64,000 nucleotides of DNA from positions 315,021 to 379,020 of the forward strand of contig JACOUP010000008.1 in NCBI GenBank assembly GCA_016177765.1. The letters are read 5' to 3'. The notes beneath the pieces are model-generated. The model saw nothing but the letters and a program-made list of their open reading frames with translations. It had not been told where the DNA came from and did no database searches. The DNA is from Deltaproteobacteria bacterium. GTDB taxonomy: Bacteria > UBA10199 > JACPAL01 > JACOUP01. Position numbers and translations under genes: made by a program. Below, in pieces: positions 1 to 64,000 of the stretch; position 1 is the stretch's first letter; each line of letters starts with the position of its first letter.

Positions 1-171
1 GACGCCGGCAGTACCGGTGGCGGAGGCTGGTTGAGTTTCAACCGGCGAACTTTCGGCAGGAACAGTTTCTGGGACCTTCTTCTTGGTCTTCGCCAAGAGT
101 GTTGGTGAGACAAAAACGAGAGAGAGGAAAAGAGCTCCTCCAATCTTAAGTCTGGGCAAGATTTGAAACAT
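1..171 (-). CDS. Secreted protein, N-terminal fragment (runs off window edge)
   Basis: The reading frame starts at an ATG inside the last codons of ftsK (26-base overlap) and runs out of the window, so only 57 residues are visible. They show a basic N-terminus (residues 1-9), a hydrophobic core ([12 protein letters not shown]) and an Ala-x-Ala-like cleavage region near residue 27, followed by a Lys-rich then Pro/Ala/Thr/Glu-rich stretch. This is a Sec signal peptide plus flexible linker, so the product is exported. In many proteobacteria the gene after ftsK is the lipoprotein chaperone lolA; that is only a positional guess, because no LolA fold sequence is visible. The overlap with ftsK suggests translational coupling. 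Confidence 0.6.
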
Positions 172-2485
172 AAACCTCCCTTGGTTTGGCCCCATCGGCC
201 GGCCCGACAATCCCTTCTTTTTCCATCCGTTCGATCAAGCGGGCCGCACGATTGTAACCAATCCTTAACCGACGTTGAATCATCGAAATCGAAGCCTGTC
301 GTGTCTGGGAAACAAGCGACAGCGCTTCATCATAGAGTGTATCTTCCAGATTGTCCCCAGTCCCCTCCCCCCCGGACTCCTCCCCCTCACGCGGTTTCAG
401 GATCGACTCATCGTACTGCGGTGTCCCCTGTTTCTTCAGGTGTTCAACAATCCTCATCATCTCCGTTTCGGAGACGTAGGAACCGTGCACCCGGAGCAGA
501 CCGGACGTCCCCGGAGACATAAAAAGCATGTCCCCGTACCCCAGGAGGTGTTCTGAACCAACCGTATCCAGAATCGTTCGGGAATCGTGTTTGGAAGAAA
601 CCTTGAAGGAAATACGGGCCGGAAAATTTGCCTTGATGAGACCGGTCAAGACGTCCACCGACGGCCTTTGCGTTGCCAAGATCAGGTGGATCCCCGCCGC
701 GCGCGCCATCTGGGCCAGCCGTGTGATCGATTTTTCAACATCGTTCGCCGCCGTCATCATCAGGTCGGCCAATTCATCGATCACGATCATGATCAGGGGC
801 AGTTTTTCTTCTTTGGAAACCACCTTGTTATAGCCGGCAAGATTCCGTGCCGACTTTTGTGAGAGGAGTTCGTAGCGGCGTTCCATTTCCTCCGTTGCCC
901 AACGGAGGGCCAGTGACGCCTTCTTGGGATTGGTCACCACCGGTAACAGGAGATGGGGAATCCCCTCATAAATGGAAAGCTCCAGCATCTTGAGATCGAC
1001 CATCAGGAACCGGACATCCTCCGGGGCCGCCTTGTAAAGAACGGAAAGGATCATCGTATTGACCGAAACGCTCTTCCCTGAACCGGTAGCACCGGCTACC
1101 AGGAGATGCGGCATCTTGGCCAGATCCGCCACATAAGGGATCCCCTCGATATCCTTGCCGAGGGCGAGTGTCAGTTTTGACCCGTTTTTCTGAAATTTGG
1201 AGTGGGCGATAACATCCTTGAGCCAGACTGTTTCACGACTGCTGTTGGGGATTTCGATCCCGACCACCGGCTTGCCGGGGATCGGGGCGACAATACGAAC
1301 CGACTTCCCCCCCATAATCAACGCCAGGTCATCCTCCAAATTGACAATCTTGTTGACCTTCACCCCCGGCGCCGGTTCAAACTCATACATCGTGATGATC
1401 GGTCCCGGATGGATCTCGGTGACCCGCCCCTCCACACCATAATCGAGAAGTTTCCGTTCGAGGAGGCGCGAATTGAGCTTGAGGGAATCCTCATCGATCA
1501 CCGGTGCCGCGTCACTCCCGTCTTCAGAATCCAGGAGAGAGAGGGGAGGAAGGACAAACTCCGCGGAAGCCGGGAGGATCTCCATCTGCTCCGGTTTTTT
1601 CCTTTTGAGATCAGCGTCCGCCCGAGGGAGAATTTTGGGTTCGGTTCCCAACCCTGCCATCACTGCTGGTTCCGGGGTGAAAGCCGGCGGCTTTGTCTCT
1701 TTGGCAACCTCAACAGGGGAAACCACGGATGGCGAAACCGGGAGTCTCTCTTTGACAACACGTTTCGGCACCGGTTGAACAGTTGGTTCCCTCACAACGC
1801 GCGGTCCAAAGTCAATTTTTTGAAGCCTCTTTCTTTCGACCTGCCATTGAATAAACCGCTGACGCCATTTGGCAGAGAGCTTTGACAGTCGAGCCATCGC
1901 CAAGAAGGTGAGTGACGAGAGCCTTTGGGAAAGGATCAAGGCAATCTGTTTGAACAAGGCCAGCAGACGCATCACCCGGATCTCGGTCGCCCAGAGAAAA
2001 GTCAGGAGCCCACCAAAGAAGATCAGGAGGGTTGTCCCGGTCATCCCAAGGGTCCGGGTCAGGAGCGCCCCCAAAAACCAGCCGACCAGTCCGCCGGCAT
2101 CCTGCGGCCTCCCCCCGATCATCACCTCCTGACCTTTCAGGTGAAAGGAGAGTGCCGAAAGGGCCACAAAAACGAGAAAGGCGACCTGACGGCTCCAGGT
2201 AAAAATCCCCTTCTTGGAGGCGATCGCGGTAAAAGCGACAACAAAAAAGGAGGCGATCAGGAAATAGGACCCGTAGCCGAGAAGGGTCACCAAAAGATCG
2301 GCGGCATAGGAGCCGACGACCCCTCCCAGATTGTGGATCGTCTTCGAATGCCCCAAAGAGTTGAGGGAAGGATCGCTCGCCCGATAGGAAAAGAGACAGA
2401 GCAACAGGAAGATGCCAATGGCCAAAAAGCAGAGACCGAAAATTTCGCGGGAATGGTCTTCGGAAGAGCTTTTTCTCACCGCCAT
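146..2485 (-). CDS. ftsK: DNA translocase FtsK
   Basis: This is the septal DNA pump that clears chromosome ends during division; 779 residues, typical of the shorter FtsK/SpoIIIE class. The first ~190 residues hold about four membrane segments, followed by a Pro/Lys-rich linker. The motor domain has Walker A (GATGSGKS, ~residue 463), Walker B ([10 protein letters not shown], ~568), and a C-terminal winged-helix gamma domain ([17 protein letters not shown]), which in the family reads polar KOPS DNA sites. The ATG at 2485 was chosen because the frame upstream is antisense to ychF and because a TATAAT box lies just before it. It is divergent from ychF and overlaps the next gene downstream. Confidence 0.96.
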
Positions 2486-2497
2486 AAAGTTGGGAAA

Positions 2498-2525
2498 ATT
2501 ATAAAATAAGAACCTTGAAAGTAAA
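2498..2525 (-). promoter_or_regulatory. Predicted sigma70-like promoter of ftsK
   Basis: On the minus strand a perfect TATAAT (2498-2503) is preceded by TTTACT (2520-2525) with a 16-base spacer. A start about seven bases past the -10 would leave only ~6 bases before the ATG at 2485, so the mRNA would be nearly leaderless and without a Shine-Dalgarno site. Confidence 0.5.
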
Positions 2526-2548
2526 GGGAAATATGTTACTGGAGCCGA

Positions 2549-3643
2549 ATGAGTTTGCAATGCGGTATTGTCGGTCTTCCGAATGTCGGCAAATCGACCC
2601 TCTTTAACGCCCTGACGGCGGCCGGGGCGGCGGCGGCCAACTATCCTTTTTGCACCATCGATCCGAACATCGGTGTCGTGCCGCTTCCGGAGCCCCGTCT
2701 GGAGACCTTGAGCAGGATGTTTCAGCCGGACAAGACCACGCCGACCGCCATTGAGTTTGTGGATATCGCAGGACTGGTAGCCGGCGCCTCCAAGGGGGCC
2801 GGGTTGGGTAACCAGTTTCTGGGGCATATCCGCAATGTGGACGCCATTGTCCATGTCGTCCGCTGTTTTGAAGACCCCGACGTGGTCCATGTCTCCGGAT
2901 CCATCGATCCGTTAAGAGATCTGGAGGTGATCCATACGGAACTCGCCCTGGCCGATCTGGAAACCGTCGAAAAAAGACTCGGCAAAACCAGCAAGGCCGC
3001 CAAGTCCGGCGACAAAAAATCGATCGCGGAACTCCCCCTTCTGGAACGTCTCAAAACAACCCTGAACGAGGGGAAACCAGCTCGTTCGCTTTCTCTCAGT
3101 GACGAGGAAAAACCGATGTTAAGGGATCTCTTTCTCCTCACGGCCAAGCCGCTCCTCTACGTTGCCAATGTCTCGGAGAAAGAATGGACCGGCCTCTCAT
3201 CATCGGTTAAGAAACTGACTGAAGCGGCCCGCAGGGAAGGGACAGTCGCCATCCCGATCTGCGGCAAAGTCGAGGCGGAGATTGCAGAGCTCAAAGGGGA
3301 GGAGCGAACCACTTTTTTAAAGGAAATGGGCCTTTCTGAATCGGGGCTCGACCGGCTCGCGCGCGAGGGGTACAAACTTTTGAACCTGATCACCTTCTTC
3401 ACCGCCGGCAAACAGGAGGTCCGGGCCTGGACCGTTACCCGCGGGACCAAGGCGCCACAAGCGGCTGGTGTTATCCATTCCGATTTTGAAAAAGGGTTCA
3501 TCAAGGCGGAGACCTATCATTATGACGATCTGATCGCCAACGGCTCCGAACTAAAAGTAAAAGAGAAAGGATTGCTCCGCCTGGAAGGGAAAGATTATAC
3601 CGTGCAAGACGGGGATATTTTCTATTTCCGGTTCAATGTTTGA
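2549..3643 (+). CDS. ychF: Ribosome-binding ATPase YchF (Obg family)
   Basis: YchF is a conserved ATP-preferring member of the Obg family that associates with ribosomes and is linked to stress and translation control. The 364 residues match the usual length. The P-loop GLPNVGKS is at residues 9-16, the G3 motif is DIAGL, and the G4 position carries NVSE, the family-specific variant of NKxD that explains ATP preference. A helical insert is followed by a C-terminal TGS domain from about residue 280 ([14 protein letters not shown]). A GGAG sits a few bases before the ATG. It is divergent from ftsK. Confidence 0.97.
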
Positions 3644-3687
3644 ATTTATTGACAGACCGCTTCCTTTTTGTTAGCAAGGGGGTCACT

Positions 3688-4221
3688 ATGAAAAAAATAT
3701 TGTTCGCGGTTGTTGCTGTGTTGGCCGTTGTCAGCTTGGCTTCCTCAGGCTCGGCCGCCGGAAAGGCAAAAAGGAGTTACCAGGCTCCTCAAGAGTCCAG
3801 TTCACGGCAGGGCCATTTTGATGTCGGCGGTGGTTTTGGTTTAACCGTTCGCTCCCCGGTCCAGTTTGATATCAATACCGGGGTCCGGTACTTCCTCTGG
3901 GAGGATATCTCCCTCGGGCTGGACGTCGACACCCTCATACGGGGAACGACAGCCTTTGCTGTCACCGCGGGAGGCCGTTATCACTTTGATATCCCCCCCC
4001 TTCCGGAGTTAGTACCGTATGCCGGACTAGGGCTCGGTGGTGTTTTCGATGTCAACGGGGGAAAGGCGATGAACATCTCGGTTCCCGACCTCGGTTTTGA
4101 CTACGAGATCCTTCACAACTTCTTCCTGGGACCGGAGTTCTCGGTGAACATCCTCACCGATTTCGAAGATACCACCTGGAATGTCCGGATCCTCTTCGTC
4201 AAGGCAACCTACCGCTTCTAA
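3688..4221 (+). CDS. Predicted outer-membrane beta-barrel protein
   Basis: The 177-residue product starts with a clear signal peptide (KKILFAVVAVLAVVSLASSGSAA, cut after about residue 24). The mature part alternates short beta-strand-like segments with Gly/Asp turns and ends in an aromatic residue (VKATYRF), the usual C-terminal signature for Bam-dependent barrels. Eight strands are plausible for this size (OmpA/OmpW-like). The ATG at 3688 is preferred over upstream in-frame codons because AGGGGG precedes it and the signal peptide begins there. A weak TTGACA-17-TAGCAA promoter lies at 3649-3677. No specific family was recognised. Its end overlaps that of convergent dapE by four bases. Confidence 0.72.
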   Translation: MKKILFAVVAVLAVVSLASSGSAAGKAKRSYQAPQESSSRQGHFDVGGGFGLTVRSPVQFDINTGVRYFLWEDISLGLDVDTLIRGTTAFAVTAGGRYHFDIPPLPELVPYAGLGLGGVFDVNGGKAMNISVPDLGFDYEILHNFFLGPEFSVNILTDFEDTTWNVRILFVKATYRF

Positions 4222-5363
4222 CTCCAAGCGGCGAGAAAATCTTCGTAAATCTGCGTTAGTTTTTCAATGTCCGCAATACGGGCCCATTCATCCACCTGAT
4301 GGAGGGAACCGCCGGCCAGGCCAAACTCCATCACAGGGATCCCAAACTGGGCGAAGAACCGGCCATCGGAGGTCCCCCCTTCTGTGTTAAACTCCGGTTC
4401 GCGTCCGGTCCCCTTCTTGATCACCTCTTTTAAAACAGCCTTCATCTTTGAACTCTCGGAAAAGAAGGGAGTAGCCTCGTTGCGGATGCCCATTTTGTAG
4501 GGCAGGCCGACAGACTGCAGTATTTGGTGGAACTCCCTTTCAACTTTTTCAAAGTGGCAGGCCGGATTGTAACGGATGGCAAACTTGAAAGAGAGCTCCC
4601 CAGGGATGACATTGTAAGCCCCTGCCCCCATCCGCAGATCGGTTATCTGTAAATTGCTCGGTGGAAAACCCTCTCTGGGCTTTCCCCCATCCAGGTCAAA
4701 ACCGACGATTCTCTCAAGAGAGGTTAAGGTCCAGTGAAGAGGATTTTTGGCTAGATGGGGATAGGCCACATGCCCCTGCTTCCCCTGGATAACCACATCC
4801 CCATGAATAATCCCGCGCCTCCCCTGCTTGACCACTTCCCCTAATTCCTTGGGATTGGTCGGTTCCCCAACGAGGGCATAATCAATCTTTTCCCCCTCTT
4901 TCTGCAACTGCTCCAACAGACTCAAAGCCCCCTCTTCCGTCGAGGTCTCTTCGTTGCCGGTGATCACGAGGCTGATCTTCCCCTTGAAATTCTTGCCCCG
5001 CTTTTCAACAAACTGTTTGGCCGCCACCATCTGGCAGGCCACCCCCCCCTTCATGTCACAGGCACCGCGCCCGACAACACGATTTTCGACAATCTTTCCC
5101 TCAAAAGGAGGGGTCGACCATTTCTTTTCATCACCGGGCGGAACCACATCAGTGTGACCAACGAGACAAATGTTGGGGGAACCGGTCCCATAGGTGGCAT
5201 AAAGATTAAAAACTTTGCCGAAGTCAAGATGACGGACCTGAAACCCGGCCGCCTGCAGATATCGACCGATTTCTTTTTGAAGACCGCAATCCTCCGGACT
5301 GATCGTCCGGAAACGGATCATCTTGAGTGTAAGATCAACCGGGGAGTCATTCAGATCCAGCAT
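4218..5363 (-). CDS. dapE: Succinyl-diaminopimelate desuccinylase (M20 family)
   Basis: DapE removes the succinyl group from N-succinyl-LL-diaminopimelate in lysine and peptidoglycan-precursor synthesis. The 381 residues match the family. Metal-binding motifs are present in order: GHTDVVPPG, GRGACDMKGG, GNEETSTEEGA, and near the C-terminus EGGTSDGRF and GSLHQVDE. The other possibility is another M20 deacylase such as ArgE, but the GGTSDGRF signature favours DapE. It lies 12 bases after the GGDEF/HD-GYP gene on the same strand, so the two are probably co-transcribed, an unusual pairing. Confidence 0.9.
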   Translation of the reverse strand: MLDLNDSPVDLTLKMIRFRTISPEDCGLQKEIGRYLQAAGFQVRHLDFGKVFNLYATYGTGSPNICLVGHTDVVPPGDEKKWSTPPFEGKIVENRVVGRGACDMKGGVACQMVAAKQFVEKRGKNFKGKISLVITGNEETSTEEGALSLLEQLQKEGEKIDYALVGEPTNPKELGEVVKQGRRGIIHGDVVIQGKQGHVAYPHLAKNPLHWTLTSLERIVGFDLDGGKPREGFPPSNLQITDLRMGAGAYNVIPGELSFKFAIRYNPACHFEKVEREFHQILQSVGLPYKMGIRNEATPFFSESSKMKAVLKEVIKKGTGREPEFNTEGGTSDGRFFAQFGIPVMEFGLAGGSLHQVDEWARIADIEKLTQIYEDFLAAWS

Positions 5364-5375
5364 GGAGGGAACATA

Positions 5376-6947
5376 TCAACCTCCCTGGACCATTTCAACA
5401 AAAACATGGGTGAAATCAGGGTCGAATTGCGTCCCGGCGCCGCGCCGGATTTCTTCAAGGGCCTGTTCCACCGTCAGGCAGGAACGATACGGTTGATCAT
5501 TTGTCATACTGTCCCAGGCCTCGGCAATGGCCAAAATGCGGGCCCCTGTTGGAATCTCGCTCCCCTTGAGGCGTGACGGGTACCCATAACCATCATACCG
5601 TTCATGATGGTGCAGGACCATCGGAACCTCAGTTTCGACAAACCGGATTTGTTGCAGGATCTGGGCCCCCAAGGTCGGGTGTTTTTGCAATAATTGGTAT
5701 TCCTGTGAAGAGAGTTTTTCCTTTTTGACCAGGATCTTCTCATCAATCGCCACCTTGCCGATATCATGCAGAAGACCGGCCGAACGGATCTTGCCAATCT
5801 CCGCTTCTGCCAGCGAAAGGCGTTCGGCCAGTTGCGAGGCCAAAAATGAAACCTTCAGCGAATGTTGATTGAGAAGCTGCTGGGAAAGGGAGAGGTGCTG
5901 GAGGCATTGGAAAATCGCCTCGAGGTATCCCTTTTTGACCTCCTCGGTGATCTCGTGAATCTTGCCGACCAGTTCCGACAACGCCCTGGCATTGATCGTC
6001 ACGGGCATTTCGGAGCGGGCATCCTTGTGGGTGCAGACCGTCCCACGCCCCCGGCTCTTGGCCTCATAGAGCCCTTTGTCCGCAAAGGCGATCAGGTCAT
6101 CCTTGGTCATGGCCCCCTCGGAGAGCGAGGAAACACCGATACTCACCGTCAGGTAGAAGACCACTTCTCCCGGCGGGGGTGAAAAAGGGTGGGCCTCGAT
6201 CTTCTTCCGGATCCGGTGGGCCAGCATCATCGCCTGAGACAAGGGGGTCTCCGGGAGAATAACAGCAAATTCGTCGCCACCATAACGGGCCACCCAATCC
6301 ACACTTCGGAAGGATTGCCGGAGCAGTCCGGCAATGTGGGTAAGGACGTAATCACCCGCCCGGTGGCCGTAGGTATCATTCACCGACTTGAAGTAATCGA
6401 TATCCAGCATCAACAGGGACAAGGGGTGATGGTAACGCCGGCAACGCTCAAATTCGTTGGTCACCATTTCATAAAAATACCGGTGGTTGTACAGATCGGT
6501 CAGCCCGTCGCGGATCGCCAGATCCTTCAGTTTTTGCGCCGTCACCTCGATCTCGTCCCTTAATCTTTTGCGCTCCAAGACTGTCAACACAATATGCCCC
6601 AGGGAAACCGTTTGAATTTCCTCCTGCGTGAGGTAATCATAGGCCCCCTGCTTAATCGCCTCGGCTGCAATCTTCTCATTCCCGTCGGAAACGATCAGGA
6701 CCACCGGAGTCCTGAGTCTCCTTTCATGAAGCCTCAGGAGAAGCGCGAAGCTATCGATCGATGGCGGGCGATGGTTCGTGAGGATAAGATCAACCCCCCC
6801 TTTTTCAAGGAGGCGGAGGGATTCGGTGATATTTTTTTTGATCAGTAACGAGGCCTCTGGCAGATTCTTCAGGATATTTTGACGAACACGGTCACAATCT
6901 TTTTCACACTCTTCAATCAGAAGCAGGGAAAGTTTCAGGTCTTTCAT
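5376..6947 (-). CDS. Pseudo-receiver, GGDEF and HD-GYP dual cyclic-di-GMP protein
   Basis: This 523-residue protein has three domains. Residues ~3-125 resemble a response-regulator receiver, but the phospho-acceptor position reads DLILTNHRPP, with Asn where Asp is expected, and the usual KP after the last strand is TQ. Residues ~150-310 form a GGDEF diguanylate cyclase with an intact RYGGDEF and an RxxD inhibitory site (RSVD) exactly five residues upstream. Residues ~350-520 form an HD-GYP phosphodiesterase (HDIGK and HHHERYDGYGYP). It could therefore both make and break cyclic-di-GMP. The ATG at 6947 begins the receiver fold; an upstream TTG at 7013 is less likely. Confidence 0.9.
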   Translation of the reverse strand: MKDLKLSLLLIEECEKDCDRVRQNILKNLPEASLLIKKNITESLRLLEKGGVDLILTNHRPPSIDSFALLLRLHERRLRTPVVLIVSDGNEKIAAEAIKQGAYDYLTQEEIQTVSLGHIVLTVLERKRLRDEIEVTAQKLKDLAIRDGLTDLYNHRYFYEMVTNEFERCRRYHHPLSLLMLDIDYFKSVNDTYGHRAGDYVLTHIAGLLRQSFRSVDWVARYGGDEFAVILPETPLSQAMMLAHRIRKKIEAHPFSPPPGEVVFYLTVSIGVSSLSEGAMTKDDLIAFADKGLYEAKSRGRGTVCTHKDARSEMPVTINARALSELVGKIHEITEEVKKGYLEAIFQCLQHLSLSQQLLNQHSLKVSFLASQLAERLSLAEAEIGKIRSAGLLHDIGKVAIDEKILVKKEKLSSQEYQLLQKHPTLGAQILQQIRFVETEVPMVLHHHERYDGYGYPSRLKGSEIPTGARILAIAEAWDSMTNDQPYRSCLTVEQALEEIRRGAGTQFDPDFTHVFVEMVQGG

Positions 6948-7000
6948 GAAACTGGGGGAAGTATACCGCCGTTGGAGAGCCAGCGCAATCGGGAAAAAGT

Positions 7001-7030
7001 TTGACAAGTCCAAGGAAGCACTTTTACAAT
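7001..7030 (+). promoter_or_regulatory. Predicted sigma70-like promoter
   Basis: TTGACA at 7001-7006 and TACAAT at 7025-7030 are separated by 18 bases. The expected start, about seven bases later, coincides with the GTG at 7038, so the transcript for the TPR gene would be leaderless. Confidence 0.6.
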
Positions 7031-7037
7031 CACCCTC

Positions 7038-8138
7038 GTGTCTCTTCGAAAATCGGTCTTTTTTTTATTCCTCATTTTCCAAGCTGTTGGACCTTGGGGT
7101 AATTCCCCCTCCGCAATCGCCGCCTCATTCCCCATCCCCCTCCAACAACAGTTGGCTGTTGTCGGGAGAGACCTCTTGATCAAAAGGGAATACCAAGAAG
7201 CGGAAAAGATGTTTCGTCAGATGATTCAGGATTATCCCGATAACCTTCTTGGCTACTTTGCCATGATGTCCCTTTACCAGGTGCAAAACCTTGAAAATTT
7301 CGATTTTCGTTTCGAACAGAATTACGAGCCATGGCAGAAGGAAGGGAGAAAACGGGCCGTCAAAATCTACAATAGTAACAGCGCCTCCCCTTGGGAACTC
7401 CTTGTGGCCGGCGGAGCCCTGGGGGTCTCCGGATTTGACAAGGCCCACCGGGGGGACTGGTGGGGGGGCTTGAATGACGGGGTCATGGCGATCCGTCTCC
7501 TGAGGAAGGCCAAATTCAGCGACCCCCAATTTGCCGATGCCGATCTGGGAATCGGCTTATATGAATACTGGCGGAGCGTTTTTACCAAACGACTCTGGTT
7601 CCTCCCATTCTTTGCCGATCGTCGAACGATCGGAATCGCCGCGGTCCACAACGCCATGGACCATGGCCACTTTACCCCAATCCTCGCCACGATGGCCCTT
7701 TCCTTCATCCATGTCGAAGAAAAAAAAGAGGAAGAGGCCCTCTCGCTCTTGGAGGAACTCCTGCAACAGGTCCCACAAAACATCATCTTGAAAACCCTTT
7801 ATGGAAGCACCCTCTCGCACCAGAAGAAATTTGACATGGCTGAAAAAGAATTCCGCCAGATCCTGGCAATTGACCCGGCGATCACCAAGACCCATCTGCA
7901 TCTGGCAATCAACGGGGTCCGGCAGCAAAAAAACTTGGATGAGGCCTCTCGCGAACTGGACCTCTTTTTTCAGGACTGCCGGCAGAATCAGTGGCTGGCG
8001 ACCGGCCATTTTTACCGTGGTGAGATCGCCGCACTGAAGAATGAGAAGGCCCAGGCGATCCAGGAATACAAAACAGCCCTTCGCTACAATAAAAAAATCC
8101 CTGGTCCCAAAAAGAGACTCGCCGAACTGGAAAAATAG
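7038..8138 (+). CDS. Exported TPR-repeat protein
   Basis: A 366-residue protein with an N-terminal signal peptide (FFLFLIFQAVGPWG, cleavage near ASAIAA) followed by helical repeats. Tetratricopeptide-type units are clearest around residues 45-80 (REYQEAEKMFRQMIQDYPDN) and 260-365 (FDMAEKEFRQILAIDPA, KAQAIQEYKTALRYNKK). The middle section, rich in Trp and Gly, carries no recognised domain. Such proteins usually act as periplasmic scaffolds. The start is GTG and there is no Shine-Dalgarno; the promoter placement argues for leaderless translation. The next gene on the strand is a patatin-like lipase 70 bases on. Confidence 0.8.
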   Translation: MSLRKSVFFLFLIFQAVGPWGNSPSAIAASFPIPLQQQLAVVGRDLLIKREYQEAEKMFRQMIQDYPDNLLGYFAMMSLYQVQNLENFDFRFEQNYEPWQKEGRKRAVKIYNSNSASPWELLVAGGALGVSGFDKAHRGDWWGGLNDGVMAIRLLRKAKFSDPQFADADLGIGLYEYWRSVFTKRLWFLPFFADRRTIGIAAVHNAMDHGHFTPILATMALSFIHVEEKKEEEALSLLEELLQQVPQNIILKTLYGSTLSHQKKFDMAEKEFRQILAIDPAITKTHLHLAINGVRQQKNLDEASRELDLFFQDCRQNQWLATGHFYRGEIAALKNEKAQAIQEYKTALRYNKKIPGPKKRLAELEK

Positions 8139-8208
8139 ATTTTCCTTAAAAAAGAGCTGATTTTCCTTGATTTTGACGCGAAGCGTTGTTAGAGTTGAGG
8201 GCAACTGA

Positions 8209-9504
8209 ATGGGCCTGACGATCGTCCAAAAGAGTGATCTTTCCCGCCCGAAACCGAATCCCAAAATTGCCCTTGTCCTTGCCGGTGGTGCCATTACCGG
8301 CGGGACCTTCAAGGTCGGCGGTCTCAAGGCCTTAAACGATTTCCTGGTCAACCGCAAAGTCACCGACTTTGACATCTATGTCGGGGCCTCGGCCGGTGGT
8401 TTTCTCGCCGCCGCGCTGGCCGGCGGAATCACGCCGGAAGAGATGCTGAAAAGCCTGGACGGTTCCTCCAAACTCTTCAGCCAGCTCTCCCCATGGCATA
8501 TCTATCAACCCAACTGGCTGGAATTTGCCGAACGCCCCTTGCGTTTCTTCACCCAAAGTCTTGCCTACCTCCCCCGTTTGGCCTCTCCCTTGTTCCAACG
8601 CCCTCCCAAGGGTGCTTCACCCAACCTGAAGGAGATATTGCAAAAACGTCTTTTGGAGATCCCCTCCTTATGGGAGATGATCCCTTCGGGATTTTTCGAC
8701 AACGGCCCTTTGGAAAAATACCTCCGGAAGAACATGAAGAGAAACCGGATACCCAATGATTTCACGGCAATGAAAAAGAAACGGGGCAAGTCCCTCTATG
8801 TGGTCACTACGAACCTGGATACCGCAGAGAGGGTGATCTTTGGACCGGACGAAAAAAATGACGTAACCATTTCAAAGGCGGTCCAGGCATCCACTGCCGT
8901 TCCCCTCCTTTACAAGCCGGTTCGGATTCAGGGAGTTGATTATACCGATGGCGCCGTCCGGCGAACGACCAACATGGATGTTGCGATCCAGAAGAAAGCG
9001 GAATTGATCATCTGCTACAACCCGTTCCGTCCCTACTCCAACAAGCTGATGTTACAGTACCTTAAAGAGGAGGGGCGCTATGTCGCCAAGAACCGGTATC
9101 TTTCCTCCCACGGCCTCTTGATGATTCTCAATCAGGTCTTCCGGACGATTCTGCATACACGCATCCGGTATTTCATCGATCAGATCCGCGTTGACCCCAA
9201 CTTTAAGGGGGATCTCATCCTGATCGAGCCCCACGACGACGATTCCCTCTTTTTTGGGATGAACCCGATGTCGTTCTGGGACCGGGCGAAGGCGGCCAGC
9301 CACGGTTTCACCTCCGTTCGCAATACCATCCTCTCCCGCTTTGGCGAGGTTTCCAAAATTCTTGCCGCCTACGGCATCACCATGAGCCGTGATCTGGTGG
9401 ACAAAGATTACAGTCAGATCCGCAAGACACGAAATGATGCCAAGATCATGAAAGTTCTGGAAAAAGACCCCGCCCGCCGCCTTCGGATCGTCAAGGCGGC
9501 CTGA
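8209..9504 (+). CDS. Patatin-like phospholipase
   Basis: The 431-residue protein carries the patatin catalytic layout: a glycine-rich oxyanion loop near residue 27 (LAGGAITGGTFKVGG), the Ser nucleophile elbow GASAGG near residue 64, and the Asp of the dyad in YTDGAVRR near residue 248. It should cleave acyl chains from phospholipids or related esters. No signal peptide is visible, so it is probably cytoplasmic or peripheral. GAGG precedes the ATG by eight bases. One copy of the dispersed GGTGNNNCACCC palindrome (8611-8625) encodes the local sequence KGASPN, a hint that this loop holds inserted DNA. Confidence 0.9.
   Translation: MGLTIVQKSDLSRPKPNPKIALVLAGGAITGGTFKVGGLKALNDFLVNRKVTDFDIYVGASAGGFLAAALAGGITPEEMLKSLDGSSKLFSQLSPWHIYQPNWLEFAERPLRFFTQSLAYLPRLASPLFQRPPKGASPNLKEILQKRLLEIPSLWEMIPSGFFDNGPLEKYLRKNMKRNRIPNDFTAMKKKRGKSLYVVTTNLDTAERVIFGPDEKNDVTISKAVQASTAVPLLYKPVRIQGVDYTDGAVRRTTNMDVAIQKKAELIICYNPFRPYSNKLMLQYLKEEGRYVAKNRYLSSHGLLMILNQVFRTILHTRIRYFIDQIRVDPNFKGDLILIEPHDDDSLFFGMNPMSFWDRAKAASHGFTSVRNTILSRFGEVSKILAAYGITMSRDLVDKDYSQIRKTRNDAKIMKVLEKDPARRLRIVKAA
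8611..8625. repeat. Dispersed GGTG-NNN-CACCC palindromic unit (single copy)
   Basis: GGTGCTTCACCCAAC is flanked by CCCAAG and matches the units arrayed at 24658-24702 almost base for base. It encodes part of PKGASPN in the patatin-like protein. Confidence 0.55.
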
Positions 9505-9548
9505 TTTTTTCGATTGTCCCGTTCCCCCTTCCCTGTTAAGCCTCTCTC

Positions 9549-10772
9549 ATGCCACTCGCCCCCCGGGACTTTTCCGACATCACCCCAAAGATTTTTACGG
9601 TCACCGAGGTAACTCGGCAGATCCGGGAATTGCTGGAATCGAACTTCCCGGAGATCTGCATCACCGGAGAAATTTCAAACTTTCGTCCCGCCGCCTCGGG
9701 GCATTTTTATTTTTCGTTGAAAGATGCGACCGCCCAGATACGGGCAGTGATGTTCCGTGGGGCGAACAGTCGGCTCAAGTTCAGGCCGGAAGATGGCCTT
9801 GAGGTGATCTGTTTCGGCCGGGTTGCGGTCTACGAGCCACGCGGCGAATACCAGATCATCGCAGAGCATATGGAGCCAAAGGGGGTCGGTGCCCTGCAGC
9901 TCGCCTTTGAACAGCTGAAAAAGAAGCTGGAGGCGGAAGGGCTCTTCGACCCGGCCCACAAAAAACCGCTCCCCTTTCTCCCCAAAAAAATCGGGATTGT
10001 CACCTCGCCGACAGGGGCCGCGATCCGGGATATGCTGACTATTCTGACACGTCGTTTTCCGAATATCGAGATCCTGGTTGCCCCCGTCCCGGTCCAGGGA
10101 GATAACGCAGCACCCGAGATCGCCCAGGCGATCCGGGAATTGAACCAACAGAGAGGGATTGACCTGATCCTTGCCGGCCGCGGCGGCGGGTCGGTCGAAG
10201 ACCTCTGGGCCTTTAACGAAGAGGTCGTCGCCCGGGCGATCTTCGAATCGCAAATCCCTATTATCTCTGCCGTTGGCCATGAAACTGATTTCACGATCGC
10301 CGATTTCGTCGCGGATCTGCGGGCCCCAACCCCGTCCGCCGCGGCCGAACTGGCCGTTCCGGTTAAAGAGGAACTCGAAGAAACGACAGGACAACTTAAA
10401 AACCGGCTTCGCCGCGCGATCTTGCAGACCTTGGAAAACGGTCGACTCCAGGTCCGCCAATGGACGAACCTCTTGGGGGATCCCTCACGGCGACTGGCGG
10501 AACTGGCACTCCGGCTGGACCAGACAACAGAAAGACTGATTGCTGGAACAAATCATGGGCTTGAGATCAGGCGGGAAAACTTTGCCGGCCTCAGACGCCA
10601 TCTGGAGGGGTTGAGCCCCCGAAAGATCCTCGCCCGCGGCTATGCGATTGTAACCCGCAAAGGATCCCCCCTCCCCCTCAAAAAGGCCCAGGGCCTCAAA
10701 AAGGAGGAGCTGCTGAATATCCAACTCCACGACGGCTCCGCCGAGGCGGGGGTGGTCAAGATTAATTTCTAA
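9549..10772 (+). CDS. xseA: Exodeoxyribonuclease VII large subunit
   Basis: XseA forms exonuclease VII with XseB and degrades single-stranded DNA from either end. The 407-residue protein has an N-terminal OB fold (residues ~15-110, with CITGEISNFRPAASGHFYFSL), the catalytic domain with GIVTSPTGAAIRDM and the GRGGGSVEDLWAFNEE motif, then HETDFTIADFVADLRAPTPSAAAE and a coiled-coil C-terminus. All the family's conserved blocks are intact. The partner xseB lies about 5 kb downstream on the same strand, separated by an accessory region, which suggests a once contiguous xseA-xseB-ispA unit was split by insertion. Confidence 0.97.
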   Translation: MPLAPRDFSDITPKIFTVTEVTRQIRELLESNFPEICITGEISNFRPAASGHFYFSLKDATAQIRAVMFRGANSRLKFRPEDGLEVICFGRVAVYEPRGEYQIIAEHMEPKGVGALQLAFEQLKKKLEAEGLFDPAHKKPLPFLPKKIGIVTSPTGAAIRDMLTILTRRFPNIEILVAPVPVQGDNAAPEIAQAIRELNQQRGIDLILAGRGGGSVEDLWAFNEEVVARAIFESQIPIISAVGHETDFTIADFVADLRAPTPSAAAELAVPVKEELEETTGQLKNRLRRAILQTLENGRLQVRQWTNLLGDPSRRLAELALRLDQTTERLIAGTNHGLEIRRENFAGLRRHLEGLSPRKILARGYAIVTRKGSPLPLKKAQGLKKEELLNIQLHDGSAEAGVVKINF

Positions 10773-10773
10773 T

Positions 10774-10843
10774 TATTTATCAACAAGTTATACGCGTGCC
10801 TGGCACAAATGACCCTCGTGGTGCCAGGCACCAATTAAACTTT
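10774..10843. repeat. 70-bp direct repeat, copy 1, with internal hairpin
   Basis: This matches 12228-12297 at 68 of 70 positions. It contains an 11-bp perfect inverted repeat, GTGCCTGGCAC (10796-10806) and GTGCCAGGCAC (10821-10831), around a 14-base loop. It sits between the convergent ends of xseA and the 108-residue gene, whose stop codon lies within it. The hairpin has the look of a REP-type element; whether a RAYT transposase mobilises it cannot be told here. Confidence 0.9.
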
Positions 10844-11161
10844 CTTAGAAATTTCTATCATAAATCTGGCTTTATCAAAGGTGAGGGTCAGGCAAGAAAT
10901 GTTGGCTTGGTTCACAGCCTTTTCAATATCCTCTTTATGAGGTGAGTTTTTCATCCCTTCTTCAAACCGCTTTTTGTAGTCAGGGTGTCGGTCGCCTTCG
11001 TAAAGATTAAAGGTGAGATTCGAATCCATCCAATGAGGCCTCACACGAGACCAAATTTCTTCATACCGCTGATGGATCTTCGTCGATTGACCAATCACCC
11101 GATCAAACAATCGGGCTTTTTCCATTTCTTGATAGGCTTTGCCCTCATTTTCTGAGCTCAT
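10835..11161 (-). CDS. Hypothetical protein, third gene of the nucleotidyltransferase operon
   Basis: A 108-residue, charged, soluble protein with no signal peptide or recognised domain. Its first half looks helical and basic/acidic (AYQEMEKARLFDRVIGQSTKIHQRYEEIW). It starts with an ATGA overlap on the nucleotidyltransferase gene, so the two are translationally coupled and likely work together. Its last codons and stop fall inside the 70-bp repeat, so the repeat may have supplied or replaced its original 3' end. A toxin, an adaptor or a target-recognition role are all possible; nothing in the sequence decides. Confidence 0.65.
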   Translation of the reverse strand: MSSENEGKAYQEMEKARLFDRVIGQSTKIHQRYEEIWSRVRPHWMDSNLTFNLYEGDRHPDYKKRFEEGMKNSPHKEDIEKAVNQANISCLTLTFDKARFMIEISKKV

Positions 11162-11745
11162 TGTGTTTGTCCCTTATTAAAACTGTCGCTCGATTTAGGG
11201 GCCATCTTAAAATCCCCTACTTGTTCCGGAAATATTCGCTCCACCACGATCTCGGCCGATAGAATCAGTTTTTGCCGATCTCCAATAAAATCGGGAAACA
11301 TCTCTAAAACAAGTGCCTTGAAATCCTCATAGGGCATTTTTGTCTTTGCAAGAATTGCATAGATATCATCCGGATCCTGTTTATAAAAACGTTCCAGTTT
11401 TAATTTGATGAGGTCCGGTGCTGTAACAGCATCCATCGTGAGATATTTGCCTGTAAAGATGTTGTGAGTTACCACACTCTTGAAATCGACTGTTGTTGCC
11501 AAAGTAACGATATCGACGGGAATAGCCAGTTGATTGCAAACAGCCTCAAAAACCTGAGCATCCGAGCTTGGAGCAATATCAATGTCCAAAGTAGCCCTGT
11601 CCCGAAATCCTTGGGCAATAATCGCCAACCCTCCCAAAACAATGATTTTGATTTTCAGCCCTTCTCTGGCCAAGACTTTTTCAATTTTTTCAAACAAAGC
11701 CGGCAATGTAGCGACACCGATTTGTTCCAATTTCTTTTTTGTCAT
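11158..11745 (-). CDS. Nucleotidyltransferase-fold protein (AbiEii/DUF6036-like)
   Basis: The 195-residue protein shows the minimal nucleotidyltransferase signature: paired glycines at residues 38-39 (VLGGLAIIAQG) followed by RATLDIDI with the metal-binding Asp residues at 54 and 56. This pattern is shared by AbiEii-type toxins of type IV toxin-antitoxin systems and by DUF6036-like proteins. A conserved later helix (DLIKLKLERFYKQDPDDIYAIL) also fits that group. The ATG at 11745 overlaps the stop of the upstream winged-helix gene (ATGA), favouring it over in-frame codons further up. Base composition is more A+T-rich than the flanking housekeeping genes, suggesting acquisition. Confidence 0.75.
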   Translation of the reverse strand: MTKKKLEQIGVATLPALFEKIEKVLAREGLKIKIIVLGGLAIIAQGFRDRATLDIDIAPSSDAQVFEAVCNQLAIPVDIVTLATTVDFKSVVTHNIFTGKYLTMDAVTAPDLIKLKLERFYKQDPDDIYAILAKTKMPYEDFKALVLEMFPDFIGDRQKLILSAEIVVERIFPEQVGDFKMAPKSSDSFNKGQTQ

Positions 11746-12149
11746 ACCAGTCCCATTTTTTCGTAAAATCGCCGTTGCGATAGCTGAAGCTGAGACACCA
11801 ACGGTGGTTCTTTCAATCGCCAATCTCCCAAGAATTGAAAACTGCTGGCATCCGGGTTAGAGGTATCCAAAAATCTCAAATCTTCTAAAAGAGCTGTGTA
11901 GAATAAGTAGCGACGCGGATAGAGTTGAAAGTTCAATTGTGCCTCTGCCAAAAGCTTATGGCGATACCCTTCCAAAAGAGAAACCGCCTGTTCGGTCAAT
12001 TCGTAAAAAACTCTCCCCTTTTTGCAGGCCTTTCTCACCACCCCATCACGTGCCAGTGCTCGCACCATAGGCAAATCATTTTTAACTTGATCCCTCCCAA
12101 CCACTCCAAAAACTGCGAATTTTGAGAATACGTTTAACTTGTTATTCAC
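11742..12149 (-). CDS. Probable winged-helix regulator of the nucleotidyltransferase operon
   Basis: The 135-residue protein has a probable N-terminal winged helix (residues ~1-55; MVRALARDGVVRKACKKGRVFYELTEQAV), ending in a wing-like strand and an AVSLLEGYR helix. The rest is unrecognised and hydrophobic in places. It is first in the operon and ends with ATGA coupling to the nucleotidyltransferase. In AbiE systems the first gene is likewise a winged-helix antitoxin that represses the operon; here the protein is shorter than AbiEi, so the parallel is architectural. The start is GTG; a strong promoter and a 20-bp palindrome lie immediately upstream. Confidence 0.65.
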   Translation of the reverse strand: MNNKLNVFSKFAVFGVVGRDQVKNDLPMVRALARDGVVRKACKKGRVFYELTEQAVSLLEGYRHKLLAEAQLNFQLYPRRYLFYTALLEDLRFLDTSNPDASSFQFLGDWRLKEPPLVSQLQLSQRRFYEKMGLV

Positions 12150-12156
12150 AACTGCT

Positions 12157-12186
12157 ATTCTAATCCATGCAACAATACACCGTCAA
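12157..12186 (-). promoter_or_regulatory. Predicted promoter of the nucleotidyltransferase operon
   Basis: On the minus strand TTGACG (12181-12186) and TAGAAT (12157-12162) are 18 bases apart. The expected start is at about 12150, next to the GTG at 12149, so the mRNA would be leaderless. Confidence 0.6.
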
Positions 12187-12191
12187 TATAA

Positions 12192-12211
12192 TACGACTAT
12201 TAATAGTCGTA
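12192..12211. promoter_or_regulatory. 20-bp perfect palindrome, candidate operator
   Basis: TACGACTATTAATAGTCGTA reads identically on both strands and lies five bases upstream of the -35 box of the nucleotidyltransferase operon. A dimeric winged-helix protein such as the first gene product could bind it for autoregulation. The surrounding ~70 bases are very A+T-rich. Confidence 0.6.
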
Positions 12212-12227
12212 GTATAGTTAAATACTA

Positions 12228-12297
12228 TATTTATCAATAAGTTATACACGTGCCTGGCACAAATGACCCTCGTGGTGCCAGGCACCAATTAAACTTT
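12228..12297. repeat. 70-bp direct repeat, copy 2, with internal hairpin
   Basis: It differs from copy 1 at two positions only, and carries the same 11-bp inverted repeat and loop. It ends one base before the stop codon of the 276-residue gene. The two copies flank the nucleotidyltransferase operon like the borders of a cassette. Confidence 0.9.
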
Positions 12298-13128
12298 TTA
12301 TTTTGGTTTGCGGACTTTTCGTGGCGCTTCCAGATCGACATGGAGGCGGGAGGCCCCGCTCTCCGGGCTGTATGAGACATTGAAACGATCGTCATCCTGA
12401 AGCCCCAGGGTTTTAAGGACAACCTCTTCGGGGGCGATCACCGTCCCCGAATAATCACCAGTACCGGTATCGATAGAGACCTCGGCACCACGGATCAAAC
12501 CTCTGACATTTTCAAAACCGAGGGATGAGGCGTTCCAACACCGGCCCGGGTCGACCTGGACCGCCGGGGCCTTGCCGTCGCTACGACTTAAATCGACAAT
12601 CTCCGTCTTGGGAAGACCCTTAAAATCGCCGGACCGGTAACGGTTCTCCGGAGTCGCTCGGGTGGTACTGATGGAAAATGGGGGATCAAAAGTAGCATCG
12701 CTCCAGATAAACCGCTGTTCCGCAGAAGAAGGCTCCCCTTCTTTGGGAGGGACCAGCGCCTGGCATTTTCCCTCTGACCTCGCCCGGATAAAACTAAGGA
12801 CACGACCTCTCTCCTCCCGGGCTTCCTTAAAAAGCCGACTCACTCCCTTGCCAAACATCCTCAAGTCTTCCCGCGAGACAGGACCCCTCTGCAGGTACTC
12901 GTCTTCCATCACCTGTCGTGTTGAACCCTCCGGTGCCGCTCCCGGCTCGGGGCTTCCCGCAATGATCGAGAGCTTGACGTCGCCGTCATCCAGCCGTTGG
13001 TTCCCATTTTTGTCAAAAAAATAGATCTGGCGCTCAACCCCGGCCCGGGGGACCTGATCGCGGTAGTAGAAAACCAGTGTCTTTCGCGGGAAGGTGACTG
13101 CGGTCACAAACGGTGGTGGAGAGCCCAT
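12298..13128 (-). CDS. Hypothetical protein with an EF-hand/dockerin-like loop
   Basis: A 276-residue protein of unknown function without a signal peptide at the chosen start. Residues ~36-50 (FFDKNGNQRLDDGDV) have the Asp/Asn spacing of a calcium-binding dockerin or EF-hand loop. The C-terminal third is beta-rich (SIDTGTGDYSGTVIAPEEVVL) and ends in a basic tail. The ATG at 13128 follows AGGGGG closely. It is 43 bases after another unknown gene, and both have near-identical leader sequences, so they probably form one unit. Composition is G+C-rich like the core genes. Confidence 0.6.
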   Translation of the reverse strand: MGSPPPFVTAVTFPRKTLVFYYRDQVPRAGVERQIYFFDKNGNQRLDDGDVKLSIIAGSPEPGAAPEGSTRQVMEDEYLQRGPVSREDLRMFGKGVSRLFKEAREERGRVLSFIRARSEGKCQALVPPKEGEPSSAEQRFIWSDATFDPPFSISTTRATPENRYRSGDFKGLPKTEIVDLSRSDGKAPAVQVDPGRCWNASSLGFENVRGLIRGAEVSIDTGTGDYSGTVIAPEEVVLKTLGLQDDDRFNVSYSPESGASRLHVDLEAPRKVRKPK

Positions 13129-13168
13129 ACCCCCTTTTCGTCCCCTCTCCCAAACGGTTGCTTGATAA
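13123..13168. repeat. Duplicated leader sequence, copy 1
   Basis: About 46 bases spanning the ribosome-binding site and start codon of the 276-residue gene closely match 14454-14500 in front of the 428-residue gene, with one indel and a few substitutions. Shared parts include CCCATACCCCC, GTCCCCTCTCCC and GGTTGCTTG. Confidence 0.8.
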
Positions 13169-13171
13169 ATT

Positions 13172-14458
13172 CTACGGTTTCTTGAAAGTCAGCCTAAACT
13201 CGATATCCCGAAAGGCACCGGAATCGTCTTTGATTGTCCGGATTTGGTGGGACCAACCAAGCATATCTAAAGGAACGCCCAAATTAAGATCGACATTCGG
13301 CCAGGGGGGCCAAAAATTGGGGTTCGTCCCATAGGTCCTTTTCATCGCCGGAATCAGTCCGGAAAAAAGATAGCCGCTCCCATCCGGTAGCGGGGTACAA
13401 ACGGTAAAGTTCCCCATCAAAAAACGGAAAATATTCGCCGCCAGTTCATGGTACCCGGGGGTTGCCTCGTAAAAAATACCGGTTTTCAACCATCGGTGTC
13501 GCACCTGTGTCTCCAAATCGGCCGCGCCCCGAAGCAATGCCCGGGCATCGTCCCAAGAATACGGTTCACCCCTCTCCACACCTCGTTCCCTAAGGACACG
13601 AACCGCTTCCGCTGTCTGAGCCACTTTGGCAAATGGTTTCATTGAATAAAAAATACTGCGGTAGAGGGTCGCCACCTCCGACGTGCCAGGGATTTTATCC
13701 AGTGCCAGCAGATAATCCGTTTCCGTCCTGAAATCGGTCCATCTTTGTTGCCACTCCTCGGGATTTTGAGAGGCCATCAAGGCGTGAAAGAGTTCTATCG
13801 CCTTGGCCCGGTAGGCCTCAAAACAGTTTCGGGCCACAGCGATTTGCTCCGCAGGGGTCATCCGGGCAATCATCTCCGGGGTTACCTTTCGCAGATCAAA
13901 CGGTTTCCCATCTCTTTCTTTTTTGGCTCGCAGTTTGTCCAGCTCGTCAAAAACAGGATCGGACGAAGGGGCCGCAGGAGGCGCATCCGCACTGGCACGG
14001 GCCACTTGATTTCCACTCGCGGGTGGAAGAGGCACCCCTTTCTTTTCTACAAAAAGCGGTTCCGGAACAAGCTTCGGCATTGCGGGAGACAGCACCAATG
14101 TTGTGGGGGGGTATTCCTCAATCATCGGAGAGGCAAAGACGGTGGTCAGCCACCGCTCGCGTTCAGCCTCTTCGTAAATCGCTGCATATTGATGGGCATC
14201 ACGGGCAAATTCCACAAAAGGGGCGGCCAGACTGAGAGGCCCGGCCCAACGGGTGAGCCACCCAAGCCAGCGGAAACCGGCACCGCGGGCGACACCCCCC
14301 GCCTCCAAACGGGCCAATCTTTCCACCGATTCCTCTACCACCGGTCTGCTCCATGCCGGAACATTGGGTCTTAAAACCCGGGCCGGTCCTGTAGGAACAG
14401 GTGCCGGACTGTTTGGCACAGGGGCACTGCCAGTTGGCACTCTCATCGGGTAACCCAT
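13172..14458 (-). CDS. Hypothetical protein with Pro-rich N-terminus and long helical core
   Basis: A 428-residue protein of unknown function. The first ~35 residues are Pro/Val/Ala-rich and low in complexity. A hydrophobic segment near residues 65-85 (WLGWLTRWAGPLSLAAPFV) could be a membrane anchor. Residues ~165-300 are charged and helical (MIARMTPAEQIAVARNCFEAYRAKAIELFHALMAS). The C-terminal part contains Trp/Pro-rich sequence (NPNFWPPWPNVDLNLGVPLDMLGW). The ATG at 14458 is placed after AGGGGG, the same arrangement as the neighbouring unknown gene; an upstream in-frame codon at 14518 would read through the duplicated leader. Confidence 0.6.
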   Translation of the reverse strand: MGYPMRVPTGSAPVPNSPAPVPTGPARVLRPNVPAWSRPVVEESVERLARLEAGGVARGAGFRWLGWLTRWAGPLSLAAPFVEFARDAHQYAAIYEEAERERWLTTVFASPMIEEYPPTTLVLSPAMPKLVPEPLFVEKKGVPLPPASGNQVARASADAPPAAPSSDPVFDELDKLRAKKERDGKPFDLRKVTPEMIARMTPAEQIAVARNCFEAYRAKAIELFHALMASQNPEEWQQRWTDFRTETDYLLALDKIPGTSEVATLYRSIFYSMKPFAKVAQTAEAVRVLRERGVERGEPYSWDDARALLRGAADLETQVRHRWLKTGIFYEATPGYHELAANIFRFLMGNFTVCTPLPDGSGYLFSGLIPAMKRTYGTNPNFWPPWPNVDLNLGVPLDMLGWSHQIRTIKDDSGAFRDIEFRLTFKKP

Positions 14459-14500
14459 ACCCCCTTTCTCGTCCCCTCTCCCCAATGGTTGCTTGGTAAA
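14454..14500. repeat. Duplicated leader sequence, copy 2
   Basis: It is the counterpart of 13123-13168 and covers the ribosome-binding site and ATG of the 428-residue gene. Confidence 0.8.
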
Positions 14501-14511
14501 GCAAGCCCTTC

Positions 14512-14540
14512 TTGACAACCTCCGGCCGGTCCCATAGTTA
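14512..14540 (+). promoter_or_regulatory. Possible promoter of the beta-barrel gene
   Basis: TTGACA (14512-14517) and TAGTTA (14535-14540) are 17 bases apart; the -35 is perfect and the -10 weak. Expected transcription from ~14547 would give a ~35-base leader containing AAGGAG before the ATG at 14582. Confidence 0.45.
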
Positions 14541-14581
14541 GTCGTGCTGGAACTTAAACATCAGGAAAAAGGAGACTCCCC

Positions 14582-15163
14582 ATGCGATTTCAAAAAACTC
14601 TTCTCGCTGTTGCCCTTGTGATCAGCTCTCTTGGCGTTGCCACTCACGCTGGGGCAGGTGAATTAGAAAATGGGAATAAAGACCGAAAAGGGTTTTTGAT
14701 CGGGTTTGGTCTGGGGGGCGGTATGCTTCATACCCGCGGTGGCGGCGCCACGGATACCCGCGCCGACTTTCTGGGCGACTTCAAAATCGGCGGGGGGGTC
14801 ACGGAGGATATTCTGCTGATGTACGATGGCTCCTTTATCTATACCAAGGATGGCAATGTCAATTTTTCGATTTATAACTCTTCTTTTGCCGTGCAGTGGT
14901 TTCCTGTTTCCAATTTTTATATCCGGCCGGGGGTTGGTTTCAGCGTTTCCACCGCCTCTGCCTCTGCATCCGGAGTCACCGTTTCAGCCAGTAGTGACGT
15001 CTCTTTCGGGGCTGATTTTGCGGCAGGGTATGAATTCCGGCTCGGCAAGCGTTTTGCCTTGAGCCCTGAATTTATTTATCACTTCTCCGATATCCGATCA
15101 AGCGGTGCCAGCCTTCAAGCCCATTCGATGGGGGCCCAAGCCTCACTGCTGTGGTATTTCTGA
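14582..15163 (+). CDS. Outer-membrane beta-barrel protein (OmpA/OmpW-like fold)
   Basis: A 193-residue protein with a clear signal peptide (residues 1-25, ending HAGAG). The mature sequence alternates short amphipathic strands and Gly/Ser/Asp turns and ends SLLWYF, a strong C-terminal Bam signal. The central region is rich in Ser/Ala (SVSTASASASGVTVSASSDVS). Its size fits an eight-stranded barrel. It resembles the other barrel at 3688 in layout but not obviously in sequence. It has a proper AAGGAG site. It ends convergently with the glutathione-transferase-like gene, overlapping by 21 bases. Confidence 0.78.
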   Translation: MRFQKTLLAVALVISSLGVATHAGAGELENGNKDRKGFLIGFGLGGGMLHTRGGGATDTRADFLGDFKIGGGVTEDILLMYDGSFIYTKDGNVNFSIYNSSFAVQWFPVSNFYIRPGVGFSVSTASASASGVTVSASSDVSFGADFAAGYEFRLGKRFALSPEFIYHFSDIRSSGASLQAHSMGAQASLLWYF

Positions 15164-15835
15164 CCGCACCCTCTCGAACCAATCCAATAATTTTTTCTGG
15201 CGGGAGATAAAGGGCCAGACCTTCATCTCACGAACACTGCTCAAAACCCCGTAGCAGACAAGGTCGGAAACATCCGGCGCCTCACCCCCCATAAATTTTT
15301 TGGAACTGAGTCCCTCCTCCCACTTTTCCAAAACGGTCCAAAGCGCCTGACGAGGGTCGGTGATGCCGCGCTTCTTCATCCCTTTGCGCGCCACAATGGT
15401 CATCGCCACAGCCCCGCCGAGGGCGAGGGTGTACCGCTTCCACCGGGGAAATTTACCAACCTTGGTGATGTAACGAAAAGAACCGAGCGCCTCAAAAAAG
15501 TTGCGGTAGATATTGGCGGGAAGGATTTGAACCAGCTCTTCATCTGCATAATTCATCCACCGAGCCTGCTCGGCAGATTTTAACTCAGAAAAAATCGGCC
15601 TTTCTGGAAATTTCCGGTCCAGGGTGCGGATGATCTCGTTTGACTCCACCACCACCTGCCCCTCATCGACCAAAACGGGGACTTTGTCGTGCGCCACCGC
15701 CTCCGGGAAACCGGCTAGCTCGTCGTGGGTCATTGGATTGACCTCAATCTTTTGGTAAGGGATTTTTTTGTAATCCAAAACAGCCCTCACCTTGCAACAA
15801 TAAGGACAGACCTCATACTGGTAGAGTTGTATCAT
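15143..15835 (-). CDS. Glutaredoxin/glutathione S-transferase-like protein (mPGES-2-like)
   Basis: The 230-residue protein starts with a thioredoxin-fold domain bearing a redox-type CPYC motif at residues 10-13 and the cis-Pro (KVPVLV, ~52) and ESNEI motifs of the glutathione site. A helical GST C-terminal domain follows, with an internal hydrophobic stretch (TLALGGAVAMTIVA, ~residue 135). CPYC plus VRAVLDYKKIPYQKIEVNP is the pattern of membrane-associated prostaglandin E synthase 2 homologues, which occur in bacteria with unknown substrate. I infer a glutathione-dependent reductase or isomerase. No good Shine-Dalgarno site precedes the ATG. Confidence 0.8.
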   Translation of the reverse strand: MIQLYQYEVCPYCCKVRAVLDYKKIPYQKIEVNPMTHDELAGFPEAVAHDKVPVLVDEGQVVVESNEIIRTLDRKFPERPIFSELKSAEQARWMNYADEELVQILPANIYRNFFEALGSFRYITKVGKFPRWKRYTLALGGAVAMTIVARKGMKKRGITDPRQALWTVLEKWEEGLSSKKFMGGEAPDVSDLVCYGVLSSVREMKVWPFISRQKKLLDWFERVRSEIPQQ

Positions 15836-15900
15836 GGGGAGGAATGTAGACCGATGTATCGGGAAAAAGCCAGAGGCTTCTAGCCCACGGCTTTTGACGG

Positions 15901-15930
15901 TTGACTAGAAGGGGCATGGGGCGTTATGAC
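15901..15930 (+). promoter_or_regulatory. Predicted promoter of xseB-ispA-tlyA
   Basis: TTGACT (15901-15906) and TATGAC (15925-15930) have an 18-base spacer. The predicted start at about 15937 would place the 5' end almost at the ATG at 15940, which lacks a Shine-Dalgarno site. Confidence 0.4.
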
Positions 15931-15939
15931 CCTCCCGCC

Positions 15940-16176
15940 ATGGCCAAGGGCCCTGAAAAATTCGAGACGGCGCTGGCTAAACTGGAGGGGATCGCCCAGA
16001 AGTTGGAAGAGGGAGAAACCTCGCTGGAGGATTCCCTTAAGGCGTTTGAAGAAGGGATGAAACTCTCCAAATTTTGCGAAGAAAAACTCTCCGAGGCCCA
16101 AAAGAAGATTGAAATATTGATCAAAGACAGAGACGGAAAAAAATCGATCAAGCCGTTTGAATCGGAAGAAGAATAA
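15940..16176 (+). CDS. xseB: Exodeoxyribonuclease VII small subunit
   Basis: The 78-residue protein matches the family in length and in its signature FETALAKLEGIAQKLEEGE and SLKAFEEGMKLSKFCEEKL, the helical hairpin that wraps XseA. The ATG at 15940 is chosen because family members begin a few residues before the FExAL helix; in-frame codons at 15901 and 15916 are possible but add sequence not seen in the family. The stop overlaps the ATG of ispA (TAATG). Confidence 0.95.
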   Translation: MAKGPEKFETALAKLEGIAQKLEEGETSLEDSLKAFEEGMKLSKFCEEKLSEAQKKIEILIKDRDGKKSIKPFESEEE

Positions 16177-17060
16177 TGTCCCTTAAAGAATATCTGGATA
16201 AAAAAAGAAGGTTCGTCGATGAAACGCTGGACCGGTGGCTCCCTGCCGCGCCCGGGGATCGTCTGAAAGAAGCAATGCGGTACAGCCTGATGGCGGGGGG
16301 AAAGCGGGTCCGTCCGATCCTCGCCATTGCCGCTTGTGAAGCCTGCGGAGAAAAAATGGAGCGGGCCCTGCCGGTTGGCTGTGCCCTGGAGATGATCCAT
16401 ACTTACTCCCTGATCCATGACGACCTGCCGGCAATGGATAACGACGACGTTCGCCGCGGACGCCCCACCGCCCACAAGGCGTTTGACGAGGCGACCGCGA
16501 TCCTTGCGGGAGATTCCCTGCTCACCGAGGCTTTTCGGATTCTTTCCCAAAAGGGGCGGGAAATAGGAATTTCAGCCGCCATCTTGGTCGATGTGATTAG
16601 TGATATTTCGCTCGCCTCCGGTTTTGAAGGGATGGCCGGCGGGCAGATGCTGGACCTGCAATTTGAGGGGAAAGACGTTGGGGCGGCAGAACTGGAAAAT
16701 ATCCACCGGCACAAAACAGGAAAACTCCTGCAGGTGGCTGTCGTCACCGGAGGCAAGGTCGGCGGTGGGACACCGGAACAGATTGAAGCGCTCTCCCGGT
16801 TTGGGCAGGCGATAGGGCTCGCCTTTCAGATCGCCGATGATATTCTGGATGTCGAGGGGTGGGAGAACAAAGAATGGAAGAATGCCGGAGGGGACGCCAA
16901 AAATAAAAAGGTCACCTACCCCTCCGTCTTGGGGCTGGCCGCCTCCAAAAAGAAGGCCCAAGAACTGATTGAAACGGCCCATGAGGCATTACGCCCTTTT
17001 GGCAACGAGGCTCAGGCCCTGCGTGAAATCGCAAGTTACATTATCCAAAGACGCAACTAA
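16176..17060 (+). CDS. ispA: Farnesyl/geranyl diphosphate synthase
   Basis: This prenyltransferase condenses isopentenyl and allylic diphosphates to make C15 (or longer) chains for undecaprenol and quinones. The 294 residues are typical. The first aspartate-rich motif is [10 protein letters not shown] (~residue 85) followed by [11 protein letters not shown], and the second is ADDILD (~222). The C-terminus ([13 protein letters not shown]) aligns with a complete family end. It is coupled to xseB and its last 38 bases overlap the predicted start of tlyA. In many related genomes dxs follows ispA; it is absent here. Confidence 0.95.
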
Positions 17061-17652
17061 AGAACACCCCTTTGTCAGTCGCGGCGGGATCAAACTGGCG
17101 CATGCCCTCGATTACTTTAATCTGGATGTCACTGGCCTCGTTGCCCTCGACGTCGGGGCTTCCACCGGCGGTTTCACCGATTGTCTCCTCCAACGGGGGG
17201 CGAAAAAAGTCTATGCCCTCGATGTTGGCTACGGACAACTCGCCTGGAAACTCCGAACCGACTCCCGAGTGGTTGTTATTGAAAGGACCAACATCCGTTA
17301 TTGGGACAGACATCAAGTCACGGAATCGATTGATCTGGCGGTGATCGATGTCTCGTTTATCTCACTCACACTGGTGTTGCCGAAGGTGAAGGAAATACTA
17401 GCGAGTCATGGTTCGACACGCTCACCATGTCCGAGTATTGTGGCACTCATTAAACCAAACTTTGAAGTCGGCAAGGGTCAAGTCGGCAAAAAGGGGGTCG
17501 TCCGCGAACCTGAAAAACACCGGCAGGTGATTGAAAAAATCCGCGCCTTGGCCTCCACCCTCAACCTGAAAGCTTGCGGGGTCACCGAATCCCCACTCAC
17601 CGGCCCTGAGGGGAACAAAGAGTTTTGCCTGCTCTTGACCCCCCCTTCCTAA
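17023..17652 (+). CDS. tlyA: TlyA-family rRNA methyltransferase lacking the S4 domain
   Basis: TlyA 2'-O-methylates cytidines of 16S and/or 23S rRNA. The FtsJ-like domain is intact: [15 protein letters not shown], the SAM-binding [35 protein letters not shown] and [20 protein letters not shown]. The ~60-residue N-terminal S4 RNA-binding domain of normal TlyA is missing: upstream in this frame is only ispA coding sequence. The most plausible start is GTG at 17023, giving 209 residues; ATG 16981 is an alternative. A 23-bp palindromic insert (17407-17429) adds about eight residues before ALIKP. Confidence 0.82.
17407..17429. repeat. Small palindromic insert within tlyA
   Basis: The 23-base segment begins CATGGT and ends ACCATG, with GTTCGACACGCTCACC between. 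It encodes HGSTRSP in a loop where the family normally has a short Pro/Gly turn. Confidence 0.55.
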
Positions 17653-17664
17653 CAATGCTAAAAT
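17635..17664 (+). promoter_or_regulatory. Predicted promoter of the TPR/lipoprotein operon
   Basis: TTGACC (17635-17640) and TAAAAT (17659-17664) are 18 bases apart and lie over the end of tlyA. The expected start is near 17671, only a few bases before the ATG at 17675. Confidence 0.5.
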
Positions 17665-17674
17665 AGAGGAAGAA

Positions 17675-19270
17675 ATGCCACTCCTCACCTTTTTACTGGT
17701 CCTCGGGATGCTCCTCAGCCCTGTCCGGCTTTTAGCGAGCCCTCCCAACGAAGAAAAAACTACACTCTTTTACCTCCTCTATCAGATCTCTCTTAACGGC
17801 GGTTCGGCCAAAGAGGCCACCCGATACCTGGAAAAAGCTTTAGGCCAAAAACCGGGGGACAAAACCCTGCTCTTCCAGAAGGCCTCGCTACTGGGCGACA
17901 AGGGAGAGCTCAACAAGGCCAAAGAGATCGCCAAACAATTGGAGGCGGAAAACCCTCATGCCGTAGAGACCCTGCTCCTGCTGGGTAAAATCGCCTCGGC
18001 GGAAGGGGATCACCCCCTGGCGGCTCACTACTTCCAAAAAGCCACCAAGGAAAAACCGGATTCGGAGGAAACAGTCCTGCTCCTGACCCAGGAACTGGCC
18101 CTATTGAAAAATTTTGACCGGGCCCTCACGGTGCTGGAGGCCTACCATCGCAGGAATCCGGAGGAGACCAATGCCCTTTTCTTCAGGGCCTCCCTCTATT
18201 TTCATTTCATGAACCAGCCTTTCAAGGCGGTCGATACCTATCGCGAAATCCTGAAGATCGAGCCGGACAATACCAAGGCCCTCGCAGCCATTATCGACAT
18301 TGACCTCGCCAAAGGAAAAAAACGGGAGGCCCTGAAGGTCCTCCAAGAGGCGGTGCGGAAAAATCCTTCGGAGATTACACTCCGGCTCCGGCTGGCACTT
18401 CTCCAATATGAACTAAAATTTTACAAAGAGGCAATCAGTCACTTCCAATCCATCCTCAAAGATTATCCCAATTTCGACAAGATCACCTACTACCTTGGGG
18501 TCATCTATGAAAACAGGGGGATGATCCAAGAGGCCCTCGGTGAATTCGGCAAAATACCCGCTTCCGGCGATTTTTATAAGGAGGCCGGACTCCACCGGGC
18601 CTACCTCCATGTCCAGACCAAAAAGGAGGAGGAGGCGATGGAGATCCTGAGGGAGGCCCTGAAGAAAAGACCGGAGATCAGTGAATTCTACGAATATTTA
18701 TCAGAAATATACAGGGATCGTGGAGAAAACCTTGCCGCCATCAGGGTCTTGGAGGAAGGGATTGGTCGGGTAAAAGACAAATCACGCCTCCTTTACGCCC
18801 AGGGGATTCTCTACGACAAGACGGGGGAGTTTAAAAAATCAATCAAGGCGATGAGGCGGGTCTTGAAACTGTCCCCCGACAACGCCCATGCCCTGAATTT
18901 TATCGGGTACACCTATGCCGAAAAAGGGATCCACCTGGACGAGGCCGAGAAATTGGTGAAGAAAGCGCTGGAACTCAAGCCGGAAGACGGCTATATTACC
19001 GACAGCCTTGGGTGGGTTTACTTCCGAAAGGGGAAATTTGACGAGGCGTTTCTCTACATTGGGAAGGCTTACCAACTGATCCCGCAGGAACCGGCGATTG
19101 TCGAGCATCTGGGGGATCTGTACCTGAAAAAAAGCCGGAGAGAGATCGCCCTGCGTTATTTTGAAGAATCGCTGGGGCTTCTTTCAAAAAAGAAAGAGTT
19201 GGACCAGGATAAAAACAGGGATATAGAACGGCTCCGGGAAAAGATTGAAAAGATCAAGTCACAGCCTTAG
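17675..19270 (+). CDS. Exported TPR-repeat protein (about a dozen repeats)
   Basis: A 531-residue protein with a short signal sequence (LLTFLLVLGMLLSPVRLLAS) followed by tetratricopeptide repeats along almost the whole length (examples: AKEATRYLEKALGQKPGDKT, FKAVDTYREILKIEPDNTKA, EAEKLVKKALELKPEDGYI, DSLGWVYFRKGKFDEAFLY). The DSLGWVYF repeat is common in tetratricopeptide proteins next to LolB-like or DUF4292-like lipoproteins, which fits its neighbour. It is likely a periplasmic or membrane-anchored scaffold. GAGGAAG precedes the ATG. Its end overlaps the next lipoprotein gene by 26 bases. Confidence 0.85.
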   Translation: MPLLTFLLVLGMLLSPVRLLASPPNEEKTTLFYLLYQISLNGGSAKEATRYLEKALGQKPGDKTLLFQKASLLGDKGELNKAKEIAKQLEAENPHAVETLLLLGKIASAEGDHPLAAHYFQKATKEKPDSEETVLLLTQELALLKNFDRALTVLEAYHRRNPEETNALFFRASLYFHFMNQPFKAVDTYREILKIEPDNTKALAAIIDIDLAKGKKREALKVLQEAVRKNPSEITLRLRLALLQYELKFYKEAISHFQSILKDYPNFDKITYYLGVIYENRGMIQEALGEFGKIPASGDFYKEAGLHRAYLHVQTKKEEEAMEILREALKKRPEISEFYEYLSEIYRDRGENLAAIRVLEEGIGRVKDKSRLLYAQGILYDKTGEFKKSIKAMRRVLKLSPDNAHALNFIGYTYAEKGIHLDEAEKLVKKALELKPEDGYITDSLGWVYFRKGKFDEAFLYIGKAYQLIPQEPAIVEHLGDLYLKKSRREIALRYFEESLGLLSKKKELDQDKNRDIERLREKIEKIKSQP

Positions 19271-20036
19271 CACCCTCCTTGCCTTCCTGATCCTCTTTTT
19301 CGCCGTCGGCTGTGGTTCTCACCAAACCTCTCTTTCGGCCGTGAAAAGGCCCTCCCATCGCACCTCGCTCCAGGAGATCTTTAAGGAACAGAAGGCACAG
19401 CGGGAGATCAAGGGGCTTAAGGCCCTTCTCAAGGTCCGTTCAGGAGGGGGGTTTTTCAGCCCCTCCGCCGACAGGGTTATCCTCCTTTTGCTCCCGGCTT
19501 CATTCCGGATCGATACCACCAACGACTTTGGTTTATTGCTGAGTCAGGTTGTCTCTAACGGAATTCAGGCCACTCTCTTTTGGCCCCAGGAAAAAAAGTA
19601 CGTCCAGGGAACGGCCGAGGAGGGGCTTTTTGCAAAATACCTGGAACTCCCCCTCGACCCGGAGGTCATGGTCCCGCTCCTGGCCGGGGTACTCCCGTTG
19701 CACGACGAAACGGACTATCAAATCAACCTGATCAAAAATGGGAAGATCTTTCTTCTTGAGGAGGAGGGGCAAAGAATCCGAATCGATGCGGAGACCTTGA
19801 GGCCATTGCAGTTTCTCGCACTCGATAGTTCCCGTCTCCCCTCCCTGGAGATCCGGTTCCTGGAATGGACAACGGTTCATGACAGACCGGTTCCCCAGAA
19901 ATTGAAGATCATCTTCTGGAAATCGCACCGAAGTCTTATCGTTGAATTGGATGGCATCGAGCTGAACCCTCCGTTAAAACCAAAAATATTTCAAATCGAT
20001 CTCCCGGCTGATGCGGAACAAATCGACACTTTTTAG
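19245..20036 (+). CDS. Lipoprotein, LolB/DUF4292-like
   Basis: The 263-residue product starts at TTG with GGAAAAG close upstream and has a lipoprotein signal (LLAFLILFFAVGC, Cys at residue 23). The mature protein alternates beta-strands in a half-barrel pattern (GLKALLKVRSGGGFFSPSADRVILLLLPASFRIDT, IRFLEWTTVHDRPVPQKLKIIF), resembling LolB and DUF4292 proteins that handle lipids or lipoproteins. That assignment rests on pattern only. It overlaps both neighbours by 26 bases, so the three genes are one operon. Confidence 0.72.
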   Translation: MKRSSHSLSTLLAFLILFFAVGCGSHQTSLSAVKRPSHRTSLQEIFKEQKAQREIKGLKALLKVRSGGGFFSPSADRVILLLLPASFRIDTTNDFGLLLSQVVSNGIQATLFWPQEKKYVQGTAEEGLFAKYLELPLDPEVMVPLLAGVLPLHDETDYQINLIKNGKIFLLEEEGQRIRIDAETLRPLQFLALDSSRLPSLEIRFLEWTTVHDRPVPQKLKIIFWKSHRSLIVELDGIELNPPLKPKIFQIDLPADAEQIDTF

Positions 20037-21588
20037 CCTTTTTTTGATCCTGCTCACGGGCTGCCACTTTCAGGTCCCGAAAGACCCTTCCATCCTGATC
20101 TGGCACCTCGGTGCTGAACCGGATACCTTGAACCCGATCCTGGCTACCGATGCCTATGCCGGAACGATAGATAACTTCATCTATGAAACCTTGATTGAAA
20201 GAGATAATGCCACCCTCGCCTGGAGGCCAAAACTGGCAACCCGGTGGGAGATTTCACCCGATCACCGGCAGTTCACCTACACCTTAAGGGACGACGTCTT
20301 CTGGCATGACGGCACCCCTTTTACCACCGACGATATCCTTTATTCATTTGAAAAAATCATGGACCCGGCGGTCGACGACCCGCATCTCAAGGTGTATTAC
20401 AAGGATATTCTCAAGGTCGAAAAACTCTCTCCCGTTGTTGTCCGGTTTACCTACAGAGAACCGTACTTTCTGGCGCTGGAGTTTACCGGGACGATCCCGA
20501 TCATCCCCAAGCACCTTTACCAGGGAACCGACTTTAACAAGAATCCCCTGAACCGGACCCCGATCGGCACCGGCCCATTTCGCTTTCTCTCCTGGAAAAC
20601 CGGTGATCGGATCCGGATTGCCCGCAACGAGGGATATTGGCGAGAGAAGCCGGCCCTTCACGGCATCGACTTCGAAATTGTGGCCGAAGATACAGTCGCC
20701 CTTCAAGTGCTCAAAAAAGGAGGGCTTGATTTCGCCGGACTTCGTCCGATCCAGTGGGTGCGCCAGACAGGTTCCTCCCGTTTTAACAACCGGTTTGAGA
20801 AAAGATCGTATACCACTCCCGGTTATAGTTTCATCGGTTGGAACAATAAAAAACCCTTCTTTAAGGATAAAAGGGTCCGTCGCGCAATGACCTTTCTGAT
20901 CAATCGTCAACAGATATTGGAAAAACTCAATTTTGGCCTCGGCCGAGTGGTCACCGGCCCGGCGTATGTCGACTCTCTTGATTACAACCCTCAAATCGAA
21001 CCGATTCCGTATGACCCGGACAAGGCGAAGGAGTTGCTCGCCCAGGCTGGGTGGCGGGATACGGATCACGACGGGTGGTTGGATAAAAATGGGGTCCCTT
21101 TTCGTTTTGAGTTTCTCATCTCTTCAGGCCGCCGTTTCGCCGAACGGCTCGCGACTATTCTCAAGGAAGACTTTGCCGGGGTCGGGATCGACATGGAGAT
21201 TCGAAAACTGGAGTGGGCCCTCTTCATCAAAAACTTAGACGACCGAAAGTTTGATGCGGTCACCCTGGGTTGGGTCTTTGGTTTTGAGCAGGACCCGTAT
21301 CAGGTCTGGCATTCTTCCCAGGCGGTGAAAGGATCCAACTTCGTCGGTTTTGAAAACAGGGAGGCCGACACCCTGATCGAAATGGGGCGGCGGGAGTTCG
21401 ACCGACAAAAGCGGGCCAACCTCTACCGTCGTTTCCATCAGATCGTGGATGAGGAACAACCTTATACCTTTCTCTACGCCAGCCCTCACCTGCTCGCCCT
21501 CGACCGGCGGTTCGAGAATGTCCAGGTCTATCCCGCCGGTGTTGATCCTCTGGAATGGACGGTTCGGCCCGTCTTAGAGCTGGAATAA
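20011..21588 (+). CDS. Peptide ABC transporter substrate-binding lipoprotein (SBP family 5)
   Basis: The 525-residue protein begins with a lipobox (FLILLTGC, Cys ~18) and continues with the family 5 binding-protein signature: LGAEPDTLNPILATDAYAG, WEISPDHRQFTYTLRDDVFWHDGTPFTTDDILYSFE, NPLNRTPIGTGPFRFLSWK and the AYVDSLDYNP lobe. This family binds oligopeptides, dipeptides or nickel. It is most likely the receptor for the permeases and ATPases at 25095-28919, although three other genes and a break at 21589-21694 intervene. Length and all blocks are normal. Confidence 0.92.
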   Translation: MRNKSTLFSLFLILLTGCHFQVPKDPSILIWHLGAEPDTLNPILATDAYAGTIDNFIYETLIERDNATLAWRPKLATRWEISPDHRQFTYTLRDDVFWHDGTPFTTDDILYSFEKIMDPAVDDPHLKVYYKDILKVEKLSPVVVRFTYREPYFLALEFTGTIPIIPKHLYQGTDFNKNPLNRTPIGTGPFRFLSWKTGDRIRIARNEGYWREKPALHGIDFEIVAEDTVALQVLKKGGLDFAGLRPIQWVRQTGSSRFNNRFEKRSYTTPGYSFIGWNNKKPFFKDKRVRRAMTFLINRQQILEKLNFGLGRVVTGPAYVDSLDYNPQIEPIPYDPDKAKELLAQAGWRDTDHDGWLDKNGVPFRFEFLISSGRRFAERLATILKEDFAGVGIDMEIRKLEWALFIKNLDDRKFDAVTLGWVFGFEQDPYQVWHSSQAVKGSNFVGFENREADTLIEMGRREFDRQKRANLYRRFHQIVDEEQPYTFLYASPHLLALDRRFENVQVYPAGVDPLEWTVRPVLELE

Positions 21589-21606
21589 CACCTTCTTTGG
21601 AGCCTG

Positions 21607-21622
21607 CTTGGGTGAATCACCC
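21607..21622. repeat. Dispersed palindromic unit, intergenic copy
   Basis: CTTGGGTGAATCACCC lies in the gap after the binding-protein gene and matches the consensus of the coding copies elsewhere in the window. A wider GCTTG/CAAGC pairing surrounds it, so it could form a small hairpin. Confidence 0.6.
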
Positions 21623-21694
21623 TTTTCAAGCAACTCTTCCTAATTTTTTGCGATAATAACCCTGTTCCAACACTCACGAGTCATGGGAGAAAGA

Positions 21695-23182
21695 ATGGCT
21701 ACAGATATTCGCGCTAAGGACATCGACCCCAGCTTACAAATATTCCGGCGGATGGCTGAGCTCAATGAATCAAGAGCTTCCACCGCCCACTTCACCAAAA
21801 AAGATTACGACACCACTTTATCGGCACTCGGAGCGGATCACTACACTCCAGGAATTCCAAAATGGGAGGAGATTCAAAGCAGTCTTCTCGCAAAAGATAT
21901 AAGGGCTTCGCAAAACTTGGAAAGACGGTTCATTGCTGCAGCACTCTGCTTTGCTGATCGTATACAGGTCTACAGCTTCCTTCATATGGACGCTCCCTAT
22001 AAGGATCGTCTCGATCCTAATCTTGTCGATGCCATCTGTCGTGACACCCTTTTTGAGGAAACGGGAGCCGCCATTGACCAGGTCACAACGACCTACGAAA
22101 ACTTTGCGGTCTCCTCTGAGGAGACTAAAAAATTTCCTCGAGAAAGACTGACTAGCATGGCCTATCATGGGGCCCTTGGGTTAGGACCGCAGAATCGTTA
22201 CTTTCGAAATTGGGTTGAACTCACGGCGAGGAGTGGTTTTGATCAATCCAGTGGGCGTTTTCGTAATTCTCTGCATGCCAATGCTGCTGAATCTGACATC
22301 AGTCGTTTAAGTGAAGTGGTTAGAAGAGGCCTCCGAATGTCTCAATTTTCCTTTCCTGACGTTTATGAACGATTTATTCATAGCTCACACAAAGACTTTT
22401 TTATTCCTAATGAAACCTTTCCAGAAGGGACCCAGGATAATAATCCTGCCTGGAGTCTCATCTTTGCCGCCCAGTTTGAGGACAATCCCAATCGCCCCCT
22501 ACCTATCCAAGACCCCAGTAGTGGCCGTGCCGTCACTGTGGCAGCCATAGCGCAAGATTCCATAGCTAATTACATCGATGTTCGTGCCAAAGAAAACTTT
22601 GAAGCGGCGATTCATCTCTTGGACGCCTATTCTGTCTTGGCCTACCGATACCCAGAAATACACATTTATGGTTACAAGCTCACCGATCTCTGGGGAGAGG
22701 GAAAATCTTTTACATCACCCGATGGCTCGTCAATTCAGATTTCATTTCGGAACGACTTTGAAAAAATGCTCGATGTCGATGCTCACCTGAGAGAGGTGGG
22801 TACGAATCTTGAAACATTGGTCTCTGACTTTCATCGCGGGGATATGAATTCCATCCCCAAATTAAACATCTTGATAGCACGACTTGGTCATGCTGTGGAA
22901 CTGCTCTACCGAACAGACAGTTACATCCGATCCCACAGGACCCCCACCATGGAACGTCGTGGTGAAAGGGCCGTCCGTGTTCTTGCCTACCTCATCAAGA
23001 ATATTGTTTCTGCTGATCTCCGCAGAAGAGAGGTGGAGGAAATCTCCCGATTCACCGAGGCCGCTAAAACAACAGGAACCTACACACCGGAAGAACCTAC
23101 CTATTCCGACCTATTCGCACCGATGATGCATGCCCTTCACGGTCTCCGCGCTTATCAAGAAACCCATCAAGAAACACCCTAG
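21695..23182 (+). CDS. Hypothetical protein, no recognised family
   Basis: A 495-residue soluble protein with no signal peptide, membrane segment or familiar motif. It appears largely alpha-helical and charged (DSIANYIDVRAKENFEAAIH, RAVRVLAYLIKNIVSADLRR). The ATG at 21695 is preceded by GGGAGAAAG; an ATG at 21683 is less well placed. Its codons use more A/T at third positions than its lipoprotein neighbours, and it sits alone inside an otherwise envelope-related run, so it may be a recent arrival. A GATAAT box at ~21652 could serve as a -10. Function unknown. Confidence 0.75.
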   Translation: MATDIRAKDIDPSLQIFRRMAELNESRASTAHFTKKDYDTTLSALGADHYTPGIPKWEEIQSSLLAKDIRASQNLERRFIAAALCFADRIQVYSFLHMDAPYKDRLDPNLVDAICRDTLFEETGAAIDQVTTTYENFAVSSEETKKFPRERLTSMAYHGALGLGPQNRYFRNWVELTARSGFDQSSGRFRNSLHANAAESDISRLSEVVRRGLRMSQFSFPDVYERFIHSSHKDFFIPNETFPEGTQDNNPAWSLIFAAQFEDNPNRPLPIQDPSSGRAVTVAAIAQDSIANYIDVRAKENFEAAIHLLDAYSVLAYRYPEIHIYGYKLTDLWGEGKSFTSPDGSSIQISFRNDFEKMLDVDAHLREVGTNLETLVSDFHRGDMNSIPKLNILIARLGHAVELLYRTDSYIRSHRTPTMERRGERAVRVLAYLIKNIVSADLRRREVEEISRFTEAAKTTGTYTPEEPTYSDLFAPMMHALHGLRAYQETHQETP

Positions 23183-23229
23183 ACAAAGATAAAAAGAGTC
23201 GCTAGTTTCCCCACCACCAAGGAGGTCTT

Positions 23230-23823
23230 ATGAAACGACTGATTATTGGTTTTTGTTTGGTCACTTTTCCCTTTTTGACCGCCTGTGGCCGACAGTATGC
23301 CAAGGGGGCCTATATCCCGGCCAATACGGTGATCTTAAGGAGCGACAAATTTGTGGAGGCGGATCTCCAGCAGATCGCCGAAAAGCTGACTGAGTCACTC
23401 CTGGCTGATGAACGAATCGCCGCCTCTGCCGCTTCCCCAACGGTCATGATGAGCCTGATCACCAATTCCACCGACGAGCATATCGATATGAAATCGCTCT
23501 CGGACAAAATCCGAACCGCCCTTTTCAAATCGAAAAAGATAAAATTCGTCAATGAGAGCCTTCGCCCTGCGGTGAAAGAAGAGGTCGAATACCAGTCCGG
23601 TGATTTTATCGACCAGAAAACCGCCAAAAAGAGGGGGCGTCAGGTTGGCGCCGATTACCTGATCTCCGGCAATATCTCGGCGATCAAACAACCGGTCGGG
23701 CGCCAGGAGATCGTCTATTACAAGGCGACCCTGGAAATGACCGACCTGGCCACCAATATCATTGCCTGGACCGATGAGGTCGAGATCAAGAAGAAGTTCC
23801 GCAAAAAATTCACCGGATTTTAA
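23230..23823 (+). CDS. LpoB-like penicillin-binding protein activator lipoprotein
   Basis: The 197-residue product follows AAGGAGG and has a lipobox (FPFLTAC, Cys at ~19). The mature part carries the LpoB-like fold: FVEADLQQIAEKLTESLL, then MKSLSDKIRTALFKSKKIKFV, and GADYLISGNISAI with KATLEMTDLATNIIAWTDE. LpoB proteins reach through the periplasm to activate class A PBPs. Similar proteins are often encoded beside a COG3014-like lipoprotein, exactly as here (zero-base gap). Role in peptidoglycan synthesis is inferred from the family. Confidence 0.82.
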   Translation: MKRLIIGFCLVTFPFLTACGRQYAKGAYIPANTVILRSDKFVEADLQQIAEKLTESLLADERIAASAASPTVMMSLITNSTDEHIDMKSLSDKIRTALFKSKKIKFVNESLRPAVKEEVEYQSGDFIDQKTAKKRGRQVGADYLISGNISAIKQPVGRQEIVYYKATLEMTDLATNIIAWTDEVEIKKKFRKKFTGF

Positions 23824-25080
23824 TTGCGGCTCGCGGTAACCCTACTCCTTGCTTTGTCCATGACTGCCTGTGGAGGCGGGTATGTCCATCAATCGCGAGG
23901 CGCCCGCCACTCCTTCCAGAGGGGGGATCCTGAGAAGGCCCTGAAGTGGTACCAGCAACAGAAACCACCCCACCGGGATCGTCTTCTCTACCTGATGGAT
24001 CAGGCTGTCATCCTCCACACCGCCGGTCGCTACCAGGAAAGTTTAAAAACCTTCGAGGAGGCGATCCGACTCTCGGAGGCGATGAACAGCCCGCAGGTAC
24101 TGGCGAAAACCGCCTCGCTTGTCACCAATGACAACCTGATCCCCTATAAAGGAGAGGATTTTGAACGATTGCTGATGCACCTCTTCCAAGTCCTCAACTA
24201 CCTCGGGTTAGGTGAGCCGGATGAGGCGTTGGTGGAAGTCCGTCGGGTCCACACAAAATTTTCAGACTTCTTTAAGGATAATTCCAAGAGTTATTTAAGG
24301 AACGCCTTTGCCACCTACCTTTCAGGATTGGTTTGGGAGGCCAATGGCAAACTCAATGATGCCTACATCGATTACAAAACCACCCAAAAGATAGTCCCCT
24401 CATTCCCTTCCCTCCCCCAGGATCTCCTGAAGGGGGCCACGCTGTTTGGATTCCTGAATGAAAAGGCCCGATGGCAAAAATTGTTCAGACAGGATTACCG
24501 GCCCCTCCCTCCGGATCAGGGAGAGGTCATCCTTCTGATAGAAGAAGGGGTCGTGCCTGAAAAGGAATCGACCGAAGAAGAGATAAATCTTCAGGTTCTT
24601 CCATTGCCGAGATACCCGAAGGATTTGAAAAACCCCGTGCTGGTTTCTGTCTTCAGGGGTGCTTCACCCAAGGGTGCTTCACCCAAGGGTGTGTCACCCA
24701 CAGATAAAACAGAACTGGCCCAAACAACCCCCCTCTACCGGGTCGATGAAGCGGCGAAGAAAACCTTAGCCGATCAAAAGGGGGGGATGATCGCGCGCGG
24801 TCTTGCCAGACTGGCCGTCAAAGAAGGGGCCGCCGTCGCCGTTGGGACAAAGGTGGATCGGGACCTTGGAATTTTTTTGGGTGTTCTTGTTCTGGCGACC
24901 AACCGTGCCGATCTTCGTTCCTGGCTCACACTTCCCCGCTCTTTTCAGGTGGCGCGTTTCGCCCTTCCCGAAGGGACCTACGACCTCAAACTCTCCTGGC
25001 CCGGCGGCTCCAAATCCATTCCCACAATGGCCGTGAAGGCCCGCAAAAAAACCTTTGTGATCCAGAGGATCTTTGATTAG
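23824..25080 (+). CDS. TPR-containing lipoprotein (COG3014-like)
   Basis: The 418-residue protein starts at TTG directly after the LpoB-like stop. It has a lipobox (LALSMTAC, Cys ~17), TPR-like helices in residues 30-200 (DPEKALKWYQQQ, ESLKTFEEAIRLSEAM), and a conserved C-terminal part with RGLARLAVKEGAAVAVG and DLRSWLTLPRSFQVARF, typical of COG3014 proteins found beside LpoB. A GASPKGASPKGVSP stretch (~residues 279-293) comes from three copies of a palindromic 15-bp unit and looks inserted. It is probably an envelope scaffold. Confidence 0.8.
   Translation: MRLAVTLLLALSMTACGGGYVHQSRGARHSFQRGDPEKALKWYQQQKPPHRDRLLYLMDQAVILHTAGRYQESLKTFEEAIRLSEAMNSPQVLAKTASLVTNDNLIPYKGEDFERLLMHLFQVLNYLGLGEPDEALVEVRRVHTKFSDFFKDNSKSYLRNAFATYLSGLVWEANGKLNDAYIDYKTTQKIVPSFPSLPQDLLKGATLFGFLNEKARWQKLFRQDYRPLPPDQGEVILLIEEGVVPEKESTEEEINLQVLPLPRYPKDLKNPVLVSVFRGASPKGASPKGVSPTDKTELAQTTPLYRVDEAAKKTLADQKGGMIARGLARLAVKEGAAVAVGTKVDRDLGIFLGVLVLATNRADLRSWLTLPRSFQVARFALPEGTYDLKLSWPGGSKSIPTMAVKARKKTFVIQRIFD
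24658..24702. repeat. Three tandem 15-bp palindromic units in a lipoprotein gene
   Basis: Two identical GGTGCTTCACCCAAG units are followed by GGTGTGTCACCCACA. Each carries GGTG-NNN-CACC and encodes Gly-X-Ser-Pro-Lys/Thr in frame. Confidence 0.85.
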
Positions 25081-25094
25081 ATTGTCAGTTCAAC

Positions 25095-26105
25095 GTGCTG
25101 GCCTACCTCCTAAAACGTTTTTTTCTGATCGTCCCGACGTTTTTGGGGATTACCTTCGTTACCTTTCTGATCATCCAGCTTGCGCCGGGAAATCCGGTCT
25201 CCCTCAAGATCCAACAACTCGGCGGTGAGGGGATCAAGAGCGAAACGGTCTCCCGGGAGGTCATCGAACAGACAAAAAAACTCTACGGTCTCGATAAACC
25301 ATTTTCGGTCCAGTACCTCCAATGGCTCAAAAGGATTGTCACATTCGACTTTGGGGAATCGTATAAAGACCATCGCCCTGTCCTGAAAAAGATTGGCGAG
25401 GCGTTGCCGATCACACTTTTGCTGAATCTTATTTCGATCTTTCTCATTTATACGATCTCCATCCCCTTGGGGGTCTTCTCCGCCGTCCGGCCGGACAGCC
25501 GAACCGACAAGATCATCACACTCTTCCTCTTTATCCTTTATTCTCTTCCCTCCTTCTGGATCGCGATGATCCTGATCATGTTTGTCGGCGGTGGAGAATA
25601 CCTCGACCTCTTCCCGGTGGTTGGTCTCTTTTCACGAGGGATCGAACAACTCTCCTGGTGGGGGAAGATCGGCAACGCCTCCTGGCACCTCGTCCTCCCG
25701 GTGATAACGCTCACGCTGGGAGGGTTTGCCTTCATGACCCGTTTCTCAAGGGCCCAACTCCTGGAGGTGATCCGCCAGGATTACATCCGGACCGCACGCG
25801 CCAAGGGGGTTCCCGAAAGGTGGGTTGTCTGGAAACATGCGGTACGGAACGCCCTAATCCCGATGATCACCCTGATGGGGACACTCCTGCCCGGTCTCAT
25901 TGGCGGCAGTGTCATCGTGGAACAGATTTTTACCATCCCCGGCATGGGGAAATTGGGGTTTGAGGCGGTCCTCTCGCGCGACTACCCCACCGTCATGGCG
26001 ATCGCCGCCATCGAGGCGCTTCTCACACTTTTGAGCATCCTGATCTCCGACCTGCTCTACGTGATGGTCGATCCCCGCATCAGTTTTGAAAGAAGGCAGT
26101 CATGA
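25095..26105 (+). CDS. dppB: Peptide ABC transporter permease, DppB/OppB type
   Basis: The 336-residue membrane protein has the N-terminal block LAYLLKRFFLIVPTFLGITFVTFLIIQLAPGNP common to DppB/OppB, six predicted membrane segments, and the EAA loop (YIRTARAKGVPERWVVWKHA) that docks the ATPase. The start is GTG. It lies 14 bases after the COG3014-like lipoprotein and overlaps the next permease by four bases. Substrate (di- or oligopeptide) cannot be told from sequence. Confidence 0.92.
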   Translation: MLAYLLKRFFLIVPTFLGITFVTFLIIQLAPGNPVSLKIQQLGGEGIKSETVSREVIEQTKKLYGLDKPFSVQYLQWLKRIVTFDFGESYKDHRPVLKKIGEALPITLLLNLISIFLIYTISIPLGVFSAVRPDSRTDKIITLFLFILYSLPSFWIAMILIMFVGGGEYLDLFPVVGLFSRGIEQLSWWGKIGNASWHLVLPVITLTLGGFAFMTRFSRAQLLEVIRQDYIRTARAKGVPERWVVWKHAVRNALIPMITLMGTLLPGLIGGSVIVEQIFTIPGMGKLGFEAVLSRDYPTVMAIAAIEALLTLLSILISDLLYVMVDPRISFERRQS

Positions 26106-26950
26106 AAAAAGAATCCACCACCTCTCTCGTCTGGGATCAGTTTAAGAAAAACCGGCTGGCGGTGGTGGGGCTCATCTTTATCGGGCTCCTCTTCCTCCTG
26201 GCCTTTCTGGCCCCCTCCCTTTCCCCTTACTCCCCCACGGAGTATGATCTGAATTCCATCCTCCTCCCCCCCTCGGTAGACCACTGGCTCGGCACGGATG
26301 AAGAGGGGCGCGATGTCCTCTCCCGGATGATCTATGGCTCCAGGGTTTCTCTCTCCGTCGGCTTTATTGCCGTGGCCCTCTACGTGATCATCGGTGTTAT
26401 TTTCGGCGCCCTGGCCGGCTACTTTGGGGGGTGGGTCGATATGCTGATCTCCCGCCTCATCGAGGTGATGTTCTGCTTCCCCACATTTTTCCTGATCCTG
26501 ACCGTCCTCGCCTTTATCGGCCCTTCACTCATCAATATCATGATCGTCATCGGGATCACGAGCTGGACCGGCATTGCGAGACTGGTCCGCGGCGAATTTC
26601 TAAAACTCCGCGATCAGGATTTCGTTATTGCCGCCAAGGCCACAGGAGCCGGTGCCCTGAGACTGATCTTTCGCCATATCCTGCCCAACAGCCTGGCGCC
26701 AGTTCTGGTCTCGGCCACCTTCGGGGTTTCGTCCGCTATTCTGATCGAATCGAGCCTTTCCTTCCTCGGTTTTGGCGTCCAGCCCCCAACCCCTTCCTGG
26801 GGGGAGATCCTGTCTCAATCGAGGGATTTTATTGACATCGCCTGGTGGTTGACCCTTTTCCCGGGACTGGCCATTTTTATAACAATTACCGCCTACAACC
26901 TGGTTGGGGAGGGACTCCGGGATGCCATTGATCCGAGGTTGAAAATGTAA
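26102..26950 (+). CDS. dppC: Peptide ABC transporter permease, DppC/OppC type
   Basis: The 282-residue protein has the N-terminal membrane segment plus [24 protein letters not shown], the hallmark of DppC/OppC, four or five more membrane helices and the EAA loop ([20 protein letters not shown]). The start is coupled to dppB by ATGA, and its stop overlaps the ATPase start by TAATG. Confidence 0.93.
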
Positions 26951-27927
26951 TGGAACCATTATTAACCGTTGAAAATCTCAAAACCTATTTTCTGACCTCC
27001 CGCGGGACCGTCAAGGCGGTCGATGACGTCAGTTTTACAATCAACCGCGGGCAAACTTTAGGCCTCGTCGGAGAATCCGGTTCCGGAAAATCGGTCACCG
27101 CCCTTTCCCTCCTCCGCCTGGTCTCTCCGCCGGGACAGATCATTGGCGGAAAGATCCTGATGAACAACTCCACCGATCTCCTCAAACTCCCCGAGGAAGA
27201 GATGAGAAAGATCCGAGGCCAGAAGATCGCGATGGTCTTTCAGGAACCGATGACGAGCCTGAACCCGGTTTTTACCATCGCCAACCAGATCGAAGAGGCG
27301 ATCGCCATTCATCAAAAATGCCCCTCTCCGGAGGGAAGGGAAAAGATGCTGGAATCGCTCCGGTTGGTCGGGATTCCGGATCCGATCCGTGTGGCCAAAA
27401 GCTACCCCCATGAACTATCCGGGGGGATGCGGCAGAGGGGGATGATCGCCATGGCGCTCGCCTGTCAGCCGGAACTGTTGGTCGCCGATGAACCGACAAC
27501 GGCCCTCGACGTGACCATCCAGGCCCAGGTGCTGGAACTTTTGAAAGAATTGCAGAAAAAACTGGGGATGGCCTTGATCCTGATCACCCACGACCTGGGG
27601 GTGGTGGCGGAAACGGTGGAAACGGTGATGGTGATGTATGCCGGCAAGATCGTCGAGAGCGCACCAACGAGGGAGATCTTCGCGAACCCAAGGCATCCCT
27701 ATACAAAGGCCCTCCTTGGGGCTATCCCGCGATGGAACGAGGGCCCATCACGGCTACAGGTGATCCCCGGAACTGTCCCCGATCTTTCCAAACTACCACC
27801 CGGTTGTTCTTTTCAGGACCGTTGCGAAAAGGTCGAAAATCGTTGCCGTCAGGAAGAACCGGAGTTAGAAGAGAAACCAACCGGCAAGAAAGGAAATAAG
27901 GTACGGTGTCACTTCCCTTGGGTGTAA
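26950..27927 (+). CDS. dppD: Peptide ABC transporter ATPase, DppD/OppD type
   Basis: The 325-residue ATPase has Walker A GESGSGKS (~40), the signature [15 protein letters not shown], Walker [13 protein letters not shown] and the H-loop ITHDLGVV. The C-terminal oligopeptide-type extension contains [17 protein letters not shown], a conserved Cys cluster of this subfamily. It overlaps dppF by 22 bases. Confidence 0.94.
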
Positions 27928-28919
27928 CACCCCTGCTAGAAGTAAAAGGGTTGGTCAAACGGTTCCCGGTCCGGGGCGGCCTGTTCTCGCGAGTTCAGAG
28001 GTCGGTCAAGGCCTTAAACGGCGTCTCCTTGTCAATCCAGCCGGGTGAAACCCTGGGGCTTGTCGGTGAATCCGGTTGCGGGAAGACAACACTCGCGAGG
28101 GCCCTCCTGAAATTAATCCCTTCTGATTCAGGACAAATCCTTTTCAAAGGGACCGATCTGACCCCGCTTTCTTTCAAGGCGATGCGTCCCTTCCGGCGCC
28201 ATATCCAGATGATCTTTCAGGACCCCTACTCCTCGTTGAACCCCCGCATGACCGTCGGTGAGATTATTGCCGAACCTCTGGTGATCCACAAAATGGTCCG
28301 CCGCCAGGAAAAAAGAGAGAGACTGGAAAAACTCCTGGCCACGGTCGGGTTGGCCGCCGACAATCTTGACCGTTACCCTCATGAGTTCTCCGGGGGGCAG
28401 AGGCAAAGGATCGGGATCGCCAGGGCACTGGCCCTTCTTCCGGAATTGGTGATTGCCGACGAACCGGTATCGGCCCTCGATGTCTCGGTGGGGGCCCAGA
28501 TTGTCAACCTCCTGCGGGATCTTCAAAAACAGCTCCATCTCTCCTACCTCTTTGTCTCCCACGATCTCAAACTGGTGAGAATGCTCTCCCATCGTGTGGC
28601 TGTCATGTACCTGGGGGAAATTGTGGAACTGGTTCCGGCCGAAGGGTTAGCCAGGCCGCTCCATCCTTATACCCAGGCACTGGTTGCGGCGATTCCTATC
28701 CCTGATCCGGAGAAGAGGCGAAAACGAACCCTCCTGACCGGAGAGGTCCCCTCTCCCACGGAGATTCCCGAAGGTTGTCCCTTTCATACCCGTTGTCCTT
28801 ATAGGGAGGCTCAATGCCGCACCGAAAAGCCCCCCTTCAAGGAGTGGCTCCCAGGCCATTGGGCCAGTTGTCATTTTGCCGATAAGATTGTCGATAAACT
28901 TGGAGGCTCCCATGCTTAA
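27906..28919 (+). CDS. dppF: Peptide ABC transporter ATPase, DppF/OppF type
   Basis: The 337-residue ATPase has Walker [24 protein letters not shown], Walker [13 protein letters not shown] and SHDLKLVR, followed by the same Cys-rich oligopeptide extension ([14 protein letters not shown]). It starts at GTG within dppD. One copy of the dispersed palindromic unit (27917-27932) covers the dppD stop and the first codons of this gene. Its product pairs with DppD to drive import. Confidence 0.94.
27917..27932. repeat. Dispersed palindromic unit at the dppD/dppF junction
   Basis: CTTGGGTGTAACACCC spans the last codons and stop of dppD and codons 5-9 of dppF, so it contributes coding sequence in two frames. 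Confidence 0.5.
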
Positions 28920-29418
28920 GAAGCCTGTTGTTGTTTTAATGTTAGTTCTTTTTTCCGGTTGCGTCCCCAGCCGGAGCTCGCAACGGTCTCAAGGGCCCAC
29001 AAAGATCTCCGGCCCGTCGGGCTACATGATGACCCCTTACGGTATTACGATCGAGGCCCGTTACGAACCCTCCCTCGACCAACTGATGCCAGGGTACAAG
29101 ATCGTCATCGTCAGCCTGACCAACAACTCAATGGACCCGATCCCGATGGATGCCATCAAAGACAAATGGGTCATTGAGACCCTCAACGGTCGAAAACTGA
29201 AGGCCACAAACAGTCTCCGCCTGAAGGACCCTAAGGTCTGGTCGGACCTCCCCAAGGAAAAAAAGAGCTTGATGGAATACCCGCATACCGTCCCGATCGG
29301 CTACACCCAGACCTTCGATATCTTCATCCGTGGGAATCCCAACCTGGAAGACTTTCACGCCGTCACCTACAAGAATGAGGCGATGGGAATGATCTTTGAG
29401 ATCCTCACCAGTGAATAA
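28912..29418 (+). CDS. Small lipoprotein of unknown function
   Basis: A 168-residue product with a GGAGG site and a lipobox (LMLVLFSGC, Cys ~17). The mature part is a beta-rich globular domain ([37 protein letters not shown]) reminiscent of periplasmic immunoglobulin-like folds. I recognise no family. It begins just inside the end of dppF, so it is probably the last gene of the transporter operon. Confidence 0.75.
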
Positions 29419-29695
29419 CTACATTGAATCATTAAAGAAAACAGATATTGTCCTATTGCGTCAAAATTGATTTTTTATTATCGCTTTTTTGACGCTCTAA
29501 CCTGTTAAAATCAAAAAAGAAAACAGAATGATCCCTATAAAAGGGTTAAATTAGACCCATTTTTGTTTATCATTTTTAATTTATTAATCCCCTATAAAAA
29601 TTATTCTATAAGTTCAACACCATGATTATTATCAGTAATTTTTAAAAGTGGGGGTGGGTTAGGTATCTGGCACTCGGATTGCAAAATAGGAGGGT
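29419..29695. other. A+T-rich intergenic region
   Basis: This 277-base stretch is far richer in A+T than the rest of the window (runs such as TTTTTTATTATCG and TTTTTAATTTATTAAT). Nothing codes here. Several AT-rich words resemble -10 boxes, but none has a well-spaced -35. It could hold a regulated promoter for the peptidase gene or be a remnant of inserted DNA. Confidence 0.5.
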
Positions 29696-31333
29696 GTGCG
29701 ATCTATCCCTCCCCCATTCAAAAGAATCCTGGTCCCCCTCCTCCTCACCTTTCTTGCCGGTTGCGGCAGTGAAGATTCCATCCTCAACAGCAGTTCCGCC
29801 GGCGCCGGTGAGACAGAAAGTGATGGAAACAATACCATTGCCAATCTGGTCCTGGGGGATGTCCAACCGCTGGCGTTTTCGGAGGACAACCAGGCAGTCC
29901 TTAATTTTGAAGGGGGACAACCCAATGACCAATACCTCCTGATCATCAATTCCTCAACCGTCTCGGACCAGGCGGTCTCCGTCACGATGAATAGCGACAG
30001 CGCCGCTCTCTCCTCCCTGACCGCGGAAACAATCGACCTCTCCGACCGGGCCTTGGAAGAGGCCTCGACAGCAGAAGAATTTCACCGGCTTCTGCGTGAT
30101 GCCGAAAAAGAGATGGCCACCCTTGTTCAGGAGGGAGGTTTCTCCAACCTTCAGGCCGCTCAATATTATCCCCCCTCGGCCCCGACACTCGGCTCGATCA
30201 ACTATTTCAATGTCCTCTCTTCGCTCTCTTCCCTCAGCCAGTACAGTATGGTGAAGGCCAAACTGCGCTACATCAGTAGCACTGTTTACGTTTACGTTGA
30301 TCTGGATACCCCCTCGGCCTTGACCGACGCGGACATCAAGAGGCTCGCCTATGACTATGAAGCGGTGGCCGTCCCGTATGAACGAAAGGTCCTCGGTTCG
30401 GAGTCGGACGTCAATAAAGATGGGCATATCACGATCCTGATGACCCCGGTGATCAACCGGATGGCCAGTACCGGAGGGATGGTCACCGGTTTCTTCTATC
30501 CCGGAGACTTAGTCTGCACCTCAGGGTCCGGTTCCAACTGCCAGGAAATTTTCTATACCTTCGTCCCCGACCCGGACGGCAAATTTGGAAACTCGCTCTC
30601 CGTCTCGTTTGTGGTCGACCAGATCCTTCCTGGCGTGCTCGCCCACGAATATGAACATATGATCAGCTTCAACCAGCGGGTCCTGGTGCAAAAAGGGAGC
30701 GTCGAGATCGCCTCCGTTGAAGAATGGAAGGCCCATCTCTTCGAAGACTTAACCGGCTTTCCCCTGGAAAATTTCAGTCGCGTTAAAATCTGCCTGAACT
30801 CGCTCTCCAAGACATCCTTGGTCGGGTCAGGGAGTCCGGGCCTGGCCGCACGAGGCTGTGGCTACCTCTTCCTCCGTTATCTCTACGAACAGAGCGCCGA
30901 CGGCGAGGCCTTCTTGAGAAATCTCGTCACCAATAAAGAGACCGGTGTGGCCAACCTTGAAAAGTCCTTTGCCGGAACCAGTGAAGCCTTTGACGAGTTC
31001 CCCGAATTTTACAACACCTGGACGGCGGCACTCTCTCTCACGAACACCGGTCTCAGCACCGATTCCCGTTTCAATTACCAGGCCCAAAAGGATCATCCCC
31101 AGACCGGACTGCCGACCGGCGTCTGCCTGATCTGTGCCCCACCGGACAGCCGGGGGACAATCCTCACAGGTCCTCCGGTGACCCCAGGGATCGCCTTTCC
31201 CCTCTCCCTGAAATTGAGCCCCACCACAACACAGATGATCCAGGTTGCGAAACCCTCAAAACAGATCACCCTCCAGGGCTCCGGCGGCGCCCCCCTCTCC
31301 GGCTGGATCCTCCAGAAGAAAACAGCGCCTTAA
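29696..31333 (+). CDS. Zinc-metallopeptidase-like lipoprotein (M30-like)
   Basis: The 545-residue protein has a lipobox (LLLTFLAGC, Cys at ~22), a Ser/Asn-rich linker, then a globular region with the zinc-protease motif HEYEH at 317-321 inside GVLAHEYEHMISFNQR. A following acidic segment (SVEEWKAHLFEDL) is where the M30 (hyicolysin-like) family has its third ligand region. It likely acts on the cell surface or in the periplasm. The GTG start is dictated by an in-frame TAG just upstream; AGGAGG is only two bases away, an unusually short spacing. Confidence 0.75.
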   Translation: MRSIPPPFKRILVPLLLTFLAGCGSEDSILNSSSAGAGETESDGNNTIANLVLGDVQPLAFSEDNQAVLNFEGGQPNDQYLLIINSSTVSDQAVSVTMNSDSAALSSLTAETIDLSDRALEEASTAEEFHRLLRDAEKEMATLVQEGGFSNLQAAQYYPPSAPTLGSINYFNVLSSLSSLSQYSMVKAKLRYISSTVYVYVDLDTPSALTDADIKRLAYDYEAVAVPYERKVLGSESDVNKDGHITILMTPVINRMASTGGMVTGFFYPGDLVCTSGSGSNCQEIFYTFVPDPDGKFGNSLSVSFVVDQILPGVLAHEYEHMISFNQRVLVQKGSVEIASVEEWKAHLFEDLTGFPLENFSRVKICLNSLSKTSLVGSGSPGLAARGCGYLFLRYLYEQSADGEAFLRNLVTNKETGVANLEKSFAGTSEAFDEFPEFYNTWTAALSLTNTGLSTDSRFNYQAQKDHPQTGLPTGVCLICAPPDSRGTILTGPPVTPGIAFPLSLKLSPTTTQMIQVAKPSKQITLQGSGGAPLSGWILQKKTAP

Positions 31334-31375
31334 ATCTCCTTTACAACCCAAAACCGGTCCACTAGGATCCTCCGC

Positions 31376-32170
31376 ATGTTGCCGATTCTGCTGAAGATAC
31401 CGCTCCCATTCCTCTCCCATGAGATCCCGATTTACACCTACGGCCTTCTCGTCGCCACCGCCTTTCTGGCCGGCATCTGGTGGTCCGCCCATGAGGCCAA
31501 AAAAGTTAACCTAAGCCCCGATTTCGTCTTTGACCTCTCTTTTTATATCGTGGTTGCCGCCATTATCGGCTCCCGCGTCCTTTATATTGTTGTTGATTAC
31601 GACCGTTACCTCTCCCACCCCCTGGATATCTTGAAAATCTGGGAGGGGGGGCTTGTTTTTTATGGCGGCCTGATTGCCGCCATCGGCACCAGCCTCTACT
31701 ATGCCAAGAGAAAAAAGACCCCGTTCCTGGTGGTTGCTGATCTCTTCACGCCGGGGGTCGCCTTGGGGCACGCCATCGGGCGACTGGGCTGTTTTGCCGC
31801 CGGCTGCTGTTACGGACGCCCCGTCACCGAAAGCCATTTCTGGGCTGTTACCTTCCCCCATAATGGCACATCGCTAGCCCCCGCTGGGATCCCGCTCTAC
31901 CCGACACAACTGATGGAATCAGCCGCTGAATTGGCCCTGTTCCTGATCCTGATTGCCTTGCGCCGCCGGAAGAAATTCACGGGACAGATCTTTCTTTCTT
32001 ACGTGGTCCTGTACGGTATCAGCCGGTCGGTGTTAGAGGTCTTTCGAGGGGATGCGATTCGCGGATTTGTTATCCCCGGAATCCTTTCGACCTCCCAATT
32101 GATCAGTGGTCTCTTGATTTCGGCCGCGATTATCTACTCTATTTATTTGAAAAAAAGGAGATCTGTATGA
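31376..32170 (+). CDS. lgt: Prolipoprotein diacylglyceryl transferase
   Basis: Lgt attaches diacylglycerol to the lipobox Cys, the first step in lipoprotein maturation. The 264-residue, multi-pass protein carries GGLVFYGGLIAA, the signature GRLGCFAAGCCYGRP with the essential Arg, PLYPTQLMES and SVLEVFRGD with a second conserved Arg. The GCF-x-GCCYG form is common outside the enterics. It overlaps the next lipoprotein gene by four bases, and a diverged paralogue lies at 35994. Confidence 0.94.
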   Translation: MLPILLKIPLPFLSHEIPIYTYGLLVATAFLAGIWWSAHEAKKVNLSPDFVFDLSFYIVVAAIIGSRVLYIVVDYDRYLSHPLDILKIWEGGLVFYGGLIAAIGTSLYYAKRKKTPFLVVADLFTPGVALGHAIGRLGCFAAGCCYGRPVTESHFWAVTFPHNGTSLAPAGIPLYPTQLMESAAELALFLILIALRRRKKFTGQIFLSYVVLYGISRSVLEVFRGDAIRGFVIPGILSTSQLISGLLISAAIIYSIYLKKRRSV

Positions 32171-32643
32171 AGAAACAAACCCTCGCCCTTCTGGCTGGCA
32201 TCCTGATACTGGCAGGGTGTACCAAGCCACTCATCTACGGCAAGGATCGGCCAGTCGACCCGGTCAGCCAGGCCTTTCCGGCCTCCGAGCAGGAAACCTA
32301 CACTGCCGCCAAGGAGGTCCTGAAGACCCTGGGTTACAAGATCGCCTATGATAACCAGGAAAAACGGACGCTGAAAACAGGCTGGCGTTCCACCTCCATC
32401 GACTCCCATTACGTGGAACTGTTCGGCCGTCCGGACTATGGAACCGTCGGCGCCTATTACCAGCTGGTTGTCGAGATCGGAGAACGGGAGGGAAAATCGG
32501 AGGTAACGATTACCGCCCAACCCCGCAGCATTGTCCCCAACCTCAAATCATCTGGTCGGGTTGAAAAGAAGGTGCTGGCCCGGATGGCTGATCTCCTCCG
32601 CTCGGATGACATCCAGGTAACCAATATCGGGCTCCAGGAATAG
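32167..32643 (+). CDS. Small lipoprotein of unknown function
   Basis: A 158-residue product with a textbook lipobox (GILILAGC, Cys ~18). The mature domain (TYTAAKEVLKTLGYKIAYDNQEKRTLKTGWR) resembles the helix-grip type fold of BamC-like and similar envelope lipoproteins, but without clear family motifs. It is coupled to lgt by ATGA and lies 17 bases before ileS. Confidence 0.78.
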   Translation: MKKQTLALLAGILILAGCTKPLIYGKDRPVDPVSQAFPASEQETYTAAKEVLKTLGYKIAYDNQEKRTLKTGWRSTSIDSHYVELFGRPDYGTVGAYYQLVVEIGEREGKSEVTITAQPRSIVPNLKSSGRVEKKVLARMADLLRSDDIQVTNIGLQE

Positions 32644-32659
32644 CCTTTTCTCGTCAATA

Positions 32660-35464
32660 ATGGACTATAAATCGACCCTGAATCTCCCTCAGACCGCTTT
32701 TCCCATGAAAGCGGATCTTGCCAACAGGGAGCCTTTACTCCTCAAAAAATGGCAGGAAGGCTCCCTCTACCAAAAAATCTTGGAAAAGAATAAAAAAGGA
32801 GAGTTTTTTTCCTTCCATGACGGCCCCCCGTATGCCAACGGTAATATCCATTTTGGTCATATTTTAAACAAGATCCTCAAAGATTTTGTCGTCAAATATA
32901 AAAATATGAATGGCTTTCGATCCCCATTCATCCCGGGATGGGACTGTCACGGCCTCCCGATTGAGCACCAGGTCGACAAAGAACTGGGGCCAAAAAAGAA
33001 AACAATGAGCAAAGGGGATATCCGGCGCGCCTGCCGCGAATACGCCTCACGGTACGTCACCCTTCAAAAAGAGGAGTTCCGTCGACTCGGGGTGCTGGCC
33101 GACTGGGACAACCCGTACATCACCATGAGCCCTGATTACGAGGCGACGATTGCGAGGGAGTTTGGCAAATTTGTCGCCGCGGGGTCGGTCTACAAGGGAA
33201 AAAAACCGGTCCTCTGGTGCACCTCCTGCCAGACCGCCTTGGCCGAGGCCGAGATTGAGTACGAAGAGGTCTCTTCCCCCTCAATCTACGTCAAATTCCC
33301 GCTGACCGATGAGGCCAAGGCCAGCCTGCCAAAATTGACCGGGCAAAAAGCCTCACTCGTTATCTGGACGACAACCCCCTGGACCCTCCCAGCCAACCTG
33401 GCTGTCGCGCTCCACCCCAATTATGATTACGTCGCCATCAAAGTTTCCGGAGAAATTTTCATTGTGGCCAAGTCCCTTGCCACCAACTTCATGAAGACCC
33501 TGGACCTCGAAGGGGAACCGGAGGTCATTGAGCGTTTCTCCGGCAAACAATTGGAGAGGAAAAAGTGTCATCACCCTTTTCTGCCGCGGGAGTCTCTTAT
33601 CATCCTCGGAAATCATGTCACCATGGATGCCGGTACCGGTTGCGTCCACACCGCCCCGGGGCACGGAGAGGAAGATTTTGAAATCGGCAAGAACTACAAT
33701 CTCCCCCTCTTGACCCCCGTTGATGCCCGTGGACGGTTTACCCAAGAGGCCGGCCTGAAAGAACTGGAAGGGCTTTTTGTCTTTGAGGCCAATAAAAAAA
33801 TTGTGGACCTGCTCCAGGGAAAAAACGCCCTCGTCAAGGAGGAAAACTTCTCTCATCCCTACCCGCATTGCTGGCGGTGCAAAAAAGCGGTCCTTTTTCG
33901 GGCCACGGAACAGTGGTTCCTCTCGCTCTCCCACAACGATCTCCGTGGCAAGGCCCTGGAGGCGATCCGCGGAGTCAATTGGGTGCCGGCGTGGGGAAGG
34001 GAACGAATCTACGGCATGATCGAAAACCGACCCGACTGGTGCCTCTCGCGGCAACGGAGCTGGGGTGTACCAATCGTTGCCTTCACCTGCGAAGGGTGCG
34101 GCCAAATCCTGCAGGACAAAAAAATAATCGACAGGATCGTCTCTCTCTTTGAAAAGGAAGGGACCGATATCTGGTTCGACAAGAAAACTGAGGAACTGCT
34201 GCCGCCGGGGACCGACTGCCCCCGGTGCCATGGAAAAAATTTGAGGAAGGAAGAAGATATTCTGGATGTCTGGTTTGATTCCGGAGTCAGCTTTGCCGCC
34301 GTTGCCGAAAAACGGCTCTCCTTCCCGGCCGATCTTTACCTGGAAGGGAGCGACCAACACCGGGGTTGGTTCCATTCCTCACTGCTCGCCTCTTTGGGAA
34401 CACGGGGTGTCCCTCCTTACAAAACAGTCTTGACCCATGGGTTTGTCGTCGACGGAGAAGGGAAAAAATATTCCAAATCCGCCAAAAATTATCTCCCGCC
34501 CGACAAGATGTTGAAGAATAATGGGGCTGATGTCCTCCGCCTTTGGGTCGCGGCGGAAGATTACCGGGGTGACATCCGGATCTCGGATGAAATCATCAAA
34601 AGACTGGCCGAGGCGTATCGCAAGATACGGAATACCGCCCGCTTCATCTTGGGAAATCTCTCCGATTTCGACCCGGACCAGGACAAGGTTTCGGCCGATT
34701 CCCTCTGGGAGATCGACCGCTGGGCCCTGCATACCACCCAAAAGCTGATTGAACGGACCCGACAGGGGTACGAAGAATTTGCCTTTCACCTGATCTTTCA
34801 TGAAGTGAACCGTTTCTGTACCGTTGACCTCTCCAGTCTTTATCTCGATATCCTGAAGGATCGTCTCTACACTTTTGCCAAAACGAGTCCGGATCGCCGT
34901 GCCGCGCAGACGGCACTCTTTGAAATCATCACCACCCTCTCCCGCCTGATCGCCCCTGTGTTGTCCTTTACCGCCGACGAGATCTGGGCCAAAATCCCCC
35001 CCTGGAAGGGTGGGGAGGCCTCGGTCCACCTCTCCCGTTTTCCCACCAGCCAGTCCCGATGGATCGATGAAGCGCTGGGGGACCGATGGAGCCGGTTCTG
35101 GCGGGTGAGGGGCGAGATCACCAAAGGGTTGGAGATGGCCCGCCAAGCCAAGGTAATCGGCAACTCCCTGGAGGCCCGGGTCACCCTCTCAGCCGAGGAT
35201 GAGACCGAGGCCCTTCTCCAGAATTTTGAAAAAATGCTCCCCGATCTGTTGATCGTCTCGCAGGTCACCCGGAGCCAGACACCCCTTGAAAACCCCGCTC
35301 CAGGAACGGTTTTCTACAAAAGCACCGAGATCCCTCACCTTCTTGTCACCGTTGAAAAGGCCGAAGGGGAAAAGTGCGCCCGTTGCTGGGCGTTCCGAAC
35401 CTCGGTCGGCAAAAATCCGGGACACCCACTCTTGTGTGACCGGTGTCGCGAGGTACTCCGTTGA
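32660..35464 (+). CDS. ileS: Isoleucyl-tRNA synthetase
   Basis: IleRS charges tRNA-Ile and edits mischarged valine. The 934 residues fit the bacterial type. The HIGH-like motif HFGH is at 64-67, and the KMSKS loop reads KYSKS at 603-607. The editing domain includes TTPWTLPANLAVALHP and GTGCVHTAPGHGEEDF. The C-terminal zinc finger is present (CARCWAFR and CDRCREV). It is followed with overlap by lspA, the same ileS-lspA linkage seen in many bacteria. Confidence 0.98.
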   Translation: MDYKSTLNLPQTAFPMKADLANREPLLLKKWQEGSLYQKILEKNKKGEFFSFHDGPPYANGNIHFGHILNKILKDFVVKYKNMNGFRSPFIPGWDCHGLPIEHQVDKELGPKKKTMSKGDIRRACREYASRYVTLQKEEFRRLGVLADWDNPYITMSPDYEATIAREFGKFVAAGSVYKGKKPVLWCTSCQTALAEAEIEYEEVSSPSIYVKFPLTDEAKASLPKLTGQKASLVIWTTTPWTLPANLAVALHPNYDYVAIKVSGEIFIVAKSLATNFMKTLDLEGEPEVIERFSGKQLERKKCHHPFLPRESLIILGNHVTMDAGTGCVHTAPGHGEEDFEIGKNYNLPLLTPVDARGRFTQEAGLKELEGLFVFEANKKIVDLLQGKNALVKEENFSHPYPHCWRCKKAVLFRATEQWFLSLSHNDLRGKALEAIRGVNWVPAWGRERIYGMIENRPDWCLSRQRSWGVPIVAFTCEGCGQILQDKKIIDRIVSLFEKEGTDIWFDKKTEELLPPGTDCPRCHGKNLRKEEDILDVWFDSGVSFAAVAEKRLSFPADLYLEGSDQHRGWFHSSLLASLGTRGVPPYKTVLTHGFVVDGEGKKYSKSAKNYLPPDKMLKNNGADVLRLWVAAEDYRGDIRISDEIIKRLAEAYRKIRNTARFILGNLSDFDPDQDKVSADSLWEIDRWALHTTQKLIERTRQGYEEFAFHLIFHEVNRFCTVDLSSLYLDILKDRLYTFAKTSPDRRAAQTALFEIITTLSRLIAPVLSFTADEIWAKIPPWKGGEASVHLSRFPTSQSRWIDEALGDRWSRFWRVRGEITKGLEMARQAKVIGNSLEARVTLSAEDETEALLQNFEKMLPDLLIVSQVTRSQTPLENPAPGTVFYKSTEIPHLLVTVEKAEGEKCARCWAFRTSVGKNPGHPLLCDRCREVLR

Positions 35465-36018
35465 TCAATAAATATAAAATCCTCCTGATCGTCCCGATCA
35501 TCCTCCTTCTGGATCAGTGGAGCAAGGCCTGGGTGGTGCAATCTTTGGTGAAGAGGGATTCCATCCCGATCATCCCGAATTTTTTCGATATCGTCCATGT
35601 CACCAACAAGGGGGCCGCCTTCGGTATTTTCAGGGGGATGCCGGAATCAATTCGCCACCCCTTCTTTTGCATCCTCTCCCTGGTTGCGATCCTTCTGATC
35701 ATCCTTTACTATACCCGATTGAAGGAAAAACACCTTCTCCCCTATGTTTGTCTCTCCCTCATTCTTGGCGGGGCGATCGGGAATCTCTGGGACCGATTCG
35801 CCCGAGGCGAGGTGGTCGACTTTCTTTCAATCCACTGGTACGATAAGATGATACACTGGCAGTTCGGTTCATTCCGATTGCATTTTCTCCTCGAATGGCC
35901 GGCATTCAACGTCGCCGACAGCGCCATTACGCTGGCCGTTGTTGGTTTTGCCCTCTTCACCTTCAGGAAAGAGGCTTCAACCGGGAGTGATTCATGCGAC
36001 CGATCCTCTTCACGATAG
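35461..36018 (+). CDS. lspA: Lipoprotein signal peptidase (signal peptidase II)
   Basis: LspA cuts the signal peptide from diacylated prolipoproteins. The 185-residue protein has four membrane segments and both catalytic Asp regions: VTNKGAAFGIF with GGAIGNLWDRFARGEVVDFL, and FNVADSAITLAVV. The TTG at 35461 (overlapping the ileS stop) is favoured because GAGG lies seven bases upstream; a GTG 18 bases earlier is possible. Its C-terminal tail overlaps the second lgt gene by 25 bases. Confidence 0.95.
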   Translation: MINKYKILLIVPIILLLDQWSKAWVVQSLVKRDSIPIIPNFFDIVHVTNKGAAFGIFRGMPESIRHPFFCILSLVAILLIILYYTRLKEKHLLPYVCLSLILGGAIGNLWDRFARGEVVDFLSIHWYDKMIHWQFGSFRLHFLLEWPAFNVADSAITLAVVGFALFTFRKEASTGSDSCDRSSSR

Positions 36019-36782
36019 GTTCATTCCGGGTTCCCTCTTTTTTCTTTTTTATCATGGTGGCCATCCTAGCCTGTGCCTTTTGCGGTTACTTTCTTTGCAA
36101 AAGAGAAAAACTAAAAACCGAGGTGGCGATCGACTTCGGAATCCTGGGGATGATCTTCGGCATTCTCGGTGCGAGGATTTTTCATATCCTTGTCGAAAAT
36201 CCCGCCTATTATTGGAACGACCCGATCCGGGTCTTCCACTTCTGGCGCGGCGGGTTTGTCTCCTGGGGGGCCTTCATCGCCGTCCCATTGTCCCTGATCC
36301 TTTATCTGAAGGTCCGAAAGATCCCTTTCTGGCCTTACTTTGACATGGCCGCCGCCGCCATGCCGGTTATCAAGATTTTTGTTCGGATCGCCTGCCTGAT
36401 GACCGGTTGTTGCTATGGGAAACCGACCGAACTCTGGTGGGGAATCCGCTTCACGAACCCAAATTCAACCGCCTTTTACTATTATCCCGATCTCCCCCTC
36501 CACCCCACACAGATCCTCTCGCTGATTCACGCCATCCTCCTCTTTCTCGGCATCAACTGGGTTTACAAACACCGCCGATTTGAGGGACAAACCGCCTCAC
36601 TGATGATCCTTTTTTGGGTTGTCCCCCGCTTTTTTATCGAATTCCTAAGAGGGGACACCGATCGCATCCTCTTTTTCAACGACACCCTCTCCACCGGCCA
36701 GTTGATGGGGATCCCGCTCTTCATCCTGGGCCTGATTCTTTACACCACCCTAAAGAAGAAAGGATTGCATGACTTCGCGTAA
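35994..36782 (+). CDS. Second Lgt-like diacylglyceryl transferase, diverged
   Basis: A 262-residue multi-pass protein clearly of the Lgt family (VRIACLMTGCCYGKP, PLHPTQILSLIH, FIEFLRGDTDR). Relative to the other copy the first Gly of the GRLG motif is Val, and the loop GGLVFYGG is GGFVSWGAF, so residues near the active site differ. The two conserved Arg are kept. It may have a different lipid or protein substrate, or be specialised. It sits between lspA and a CPBP protease, with overlaps at both ends, keeping lipoprotein and membrane-protease functions in one operon. Confidence 0.88.
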   Translation: MRPILFTIGSFRVPSFFFFIMVAILACAFCGYFLCKREKLKTEVAIDFGILGMIFGILGARIFHILVENPAYYWNDPIRVFHFWRGGFVSWGAFIAVPLSLILYLKVRKIPFWPYFDMAAAAMPVIKIFVRIACLMTGCCYGKPTELWWGIRFTNPNSTAFYYYPDLPLHPTQILSLIHAILLFLGINWVYKHRRFEGQTASLMILFWVVPRFFIEFLRGDTDRILFFNDTLSTGQLMGIPLFILGLILYTTLKKKGLHDFA

Positions 36783-37434
36783 AAAGGAAATCCTTGAGGC
36801 CGCCCTTCTTTTTGTCGTAGCGCTGGTCCTTCTCAAACTACTTTACCTCAACCGGGGTATCCCCTGGATCTCCCGCCTCCTCCCCCTCCTCTCGGCGATG
36901 ACCCTCGTCTACCTCCCGTTGGGGTATCTGTGGTACCGGAAGTCCCCTGTCGATTTTCTCTATAACGCCGAGGATGAATGGCGTCGGGCGATTACACTCT
37001 TCTTCATCACTTCTTTGGCGGTTTTCCCTGTCTTTGTTGTCGCGGCCCATTTTTACGACACACTTTTCATGAAAATGTCTTTTCATGAGGCTTCCTTCCC
37101 GCAACCACTCACCTTTGGCCTGTTTCAGGTCTTTCTCGTTGCCCTTCCGGAGGAATTTTTTTTCAGGGGATGGCTGCAATCCTTTCTCAACCGTCACTTC
37201 GAAAAAAAATGGAGGATTCTGGGAACGGCGGTGGGCCCGGCATGGTTTCTCACCGCGCTCATTTTTGCCACCTCCCACAGTTTTATTACGGTCCAGTGGT
37301 GGCATTTTGCCATCTTCTTCCCGGCGCTCCTTTTTGGGTGGCTCCGTGAACGGTCCGGTTCGATCCTCGCCTCCACGCTCTTCCATGCCGCCAGCAATAT
37401 CGTCACCCATTGGATCGATATCCATTATCGATGA
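36769..37434 (+). CDS. CPBP-family intramembrane metalloprotease
   Basis: The 221-residue protein has about six membrane segments and the three CPBP (Abi/CAAX-like) motifs: PEEFFFRGWLQ, ATSHS and FHAASNIVTHW. This family includes CAAX-type proteases and myxosortases that process C-terminal sorting tails. No target protein with such a tail was recognised in the window. It overlaps the second lgt gene and is coupled to the pseudouridine synthase by ATGA. Confidence 0.88.
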   Translation: MTSRKKEILEAALLFVVALVLLKLLYLNRGIPWISRLLPLLSAMTLVYLPLGYLWYRKSPVDFLYNAEDEWRRAITLFFITSLAVFPVFVVAAHFYDTLFMKMSFHEASFPQPLTFGLFQVFLVALPEEFFFRGWLQSFLNRHFEKKWRILGTAVGPAWFLTALIFATSHSFITVQWWHFAIFFPALLFGWLRERSGSILASTLFHAASNIVTHWIDIHYR

Positions 37435-38189
37435 ATCCGGAGATCCCCATCCTTTACGAAGACCCTGACCTGTTGATCGTCAACAAACCGGCCGGATTGC
37501 CAACACAAGGGGTTGGTGAAACCACAACCTCTCTGATCGCTTTACAATACCCCGAAATCCTTTTGCTCCCCGATCAAGGGGCCGTTCATCGCCTGGATAA
37601 TGACACCTCTGGTCTTGTCGTCATCGCACGGAATCAAAAATGCTGGGAGGCCATGAGGGAACTCTTCAGCCGTAATCAGGTTCAAAAAGAATACTTCGCA
37701 CTCGTCTGGGGTAAGGTTTTGGCAAAGGGGGAAATTGACCTTCCGATCGGCTCGGACCCAAAAAGTTCAAAACGGGTAAAGGTTTACCGGAACAAGAAGG
37801 AGGCGGTCCGGAACAGGGCCCAATCGGCCGTGACTTTTTATGAACCGGTTCAAGCCACGAGGACGGGTGGCGAGGGTCGGGCGCCCGGCCGAGCGGAACG
37901 GGTGAGCACGGCTGGGCGGAACCTGAGACAGGACCCGTCCACGTGGCTCCGAATCCGGATCAAAACCGGCCGTCGTCACCAGATTCGTGCCCATTTAGCC
38001 GCCATCGGACACCCGGTCGTTGGGGATAAAATCTACAAAAATCAACCCGTTACCCACGTACCCGGTACCGAAAAAAGCCGGCATTGTCTCCATGCCACCT
38101 CCCTTCGGTTCCGTCATCCCCAAACCGGCCGCGAATTCTTTGTGGAGGCGCCTCTCCCGCCCGACATGAGAGAAATGATCCCCAAGTAG
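37431..38189 (+). CDS. RluA-family pseudouridine synthase
   Basis: The 252-residue enzyme converts uridine to pseudouridine in rRNA or tRNA. The catalytic motif HRLDNDTSGLVV (~53-64) carries the essential Asp, and GRRHQIRAHLAAIGHPVVGD follows. The ATG at 37431 overlaps the upstream stop. About 30 residues (~142-172, RTGGEGRAPGRAERVSTAG) are encoded by a G+C-rich palindromic insert not expected in the family. Which RNA site is modified cannot be told. Confidence 0.9.
   Translation: MNPEIPILYEDPDLLIVNKPAGLPTQGVGETTTSLIALQYPEILLLPDQGAVHRLDNDTSGLVVIARNQKCWEAMRELFSRNQVQKEYFALVWGKVLAKGEIDLPIGSDPKSSKRVKVYRNKKEAVRNRAQSAVTFYEPVQATRTGGEGRAPGRAERVSTAGRNLRQDPSTWLRIRIKTGRRHQIRAHLAAIGHPVVGDKIYKNQPVTHVPGTEKSRHCLHATSLRFRHPQTGREFFVEAPLPPDMREMIPK
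37855..37946. repeat. Palindromic in-frame insert in the pseudouridine synthase
   Basis: The segment is bounded by GGACGGGT (37861-37868) and its complement ACCCGTCC (37933-37940), with flanking CCACG and ACGTGG. The interior is G+C-rich with smaller self-complementary words (GGGCGCCCGG). It keeps the reading frame. Confidence 0.65.
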
Positions 38190-38214
38190 GGGCAAGGCGC
38201 CGCCTTGCCCCTAC
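38186..38214. repeat. Perfect 13-bp inverted repeat at the pseudouridine synthase stop
   Basis: GTAGGGGCAAGGC and its complement enclose a GCC loop; the stop codon TAG lies in the left arm. The right end CCCCTACAAAA matches the right end of the rimO insert, suggesting one element family. Confidence 0.75.
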
Positions 38215-38271
38215 AAAATGCGCTTGCCCCCTTCCTTAAAATAGGCTTGGATCGCTCTTTAAGGGGTAACC

Positions 38272-38847
38272 ATGCCGGCCGATCAGATCGTTCTCGACCT
38301 GGAGACGCAAAAGACCTTCGATGAAGTGGGGGGACGGAATAATTTCCACCTCCTGGGTGTCTCCGTGGTTGGGACCTACTTTTACGAAAAAAACCAGTTC
38401 AAGATCTTTGAGGAAAAAGAGATCCCTGAACTGGAAAACGAACTCCAAAAAACCTCACGAATTATCGGTTTTAATATCCGCCGCTTTGATTTCCCAGTCC
38501 TCGCCCCCTACCTGAAAATCGACCCGGCCAAATTGCCGATCCTAGACATCATGGATGAATTAGAAAAGATTTTGGGCCATCGGGTCAGCCTTGAGTCAGT
38601 CGCTCAGGCGACCTTGGGGGTTGGCAAAAGCGGCAAAGGGTTGGATGCGATTGCCTATTTCCGGAACGGCGAAATGGATAAACTCAAGGCCTATTGCCTC
38701 GACGATGTCCGGCTGACCCGTGAGATCTACGAGTACGGCAAAAAAAATGGGGAGGTCTTTTATCAATCCAAGGATGGACTCCACCGCCTCCCTGTAAAAA
38801 TTAACTGGAAAGACCCCGAACCGCCGCAACAACAATCGCTTTTTTAA
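38272..38847 (+). CDS. RNase H-like/DEDD exonuclease-fold protein
   Basis: A 191-residue protein with the three DEDD-type exonuclease motifs: LDLETQ (~9), IGFNIRRFDFPVL (~62) and YCLDDVRLTREIYEYG (~143). It resembles the YprB-type ribonuclease H-like domain and PolB-like 3'-5' exonuclease domains. No polymerase domain is attached. It probably trims nucleic acid ends; substrate unknown. It is five bases upstream of rimO on the same strand. Confidence 0.8.
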   Translation: MPADQIVLDLETQKTFDEVGGRNNFHLLGVSVVGTYFYEKNQFKIFEEKEIPELENELQKTSRIIGFNIRRFDFPVLAPYLKIDPAKLPILDIMDELEKILGHRVSLESVAQATLGVGKSGKGLDAIAYFRNGEMDKLKAYCLDDVRLTREIYEYGKKNGEVFYQSKDGLHRLPVKINWKDPEPPQQQSLF

Positions 38848-38852
38848 TCTTT

Positions 38853-40157
38853 ATGGAAAAAAAGGTTTATCTGGAATCCTTGGGCTGTCCCAAGAATCTC
38901 GTCGACTCCGAGATCATGATCGGCAGTCTCCTCACCAAGGGGTATACCGTCACGACCGATAAAACGGAAGCTGATGTTGTCGTCGTCAACACCTGCGGTT
39001 TTCTGGAGGCCTCCTCCCGTGAATCGATCGAAACCGTGGTTCAACTGGGGCAAGAGAAAAAGAAGGGGGCCCAGCTGGTCGTGGCCGGTTGCCTCGTCCA
39101 ACGGTACGGCCAAGAGCTGGCCAAGGGACTTAAAGAAGCCGATCTCTTGATCGGGACCGATGATTATGCAAAACTCGGCAACCTCATTTCAGAAAAATTA
39201 CCCGAAAGGGCCTACATCCATGAGCCGCTCTACATCCCAACAGCGGCGATGCCGCGCCTCTTGACTGACCGGGTCTCGACCTACGTCAAGATTGCGGAGG
39301 GGTGTAACCACACCTGCTCTTTTTGTATTATTCCCAAACTGAGGGGACGTCAGAGGAGTCGTTCCATCCCGGACATTAGAAAGGAAGTCGAAAATCTCCT
39401 GAATCAAGGGGTGAAAGAGATCTCGCTGATCGCCCAAGACACTACCGACTACGGGAATGACCTCCACAATGGGACAACGATTGAAAAATTATTGAGGGAA
39501 CTGGGAAAGATCGAAGGGGATCACTGGCTCCGGCTGATGTACGCCTACCCGCTCCGCTTTTCGGACGAACTGGTCTCCATTTTTAAAGAAACTCCGACCC
39601 TCTGCAAGTATATCGACATTCCATTCCAGCATAGTAGCGATCGACTCTTACAATCGATGCATCGGGGATCCAACTCCCGTTACATCTGGAGCATCATTGA
39701 GCGGCTCCGGAAAGAAATCCCCCAGATGACGATCCGCTCGACATTTATTGTCGGCTATCCCGGTGAGACAGACAAAGATTTTGAGGGGCTCTGCCGGTTT
39801 ATCAGGGAGGCGGAACTGGAGCGGGTTGGGGTTTTTGCCTTTTCCATCGAGGAAGGGACCGAAGCGGCCCTGCTTCCAAACCAAGTCCCGGATTCGGTCA
39901 AAAAAGAGAGGAAAGGGGCCCTCATGGAACTCCAACAAAAAATCAGCTTGAAGAAAAACAGGGCCCTGATCGGCAAGAGTCTAAAAGCGATCCGTGAGAA
40001 AAATCACGCTCGGCTTGAAAATCAGGCGCCGGAGATCGATGGGGTTGTTAAATTAAAAGGAAAGGGCGTGATGAATCACACCCCTACAAAAAACCCATTC
40101 ATCACTGTTGAAATTACCAGCGCCGACCCGTATGATCTGGTCGGGTGTATCGTATGA
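38853..40157 (+). CDS. rimO: Ribosomal protein S12 methylthiotransferase
   Basis: RimO adds a methylthio group to an Asp of ribosomal protein S12. The 434-residue protein has the three N-terminal cluster Cys (ESLGC, NTCGF, AGCLV), the radical-SAM CNHTCSFC (~152-159) and the C-terminal TRAM-type domain ending SADPYDLVGCIV. The LESLGCPKNLVDSE N-terminus separates it from MiaB. A small palindrome (40064-40083) adds KGVMNHTPTK within the TRAM domain. Its stop overlaps the next start (ATGA). Confidence 0.95.
   Translation: MEKKVYLESLGCPKNLVDSEIMIGSLLTKGYTVTTDKTEADVVVVNTCGFLEASSRESIETVVQLGQEKKKGAQLVVAGCLVQRYGQELAKGLKEADLLIGTDDYAKLGNLISEKLPERAYIHEPLYIPTAAMPRLLTDRVSTYVKIAEGCNHTCSFCIIPKLRGRQRSRSIPDIRKEVENLLNQGVKEISLIAQDTTDYGNDLHNGTTIEKLLRELGKIEGDHWLRLMYAYPLRFSDELVSIFKETPTLCKYIDIPFQHSSDRLLQSMHRGSNSRYIWSIIERLRKEIPQMTIRSTFIVGYPGETDKDFEGLCRFIREAELERVGVFAFSIEEGTEAALLPNQVPDSVKKERKGALMELQQKISLKKNRALIGKSLKAIREKNHARLENQAPEIDGVVKLKGKGVMNHTPTKNPFITVEITSADPYDLVGCIV
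40064..40087. repeat. Short palindromic insert in rimO
   Basis: GGGCGTGAT and ATCACACCC pair with one mismatch around a GA loop, followed by CCTACAAAAAA. The end resembles that of the 38186-38214 element. Confidence 0.55.
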
Positions 40158-41107
40158 CCTCGGAAAAAGATAATATTATCCGCTGGGATTTTTCAAAAAA
40201 ACCATTTTACGAAAATTTCTTTTTTGAATTGCGAGACCCTGAAAAACGGTTCGCCTTTCTGGGACGATATACACTGACCTCAGAAAAAGAAGCACCGGTT
40301 GGGTCGGTCTGGGGGGTTTTCTTTGATCTCAGGGGTCTCAAGAACACTGTCCTTCAGAATGACTTCCCTCTCCACAAGGTCATGAGGGAACAGGATTTCT
40401 TTTTCCTCCAGATTGGCGGGTCGGCGATATTTCACAACGGTTGCCGGGCCTCTCTCAAAGAGAAAGGCCAAGAAATGGAATGGGATCTCAGCTGGGAACC
40501 TTGCGAAGAGGGTTTTCTCCCATTGCCCCGCCTCCTTTATAGTCTCCCTTTCCCAAGGACAAAAATACTGACCCCCAATCCGTTGCTCCGCTTTAACGGA
40601 AGGCTCCGGCTGGGTAACGAAACCTTCACCCTTTCCAACGCCGTCGGGCAACAGTCCCACGCCTGGGGGAATGAGCCCCACCCTTCCTACCTCTGGGGTT
40701 TTGCCAACCAGTTCGACAACAACGAGGCCCTCTTTGAGATCGCGGCGACACCGGCCCCACTCCAAAGAAAAGAGGCCCCCTTATTGACGGCGATGGTCCT
40801 GCGAATCGGTCATGAGGATTATCGTTTCAACCTCCCCCACCATTGGCTCAAAAATAAAAACAACATCGCCCCGGATCATTGGCACTTTGAGGCCAAAAAC
40901 AGAAAATTTTACCTGGTGGGTGATTTGGAGGCGGAGGAAAACAGTTTTGCCAGGCTCCCGTATCAAACCGCTGATCGGAAAGAGCAGGCCGAATTCAAAA
41001 CCCTGCAGGCGAGGCTCCACCTCCAACTTTTTAAAAAAGAGGAGGGAGTCTGGACTAAAACTCGAGAACTGACCTCGTCCCAAGCCTCACTGGAGTACGA
41101 CAGATAA
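40154..41107 (+). CDS. CrtC/tocopherol-cyclase-like (lipocalin-type) protein
   Basis: A 317-residue protein without a signal peptide. The central GQQSHAWGNEPHPSYLWGFANQF recalls the HxWG motif of CrtC (hydroxyneurosporene hydratase) and tocopherol cyclase, whose folds are tandem lipocalin barrels; the surrounding beta-rich sequence and length (~300) agree. No carotenoid or quinone genes are adjacent except ispA at a distance. A role in modifying an isoprenoid or lipid is inference. It is coupled to rimO by ATGA. Confidence 0.55.
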   Translation: MTSEKDNIIRWDFSKKPFYENFFFELRDPEKRFAFLGRYTLTSEKEAPVGSVWGVFFDLRGLKNTVLQNDFPLHKVMREQDFFFLQIGGSAIFHNGCRASLKEKGQEMEWDLSWEPCEEGFLPLPRLLYSLPFPRTKILTPNPLLRFNGRLRLGNETFTLSNAVGQQSHAWGNEPHPSYLWGFANQFDNNEALFEIAATPAPLQRKEAPLLTAMVLRIGHEDYRFNLPHHWLKNKNNIAPDHWHFEAKNRKFYLVGDLEAEENSFARLPYQTADRKEQAEFKTLQARLHLQLFKKEEGVWTKTRELTSSQASLEYDR

Positions 41108-41111
41108 TCCC

Positions 41112-41140
41112 TTGCCAATTCGAGCAAGATTGCCTATAGT
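41112..41140 (+). promoter_or_regulatory. Predicted promoter of rng
   Basis: TTGCCA (41112-41117) and TATAGT (41135-41140) are 17 bases apart. It predicts a ~90-base, A+T-rich leader before the ATG at 41236, which carries AAGAGG. A long untranslated leader would suit autoregulation, as is known for RNase E in other bacteria. Confidence 0.6.
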
Positions 41141-41235
41141 TGGGCGGTTTCGTTTTAACTAACTAATTTTGATCAATTTTTTAAATCTATGGTCATGATT
41201 TCGAAGGTTTTGAAAATTACAAAAAGAGGTTTTGC

Positions 41236-42756
41236 ATGGCAAGCGAGCTGGTCATTAACGTCTCCCCCACGGAGACCCGTGTCGCCCGGTTGGAGGGCGG
41301 CACCATTACTGAACTCTACATAGAACGATCCCGCGAGGCGGGGTACGTCAGCAATATCTATAAAGGCAGGGTCGTCCGGGTTCTCCCCGGGATGCAGGCC
41401 GCTTTCGTGGATGTCGGCCTGGAGAGGACGGCCTTTCTCTACGTCACCGATATCGTCCCGGAACTGGCCAGTTTCAACGAGGTCGAAGGGACGAATGAGG
41501 ATGGCGAAGAAGCTTCCGTAAAACTACAGCCGGAAAGAAGACGAAAACGCCGGATCCCGCAAATACAAGAGTTGATCAAAGAGGGGCAGGATATCCTTGT
41601 GCAGATTGCCCGCGACCCGATCGGCACCAAAGGGGCCCGGCTCACCAGCCATGTTTCTCTTCCGGGACGGTTCATGGTTTTCATGCCGACCGTCAATCAC
41701 CTGGGCATCTCCCGACGGATCGGTGATGATCACGAGCGATCCCGTTTGCGTCACCTCCTCGAAAAGATCCGCCCCGCAGAAGGGGGACTCATCGTCCGGA
41801 CAATGGCCGAAGGGGCCAGTCTCAAAGACCTGCAACAGGATGTCGACTACCTCCAGAACCTCTGGAAGGAGGTCTGCAATAAGAAAGACAAGAGCCCCTC
41901 GCCAGCCTTGATCCACAGCGAATTGGGGATCGTCCTGAAGGCGATCCGTGATCTCTTCACCCCCGATGTCGACCGTGTCGTCATCGATTCGGAGGCCGAG
42001 GGGAAAAAGGTCCGGGATTTCATCGAGAGCTTCATGCCCCGGATGAAACATGTGGTGGAAATTCATCAGGGGCCCGAACCGATCTTCGATACCTTCGGGA
42101 TCGAAATTGAAATCTCCCGCGCCCTGGGGAAAAAAGTCTGGCTCAAATCGGGCGGGTATCTCATCATCGACCAGACTGAGGCCTTGACCGTTGTCGACGT
42201 CAATACCGGCAAGTTTGTCGGCAAGAAGAACCTCGAAGACACCATCCTCAAAACAAACCTCGAAGCGGCAAAGGAGATCAGTTACCAGCTCCGCCTGCGG
42301 GATATCGGCGGGATCATCATCATCGACTTTATCGACATGGAACGCCACACCAACCGTGACAAGGTTTACCAGACCTTGAAAGAGGTCCTTCAGGCCGACC
42401 GGGCGAAGACCACCATTACCAAGATCACCGACTTGGGGCTCGTGGAGATGACCCGAAAGAGGACCCGCGAGAGCCTCGGCCGACTCCTCACAGAAACCTG
42501 TTTTTATTGCGAGGGAAGGGGGTACCTGAAGAGCAAACTGACCGTCTGCCATGAGATCTTTAGAGAACTCAAAAGAAATTCCCCCGACTTCCGGAAAGAG
42601 GTGGTCACCGTTCAGGTCCACCCCTCGGTCGCCGCCCTGCTGGCGGACGAGGAGTCCCAGGGGCTGGAAGAATGGCAAAAAGCGACCGGCAAAAAGGCCT
42701 CTGTCAAGGGACGGGAGGATTACCACCTTGAACAGTTCGACATTTTCGAGAGTTGA
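41236..42756 (+). CDS. rng: Ribonuclease G (RNase E/G family)
   Basis: RNase G is a single-strand endoribonuclease that processes 16S rRNA 5' ends and degrades mRNA. The 506 residues match RNase G rather than RNase E. The S1 domain (GYVSNIYKGRVVRVLPGMQAAFVD) has an insert with a charged loop. The catalytic DNase I-like part carries LTVVDVNTGKF and GGIIIIDFIDM, and the zinc-link is CFYCEGRG (CxxC). It heads the run to rplU. Confidence 0.95.
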   Translation: MASELVINVSPTETRVARLEGGTITELYIERSREAGYVSNIYKGRVVRVLPGMQAAFVDVGLERTAFLYVTDIVPELASFNEVEGTNEDGEEASVKLQPERRRKRRIPQIQELIKEGQDILVQIARDPIGTKGARLTSHVSLPGRFMVFMPTVNHLGISRRIGDDHERSRLRHLLEKIRPAEGGLIVRTMAEGASLKDLQQDVDYLQNLWKEVCNKKDKSPSPALIHSELGIVLKAIRDLFTPDVDRVVIDSEAEGKKVRDFIESFMPRMKHVVEIHQGPEPIFDTFGIEIEISRALGKKVWLKSGGYLIIDQTEALTVVDVNTGKFVGKKNLEDTILKTNLEAAKEISYQLRLRDIGGIIIIDFIDMERHTNRDKVYQTLKEVLQADRAKTTITKITDLGLVEMTRKRTRESLGRLLTETCFYCEGRGYLKSKLTVCHEIFRELKRNSPDFRKEVVTVQVHPSVAALLADEESQGLEEWQKATGKKASVKGREDYHLEQFDIFES

Positions 42757-42791
42757 CAAGCAAGGCGGAAAATGATTAAAGCCCCCCTCCT

Positions 42792-43103
42792 ATGTACGCT
42801 GTGATTCAGACAGGAAGCAAGCAATACCGGGTCTCTGAAGGGGACCTGATACAGGTCGAAAAACTCCCCCAGGAAGAGGGGAAGAAGGTTACCTTTGATA
42901 AGGTCTTCATGGTGGGGGGTGAGGGGGAGTCATTCATCGGAAACCCGACCCTTGCCAAGGCCAAGGTCATCGGTGAAGTGATGACCCAAGGTCGCGGGAA
43001 GAAGGTCCTTTCCTTGAAATTCCGGAAGCGCAAAGGGTTTAAAAAAACGGTCGGTCATCGTCAGCATTTTACCACTGTGAAAATAACGGAGATTAAGTCG
43101 TAA
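42792..43103 (+). CDS. rplU: Ribosomal protein L21
   Basis: The 103-residue protein matches L21 end to end, from [20 protein letters not shown] to the C-terminal [18 protein letters not shown]. It lies 35 bases after rng, with rpmA one base further, as in most bacteria. The bases before the ATG are C-rich, so no normal Shine-Dalgarno is seen. Confidence 0.98.
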
Positions 43104-43104
43104 C

Positions 43105-45134
<2,030 letters not shown>

Positions 45135-45138
<4 letters not shown>

Positions 45139-46385
45139 AAAACAAGATCCTAAAAATAGCCCAAAGGGCCAAAAAAGCCTCTGAGACCGCTGCCGTTCTC
45201 CGGACAGAACTCAAGAACCGGCTCCTGAACAAGATGGCTGACCAGCTCCTGGCCTCCGAAAAGAGGATCCAGGAGGCCAATGCCAAGGATCTTCGTTTTG
45301 CAGAAAAAAAGAAACTCTCCCCGGCATTGATCGACCGTCTCCGATTGAACACCAAACGGACCCACGAGATGGCCCAGGGCTTAAGAGAGGTTGCTTCCCT
45401 CCCTGATCCGGTGGGCGAGGTCGTTAAAAAATGGACAAGACCGAACGGACTGCAGGTCTCAAAGGTGCGGATCCCTCTGGGAGTCGTGGCAGTCATTTAT
45501 GAATCACGCCCCAACGTCACCGTTGATGCCGCCGGGCTCTGTCTCAAATCGGGCAACGCCATCATCCTCCGGGGCGGTTCCGAGGCGATTCACTCCAACA
45601 TCACCCTCGCCAGGATTCTTCGGGAGGTTCTTTCTTCCCACAAGCTTGATCCAGAGATTGTGCAGATTCTTGAAACCACCGACCGGAAGGCGATGGAGAT
45701 CCTCGTCCGGCAGGACCGATGGATTGATGTGGTGATTCCACGCGGCGGTGAAGCTTTGATGAAATGGATGGCAGAACACTCACGAATACCGGTGATCAAA
45801 CATGACAAGGGAGTTTGTCACATCTTTGTCGATCAATCGGCCGATCTGGCGATGGCCGAAAATATTGCCTTCAATGCCAAGGTCCAGCGACCGGGGGTCT
45901 GCAACGCGATGGAAACACTTTTGGTTCACAAGGAGATTGCCCCCCAATTCCTCCCCCGGATGATTGAAAGATACCGTTCGGCCGGGGTTGAAATCCGGGG
46001 CTGTCCCACCACACGAAAGATTCTTAAAGGTCTCAAGCCGGCAAGTGAAAAGGATTGGTCGACCGAGTACCTCGACCTGATCCTTTCGATACGCGTGGTC
46101 CCAGATCTGCCCGGTGCCATCGCCCATATCCGAAAATATGGTTCCAGTCACACAGAGTCGATTATCAGCCAAGACCCGCAAAGTACGGAAACATTTTTGA
46201 ATGAATTGCAGTCCTCCGTTGTCCTTCATAACGCCTCAACCCGTTTTAACGACGGCGGGCAACTTGGGCTAGGGGCTGAAATCGGAATCTCGACAACGAA
46301 GCTCCATGCCTTCGGCCCGATGGGGTTGGAAGAATTGACCACCACCAAATTCATCGTGAGAGGAAGCGGACAAACGCGTGAATAA
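45135..46385 (+). CDS. proA: Gamma-glutamyl phosphate reductase
   Basis: ProA reduces glutamyl phosphate to the semialdehyde, the second proline step. The 416-residue protein shows the aldehyde-dehydrogenase fold with GVVAVIYESRPNVTVDAAGLCLKSGN, the catalytic Cys in KVQRPGVCNAMETLLVH, and the C-terminal NASTRFNDGGQLGLGAEIGISTTKLHAFGPMGLEELTT. The start is GTG. Confidence 0.97.
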
Positions 46386-46734
46386 AACCCAGACCCGAAC
46401 AACCGCCCGTCTTATGGCCCAGGCGGCCTACGACAAAAAAGCGGAGCAGATCACCGTCCTTGATCTTCGGGAACTGACCTCCTTCACCGATTTCTTCGTG
46501 ATCGCCAGCGGGTCGTCAGACCGGCAGGTCCAGGCCATCGCCAACAACATCGAAGAGACCCTCAAAAAGAAAAAAATCCAGCTGATCGGCTCTGAGGGGT
46601 ACACTCACGGCCACTGGGTTCTGTTGGATTATGGTGACGTGGTCGCCCATATTTTTTACGAAGAGGAGAGATCATTTTACGACCTCGAAAGACTCTGGAG
46701 CGATGCCAAACGGGTGAAGTTTAATCTGAAATAA
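46378..46734 (+). CDS. rsfS: Ribosomal silencing factor RsfS
   Basis: RsfS binds L14 on the 50S subunit and blocks subunit joining when nutrients are scarce. The 118-residue protein carries the conserved DFFVIASGSSDRQVQAIANNIEE and the WVLLDYGDVVAHIFYEEERSFYDLERLW end. In many related operons nadD comes before it and rlmH after; here proA and gpmI are the direct neighbours with overlaps. Confidence 0.96.
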   Translation: MNKTQTRTTARLMAQAAYDKKAEQITVLDLRELTSFTDFFVIASGSSDRQVQAIANNIEETLKKKKIQLIGSEGYTHGHWVLLDYGDVVAHIFYEEERSFYDLERLWSDAKRVKFNLK

Positions 46735-48341
46735 TGAAGCCGCTGGTCCTCATCATTCTGGACGGCTGGGGGGTCAGGGAAACAAAAGAATCCAATGCCC
46801 TGGCGATGGCTCAACTGCCGAACTATTCCGGATTTTTAAAAAACTACCCATGGACAACGCTTGAAGGATCAGGCCCTGCGGTCGGTCTCCCCGAGGGGGT
46901 GATGGGAAATTCCGAGGTCGGCCATATGACGATCGGTGCCGGACGGATTGTCTATCAGGGGCTTTCCAGGATTTATGCCGCGATCGGCGACCGTTCTTTC
47001 TTTAAAAACCCTGCCTTCCTCCAGGCGATCCATGCAGCCAAAAAAAACAGGTCCGCCTTGCACCTGATCGGGCTCCTCTCGGACGGGGCGGTCCACAGCC
47101 ACATCGACCACCTGTTTGCGCTGATTGATCTTGCCAAGAAGGAGGGGATCAAAAGACTGTTCATCCACTGTTTCATGGATGGGCGGGATACGGCGCCAAC
47201 CAGCGGTGTTGATTTTATACAACGGTTGAGCGAGAAATTAAAATCAGTTGGGATTGGCCAGGTGGCGACACTGATGGGGCGTTACTGGGGGATGGATCGG
47301 GATAAAAGATGGGATAGAACCGAAGCGGCCTATGAGGCGATGACAAACGGCGTGGGGAGGAAGGAATATTTTCCAATCGGGGCAGTCAGGGCGGCCTATG
47401 ACCGTAGGGAAACTGATGAATTTGTCAAACCGATTGTCCTCTGCCACCCGGACACAACTCCGGTCGGCCGGATCAGGGATAACGATGCGGTGATCTTCTT
47501 TAATTTTAGGGCCGACCGGGCCCGGCAGATCACCCATGCCTTAACAGACCCGGAGTTTAAGCGAGGATCTAGCTTAGCTAGTCCGAGTGCGGGGTTCGGG
47601 GCCATCGGAGGCGCAGCCGAACGGGGCCCTGAGTTTAAAGATCATCCGAAACTCTCAACATTTGCCTGCATGATGGCCTACGATGCCACCTTTAAACTGC
47701 CGGTCGCCTTTACCAAGGAGGTCCCGAAGAAAATCCTCCCTGAAGTCCTGGCGGACGGCGGTTTAAAGCAACTCCGCATTGCCGAAACTGAGAAATATGC
47801 CCATGTCACCTATTTTTTTAACGGCGGAGAAGAAAAGATTTTTCCCGGGGAGGAACGGATCCTGCTCCCCTCCCCCCGTCAGGTCCCGACCTATGATCAG
47901 ATCCCGGAAATGGCAGCTCGAAAAATAACCGAAGAGGTTTTAAAAAAAATAACGGGCGACAGCCCTGATTTTATCGTTCTTAATTTTGCCAATCCGGATA
48001 TGGTGGGGCATACCGCTATAGCCCCCGCCATTATCAAGGCTGTCGAAACGGTCGATGATTGTCTGGGTCCGATTGCCAAGGCGGTCTTGGCAAAGGGGGG
48101 AAGTCTCATCATCACCGCTGATCATGGGAATTGTGAACAGATGGTGGATGACAAGGGAGAACCGCACACCCAACACACTCTCAACCCGGTCCCTTTTATT
48201 CTCATCGATTCCCAATACCAGGGGAAGGAAGGAAAAAAATTGCTTCGCCAAGGGGGAAGACTCTGTGATATAGCACCCACCATTCTCAAGCTGATGGGGA
48301 TTGATCAACCGAAAGAAATGACGGGGGTTTCATTGTTGTGA
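46734..48341 (+). CDS. gpmI: Phosphoglycerate mutase, cofactor-independent
   Basis: GpmI interconverts 2- and 3-phosphoglycerate using manganese. The catalytic Ser lies in GVMGNSEVGHMTIGAG (~65), with GRDTAPTSG, FNFRADRARQITHAL and the metal-binding HTAIAPAIIKAVE and ITADHGNCEQM. At 535 residues it is ~25 longer than usual; the excess is an insert at ~273-299 (RGSSLASPSAGFGAIGGAAE) flanked by repeated PEFK codons. The fold should tolerate it, as it lies in a loop. It overlaps both neighbours. Confidence 0.95.
   Translation: MKPLVLIILDGWGVRETKESNALAMAQLPNYSGFLKNYPWTTLEGSGPAVGLPEGVMGNSEVGHMTIGAGRIVYQGLSRIYAAIGDRSFFKNPAFLQAIHAAKKNRSALHLIGLLSDGAVHSHIDHLFALIDLAKKEGIKRLFIHCFMDGRDTAPTSGVDFIQRLSEKLKSVGIGQVATLMGRYWGMDRDKRWDRTEAAYEAMTNGVGRKEYFPIGAVRAAYDRRETDEFVKPIVLCHPDTTPVGRIRDNDAVIFFNFRADRARQITHALTDPEFKRGSSLASPSAGFGAIGGAAERGPEFKDHPKLSTFACMMAYDATFKLPVAFTKEVPKKILPEVLADGGLKQLRIAETEKYAHVTYFFNGGEEKIFPGEERILLPSPRQVPTYDQIPEMAARKITEEVLKKITGDSPDFIVLNFANPDMVGHTAIAPAIIKAVETVDDCLGPIAKAVLAKGGSLIITADHGNCEQMVDDKGEPHTQHTLNPVPFILIDSQYQGKEGKKLLRQGGRLCDIAPTILKLMGIDQPKEMTGVSLL
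47553..47638. repeat. In-frame insert in gpmI with flanking 8-bp direct repeats
   Basis: GAGTTTAA occurs at 47553-47560 and 47631-47638, 78 bases apart (26 codons). The DNA between holds CTAGC-TTA-GCTAG and a GTTCGG/CCGAAC pairing. The geometry looks like a small element with target-site duplication. Confidence 0.7.
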
Positions 48342-48745
48342 TCAGGGACATTCGAAAAGTTTTTAACGAAAAGGATCACTTCGGCGATTTTCTCGGTTAT
48401 CACCTGGAGAAGATCGAAGAGGGGTATGCCGAAACGACCCTCACTTTGAAAGAAAAGCACTTGAGCCCTGCGGCGCGCGCCCATGGTGGTGTTGTCGCCT
48501 CTCTCATCGATTTTGCGATGGGGGCGGCCAGTTGCAGCACCTTGAAAGAGAATGAGCTGTTGGCCACGATTGAGATGAAGGTTAATTTTCTGGAGGTTCT
48601 GATGGTCGGGGATGCGATCCGGGCCAATGCCTCGGTGCTCTTCCGTGGAAAGAGCACGATCACCACAGAGGCAAAGGTCTTTGAAGGGACAAGACTGGTC
48701 GCAGTCGGATTGGGGACATTCAAGGTCTATCCGGTCAAACCTTAA
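48338..48745 (+). CDS. PaaI-family hotdog thioesterase
   Basis: The 135-residue protein has the hotdog-fold signature AAARAHGGVVASLIDFAMGAAS-like segment (SPAARAHGGVVASLIDFAMG), with the catalytic region and a following NELLATIEMKVNFLEV strand. It probably hydrolyses an acyl-CoA; specificity unknown. GTG start overlapping gpmI (GTGA). Confidence 0.88.
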   Translation: MIRDIRKVFNEKDHFGDFLGYHLEKIEEGYAETTLTLKEKHLSPAARAHGGVVASLIDFAMGAASCSTLKENELLATIEMKVNFLEVLMVGDAIRANASVLFRGKSTITTEAKVFEGTRLVAVGLGTFKVYPVKP

Positions 48746-48755
48746 AGGAGAAGAA

Positions 48756-49241
48756 ATGCCCTCTTTTGACATCGTTTCCGAAATCAATAGACAGGAGGTC
48801 GACAACGCCGTCAACCAGACCCGAAAGGAAATTATCACTCGCTACGATTTCAAAGGGAGCAAGAGCGAGATCAATCTGGACAAAGACGAAATTCATCTCC
48901 TCTCGGATGACGATTACAAGATGAAGGCGTTGATCGATATCCTTCAAAACAAGTCTGTCAAGCGCGGTATCAGCCTGAAGTCGTTTGAGGTTGGCAAGAT
49001 CGAACCGGCAGGGGGGCAGTCGCTCAAATGCACCATCAAGCTCGTCAACGGTATCGACACTGACCGGGCGAGAGAACTCGTCCGGAAGATCAAGGAGCTC
49101 GAGCTGAAGGTGCAACCCTCGATCGATGGCGATAAGGTTCGTATCTCCGGGAAAAAAAGAGACGACCTTCAGGGGGTCATCCAGACGGTGCGCGGTTTTG
49201 ATTTTCCAATCCCCTTGCAATTTATCAACTTCCGCGATTGA
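48756..49241 (+). CDS. yajQ: YajQ-family nucleotide-binding protein
   Basis: The 161-residue protein matches the family in length and motifs (MPSFDIVSEINRQEVDNAVN, TRYDFKGSKSEI, and VRISGKKRDDLQGVIQTVR). Relatives bind cyclic-di-GMP or nucleic acid. The ATG at 48756 follows AAAGGAG; a longer upstream frame would overlap the thioesterase and has no family support. With a GGDEF/HD-GYP enzyme in the window a cyclic-di-GMP role is possible but unproven. Confidence 0.93.
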   Translation: MPSFDIVSEINRQEVDNAVNQTRKEIITRYDFKGSKSEINLDKDEIHLLSDDDYKMKALIDILQNKSVKRGISLKSFEVGKIEPAGGQSLKCTIKLVNGIDTDRARELVRKIKELELKVQPSIDGDKVRISGKKRDDLQGVIQTVRGFDFPIPLQFINFRD

Positions 49242-49245
49242 TCCT

Positions 49246-50598
49246 TTAAAACAGGTTGAGATAGGGAACTATTGCAAAAGAGAGCGACACAAAAATCACA
49301 TAAACGATAAAAAACATCAACAAGTAACCCATAATCTCTGAAAACCGTACCTTCGCTATTCCGAGTAATGGGATAGCCCAAAAAGGTTGAATCGCATCTG
49401 TCATCATATCTCCCCAAGCATAAGAAAGAACGGTGAGCCCCCGAGACACCCCTAATTGCTTTGCCGCCTGGAGAACATAAGGTGCCTCAATAGCCCATTT
49501 AGAACCGCCGCTGGGAACGATATAATTTAAAAGACCCGAATACCAATAGTTGAGTAAAGGAAAAGTATCAACCGTGGCGATCCGAGAAATTGCAGAAGCT
49601 GCCACATCTTGAAACCCTGAAAATTTGACCATGCCGAAAATACCGGCGTATAGCGGAAACTGAATGACAACACCCCAAAGGTAACGTCCTCCTTCTTCAC
49701 ACGCTCTCAAAAATGACCGTGGGGTCCGATGAAATAAAATAGCCAGCGTAATAAACACGAAATTAACAACGTCTAAAGTTAATGCCGCTCCCTGCCGCCA
49801 AAAGTAATCGACTAACCAAATTAATCCAATCCCACCAACGGCAAAATTAAACAGCCAACTATTTTCAATCCGGTCGGCAGGGGACAAAACTCTTCCAATC
49901 TCTTCATGCCCTCCCGTTGGTTCATTTCCAATCAGATTTTCAACCCACGTTTCTGATTCAGGAGGGTGCAAACGACTTGCCATGAAAGTAAGAACCAAGA
50001 TGGTAACAATGAGAAGAAATATGTTGAATGGATGAAAGATTGTCTGCGATGTAAGAATGAGACCAAAGTCCTTCTCCAGAAAATTTTTAGGAGTTGCCAT
50101 GAGGAGCGGCGCTGATGCAGATAATCCTGCGTGCCATGTGGTAGCCATCCCTAAATAACCACAAGCAACAAGCAAACGATAATCAACTTTAACTCCTCGT
50201 TGAGCCGCTGACTTCGCAATAGTTCGGACAAGAATGGCGCTGGTTACCAGCCCTAACCCCCAATTAATCGCACCAAGAGACATTGAAACAAACGCTGTTA
50301 GACCAACCGCTGATCGTGGAGTTCTCACCAAGGCAGCTATCTTTTCAAGGAAGAGCCGAATAGGACGAGAGGTTGCCAAAACGTAACCACTCATAATCAT
50401 GAGGCACATCTGCATTGCAAAAGAAAGGAGGGACCAAAAGCCATCCCCCCAATACCGAACAATATCAAGAAAGGTAGACGCCGTTGTACCCCACACCAAC
50501 AAGGCCGTACTAAGGGCAAGAATAATGGCGATGACAAAAGAATCGGGCATCCAACGCATGCTGAAGCGCGTTAGTATATGTGCAATACGGGATATCAT
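49246..50598 (-). CDS. atoE: Short-chain fatty acid transporter (AtoE family)
   Basis: The 450-residue protein has about 12 membrane helices and the AtoE-family blocks GAINWGLGLVTSAILVRTIAK, GYLGMATTWHAGLSASAPLLMATP and YIVPSGGSKWAIEAPYVL. Such transporters import acetoacetate or other short-chain acids. The neighbouring acetoacetyl-CoA synthetase supports an acetoacetate role. Its base composition is markedly more A+T-rich than that of yajQ next door, suggesting separate ancestry. Confidence 0.9.
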   Translation of the reverse strand: MISRIAHILTRFSMRWMPDSFVIAIILALSTALLVWGTTASTFLDIVRYWGDGFWSLLSFAMQMCLMIMSGYVLATSRPIRLFLEKIAALVRTPRSAVGLTAFVSMSLGAINWGLGLVTSAILVRTIAKSAAQRGVKVDYRLLVACGYLGMATTWHAGLSASAPLLMATPKNFLEKDFGLILTSQTIFHPFNIFLLIVTILVLTFMASRLHPPESETWVENLIGNEPTGGHEEIGRVLSPADRIENSWLFNFAVGGIGLIWLVDYFWRQGAALTLDVVNFVFITLAILFHRTPRSFLRACEEGGRYLWGVVIQFPLYAGIFGMVKFSGFQDVAASAISRIATVDTFPLLNYWYSGLLNYIVPSGGSKWAIEAPYVLQAAKQLGVSRGLTVLSYAWGDMMTDAIQPFWAIPLLGIAKVRFSEIMGYLLMFFIVYVIFVSLSFAIVPYLNLF

Positions 50599-50612
50599 AG
50601 TTTATATCAACT

Positions 50613-50927
50613 TTAAGCCGCCCTCTTGAACTTAAACCCGAATTCGAGCTCCCCGTGACAGGCTACCGCAATACGAGCTAGGAGGGAGAGCGACGGAACC
50701 CGGCAGTCACCACCCCCCTCGAGTCTCGCGATCACACTCTGTGTCGTACCGATCTTCCTGGCGAGCTGGGCTTGGGTGAGTCTGGCTCGGATGCGCACCG
50801 CCTTAACCACCATAGCGATTGACGTCTTGGCCCGCTCTTCCTCATAGTGAAACCTAATTTCGGGATCTTTGAGCAGACGCTCAAAAAAAGAATCTGCTAC
50901 CTTGTAGGCTTGTTTTCTTGGTTTCAT
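50613..50927 (-). CDS. higA: XRE-family antitoxin (HigA-like)
   Basis: The 104-residue protein has a helix-turn-helix of the XRE type (RLTQAQLARKIGTTQSVIARLEGGG, residues ~50-75) followed by a short C-terminal helix. It is the second gene after the toxin (ATGA overlap), the order typical of HigBA. It should bind the operator at 51264-51279. Function inferred from family and arrangement. Confidence 0.88.
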   Translation of the reverse strand: MKPRKQAYKVADSFFERLLKDPEIRFHYEEERAKTSIAMVVKAVRIRARLTQAQLARKIGTTQSVIARLEGGGDCRVPSLSLLARIAVACHGELEFGFKFKRAA

Positions 50928-51253
50928 AAAACCTCCTTTAATCGCCTCTCCGCGAGTTCGAAATCGCGGAGTGGTGTTTTCTGTGTCGTTTTCTTAAAGG
51001 CATGAAGCCACACCATGCTATCCCCTTGGATCATAACGTAACAGATGCGATACCCTCCTCTCGAAGCCTGGAACTTAACCTCCCAGAGCTTCCCACGAAG
51101 CTGTTTGAAAGTAACCCGTGGACAGTGAAGGCCAAACTCCCGAATGCCGTTATAGACATCTGCGAAGCGGGCTTGATCCGGTTTTGGAAGGGACCAGATA
51201 AACTCTTCAACCGGACTTCTCCCCGAAGCCGAAAGATAAAACGACACCCGCAT
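50924..51253 (-). CDS. higB: RelE/HigB-like toxin (phage Gp49-type)
   Basis: The 109-residue protein carries the Gp49/HigB pattern VTFKQLRGKLWEVKFQAS, YRICYVMIQ and LHAFKKTTQKTPLRDFELAERR. RelE-fold members cleave mRNA on the ribosome. The ATG at 51253 is preferred to a TTG 18 bases upstream because the promoter -10 lies just before it. The transcript would be leaderless. Confidence 0.9.
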   Translation of the reverse strand: MRVSFYLSASGRSPVEEFIWSLPKPDQARFADVYNGIREFGLHCPRVTFKQLRGKLWEVKFQASRGGYRICYVMIQGDSMVWLHAFKKTTQKTPLRDFELAERRLKEVL

Positions 51254-51260
51254 CTGAGTA

Positions 51261-51289
51261 ACTATAGCCAATTGGCTATTTAATTACAA
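51261..51289 (-). promoter_or_regulatory. Predicted promoter of higBA
   Basis: On the minus strand TTGTAA (51284-51289) and TATAGT (51261-51266) are separated by exactly 17 bases. Expected transcription starts near 51254, adjacent to the toxin ATG. Confidence 0.65.
51264..51279. promoter_or_regulatory. 16-bp palindromic operator over the higBA promoter
   Basis: ATAGCCAATTGGCTAT is a perfect palindrome lying in the promoter spacer and -10 box. The HigA-like protein is the obvious candidate to bind it and repress the pair. Confidence 0.7.
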
Positions 51290-51353
51290 GCCTAAAATCT
51301 ACACATTTTTATTTGCCTCTAAACTCTAACTAATGATAAACGTAGCAGCCATC

Positions 51354-53347
<1,994 letters not shown>

Positions 53348-53351
<4 letters not shown>

Positions 53352-54064
53352 TCCTCCGGCAGAAACGTTCCGGTCAGCATTGATTCATCCGCCATCACCA
53401 CGGTGAGTGTAAAGGTTCTTCCCCGAAGATCGGTGTCAAACCCAATCTCGTTAAAAATGGCACGACCTCCCCCGGTGATCGCTTCGTCAACCAGCTCGGC
53501 CAATCCGCCGGATTGAATCCCCGTTGGTAAAAAGGAATTGTTCGTATTCTCAATCTTGATGTTCGTCAGATGCTCGGAAGATTGCGGCAAGGTCCACTCC
53601 ACGATCACCTTATCAATTACAATCTGTGAAAGCTCGGAACATTCTTTTTCAACAGTAACATGCTGGATCAAATTTTGACCGTTTTTCCATTCGGCATCCT
53701 CAACATCCAGTGCGGCACAATCCGCCTGGGTGACAATCTGAACGGTATGAATACTGGTGCGCGTCCCCACCGTCCCGGTCACCGTCATCAGACTGCCACT
53801 CTGCCCGATGGTGAAAGAACCGTTGCCAAAGGTGAGTCCCGGCGGGTTGACTACCGGAGACTGCCCCATCCCCACCTTTTTCAGACCATACTCAATGCCG
53901 GCCTGCGTAATATAAAAGGCCTCGTCGTACTGCACCGCATTGGTCACCAGGGAACTGTTATGAACCAGGGTATAGTTGACCACCAGACCAAAGAGGCTGA
54001 GGATTGCCAGGGTCACGGCGGCCGCGATGATTGAAACACCACGCTCGTTATTGAAAATTCCCAT
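53348..54064 (-). CDS. PilX-like minor pilus assembly protein
   Basis: The 238-residue protein has a short prepilin-type N-terminus (NERGVSIIAAAVTLAILSLFGLVV) but lacks the usual Glu five residues into the hydrophobic stretch. The remainder is beta-rich and extracellular in the PilX pattern (YITQAGIEYGLKKVG). ATG 54064 follows GAGGAAC; overlapping the PilW-like gene. It closes the pilus operon and converges with the acetoacetyl-CoA synthetase gene. Confidence 0.75.
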
Positions 54065-54551
54065 AAACAAAGTTCCTCGGAAAAACCTGAGACCGCAGGG
54101 TTATATTATTGGTCTGACTGTCATTCGGCATCAGTGTCAAGCCAATGGCAACCCTCCGCACTTTGGATACGGCATTGGTTGAATTCCCGTTCTTGTCCCA
54201 ATAACTGAAACTGAGACTAAAGATCCCTGTCGCCAGGGAATCGTTGCCTCGGGAAAGGGTATTACCATTCAGGGAGAAATTGGTCACGGTGCCGGTGGTG
54301 TCCCTGAAGGTGAGGGTTGTCCCACCGAGGGGACCCTGAAAACTGGAGATCCCCAATAAACGGATTTCGCGGACCATCCGATCCATCGCCAGCTCTGCCC
54401 GTTCAAGGATATCCTGACGGGAACTGACCAGCTGGTAGGCAGATAACCCGCGGAGGAGGAGTTCGGCGGTCACCGCAAAAATTGCGGAAATGACGGCGAT
54501 CACCAGAATGGTCTCCAATAACCCAAATCCCTGATTCCCCCTTTTTCTCAT
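54048..54551 (-). CDS. PilW-like minor prepilin
   Basis: The 167-residue protein has the prepilin signature NQGFGLLETILVIAVISAIFAV (Gly-Phe at the cleavage site and a Glu at +5). Following ELAMDRMVREIRLLG and beta-rich sequence is typical of PilW/PilJ minor pilins. The ATG at 54551 overlaps the preceding stop by ATGA. Confidence 0.8.
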   Translation of the reverse strand: MRKRGNQGFGLLETILVIAVISAIFAVTAELLLRGLSAYQLVSSRQDILERAELAMDRMVREIRLLGISSFQGPLGGTTLTFRDTTGTVTNFSLNGNTLSRGNDSLATGIFSLSFSYWDKNGNSTNAVSKVRRVAIGLTLMPNDSQTNNITLRSQVFPRNFVYGNFQ

Positions 54552-54970
54552 AGAGGCACCCAATTAGTCACAAAGGTGAGAACCAGACGGCTCTGGCCAA
54601 AACCGGTCACCGTCACGGCAATCTGTTTGTAACCGACATCGACTCCTGAAGGGATAAAGCTGTTTCCGGAAGGGGTGATAAAACTGACCACCGTCGTCCG
54701 GTTGAAATTGGGGAAGCTGGCAACCGGTGACTCCGTTGTTGTCCCAGTAGCCAGGGAGGCATAACCGTTCAACTCCCTCTGGGCAATCAGCTCTTCTAAT
54801 TTTTCATTGGCGAGGTAGGTCGCCGTCAGGGTCTGGTCGGTGACAACAGAGGTTGTAAAAATGTTCGAATAGAGGGTCATCAGGCCGACAAGGCCAAACC
54901 CCAGAATCACAACGACCAATATCGCCTCGATGAAGGTGAAACCAGCTGATTTCGGGCCTGTTAATTTCAT
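54548..54970 (-). CDS. PilV-like minor prepilin
   Basis: A 140-residue product with SAGFTFIEAILVVVILGFGLVGLM, a class III prepilin start with Glu at +5, and YLANEKLEELIAQRELN, the helix of PilV/GspI-type minor pilins. It overlaps the FimT-like gene by ATGA. Confidence 0.82.
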   Translation of the reverse strand: MKLTGPKSAGFTFIEAILVVVILGFGLVGLMTLYSNIFTTSVVTDQTLTATYLANEKLEELIAQRELNGYASLATGTTTESPVASFPNFNRTTVVSFITPSGNSFIPSGVDVGYKQIAVTVTGFGQSRLVLTFVTNWVPL

Positions 54971-55431
54971 GGCAGATTAATCGCCCCCGTATTGGCAATA
55001 ATCTGGACTGGCCTGGTTGTCCCTCCATTCAGAAGGGTCAACGTCCCGCCGCCGCCGATCACCGGGCGGCCTACCGGATCAAATTCGACCTGATAGGGGG
55101 ACTGGATGGAGACGTTCCTGAAGCGGACCGGGAGGTTCTCCTGATAAGGACCCCCCGTCAGGGGATCGATCGCCGCAACCCCAACCCCCCCCTGATAGAC
55201 CGTATAAGTCCCATCCTGAAAAAAATTGATCCCGCAGTTGACCCCGCTGGTCATCGCCAGTTGCTGGGTTTTGCGAAGATCCATCCGGACCTTCAGGGCC
55301 GCCGATTGCAAGGCCTGCTGATTGGAAAGGGTCGGGATCTCAACAACGAGGGCCAGGAGGGAGACCAGAAAGAGGATCAGGACCAGCTCGATCAGGGTAA
55401 ACCCCGACATCTTTCGAGGCCTTGAGGTCAT
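54967..55431 (-). CDS. FimT/GspH-like minor prepilin
   Basis: The 154-residue protein starts [21 protein letters not shown] (cleavage after Gly, Glu +5) and has LKVRMDLRKTQQLAMTSG and a beta-rich C-terminus (CGINFFQDGTYTVYQGG) as in FimT/GspH. It is 22 bases after pilA. Confidence 0.83.
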   Translation of the reverse strand: MTSRPRKMSGFTLIELVLILFLVSLLALVVEIPTLSNQQALQSAALKVRMDLRKTQQLAMTSGVNCGINFFQDGTYTVYQGGVGVAAIDPLTGGPYQENLPVRFRNVSIQSPYQVEFDPVGRPVIGGGGTLTLLNGGTTRPVQIIANTGAINLP

Positions 55432-55453
55432 ACCCTTGGATCACCCCCTTCTC

Positions 55454-55873
55454 TTACTGGAAGGTCCCTGTCGCCGCGGTGTAGGTGAAGGTAACGGCCG
55501 CACCGCCCCCTGTTGGGGTATAGGTGTAGGCGAGCCCATTCTTGGCCCACCGCCCATCCTCAACCCCCTGCTGCAGGACGCCGGTGAAACAACGGTTTGC
55601 CGTACCACAGGCGGCATTACCGGCTGGATCAAGTGTCGCCGGGGGGTTTCCCGCACCACCCTGGGCCACGTTCAGCGCCCGTTGATTGGCAATCCCCGCC
55701 CTGACCGCACCCACAACACCGTCCCGGGCTGAGGTCTCGGCATTCCCTACGATATTGATGAACGAGGGAAGGGCCGCTACCGCCAAGATCCCGAGGATAG
55801 CGATCACCAGGACTAACTCAATCAGCGTAAACCCCTTCTCACGTCGCCTACGCCCTGAGACAAGTCTATTCAT
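55454..55873 (-). CDS. pilA: Major type IV pilin
   Basis: The 139-residue prepilin has a basic leader (SGRRRREKG) cut before [24 protein letters not shown], with the invariant Glu at +5. A Cys pair (CGTANRCF) could make the C-terminal disulfide loop. It follows a perfect consensus promoter and an AAGGAGG site, consistent with high expression. The mature pilin of ~120 residues is short, in the geopilin-to-pilin range. Confidence 0.85.
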
Positions 55874-55896
55874 ACACACCTCCTTATCAATTTGAA

Positions 55897-55925
55897 ATTA
55901 TAGATGGGTTATTAAATATTGTCAA
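55897..55925 (-). promoter_or_regulatory. Consensus sigma70 promoter of pilA
   Basis: TTGACA (55920-55925) and TATAAT (55897-55902) are both perfect, 17 bases apart. The leader is ~17 bases and includes AAGGAGG before the ATG at 55873. Confidence 0.8.
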
Positions 55926-55937
55926 TTTATTGCTATT

Positions 55938-57200
55938 TTAATGCGGGAGGACTACTGACGAGAGGTTCCAGATCGGGAGGAAGATGGAGAGGGCCAGAAA
56001 GGCGACCGCCCCAAAGATAAAGACCAGCATCATCGGCTCCAAAAGAGTTGTTAAGTTCTTGATTGTATAGGCTATTTCTATATCATCGTGGGCTGACAAC
56101 CCCTCCAGCATCTCATCCAAGGCCCCTGCCTTTTCACCGACGGCGGTGGTCTCAATAAAAATTGTTGAAAAATAAGGGGATTTTTTCATCGCCTCGGAGA
56201 GGGTCTTTCCGATGGCGATCTCACTCTTCAGGTTGAGGATCTCTCTCGAGATGAGGTGGTTATCCAGGGTCCCCCCGACTACTTCCAGGGCCCTTGTGAC
56301 TGAGAGACCGCTCCGGTAGAGGGCCGCAAAGATATGACCAAAGCGGGAGCTGGCAATCTTCAGGTGCAGGGGGCCGAAAATCGGCAGTTTGAGCCGGAGA
56401 CGGTCGAGGGTGAGTCGTCCCTTGGCCGTCCTTTTATAACGATAAAAGAGGAAAAGGCCGACACCGGTGATGAGAAGTGCCAGGGCCCAGTATTCGGTGA
56501 CAAAGTTGCTGGCCCCGATCAACAAACGGGTCACCAGTGGGAGTTCTGCCTTGTAGGTCGCATAGAATTGGGCAAACCTGGGGACAACGGCTATCATCAA
56601 GACCACAATAGCCAGCACCAACGCCCCAAAAACGATCTTCGGGTAAAGGAGCGCCGATTTGACCCCCGACCGGATTTCATTTTCTTTCATCAGCAAGGTC
56701 GTGAGATCCAGCAGGACTTTATCCAGAAGTCCCGCCTCCTCACCGGCCATGATCATGTTGACATAAACCTCATTGAAGACCCTTGGGTGTCTGGACAATG
56801 CCTTGGAGAGAGATGACCCGGCCTGGACATCGGTCTGGATCTGGGAAAGGGCGGCTTTCAGCTTTTTGTTTTTTGTCTGGCCGATCAGAATCCCAAAAAT
56901 CTCCTCCATCCCCATCCCGACCTTGACCAGCATCTGGAGTTGCCGGGTAAAGACAATCAACTCTTCAAGGCTGACACGATAAATCAGGTTCCAGATCAGA
57001 TCCCACAATTTGGCTTTTTCAAAGCGGAAGGGTAAATCACCCAAGGGTAACCTCAGACTCCTCTTCCTGACCTGGATCGGGATCAGCCCCTGGGAGGCCA
57101 GTTTTGATTCCAGTTCCTCCCGGCTCTCGGCCTTGGCCTGCCCAACGATCAGGAGGCCGCGAGGGTCTCTCGCCCGATAGGTAAAATCAGAGACGGTCAC
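55938..57200 (-). CDS. pilC: Type IV pilus inner-membrane platform protein
   Basis: The 420-residue protein has two tandem T2SF domains with three membrane helices and the repeated GxGxxLSxAL motifs (AGSSLSKALSRHPRVFNEVYVNMI and GKTLSEAMKKSPYFSTIFIE). It anchors the pilus and connects to PilB. GTG start overlapping the pilB stop (GTGA). Confidence 0.95.
   Translation of the reverse strand: MTVSDFTYRARDPRGLLIVGQAKAESREELESKLASQGLIPIQVRKRSLRLPLGDLPFRFEKAKLWDLIWNLIYRVSLEELIVFTRQLQMLVKVGMGMEEIFGILIGQTKNKKLKAALSQIQTDVQAGSSLSKALSRHPRVFNEVYVNMIMAGEEAGLLDKVLLDLTTLLMKENEIRSGVKSALLYPKIVFGALVLAIVVLMIAVVPRFAQFYATYKAELPLVTRLLIGASNFVTEYWALALLITGVGLFLFYRYKRTAKGRLTLDRLRLKLPIFGPLHLKIASSRFGHIFAALYRSGLSVTRALEVVGGTLDNHLISREILNLKSEIAIGKTLSEAMKKSPYFSTIFIETTAVGEKAGALDEMLEGLSAHDDIEIAYTIKNLTTLLEPMMLVFIFGAVAFLALSIFLPIWNLSSVVLPH
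57030..57045. repeat. Dispersed palindromic unit in pilC
   Basis: GGGTAAATCACCCAAG is a variant copy of the unit arrayed in pilB and the COG3014-like gene; it encodes LGDLP on the minus strand. Confidence 0.45.
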
Positions 57201-58993
57201 ACCACCTCCTCGGTGACCCTCAAAACCTCCTCAAGGGTTGTCATCCCCGCATTGACCTTTTCAAAGCCATCCTCGCGGATATCCTTCACCCCCATCTTGC
57301 GGAGTTGGTCCCTGACTTCCGTATCGGAGGCCTTGCGATAAATGAGGTCTCTGATAACATCATTGATCGGTGCCAGTTCGAAGAGGCCAACCCTCCCCTT
57401 GTAACCGGTCATCCGGCAATGGGAACACCCCTGCCCCCGAAACGCTGTTTTCACAAGCTTGACCCAGGGGCCTAAACGGGTTTTGTCTATTGAAACCTCT
57501 TCACGACAATGGGTGCAGATTCTCCGGACCAGCCGTTGATTCAGGATACCGACAAGGGCCGAAGAGAGGAGGAAGGATTCGACCCCCAGATCCAGAAGCC
57601 GCGACAAGGCCCCCGACGCCGTATTGGTATGGAGTGTCGAGAGGACCATATGCCCTGTCATCGCGGCTCTCACCGCAATGTCCGCTGTTTCGGCGTCACG
57701 AATCTCTCCGATCATCACCACGTTCGGATCCTGACGCAAAATAGCCCTGAGGGCGGTGGCAAAGGTGATCCCCGCCTTCGGGTTGACCTGGGCTTGATTG
57801 ACCCCCGGAATCTCGCTTTCCACAGGGTCCTCAATGGAAACGATATTTTTTTCCGGGGAATTGATTCGCAAGAGACCCCCATAGAGGGTCGTCGACTTGC
57901 CGGATCCTGTTGGCCCTGTGACCAGAAAAAGCCCATAACTCTTGGCGACCAGTTCCGAAAAAAGTTTCCGGTCCTTCTCGCTAAAACCGAGGTCCTCAAT
58001 GGTGATCAGATTCTCCTTGGAGAGGAGCCGGATCGCCACCTTTTCCCCTTTGGTTGTCGGGTAGGTGGAGACCCTTAAGTCCAGTCTGTTCCCCAGGAGA
58101 CTGATGCGGATCCGGCCATCCTGGGGGATCCTCCTTTCGGCGATATCAAGGCCGGCCATGATCTTGATTCGTGAAATAATCGGGAGATGCATCGGACGGG
58201 GCAGGACTTGTTTCTCTTCCAGAAAACCGTCAATCCGGTAACGGACCCGGAGCGAATCCTGTACCGGTTCGATATGAATATCGCTCGCCCGTTCGGAATA
58301 GGCACGACTGATCATCTGGTTGACAGAGGCCACAATTTTTGGCCCGGAGGCGATCTCCTGTAATTTTTCAGAGAGACCGGTCATCCCCTCATCATCTCCA
58401 ATCCCGATGACCTCCAGATCCGACAATCCCTTGGGTGGCACACCATTGTGTGACACACCCTTGGGCGAATCGCCCTTGGGTGACACACCATTGTGTGACA
58501 CACCCTTGGGCGAATCGCCTTTTTCAGAGGCCTCCCGCCGCCAGTCGCTGGAGTAGTAGTGGTCTATCGCCTCCAGGATTTCCCCCCTGGAAGAGAGAAC
58601 AGGGTCAACCTCCGCATGGAGAACCGCCTTCAGGTCATCCAAGGCGGCCAGTTCCAAAGGATTGGCCATCGCCACAACAATTTTCTCCCCATCCTGACGG
58701 AGGGGGAAAACGGTATAACGTTTGGCCAAGGCGAGCGGGACCCTCTTGACCGTCTCCGGATAAATTGTTGTCTCCGCGAGAGAGACAAAGGGGATATGGA
58801 GTGCCTGGCTGAGAAATTGGAGGATCTGTTCTTCGGTAACGAATTTTTTTTGGATAAGGATCTGGGCCAAATCGACCCCCAGGTCTTCCTGACTGACCTT
58901 GGCAACGGCCAACTGCTCCGGCGTGACGAGCCCGGCAACCACCAGGTCCCCCCCCATCCCATCCAACATCTTGTAGCTCGGTTCGGTCTGCAT
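57197..58993 (-). CDS. pilB: Type IV pilus extension ATPase
   Basis: PilB drives pilus extension. The 598-residue protein has the N-terminal MshEN domain (residues 1-155), the GspE core with Walker A GPTGSGKST (~363), RQDPNVVMIGEIRDAETADIA, HTNTASGAL, and a zinc Cys quartet (CTHC and CSHC). A (DSPKG, VSHNG, VSPKG) repeat, residues ~158-188, fills the linker between the two parts and is encoded by a 90-bp array of palindromic units. Confidence 0.95.
   Translation of the reverse strand: MQTEPSYKMLDGMGGDLVVAGLVTPEQLAVAKVSQEDLGVDLAQILIQKKFVTEEQILQFLSQALHIPFVSLAETTIYPETVKRVPLALAKRYTVFPLRQDGEKIVVAMANPLELAALDDLKAVLHAEVDPVLSSRGEILEAIDHYYSSDWRREASEKGDSPKGVSHNGVSPKGDSPKGVSHNGVPPKGLSDLEVIGIGDDEGMTGLSEKLQEIASGPKIVASVNQMISRAYSERASDIHIEPVQDSLRVRYRIDGFLEEKQVLPRPMHLPIISRIKIMAGLDIAERRIPQDGRIRISLLGNRLDLRVSTYPTTKGEKVAIRLLSKENLITIEDLGFSEKDRKLFSELVAKSYGLFLVTGPTGSGKSTTLYGGLLRINSPEKNIVSIEDPVESEIPGVNQAQVNPKAGITFATALRAILRQDPNVVMIGEIRDAETADIAVRAAMTGHMVLSTLHTNTASGALSRLLDLGVESFLLSSALVGILNQRLVRRICTHCREEVSIDKTRLGPWVKLVKTAFRGQGCSHCRMTGYKGRVGLFELAPINDVIRDLIYRKASDTEVRDQLRKMGVKDIREDGFEKVNAGMTTLEEVLRVTEEVV
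58431..58520. repeat. Six 15-bp palindromic units in pilB (two 45-bp repeats)
   Basis: The plus strand reads TTGGGTGGCACACCA, TTGTGTGACACACCC, TTGGGCGAATCGCCC and then the same three again with single-base changes. Each unit is itself roughly palindromic. Because 15 is a multiple of three the frame is kept. Confidence 0.9.
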
Positions 58994-59022
58994 TTTAAAA
59001 ATTACCGGAGTTTCAATAGGTT

Positions 59023-59051
59023 ATTATACTGGAACTCAAGGGACAGGTCAA
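59023..59051 (-). promoter_or_regulatory. Predicted promoter of pilB-pilC
   Basis: TTGACC (59046-59051) and a perfect TATAAT (59023-59028) are 17 bases apart on the minus strand. Expected start is near 59016, giving a ~22-base leader with no obvious Shine-Dalgarno site. Confidence 0.6.
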
Positions 59052-59057
59052 TTAAGG

Positions 59058-59087
59058 TTGGCTGGTCTCTTTCTTTCATGTTATCAT
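59058..59087 (+). promoter_or_regulatory. Predicted promoter of pilT
   Basis: TTGGCT (59058-59063) and TATCAT (59082-59087) are 18 bases apart. The expected start (~59094) is at the ATG at 59096, making a leaderless transcript. The -35 boxes of this and the pilB promoter are only six bases apart. Confidence 0.5.
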
Positions 59088-59095
59088 TCAGGGAG

Positions 59096-60196
59096 ATGGC
59101 TTCTCTTCCCACCTCGGCTGAGCTCTTCACCCTCCTTGAAGAAAAAAGGGGGTCGGACCTCCATCTTGTGGTGGGGAGTCCGCCGCAGATTCGGATTGAC
59201 GGTCATCTTGTCCCGCTAGAAGCACCGGTGCTCACACCGGATTCCGTGAAAGATCTTTGCCACTCCCTGTTAACGCCAAAACAAAAAAAGGATCTTGAAA
59301 CGAGGAATGAGCTCGATTTTTCATTTTCCATGGGGGCCTCCCGGATCAGGGCCAATCTTTACCACGATCAAGGGAATCTCGCCGCGGCCTTGAGGAGGAT
59401 CCCGGCTAAAATTCCCTCGATGGAGGAGATCGGTCTCCCGGCTGTTGTGCAACAACTGATCTCCAAACCGCACGGCCTCATCCTCGTCACCGGCCCGACC
59501 GGTTCCGGCAAATCGACAACGATCGCCTCCATGATCGAATCTATCAATGAAACAAGGCACGATCATATCATGACCATCGAAGATCCCATTGAGTACCTCC
59601 ACCCCCACAAAAAAGGGCTCGTGAATCAGAGGGAGATCGGTCAGGACACGGAGGATTTTAAGACAGCCCTGAAGTACATCCTCCGTCAGGACCCCGATGT
59701 GATCCTGATCGGGGAGATGAGGGATCTGGAAACCATCGCCGCCGCCATCACCACCGCAGAAACAGGGCATCTTGTCTTTGCCACTCTCCATACCAATACC
59801 GCGGCCCAGGCGATCAACAGGATCATTGACGTCTTCCCCCCTCATCAACAGGCACAGGTCAGGACCCAGCTCTCCTTTATCCTGGAGGCGGTTTTAACAG
59901 AGACTCTTCTTCCGAAGATCGGCGGAGGCCGGATCCTGGCAATGGAAATCCTGATCCCCAATTCTGCCGTCAGGAACCTGATCCGTGAAGACAAGAGTCA
60001 TCAGATCCCGGCAACGATGCAGGTTGGCCAAGCGGAATCCGGGATGCAAACGATGAATCAGGCGTTGGCCCAACTGGTCAAGAAAGGGGTTGTCTCCCTC
60101 GAAGAGGCGAAAGGCCACGCTACCGACCCCGAGGAGTTCAGGAAACTGGTCGGCGGCACCCCCACCCCCTTAAGAAGTGCCAAAATGAATTATTAA
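59096..60196 (+). CDS. pilT: Type IV pilus retraction ATPase
   Basis: PilT powers pilus retraction and twitching. The 366-residue protein has the GSDLHLVVGSPPQIRIDGHL N-domain, Walker A GPTGSGKST (~133), DPDVILIGEMRDLETIAAA, and HTNTAAQAINRIIDVFP. ATG 59096 is preferred over ATG 59078 by promoter position, though GGGAG directly abuts it. It is divergent from pilB. Confidence 0.95.
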   Translation: MASLPTSAELFTLLEEKRGSDLHLVVGSPPQIRIDGHLVPLEAPVLTPDSVKDLCHSLLTPKQKKDLETRNELDFSFSMGASRIRANLYHDQGNLAAALRRIPAKIPSMEEIGLPAVVQQLISKPHGLILVTGPTGSGKSTTIASMIESINETRHDHIMTIEDPIEYLHPHKKGLVNQREIGQDTEDFKTALKYILRQDPDVILIGEMRDLETIAAAITTAETGHLVFATLHTNTAAQAINRIIDVFPPHQQAQVRTQLSFILEAVLTETLLPKIGGGRILAMEILIPNSAVRNLIREDKSHQIPATMQVGQAESGMQTMNQALAQLVKKGVVSLEEAKGHATDPEEFRKLVGGTPTPLRSAKMNY

Positions 60197-63177
60197 AATG
60201 AGGTCCCCAGTTCCAGAATCAAAACGCCATTCTTGATATTACTGCCCAGAATCGGATCGGTCAGGCCGGCGACGCGGGCCTGATTGACAACAATAATCCC
60301 ATACCCCAACCGGCCGGTCACCGGGATATGATACCCGATGACAAAGTCTCCCCGGAGTTCGGCACCGACCCCCAGGAGGAAGTCCTTGAAGAAATCGACA
60401 AAACCGCCTGTTTTTTGATCCTTGTTCCAGGCATCTCCATAATCGGCAAAGAGTCCCAGGTGGGCACTATTGAGAAAAAGCGGCAAGGTCCCCAGCCCCC
60501 TCTGGAGACGAAAGAGCGGGACCCTGTATTCTGCCGAGATAACCATCGCCCGGTCACGGGAAAAGGTCACGAGGGGAAGGCCGCGGAGGGAAAAGACACG
60601 ACTGGAGGTGCCGGTCAGAAACCCCTCACCGATCGCCCCACCAAGGCCAAAGTTGCCCTGAAAAAGTTGGTCCCCCAGGGCGATGCCACCGGCCGACCGA
60701 AGGGCTATCACATGGTGTTGCCACGGGAGGGGGAGAAAAAGCCGCTCCTCCCCCCAAAAGAGCTGTTGTTCCAGGCCAGCCTTGGAACCCAGGACCTCAT
60801 CGGTCAACATAAAATTCATGTTGAGGCGATGTCCCCCCTCCGGGCTGATGGAGGCCGGATAAAATTTTTGTCCCCGCGTATCCCAATTGTACTGGAAGTG
60901 GAGGCCGGCATACCTTCCCTCCGTCGGGACCGCCGTCCCTGTCGGGATTGTGGAGAGGTTGTCCCGACCCTCAAAAAAGTAGGAGACCGAGGTCCGGTGC
61001 GATCCCGCACCATCCAGAGGGATCCGGATCCCACTGTGTCCGCGCCAGCGTTGTTCAAAATAGTCGGACCCGATCCTGAAAATATCCCCGTAATTGACCG
61101 CATACCGCGAGGCCCCGGTAAAAAACGAGGGGGTCCAGCGGTTGTAGAAATAATCGGCGTTAAACCCGATAAATCGGGCATCGGTCCGGTAGGTCGGCCC
61201 CCCGAACCAGAAATGCCGCTCCAAGGGATCATGAGAACCGATCATCGCCGACACAAAGAGTGAACCGTCCAGATAGAGGGCGTTCGGCATGATGTAGTGC
61301 GGCAGGAGGGAGGGGCCCCAGGGGGAATAGGGTTTGGGTGGAGAAAGTAGGGACGGGTTGTCTGGCACCGATAATCGGTTTCGCTCAAATGCCGCGAAAC
61401 CGTTATCTGCACTCTCGGCCCGATTGTCCTTAGAAGGCTTTCGTGAATCGGGCCTGCGAGAGCTGCCGATCAACCCGTCCCTACTTTCTCCTAGAGCGAT
61501 TTTCCGTATCTCATACCCCCGTCCATGGTAATACTGGAAATAAAGACTCTTCGCGTCTGCGGAAACTGTCGGTGAGAAGGCACCTGTCAAAACGTTTGTG
61601 ATTTTTTCCGTTTTCTTCGTCTTGAACGTGTGCCGGTAGATATTGGCAATCCCGCTCCGGTCAGAAGAAAAATAGAGCGAAGAACCGTCAGGGTCCCAAA
61701 CCGGACCGGTCTCCATCGCGGGATCATCCGTCACCGGCGAAAAAATTTTCTTATCTGTATCAAAAATGGCAATGTCCCTTTTTCCCCTCTTGGGTGAACC
61801 ACCCTTCCAGATAGAGAGAGCCACCCGCTTGCCGTCAGGAGAAAAACGGGGGGTGTCCAGTTGTTCTGCCATCTGTCCTTCATAGATAATAGCTGTCTCT
61901 TTTGAGGCCAGGTCATAAAAAGCGAGAGAAGAACGCCCTGTTTCCTGAACAACAAAAACGAGTCTCTTGCCGTCCGGTGAAAAATCGGGATCCCTTCCCC
62001 TTTTTCCTTGAGTGAGCTGTTCCGATTTCCCGGTCTCGAGGTCAATCGTATGGAGATCTTCAAAATAGGAATACCGCTTCACCAGCCCCTGACTCGAAAA
62101 GACAACCCTCCGGCCTGACGGCTCAAAACGAAATCCGGAGGCGCTCTTTTTTAACACCACCCTCTTTTTTTCCCCCGTTGCCAAAACGAGACTCTGGATG
62201 GAGGGGGCCCGATGGACCGACTCCTCCAGGTAAATAAGGCTCTGACCATCCGGAGAGGGGGAGGGATGGAGATAACTGTCTTTCCCGGTGACAACCGGTT
62301 CCCCTTCTCGCAGACCCTCGGCCTCCAGGATTTTTTTCTGGTCGGCATACTTCTTCTCCAATTCTGCCTTCCATTCTCGCCAAAGGGTGCGGAACGTCTT
62401 GCCGTACGCACGCCAGGCCTTGTTGCTGAGACCAAAAAAGAGGGGGGAGGCGCCGTACTTGTGGGAGAATTTGATTAATTTATCTTTCCCCTGTTTGTCG
62501 GAAAGGAACTGCCAGAATTTCACCCCATAGAGGTATCCCGCCAGGTACCCGGGCCAGTCATACTGGGTCCCGGCCATCTGGTCGAGGTTCAGGAACTTCC
62601 CGTGGAGGGTGTCGGTCCGGAGAAGCATCTCGGAAAAACTGGCCCGCCCCCGCCCCGCCCCGGTCATCTCGGTCTCAAAAAAAGAGGCGATCCCTTCGGC
62701 AACCCAGGTGGGAGTCAGACCGTTGGGCGCAATCATCTTGCCGAAGAGAAACTTCAACCCCTTCATCGGGGCCCCAACATCGTTCAGGTGCAGGATATGG
62801 GTGTACTCGTGAAAGACGAGCTCCTTCAGCCAGTCGTCATAATACCCCAGCGCCGTCTCCGGCGAAGGGGGAACCACCCGAAGGAGGATGCTGTTATAAG
62901 GGAGGACCGTGGCAAAGCCGTTGGCCTGGTCATGATTGTCCACGATGACAACCTGCGTTTTCCCCCAGGGATAGACCCCAAAGATCGCTCCCAACTGTTG
63001 ATACGCCTCTTCCAATAAAGAGGCCGCCCTTTGGGAGAGAGCCTCCTCCCCTTCATGAAAATGGATGGCAAAGTGGTCCGTCTTCAGGGTGGACCAACGG
63101 AGAGAAGGATCAAACGTCGCTCCATAAAGGAGTGTGGGAAGAATTATAAAAAAGAGACAAAGGAGGTTCTTCCGCAT
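60193..63177 (-). CDS. Metalloprotease-like, PD40-propeller and beta-barrel fusion protein
   Basis: The 994-residue protein has a signal peptide (LLCLFFIILPTLLYG). Residues ~25-240 form a gluzincin-type peptidase domain with HEYTH (~125) and WVAEGIASFFE (third ligand Glu). Residues ~270-560 hold WD40-like (PD40) beta-propeller blades (SPDGQSLIYL, FSPDGKRLVFV, WDPDGSSLYFSS). Residues ~620-994 resemble an Omp85/BamA-type barrel (YHIPVTGRLGYGII) ending in Phe. A ~50-residue insert (~562-612) from a palindromic element links propeller and barrel. It would be an outer-membrane surface protease. Confidence 0.8.
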   Translation of the reverse strand: MRKNLLCLFFIILPTLLYGATFDPSLRWSTLKTDHFAIHFHEGEEALSQRAASLLEEAYQQLGAIFGVYPWGKTQVVIVDNHDQANGFATVLPYNSILLRVVPPSPETALGYYDDWLKELVFHEYTHILHLNDVGAPMKGLKFLFGKMIAPNGLTPTWVAEGIASFFETEMTGAGRGRASFSEMLLRTDTLHGKFLNLDQMAGTQYDWPGYLAGYLYGVKFWQFLSDKQGKDKLIKFSHKYGASPLFFGLSNKAWRAYGKTFRTLWREWKAELEKKYADQKKILEAEGLREGEPVVTGKDSYLHPSPSPDGQSLIYLEESVHRAPSIQSLVLATGEKKRVVLKKSASGFRFEPSGRRVVFSSQGLVKRYSYFEDLHTIDLETGKSEQLTQGKRGRDPDFSPDGKRLVFVVQETGRSSLAFYDLASKETAIIYEGQMAEQLDTPRFSPDGKRVALSIWKGGSPKRGKRDIAIFDTDKKIFSPVTDDPAMETGPVWDPDGSSLYFSSDRSGIANIYRHTFKTKKTEKITNVLTGAFSPTVSADAKSLYFQYYHGRGYEIRKIALGESRDGLIGSSRRPDSRKPSKDNRAESADNGFAAFERNRLSVPDNPSLLSPPKPYSPWGPSLLPHYIMPNALYLDGSLFVSAMIGSHDPLERHFWFGGPTYRTDARFIGFNADYFYNRWTPSFFTGASRYAVNYGDIFRIGSDYFEQRWRGHSGIRIPLDGAGSHRTSVSYFFEGRDNLSTIPTGTAVPTEGRYAGLHFQYNWDTRGQKFYPASISPEGGHRLNMNFMLTDEVLGSKAGLEQQLFWGEERLFLPLPWQHHVIALRSAGGIALGDQLFQGNFGLGGAIGEGFLTGTSSRVFSLRGLPLVTFSRDRAMVISAEYRVPLFRLQRGLGTLPLFLNSAHLGLFADYGDAWNKDQKTGGFVDFFKDFLLGVGAELRGDFVIGYHIPVTGRLGYGIIVVNQARVAGLTDPILGSNIKNGVLILELGTSF
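61340..61491. repeat. 152-bp palindromic element with nested hairpins
   Basis: A 21-bp perfect inverted repeat bounds the element (61340-61360 and 61471-61491; core GTAGGGACGGGTTG). Inside are two more stems: 61370-61384 with 61394-61407 (GCGAAACCG), and 61412-61425 with 61446-61462 (CTCTCG and GCCCGATT pairings, 3-base bulge). The three stems make a cloverleaf-like fold. Confidence 0.9.
61790..61804. repeat. Dispersed palindromic unit in the protease/barrel gene
   Basis: TTGGGTGAACCACCC matches the unit consensus and encodes GGSPKR on the minus strand. Confidence 0.55.
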
Positions 63178-63265
63178 GGTCGGACCCTTCCTCTATCGCA
63201 TATTTTTTGAAGAAAATACAGCCTTTACAAAAGAGGCCTCTTGTCAGTAGTCTGTTAGGCCTTCC

Positions 63266-64000
63266 ATGAGCTTCACGAAGGGTCTCAAATGTCGCGAGTG
63301 CCACACGGAATACCCCAAAGAACCGATCCATGTGTGTGAGTACTGCTTTGGTCCCCTGGAAGTTTCCTACAACTACGACGCCATCCGGAAAGAGTTGACC
63401 CGGAAGGTCATCGAAGGACGCGAACAGAACATGTGGCGGTACCGGGAACTCCTGCCAATTGACGGGGAGCCGACGGTCGGCCGGCAGGTCGGTTTTACCC
63501 CCTTGATCAAGGCCCCCAATCTGGCCCGGGCCCTCAAGATGAGAGCGGTTTATATCAAAAATGATGCCGTCAACTTCCCCACCCTCTCCTTTAAAGACAG
63601 GGTGGTCTCTGTGGCCCTCTCCAAGGCCAAGGAGTTTAATTACAAAACGGTCGCCTGCGCCTCCACCGGAAATCTGGCCAATTCCGTCGCCGCCAACGCT
63701 GCCGCCGCCTGCCTTGCCAGCTACATCTTTATCCCCCATGACCTGGAACAGGGGAAAATCCTGGGAACGATGATCTACGGAACCCATCTGATCGGCATCA
63801 AGGGGACCTATGATGAGGTCAACCGGCTCTGCAGTGAAATCGGTGCCAAATACCACTGGGCCTTTGTCAATATCAACATCCGTCCCTATTACGCAGAGGG
63901 GTCGAAAACCCTTGCCTATGAACTGATGGAACAGCTCGGCTGGAAGGTGCCGGACAACATCGTTGTCCCGATGGCCGGAGGTTCCCTCATCACCAAGATT
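63266..64000 (+). CDS. thrC: Threonine synthase, N-terminal part (runs off window edge)
   Basis: ThrC converts phosphohomoserine to threonine with pyridoxal phosphate. The visible 245 residues start with a zinc-ribbon-like CRECHTEYP...CEYC, then GFTPLIKAPNLAR, the PLP-lysine motif FPTLSFKDRV, ASTGNLANSVAANAAA (phosphate loop) and VVPMAGGSLITK. The zinc-ribbon type occurs in archaea and many bacteria. The reading frame stays open to the window end. No clear promoter is seen in the 88 bases upstream. Confidence 0.93.
   Translation, partial: MSFTKGLKCRECHTEYPKEPIHVCEYCFGPLEVSYNYDAIRKELTRKVIEGREQNMWRYRELLPIDGEPTVGRQVGFTPLIKAPNLARALKMRAVYIKNDAVNFPTLSFKDRVVSVALSKAKEFNYKTVACASTGNLANSVAANAAAACLASYIFIPHDLEQGKILGTMIYGTHLIGIKGTYDEVNRLCSEIGAKYHWAFVNINIRPYYAEGSKTLAYELMEQLGWKVPDNIVVPMAGGSLITKI

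Follow-up and report, generated by a model that had tools for sequence, protein, structure and literature searches.

The window considered here is a stretch of 64,000 nucleotides from the genome G000 (1.92 Mb in 19 contigs), and it contains the gene pilB, whose product has an MshEN domain (residues 66-149) and a T2SSE ATPase domain (residues 220-592) by Pfam. An array of six 15-bp units lies in frame in pilB and encodes about residues 159-189 of PilB, 30 residues with the sequence GDSPKGVSHNGVSPKGDSPKGVSHNGVPPK. Tandem Repeats Finder describes the array at a period of 15 (5.5 copies) and at a period of 45 (2.0 copies, 97% matches, score 177). The initial annotation of this DNA had reported six units in two 45-bp repeats, placed in frame between the MshEN domain and the ATPase core, and both the repeat analysis and the domain positions bear this out. 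It had also described the units as palindromic, which holds for the hairpin unit but not for TTGTGTGACACACCC; the latter lacks this kind of palindromy and pairs with the adjoining unit to give a 28-bp bulged hairpin (GGGTGNCACACCATTGTGTGANNCACCC). Each 45-bp block consists of one unit and one 30-bp dimer, duplicated in tandem, and the part of the array read as SHNG is, by folding, half of the 28-nt bulged hairpin GGGTGACACACCATTGTGTGACTCACCC and its variants. Coordinates are given in Table 1.

Table 1. The pilB array, its components, and the other copies of the 15-bp unit in the window.
Feature	Position	Strand	Basis	Remark
pilB, type IV pilus extension ATPase	57197..58993	-	ORF and Pfam	598 aa; host of the array
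Array of six 15-bp units, head-to-tail	58431..58520	+	Sequence, repeat finding	Two 45-bp copies of unit plus 30-bp dimer
30-bp dimer, copy 1, TTGGGTGGCACACCATTGTGTGACACACCC	58431..58460	+	Sequence, fold	28-nt bulged hairpin
Single unit, copy 1, TTGGGCGAATCGCCC	58461..58475	+	Sequence	
30-bp dimer, copy 2, TTGGGTGACACACCATTGTGTGACACACCC	58476..58505	+	Sequence	
Single unit, copy 2	58506..58520	+	Sequence	One mismatch, at the last base
CCCTT target-like site, left edge of array	58428..58432	+	Sequence; genome-wide left-flank consensus (C)CCTT	TT-form strand; CCC belongs to the flank, TT is common to the first unit
Single unit, patatin-like phospholipase gene	8610..8624	-		KGASP; flanks AA..AA
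Single unit inside an unassigned ORF	14251..14265	-		
Single unit, intergenic gap	21608..21622	+		Flanks TT..TT
Three-unit array, TPR protein gene	24657..24701	-	Includes Tandem Repeats Finder	GASPKGASPKGVSP
Single unit, start of oligopeptide ABC transporter ATPase ORF	27918..27932	+		
Degenerate unit, pilC/T2SSF	57030..57044	-		One mismatch; 12-residue gap there in the G001 orthologue
Single unit, PD40 beta-propeller protein gene	61790..61804	+		Flanks TT..TT

The AlphaFold model of PilB (overall mean pLDDT 80.7) is unfolded at residues 155-191, where pLDDT is <50, in agreement with the flexible linker first proposed. This linker is 67 residues long, versus 30-39 residues in 22 orthologues that include the one from G001, a genome of a sister genus, and the 30 array residues are missing from PilB in 22 of the 22 relatives compared. 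Unit number, which the initial annotation had recommended comparing among relatives, is therefore not conserved; the outcome it had named as contradicting its proposal, conserved unit number and sequence across distant relatives, was looked for and not found in the 22 orthologues. For PilB the array is probably near-neutral, doing no more than lengthening a disordered linker.

The same annotation had treated the amplification as particular to pilB. The unit instead belongs to a genome-wide family that is also found outside genes. In the window it occurs at seven places beyond pilB, including one three-unit array and one copy with one mismatch, and the pattern CCCTTGGGYGANNCRCCC has 22 window matches at ≤3 mismatches against 3.3 expected, a number reached by none of 100 shuffled sequences. 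Exact copies of TTGGGYGNNNCRCCC number 267 in G000 (132 forward and 135 reverse; none for the reversed control pattern) and 43 in G001, a deltaproteobacterial MAG of the same family but a different genus; the counts in 28 further genomes from the order and class are 0-7, similar to controls. The longer pattern TTGGGTGANNCACCCTT occurs 147 times in G000 and 26 times in G001, and only one other match was found in 46 genomes of the phylum. About 728 kb of G000, in stretches of which one has 16 kb masked as N, and 188 kb of G001 were sampled in addition. The 728-kb sample contains 228 units (≤1 mismatch) in 161 arrays, of which 115 are single, 30 double, and 13 triple, two have four units, and one, the pilB array, has six and is the longest. 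The pilB repeat almost certainly belongs to a dispersed insertion family, and this family of a 15-base palindrome, present in hundreds of copies, is among the smallest insertion-like repeats seen in bacteria.

The distribution of the family is narrow. A search of public genomes for arrays of two units returned only one G001 record (JAUSKE010000062) and one isolated alphaproteobacterial array, whose genome does not carry the family (8 exact matches versus 2 for the control); arrays were not found in viral contigs, and 20-80 kb samples from eight relatives outside the family gave no comparable palindromes of other sequence at a like density. A full-text literature search found no paper with the repeat sequence. 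The array in the alphaproteobacterial MAG (L031:3667-3711) consists of three units of GGGTGTAGCACCCTT. TOPO cloning junctions (AAGGGCGAATTC) resemble the unit, which raises the question of an assembly or vector artefact; this likeness is superficial and confined to the CCCTT/AAGGG ends, and the repeat is present in two genomes of different genera that were assembled independently, at shared and unshared orthologue sites and with many variants, so that an artefact deserves practically no credence.

At the core of the unit, two 5-bp arms (GGGTG/CACCC) enclose a 3-nt center, most commonly ATT, and form a 13-bp hairpin, to which a TT common to the flank is added. Hairpins of the form GGGTG-3-CACCC number 177 in the 728 kb and are by far the most frequent short inverted repeat; a wider core pattern is found 198 times, versus 4-6 in Markov-1 sequences. 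Replacement of a stem T-A by C-G has occurred on both sides in 15 cores versus about 6 with a one-sided change. Among isolated cores from both genomes (n=102), 55 are flanked by TT..TT or AA..AA and none by TT..AA or AA..TT. When cores are oriented by the right TT alone, a left TT is present in 55 of 67 (33 of 45 in G000 and 22 of 22 in G001). This left TT is preceded by C in about two thirds of cases (about 63%) at each of the next two positions and in about 40-49% at the third, a preference that weakens outward; the right flank of the oriented isolated cores has no preference, with which a second selection of cores agrees. The target is one-sided, (C)CCTT, with the unit inserted 3' of it, an arrangement that can be written CCTT-GGGTGAATCACCC-TT. 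Two readings of the TT are possible, either target plus element end or a duplication of 2 bp, and there is no longer target-site duplication. A new copy ends in CCCTT and recreates the site, which accounts for the exact 15-bp head-to-tail spacing.

Comparison of orthologues between the two genera shows clean gains. The argG gene (argininosuccinate synthase) encodes WVNHP in G001 only, with a DNA gap of exactly 15 bp; a xer-type (tyrosine-recombinase) gene has gained exactly 15 bp in G000 only; and EF-Ts has KGDSP in G001 only, together with a small further length difference alongside. Other G000/G001 orthologue pairs also show gains of one or more units. In gcvT the unit is at the same site in both genera, followed in G000 by a degenerate second unit; since this site is common to both, some insertions predate the split, and the family was active before and after it. 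Two long genes with the same unit in near-identical contexts (L034:13344, NGEETKGDSPKELELT, and L034:18250, NSEETKGDSPKELELT) look as if a gene duplication had carried the insertion along.

These gains bear on the proposal that the repeat is a signal sequence (a DNA uptake sequence, a protein-binding site, or a chromosome-organizing motif) that became common through point mutations and their biased retention. The short, near-identical copies, which number hundreds, occur on both strands, and often lie in genes, would fit such a role, as would the presence of type IV pilus genes. Uptake sequences, however, arise mostly by point mutation, whereas here 15-bp indels are found at orthologous sites, along with tandem arrays and dispersed dimers; the clean indels largely refute this proposal, which is very improbable.

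A second proposal is that repeats of the type Gly-X-Ser-Pro-Lys, variable in number between strains, are selected because they tune the PilB linker. Its attraction is that the largest array of the sample sits in pilB, in frame, in the part between MshEN and the ATPase that is disordered in the model. The 22 relatives nevertheless manage without it, and the same DNA unit turns up outside genes as well as in genes unrelated to pilB, and is read in other frames too (LGESP, RVIHP). Genes contain 85 of the 99 arrays (about 86%) in the first 464 kb, though array density is 2.7-fold higher outside them (0.521 versus 0.194 per kb), as expected if many insertions into genes are lost; gene calling used a simple hexamer model, which makes the in-gene and frame counts approximate. 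Expected frame use was obtained by inserting the consensus at in-gene CCTT sites and dropping any frame that contains a stop. The frame read as KGDSP is observed 46 times (45.3 expected), LGESP 16 times (21.8 expected), and RVIHP 14 times (8.6 expected). The two frames that contain TGA account for just 8 arrays, as expected if only those with stop-free centers survive. The frame bias fits CCTT targeting and stop avoidance, so these counts need no selection for GDSPK, and selection of a linker peptide is a most unlikely origin of the array. The frame WVNHP, with 1 observed and 9.3 expected in the sampled G000 stretches, seems to be avoided, which suggests selection against this peptide inside proteins. 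Arrays in genes are most frequent in the first and last tenths of proteins (17 of 85 and 13 of 85).

The 30-bp dimer is itself dispersed, as the unit is. Its central 20 bp occur as 13 exact copies at 12 sites, several of which have no adjoining unit.

The nearest known kinds of repeat are the GTAG and CGTC REPs and the RPEs of Rickettsia. GTAG REPs, with their RAYT/TnpA-REP proteins, are likewise short hairpins in high copy with a one-sided unpaired tetranucleotide, some intragenic and some bulged (PMC3733652, PMC8266576), and small examples exist: Thauera REPs have 5-bp stems and the Marinomonas REPMb is a 10-nt palindrome interrupted by 4 nt (PMC3733652, PMC8266576). The hairpin studied here is in high copy (267 exact) but at 13 bp is below the usual 20-40 bp; its tag is CCTT instead of GTAG; 85 of 99 arrays are in genes, whereas REPs are mostly extragenic; no RAYT is flanked by it; and it makes a 15-bp net insert arranged head-to-tail, whereas REPs are mainly head-to-head. 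CGTC REPs and Rickettsia RPEs are palindromes found in frame in coding genes, and no dedicated transposase is known for them (PMC3733652; PMC6649704, which cites the RPE work). In-frame insertion into genes is seen here too (argG, EF-Ts, the xer-type gene, and pilB). CGTC REPs have an 8-9 bp stem, a CGTC tag, and a CCA-like tail (PMC3733652), whereas the unit has a 5-bp stem, a CCTT tag, and a TT tail, and differs further in its five residues per unit and its exact 15-bp tandem arrays. The family is REP/RPE-like but is not classed as either one, because tag, size, location, and transposase association all fail to match. Bacterial MITEs, such as the enterobacterial RU and those of Coxiella, resemble it in being non-autonomous, dispersed, and sometimes coding. 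Their usual length is about 100 bp or more, and they have terminal inverted repeats and duplicated targets, in contrast to the 15 bp of the unit.

On balance, and with a probability slightly above even for the reading as a whole, the pilB array is best read as a cluster belonging to a micro-palindrome that is mobile, non-autonomous, and specific to its lineage, and that may spread by HUH-like copying. The 13-bp hairpin lies 3' of CCTT with its right end again TT, so that each insertion adds exactly 15 bp and the recreated site lets a further unit follow head-to-tail. A length of 15 bp is a multiple of three, and an insertion into a gene therefore survives if the frame is read without a stop; copies accumulate where they are tolerated, as at the ends of proteins and in the linker of PilB. 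The dimer, a 28-nt bulged hairpin, disperses like the unit; in pilB, a unit and a dimer may have come together as the 45-bp block before its tandem duplication, an order of events suggested by the present arrangement.

The copying itself may be a single-strand cut-and-join of the hairpin at CCTT of the kind performed by HUH (Y1) transposases on REP and IS200/IS605 ends, a step whose chance of being correct is slightly short of even. IS200/IS605 elements have a one-sided target, no longer target duplication, and hairpin ends. The unit resembles them in its one-sided target, its lack of a longer target duplication, and its hairpin, and its bulged dimer is a further likeness to HUH substrates; E. 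coli TnpA-REP requires both the tetranucleotide and the bulge (PMC8266576, which also covers the choice of cleavage site). No transposase-bearing element with the ends of the unit was found. The tag CCTT, which is neither GTAG nor CGTC, speaks against an HUH enzyme. A lagging-strand preference is usual for HUH elements, and the orientation of the units, which has no bias with respect to GC skew or replication strand, counts against one as well.

Microhomology template switching would dispense with a dedicated enzyme: a nascent CCCTT end slips onto the AAGGG of any existing copy, which serves as donor, copies one or more 15-bp units as far as the following CCCTT, and then returns to its own template. 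Blocks 15, 30, or 45 bp long would spread in this way. Template switching accounts about as well for most of the same signs, namely the target, the 15-bp quantum, and the spreading of multi-unit blocks: the target (C)CCTT is the unit's own right end with a preference that falls outward, the left flank alone is constrained, and blocks of several units, the 30-bp dimer among them, are dispersed whole. Template switching alone leaves unexplained the restriction to one bacterial family and the complementarity of the stems. It is a possible route, though a doubtful one, and the HUH-like route is placed slightly ahead of it because of the paired stem changes and the lineage-specific spread. Tentatively, the 15-bp palindrome could be a self-spreading element, the smallest known, that copies head-to-tail blocks between CCCTT ends and carries five-residue modules into essential proteins across one bacterial family, by means of either an unrecognized single-strand integrase or hairpin-driven template switching that needs no dedicated enzyme.

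The family suggests that 15 bp is enough for a dispersed insertion-like repeat, and that a repeat of this size can therefore enter many genes and leave them intact, depositing short modules with proline and glycine in core enzymes (EF-Ts, argininosuccinate synthase, and PilB among them). Its size, one-sided CCTT target, and dimer subfamily make the mechanism directly testable, and it bears on the spread of REP-like palindromes that have no linked transposase (CGTC REPs and the Rickettsia palindromes).

Three Y1 proteins are encoded in G000 (C8:833546-833890, C8:481451-481789, and C3:20255-20983), which counts in favor of the HUH-like route: one is an IS200 TnpA that exceeds the NCBIfam cut-off for IS200, one a RAYT just above the RAYT cut-off (80.1 versus 80), and one a RAYT-like protein below the latter cut-off; in G001, which is 82% complete, Y1 genes were not found. 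The RAYT above the cut-off is flanked by a different palindrome of GGTAC type, GGTACNNNGTACC, and a link to the family by association was rejected because this RAYT carries palindromes of its own. Given this RAYT and the failure to find Y1 genes in G001, no enzyme is tied to the family. Poxvirus topoisomerase IB cuts at CCCTT, but a topoisomerase of this type is excluded as the cutter since eight genomes contain no member. The palindromes of the RAYT locus (L041:155-1765, corresponding to G000 C3:20155-21765) have the sequence AAAAGGTACCGGGTACCTTTT and in part form head-to-head pairs with a spacing of 25 bp, the two members being separated by TTTTGGCCAAAA; they are in low copy, with 6 sites within one mismatch in G000, 9 in G014, and one each in G001 and G003. 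A unit of the sequence TAGGGCGAATCGCCC lies at L119:1001-1015, about 400 bp from the IS200-type TnpA gene, a proximity that could be due to chance at such a density of units.
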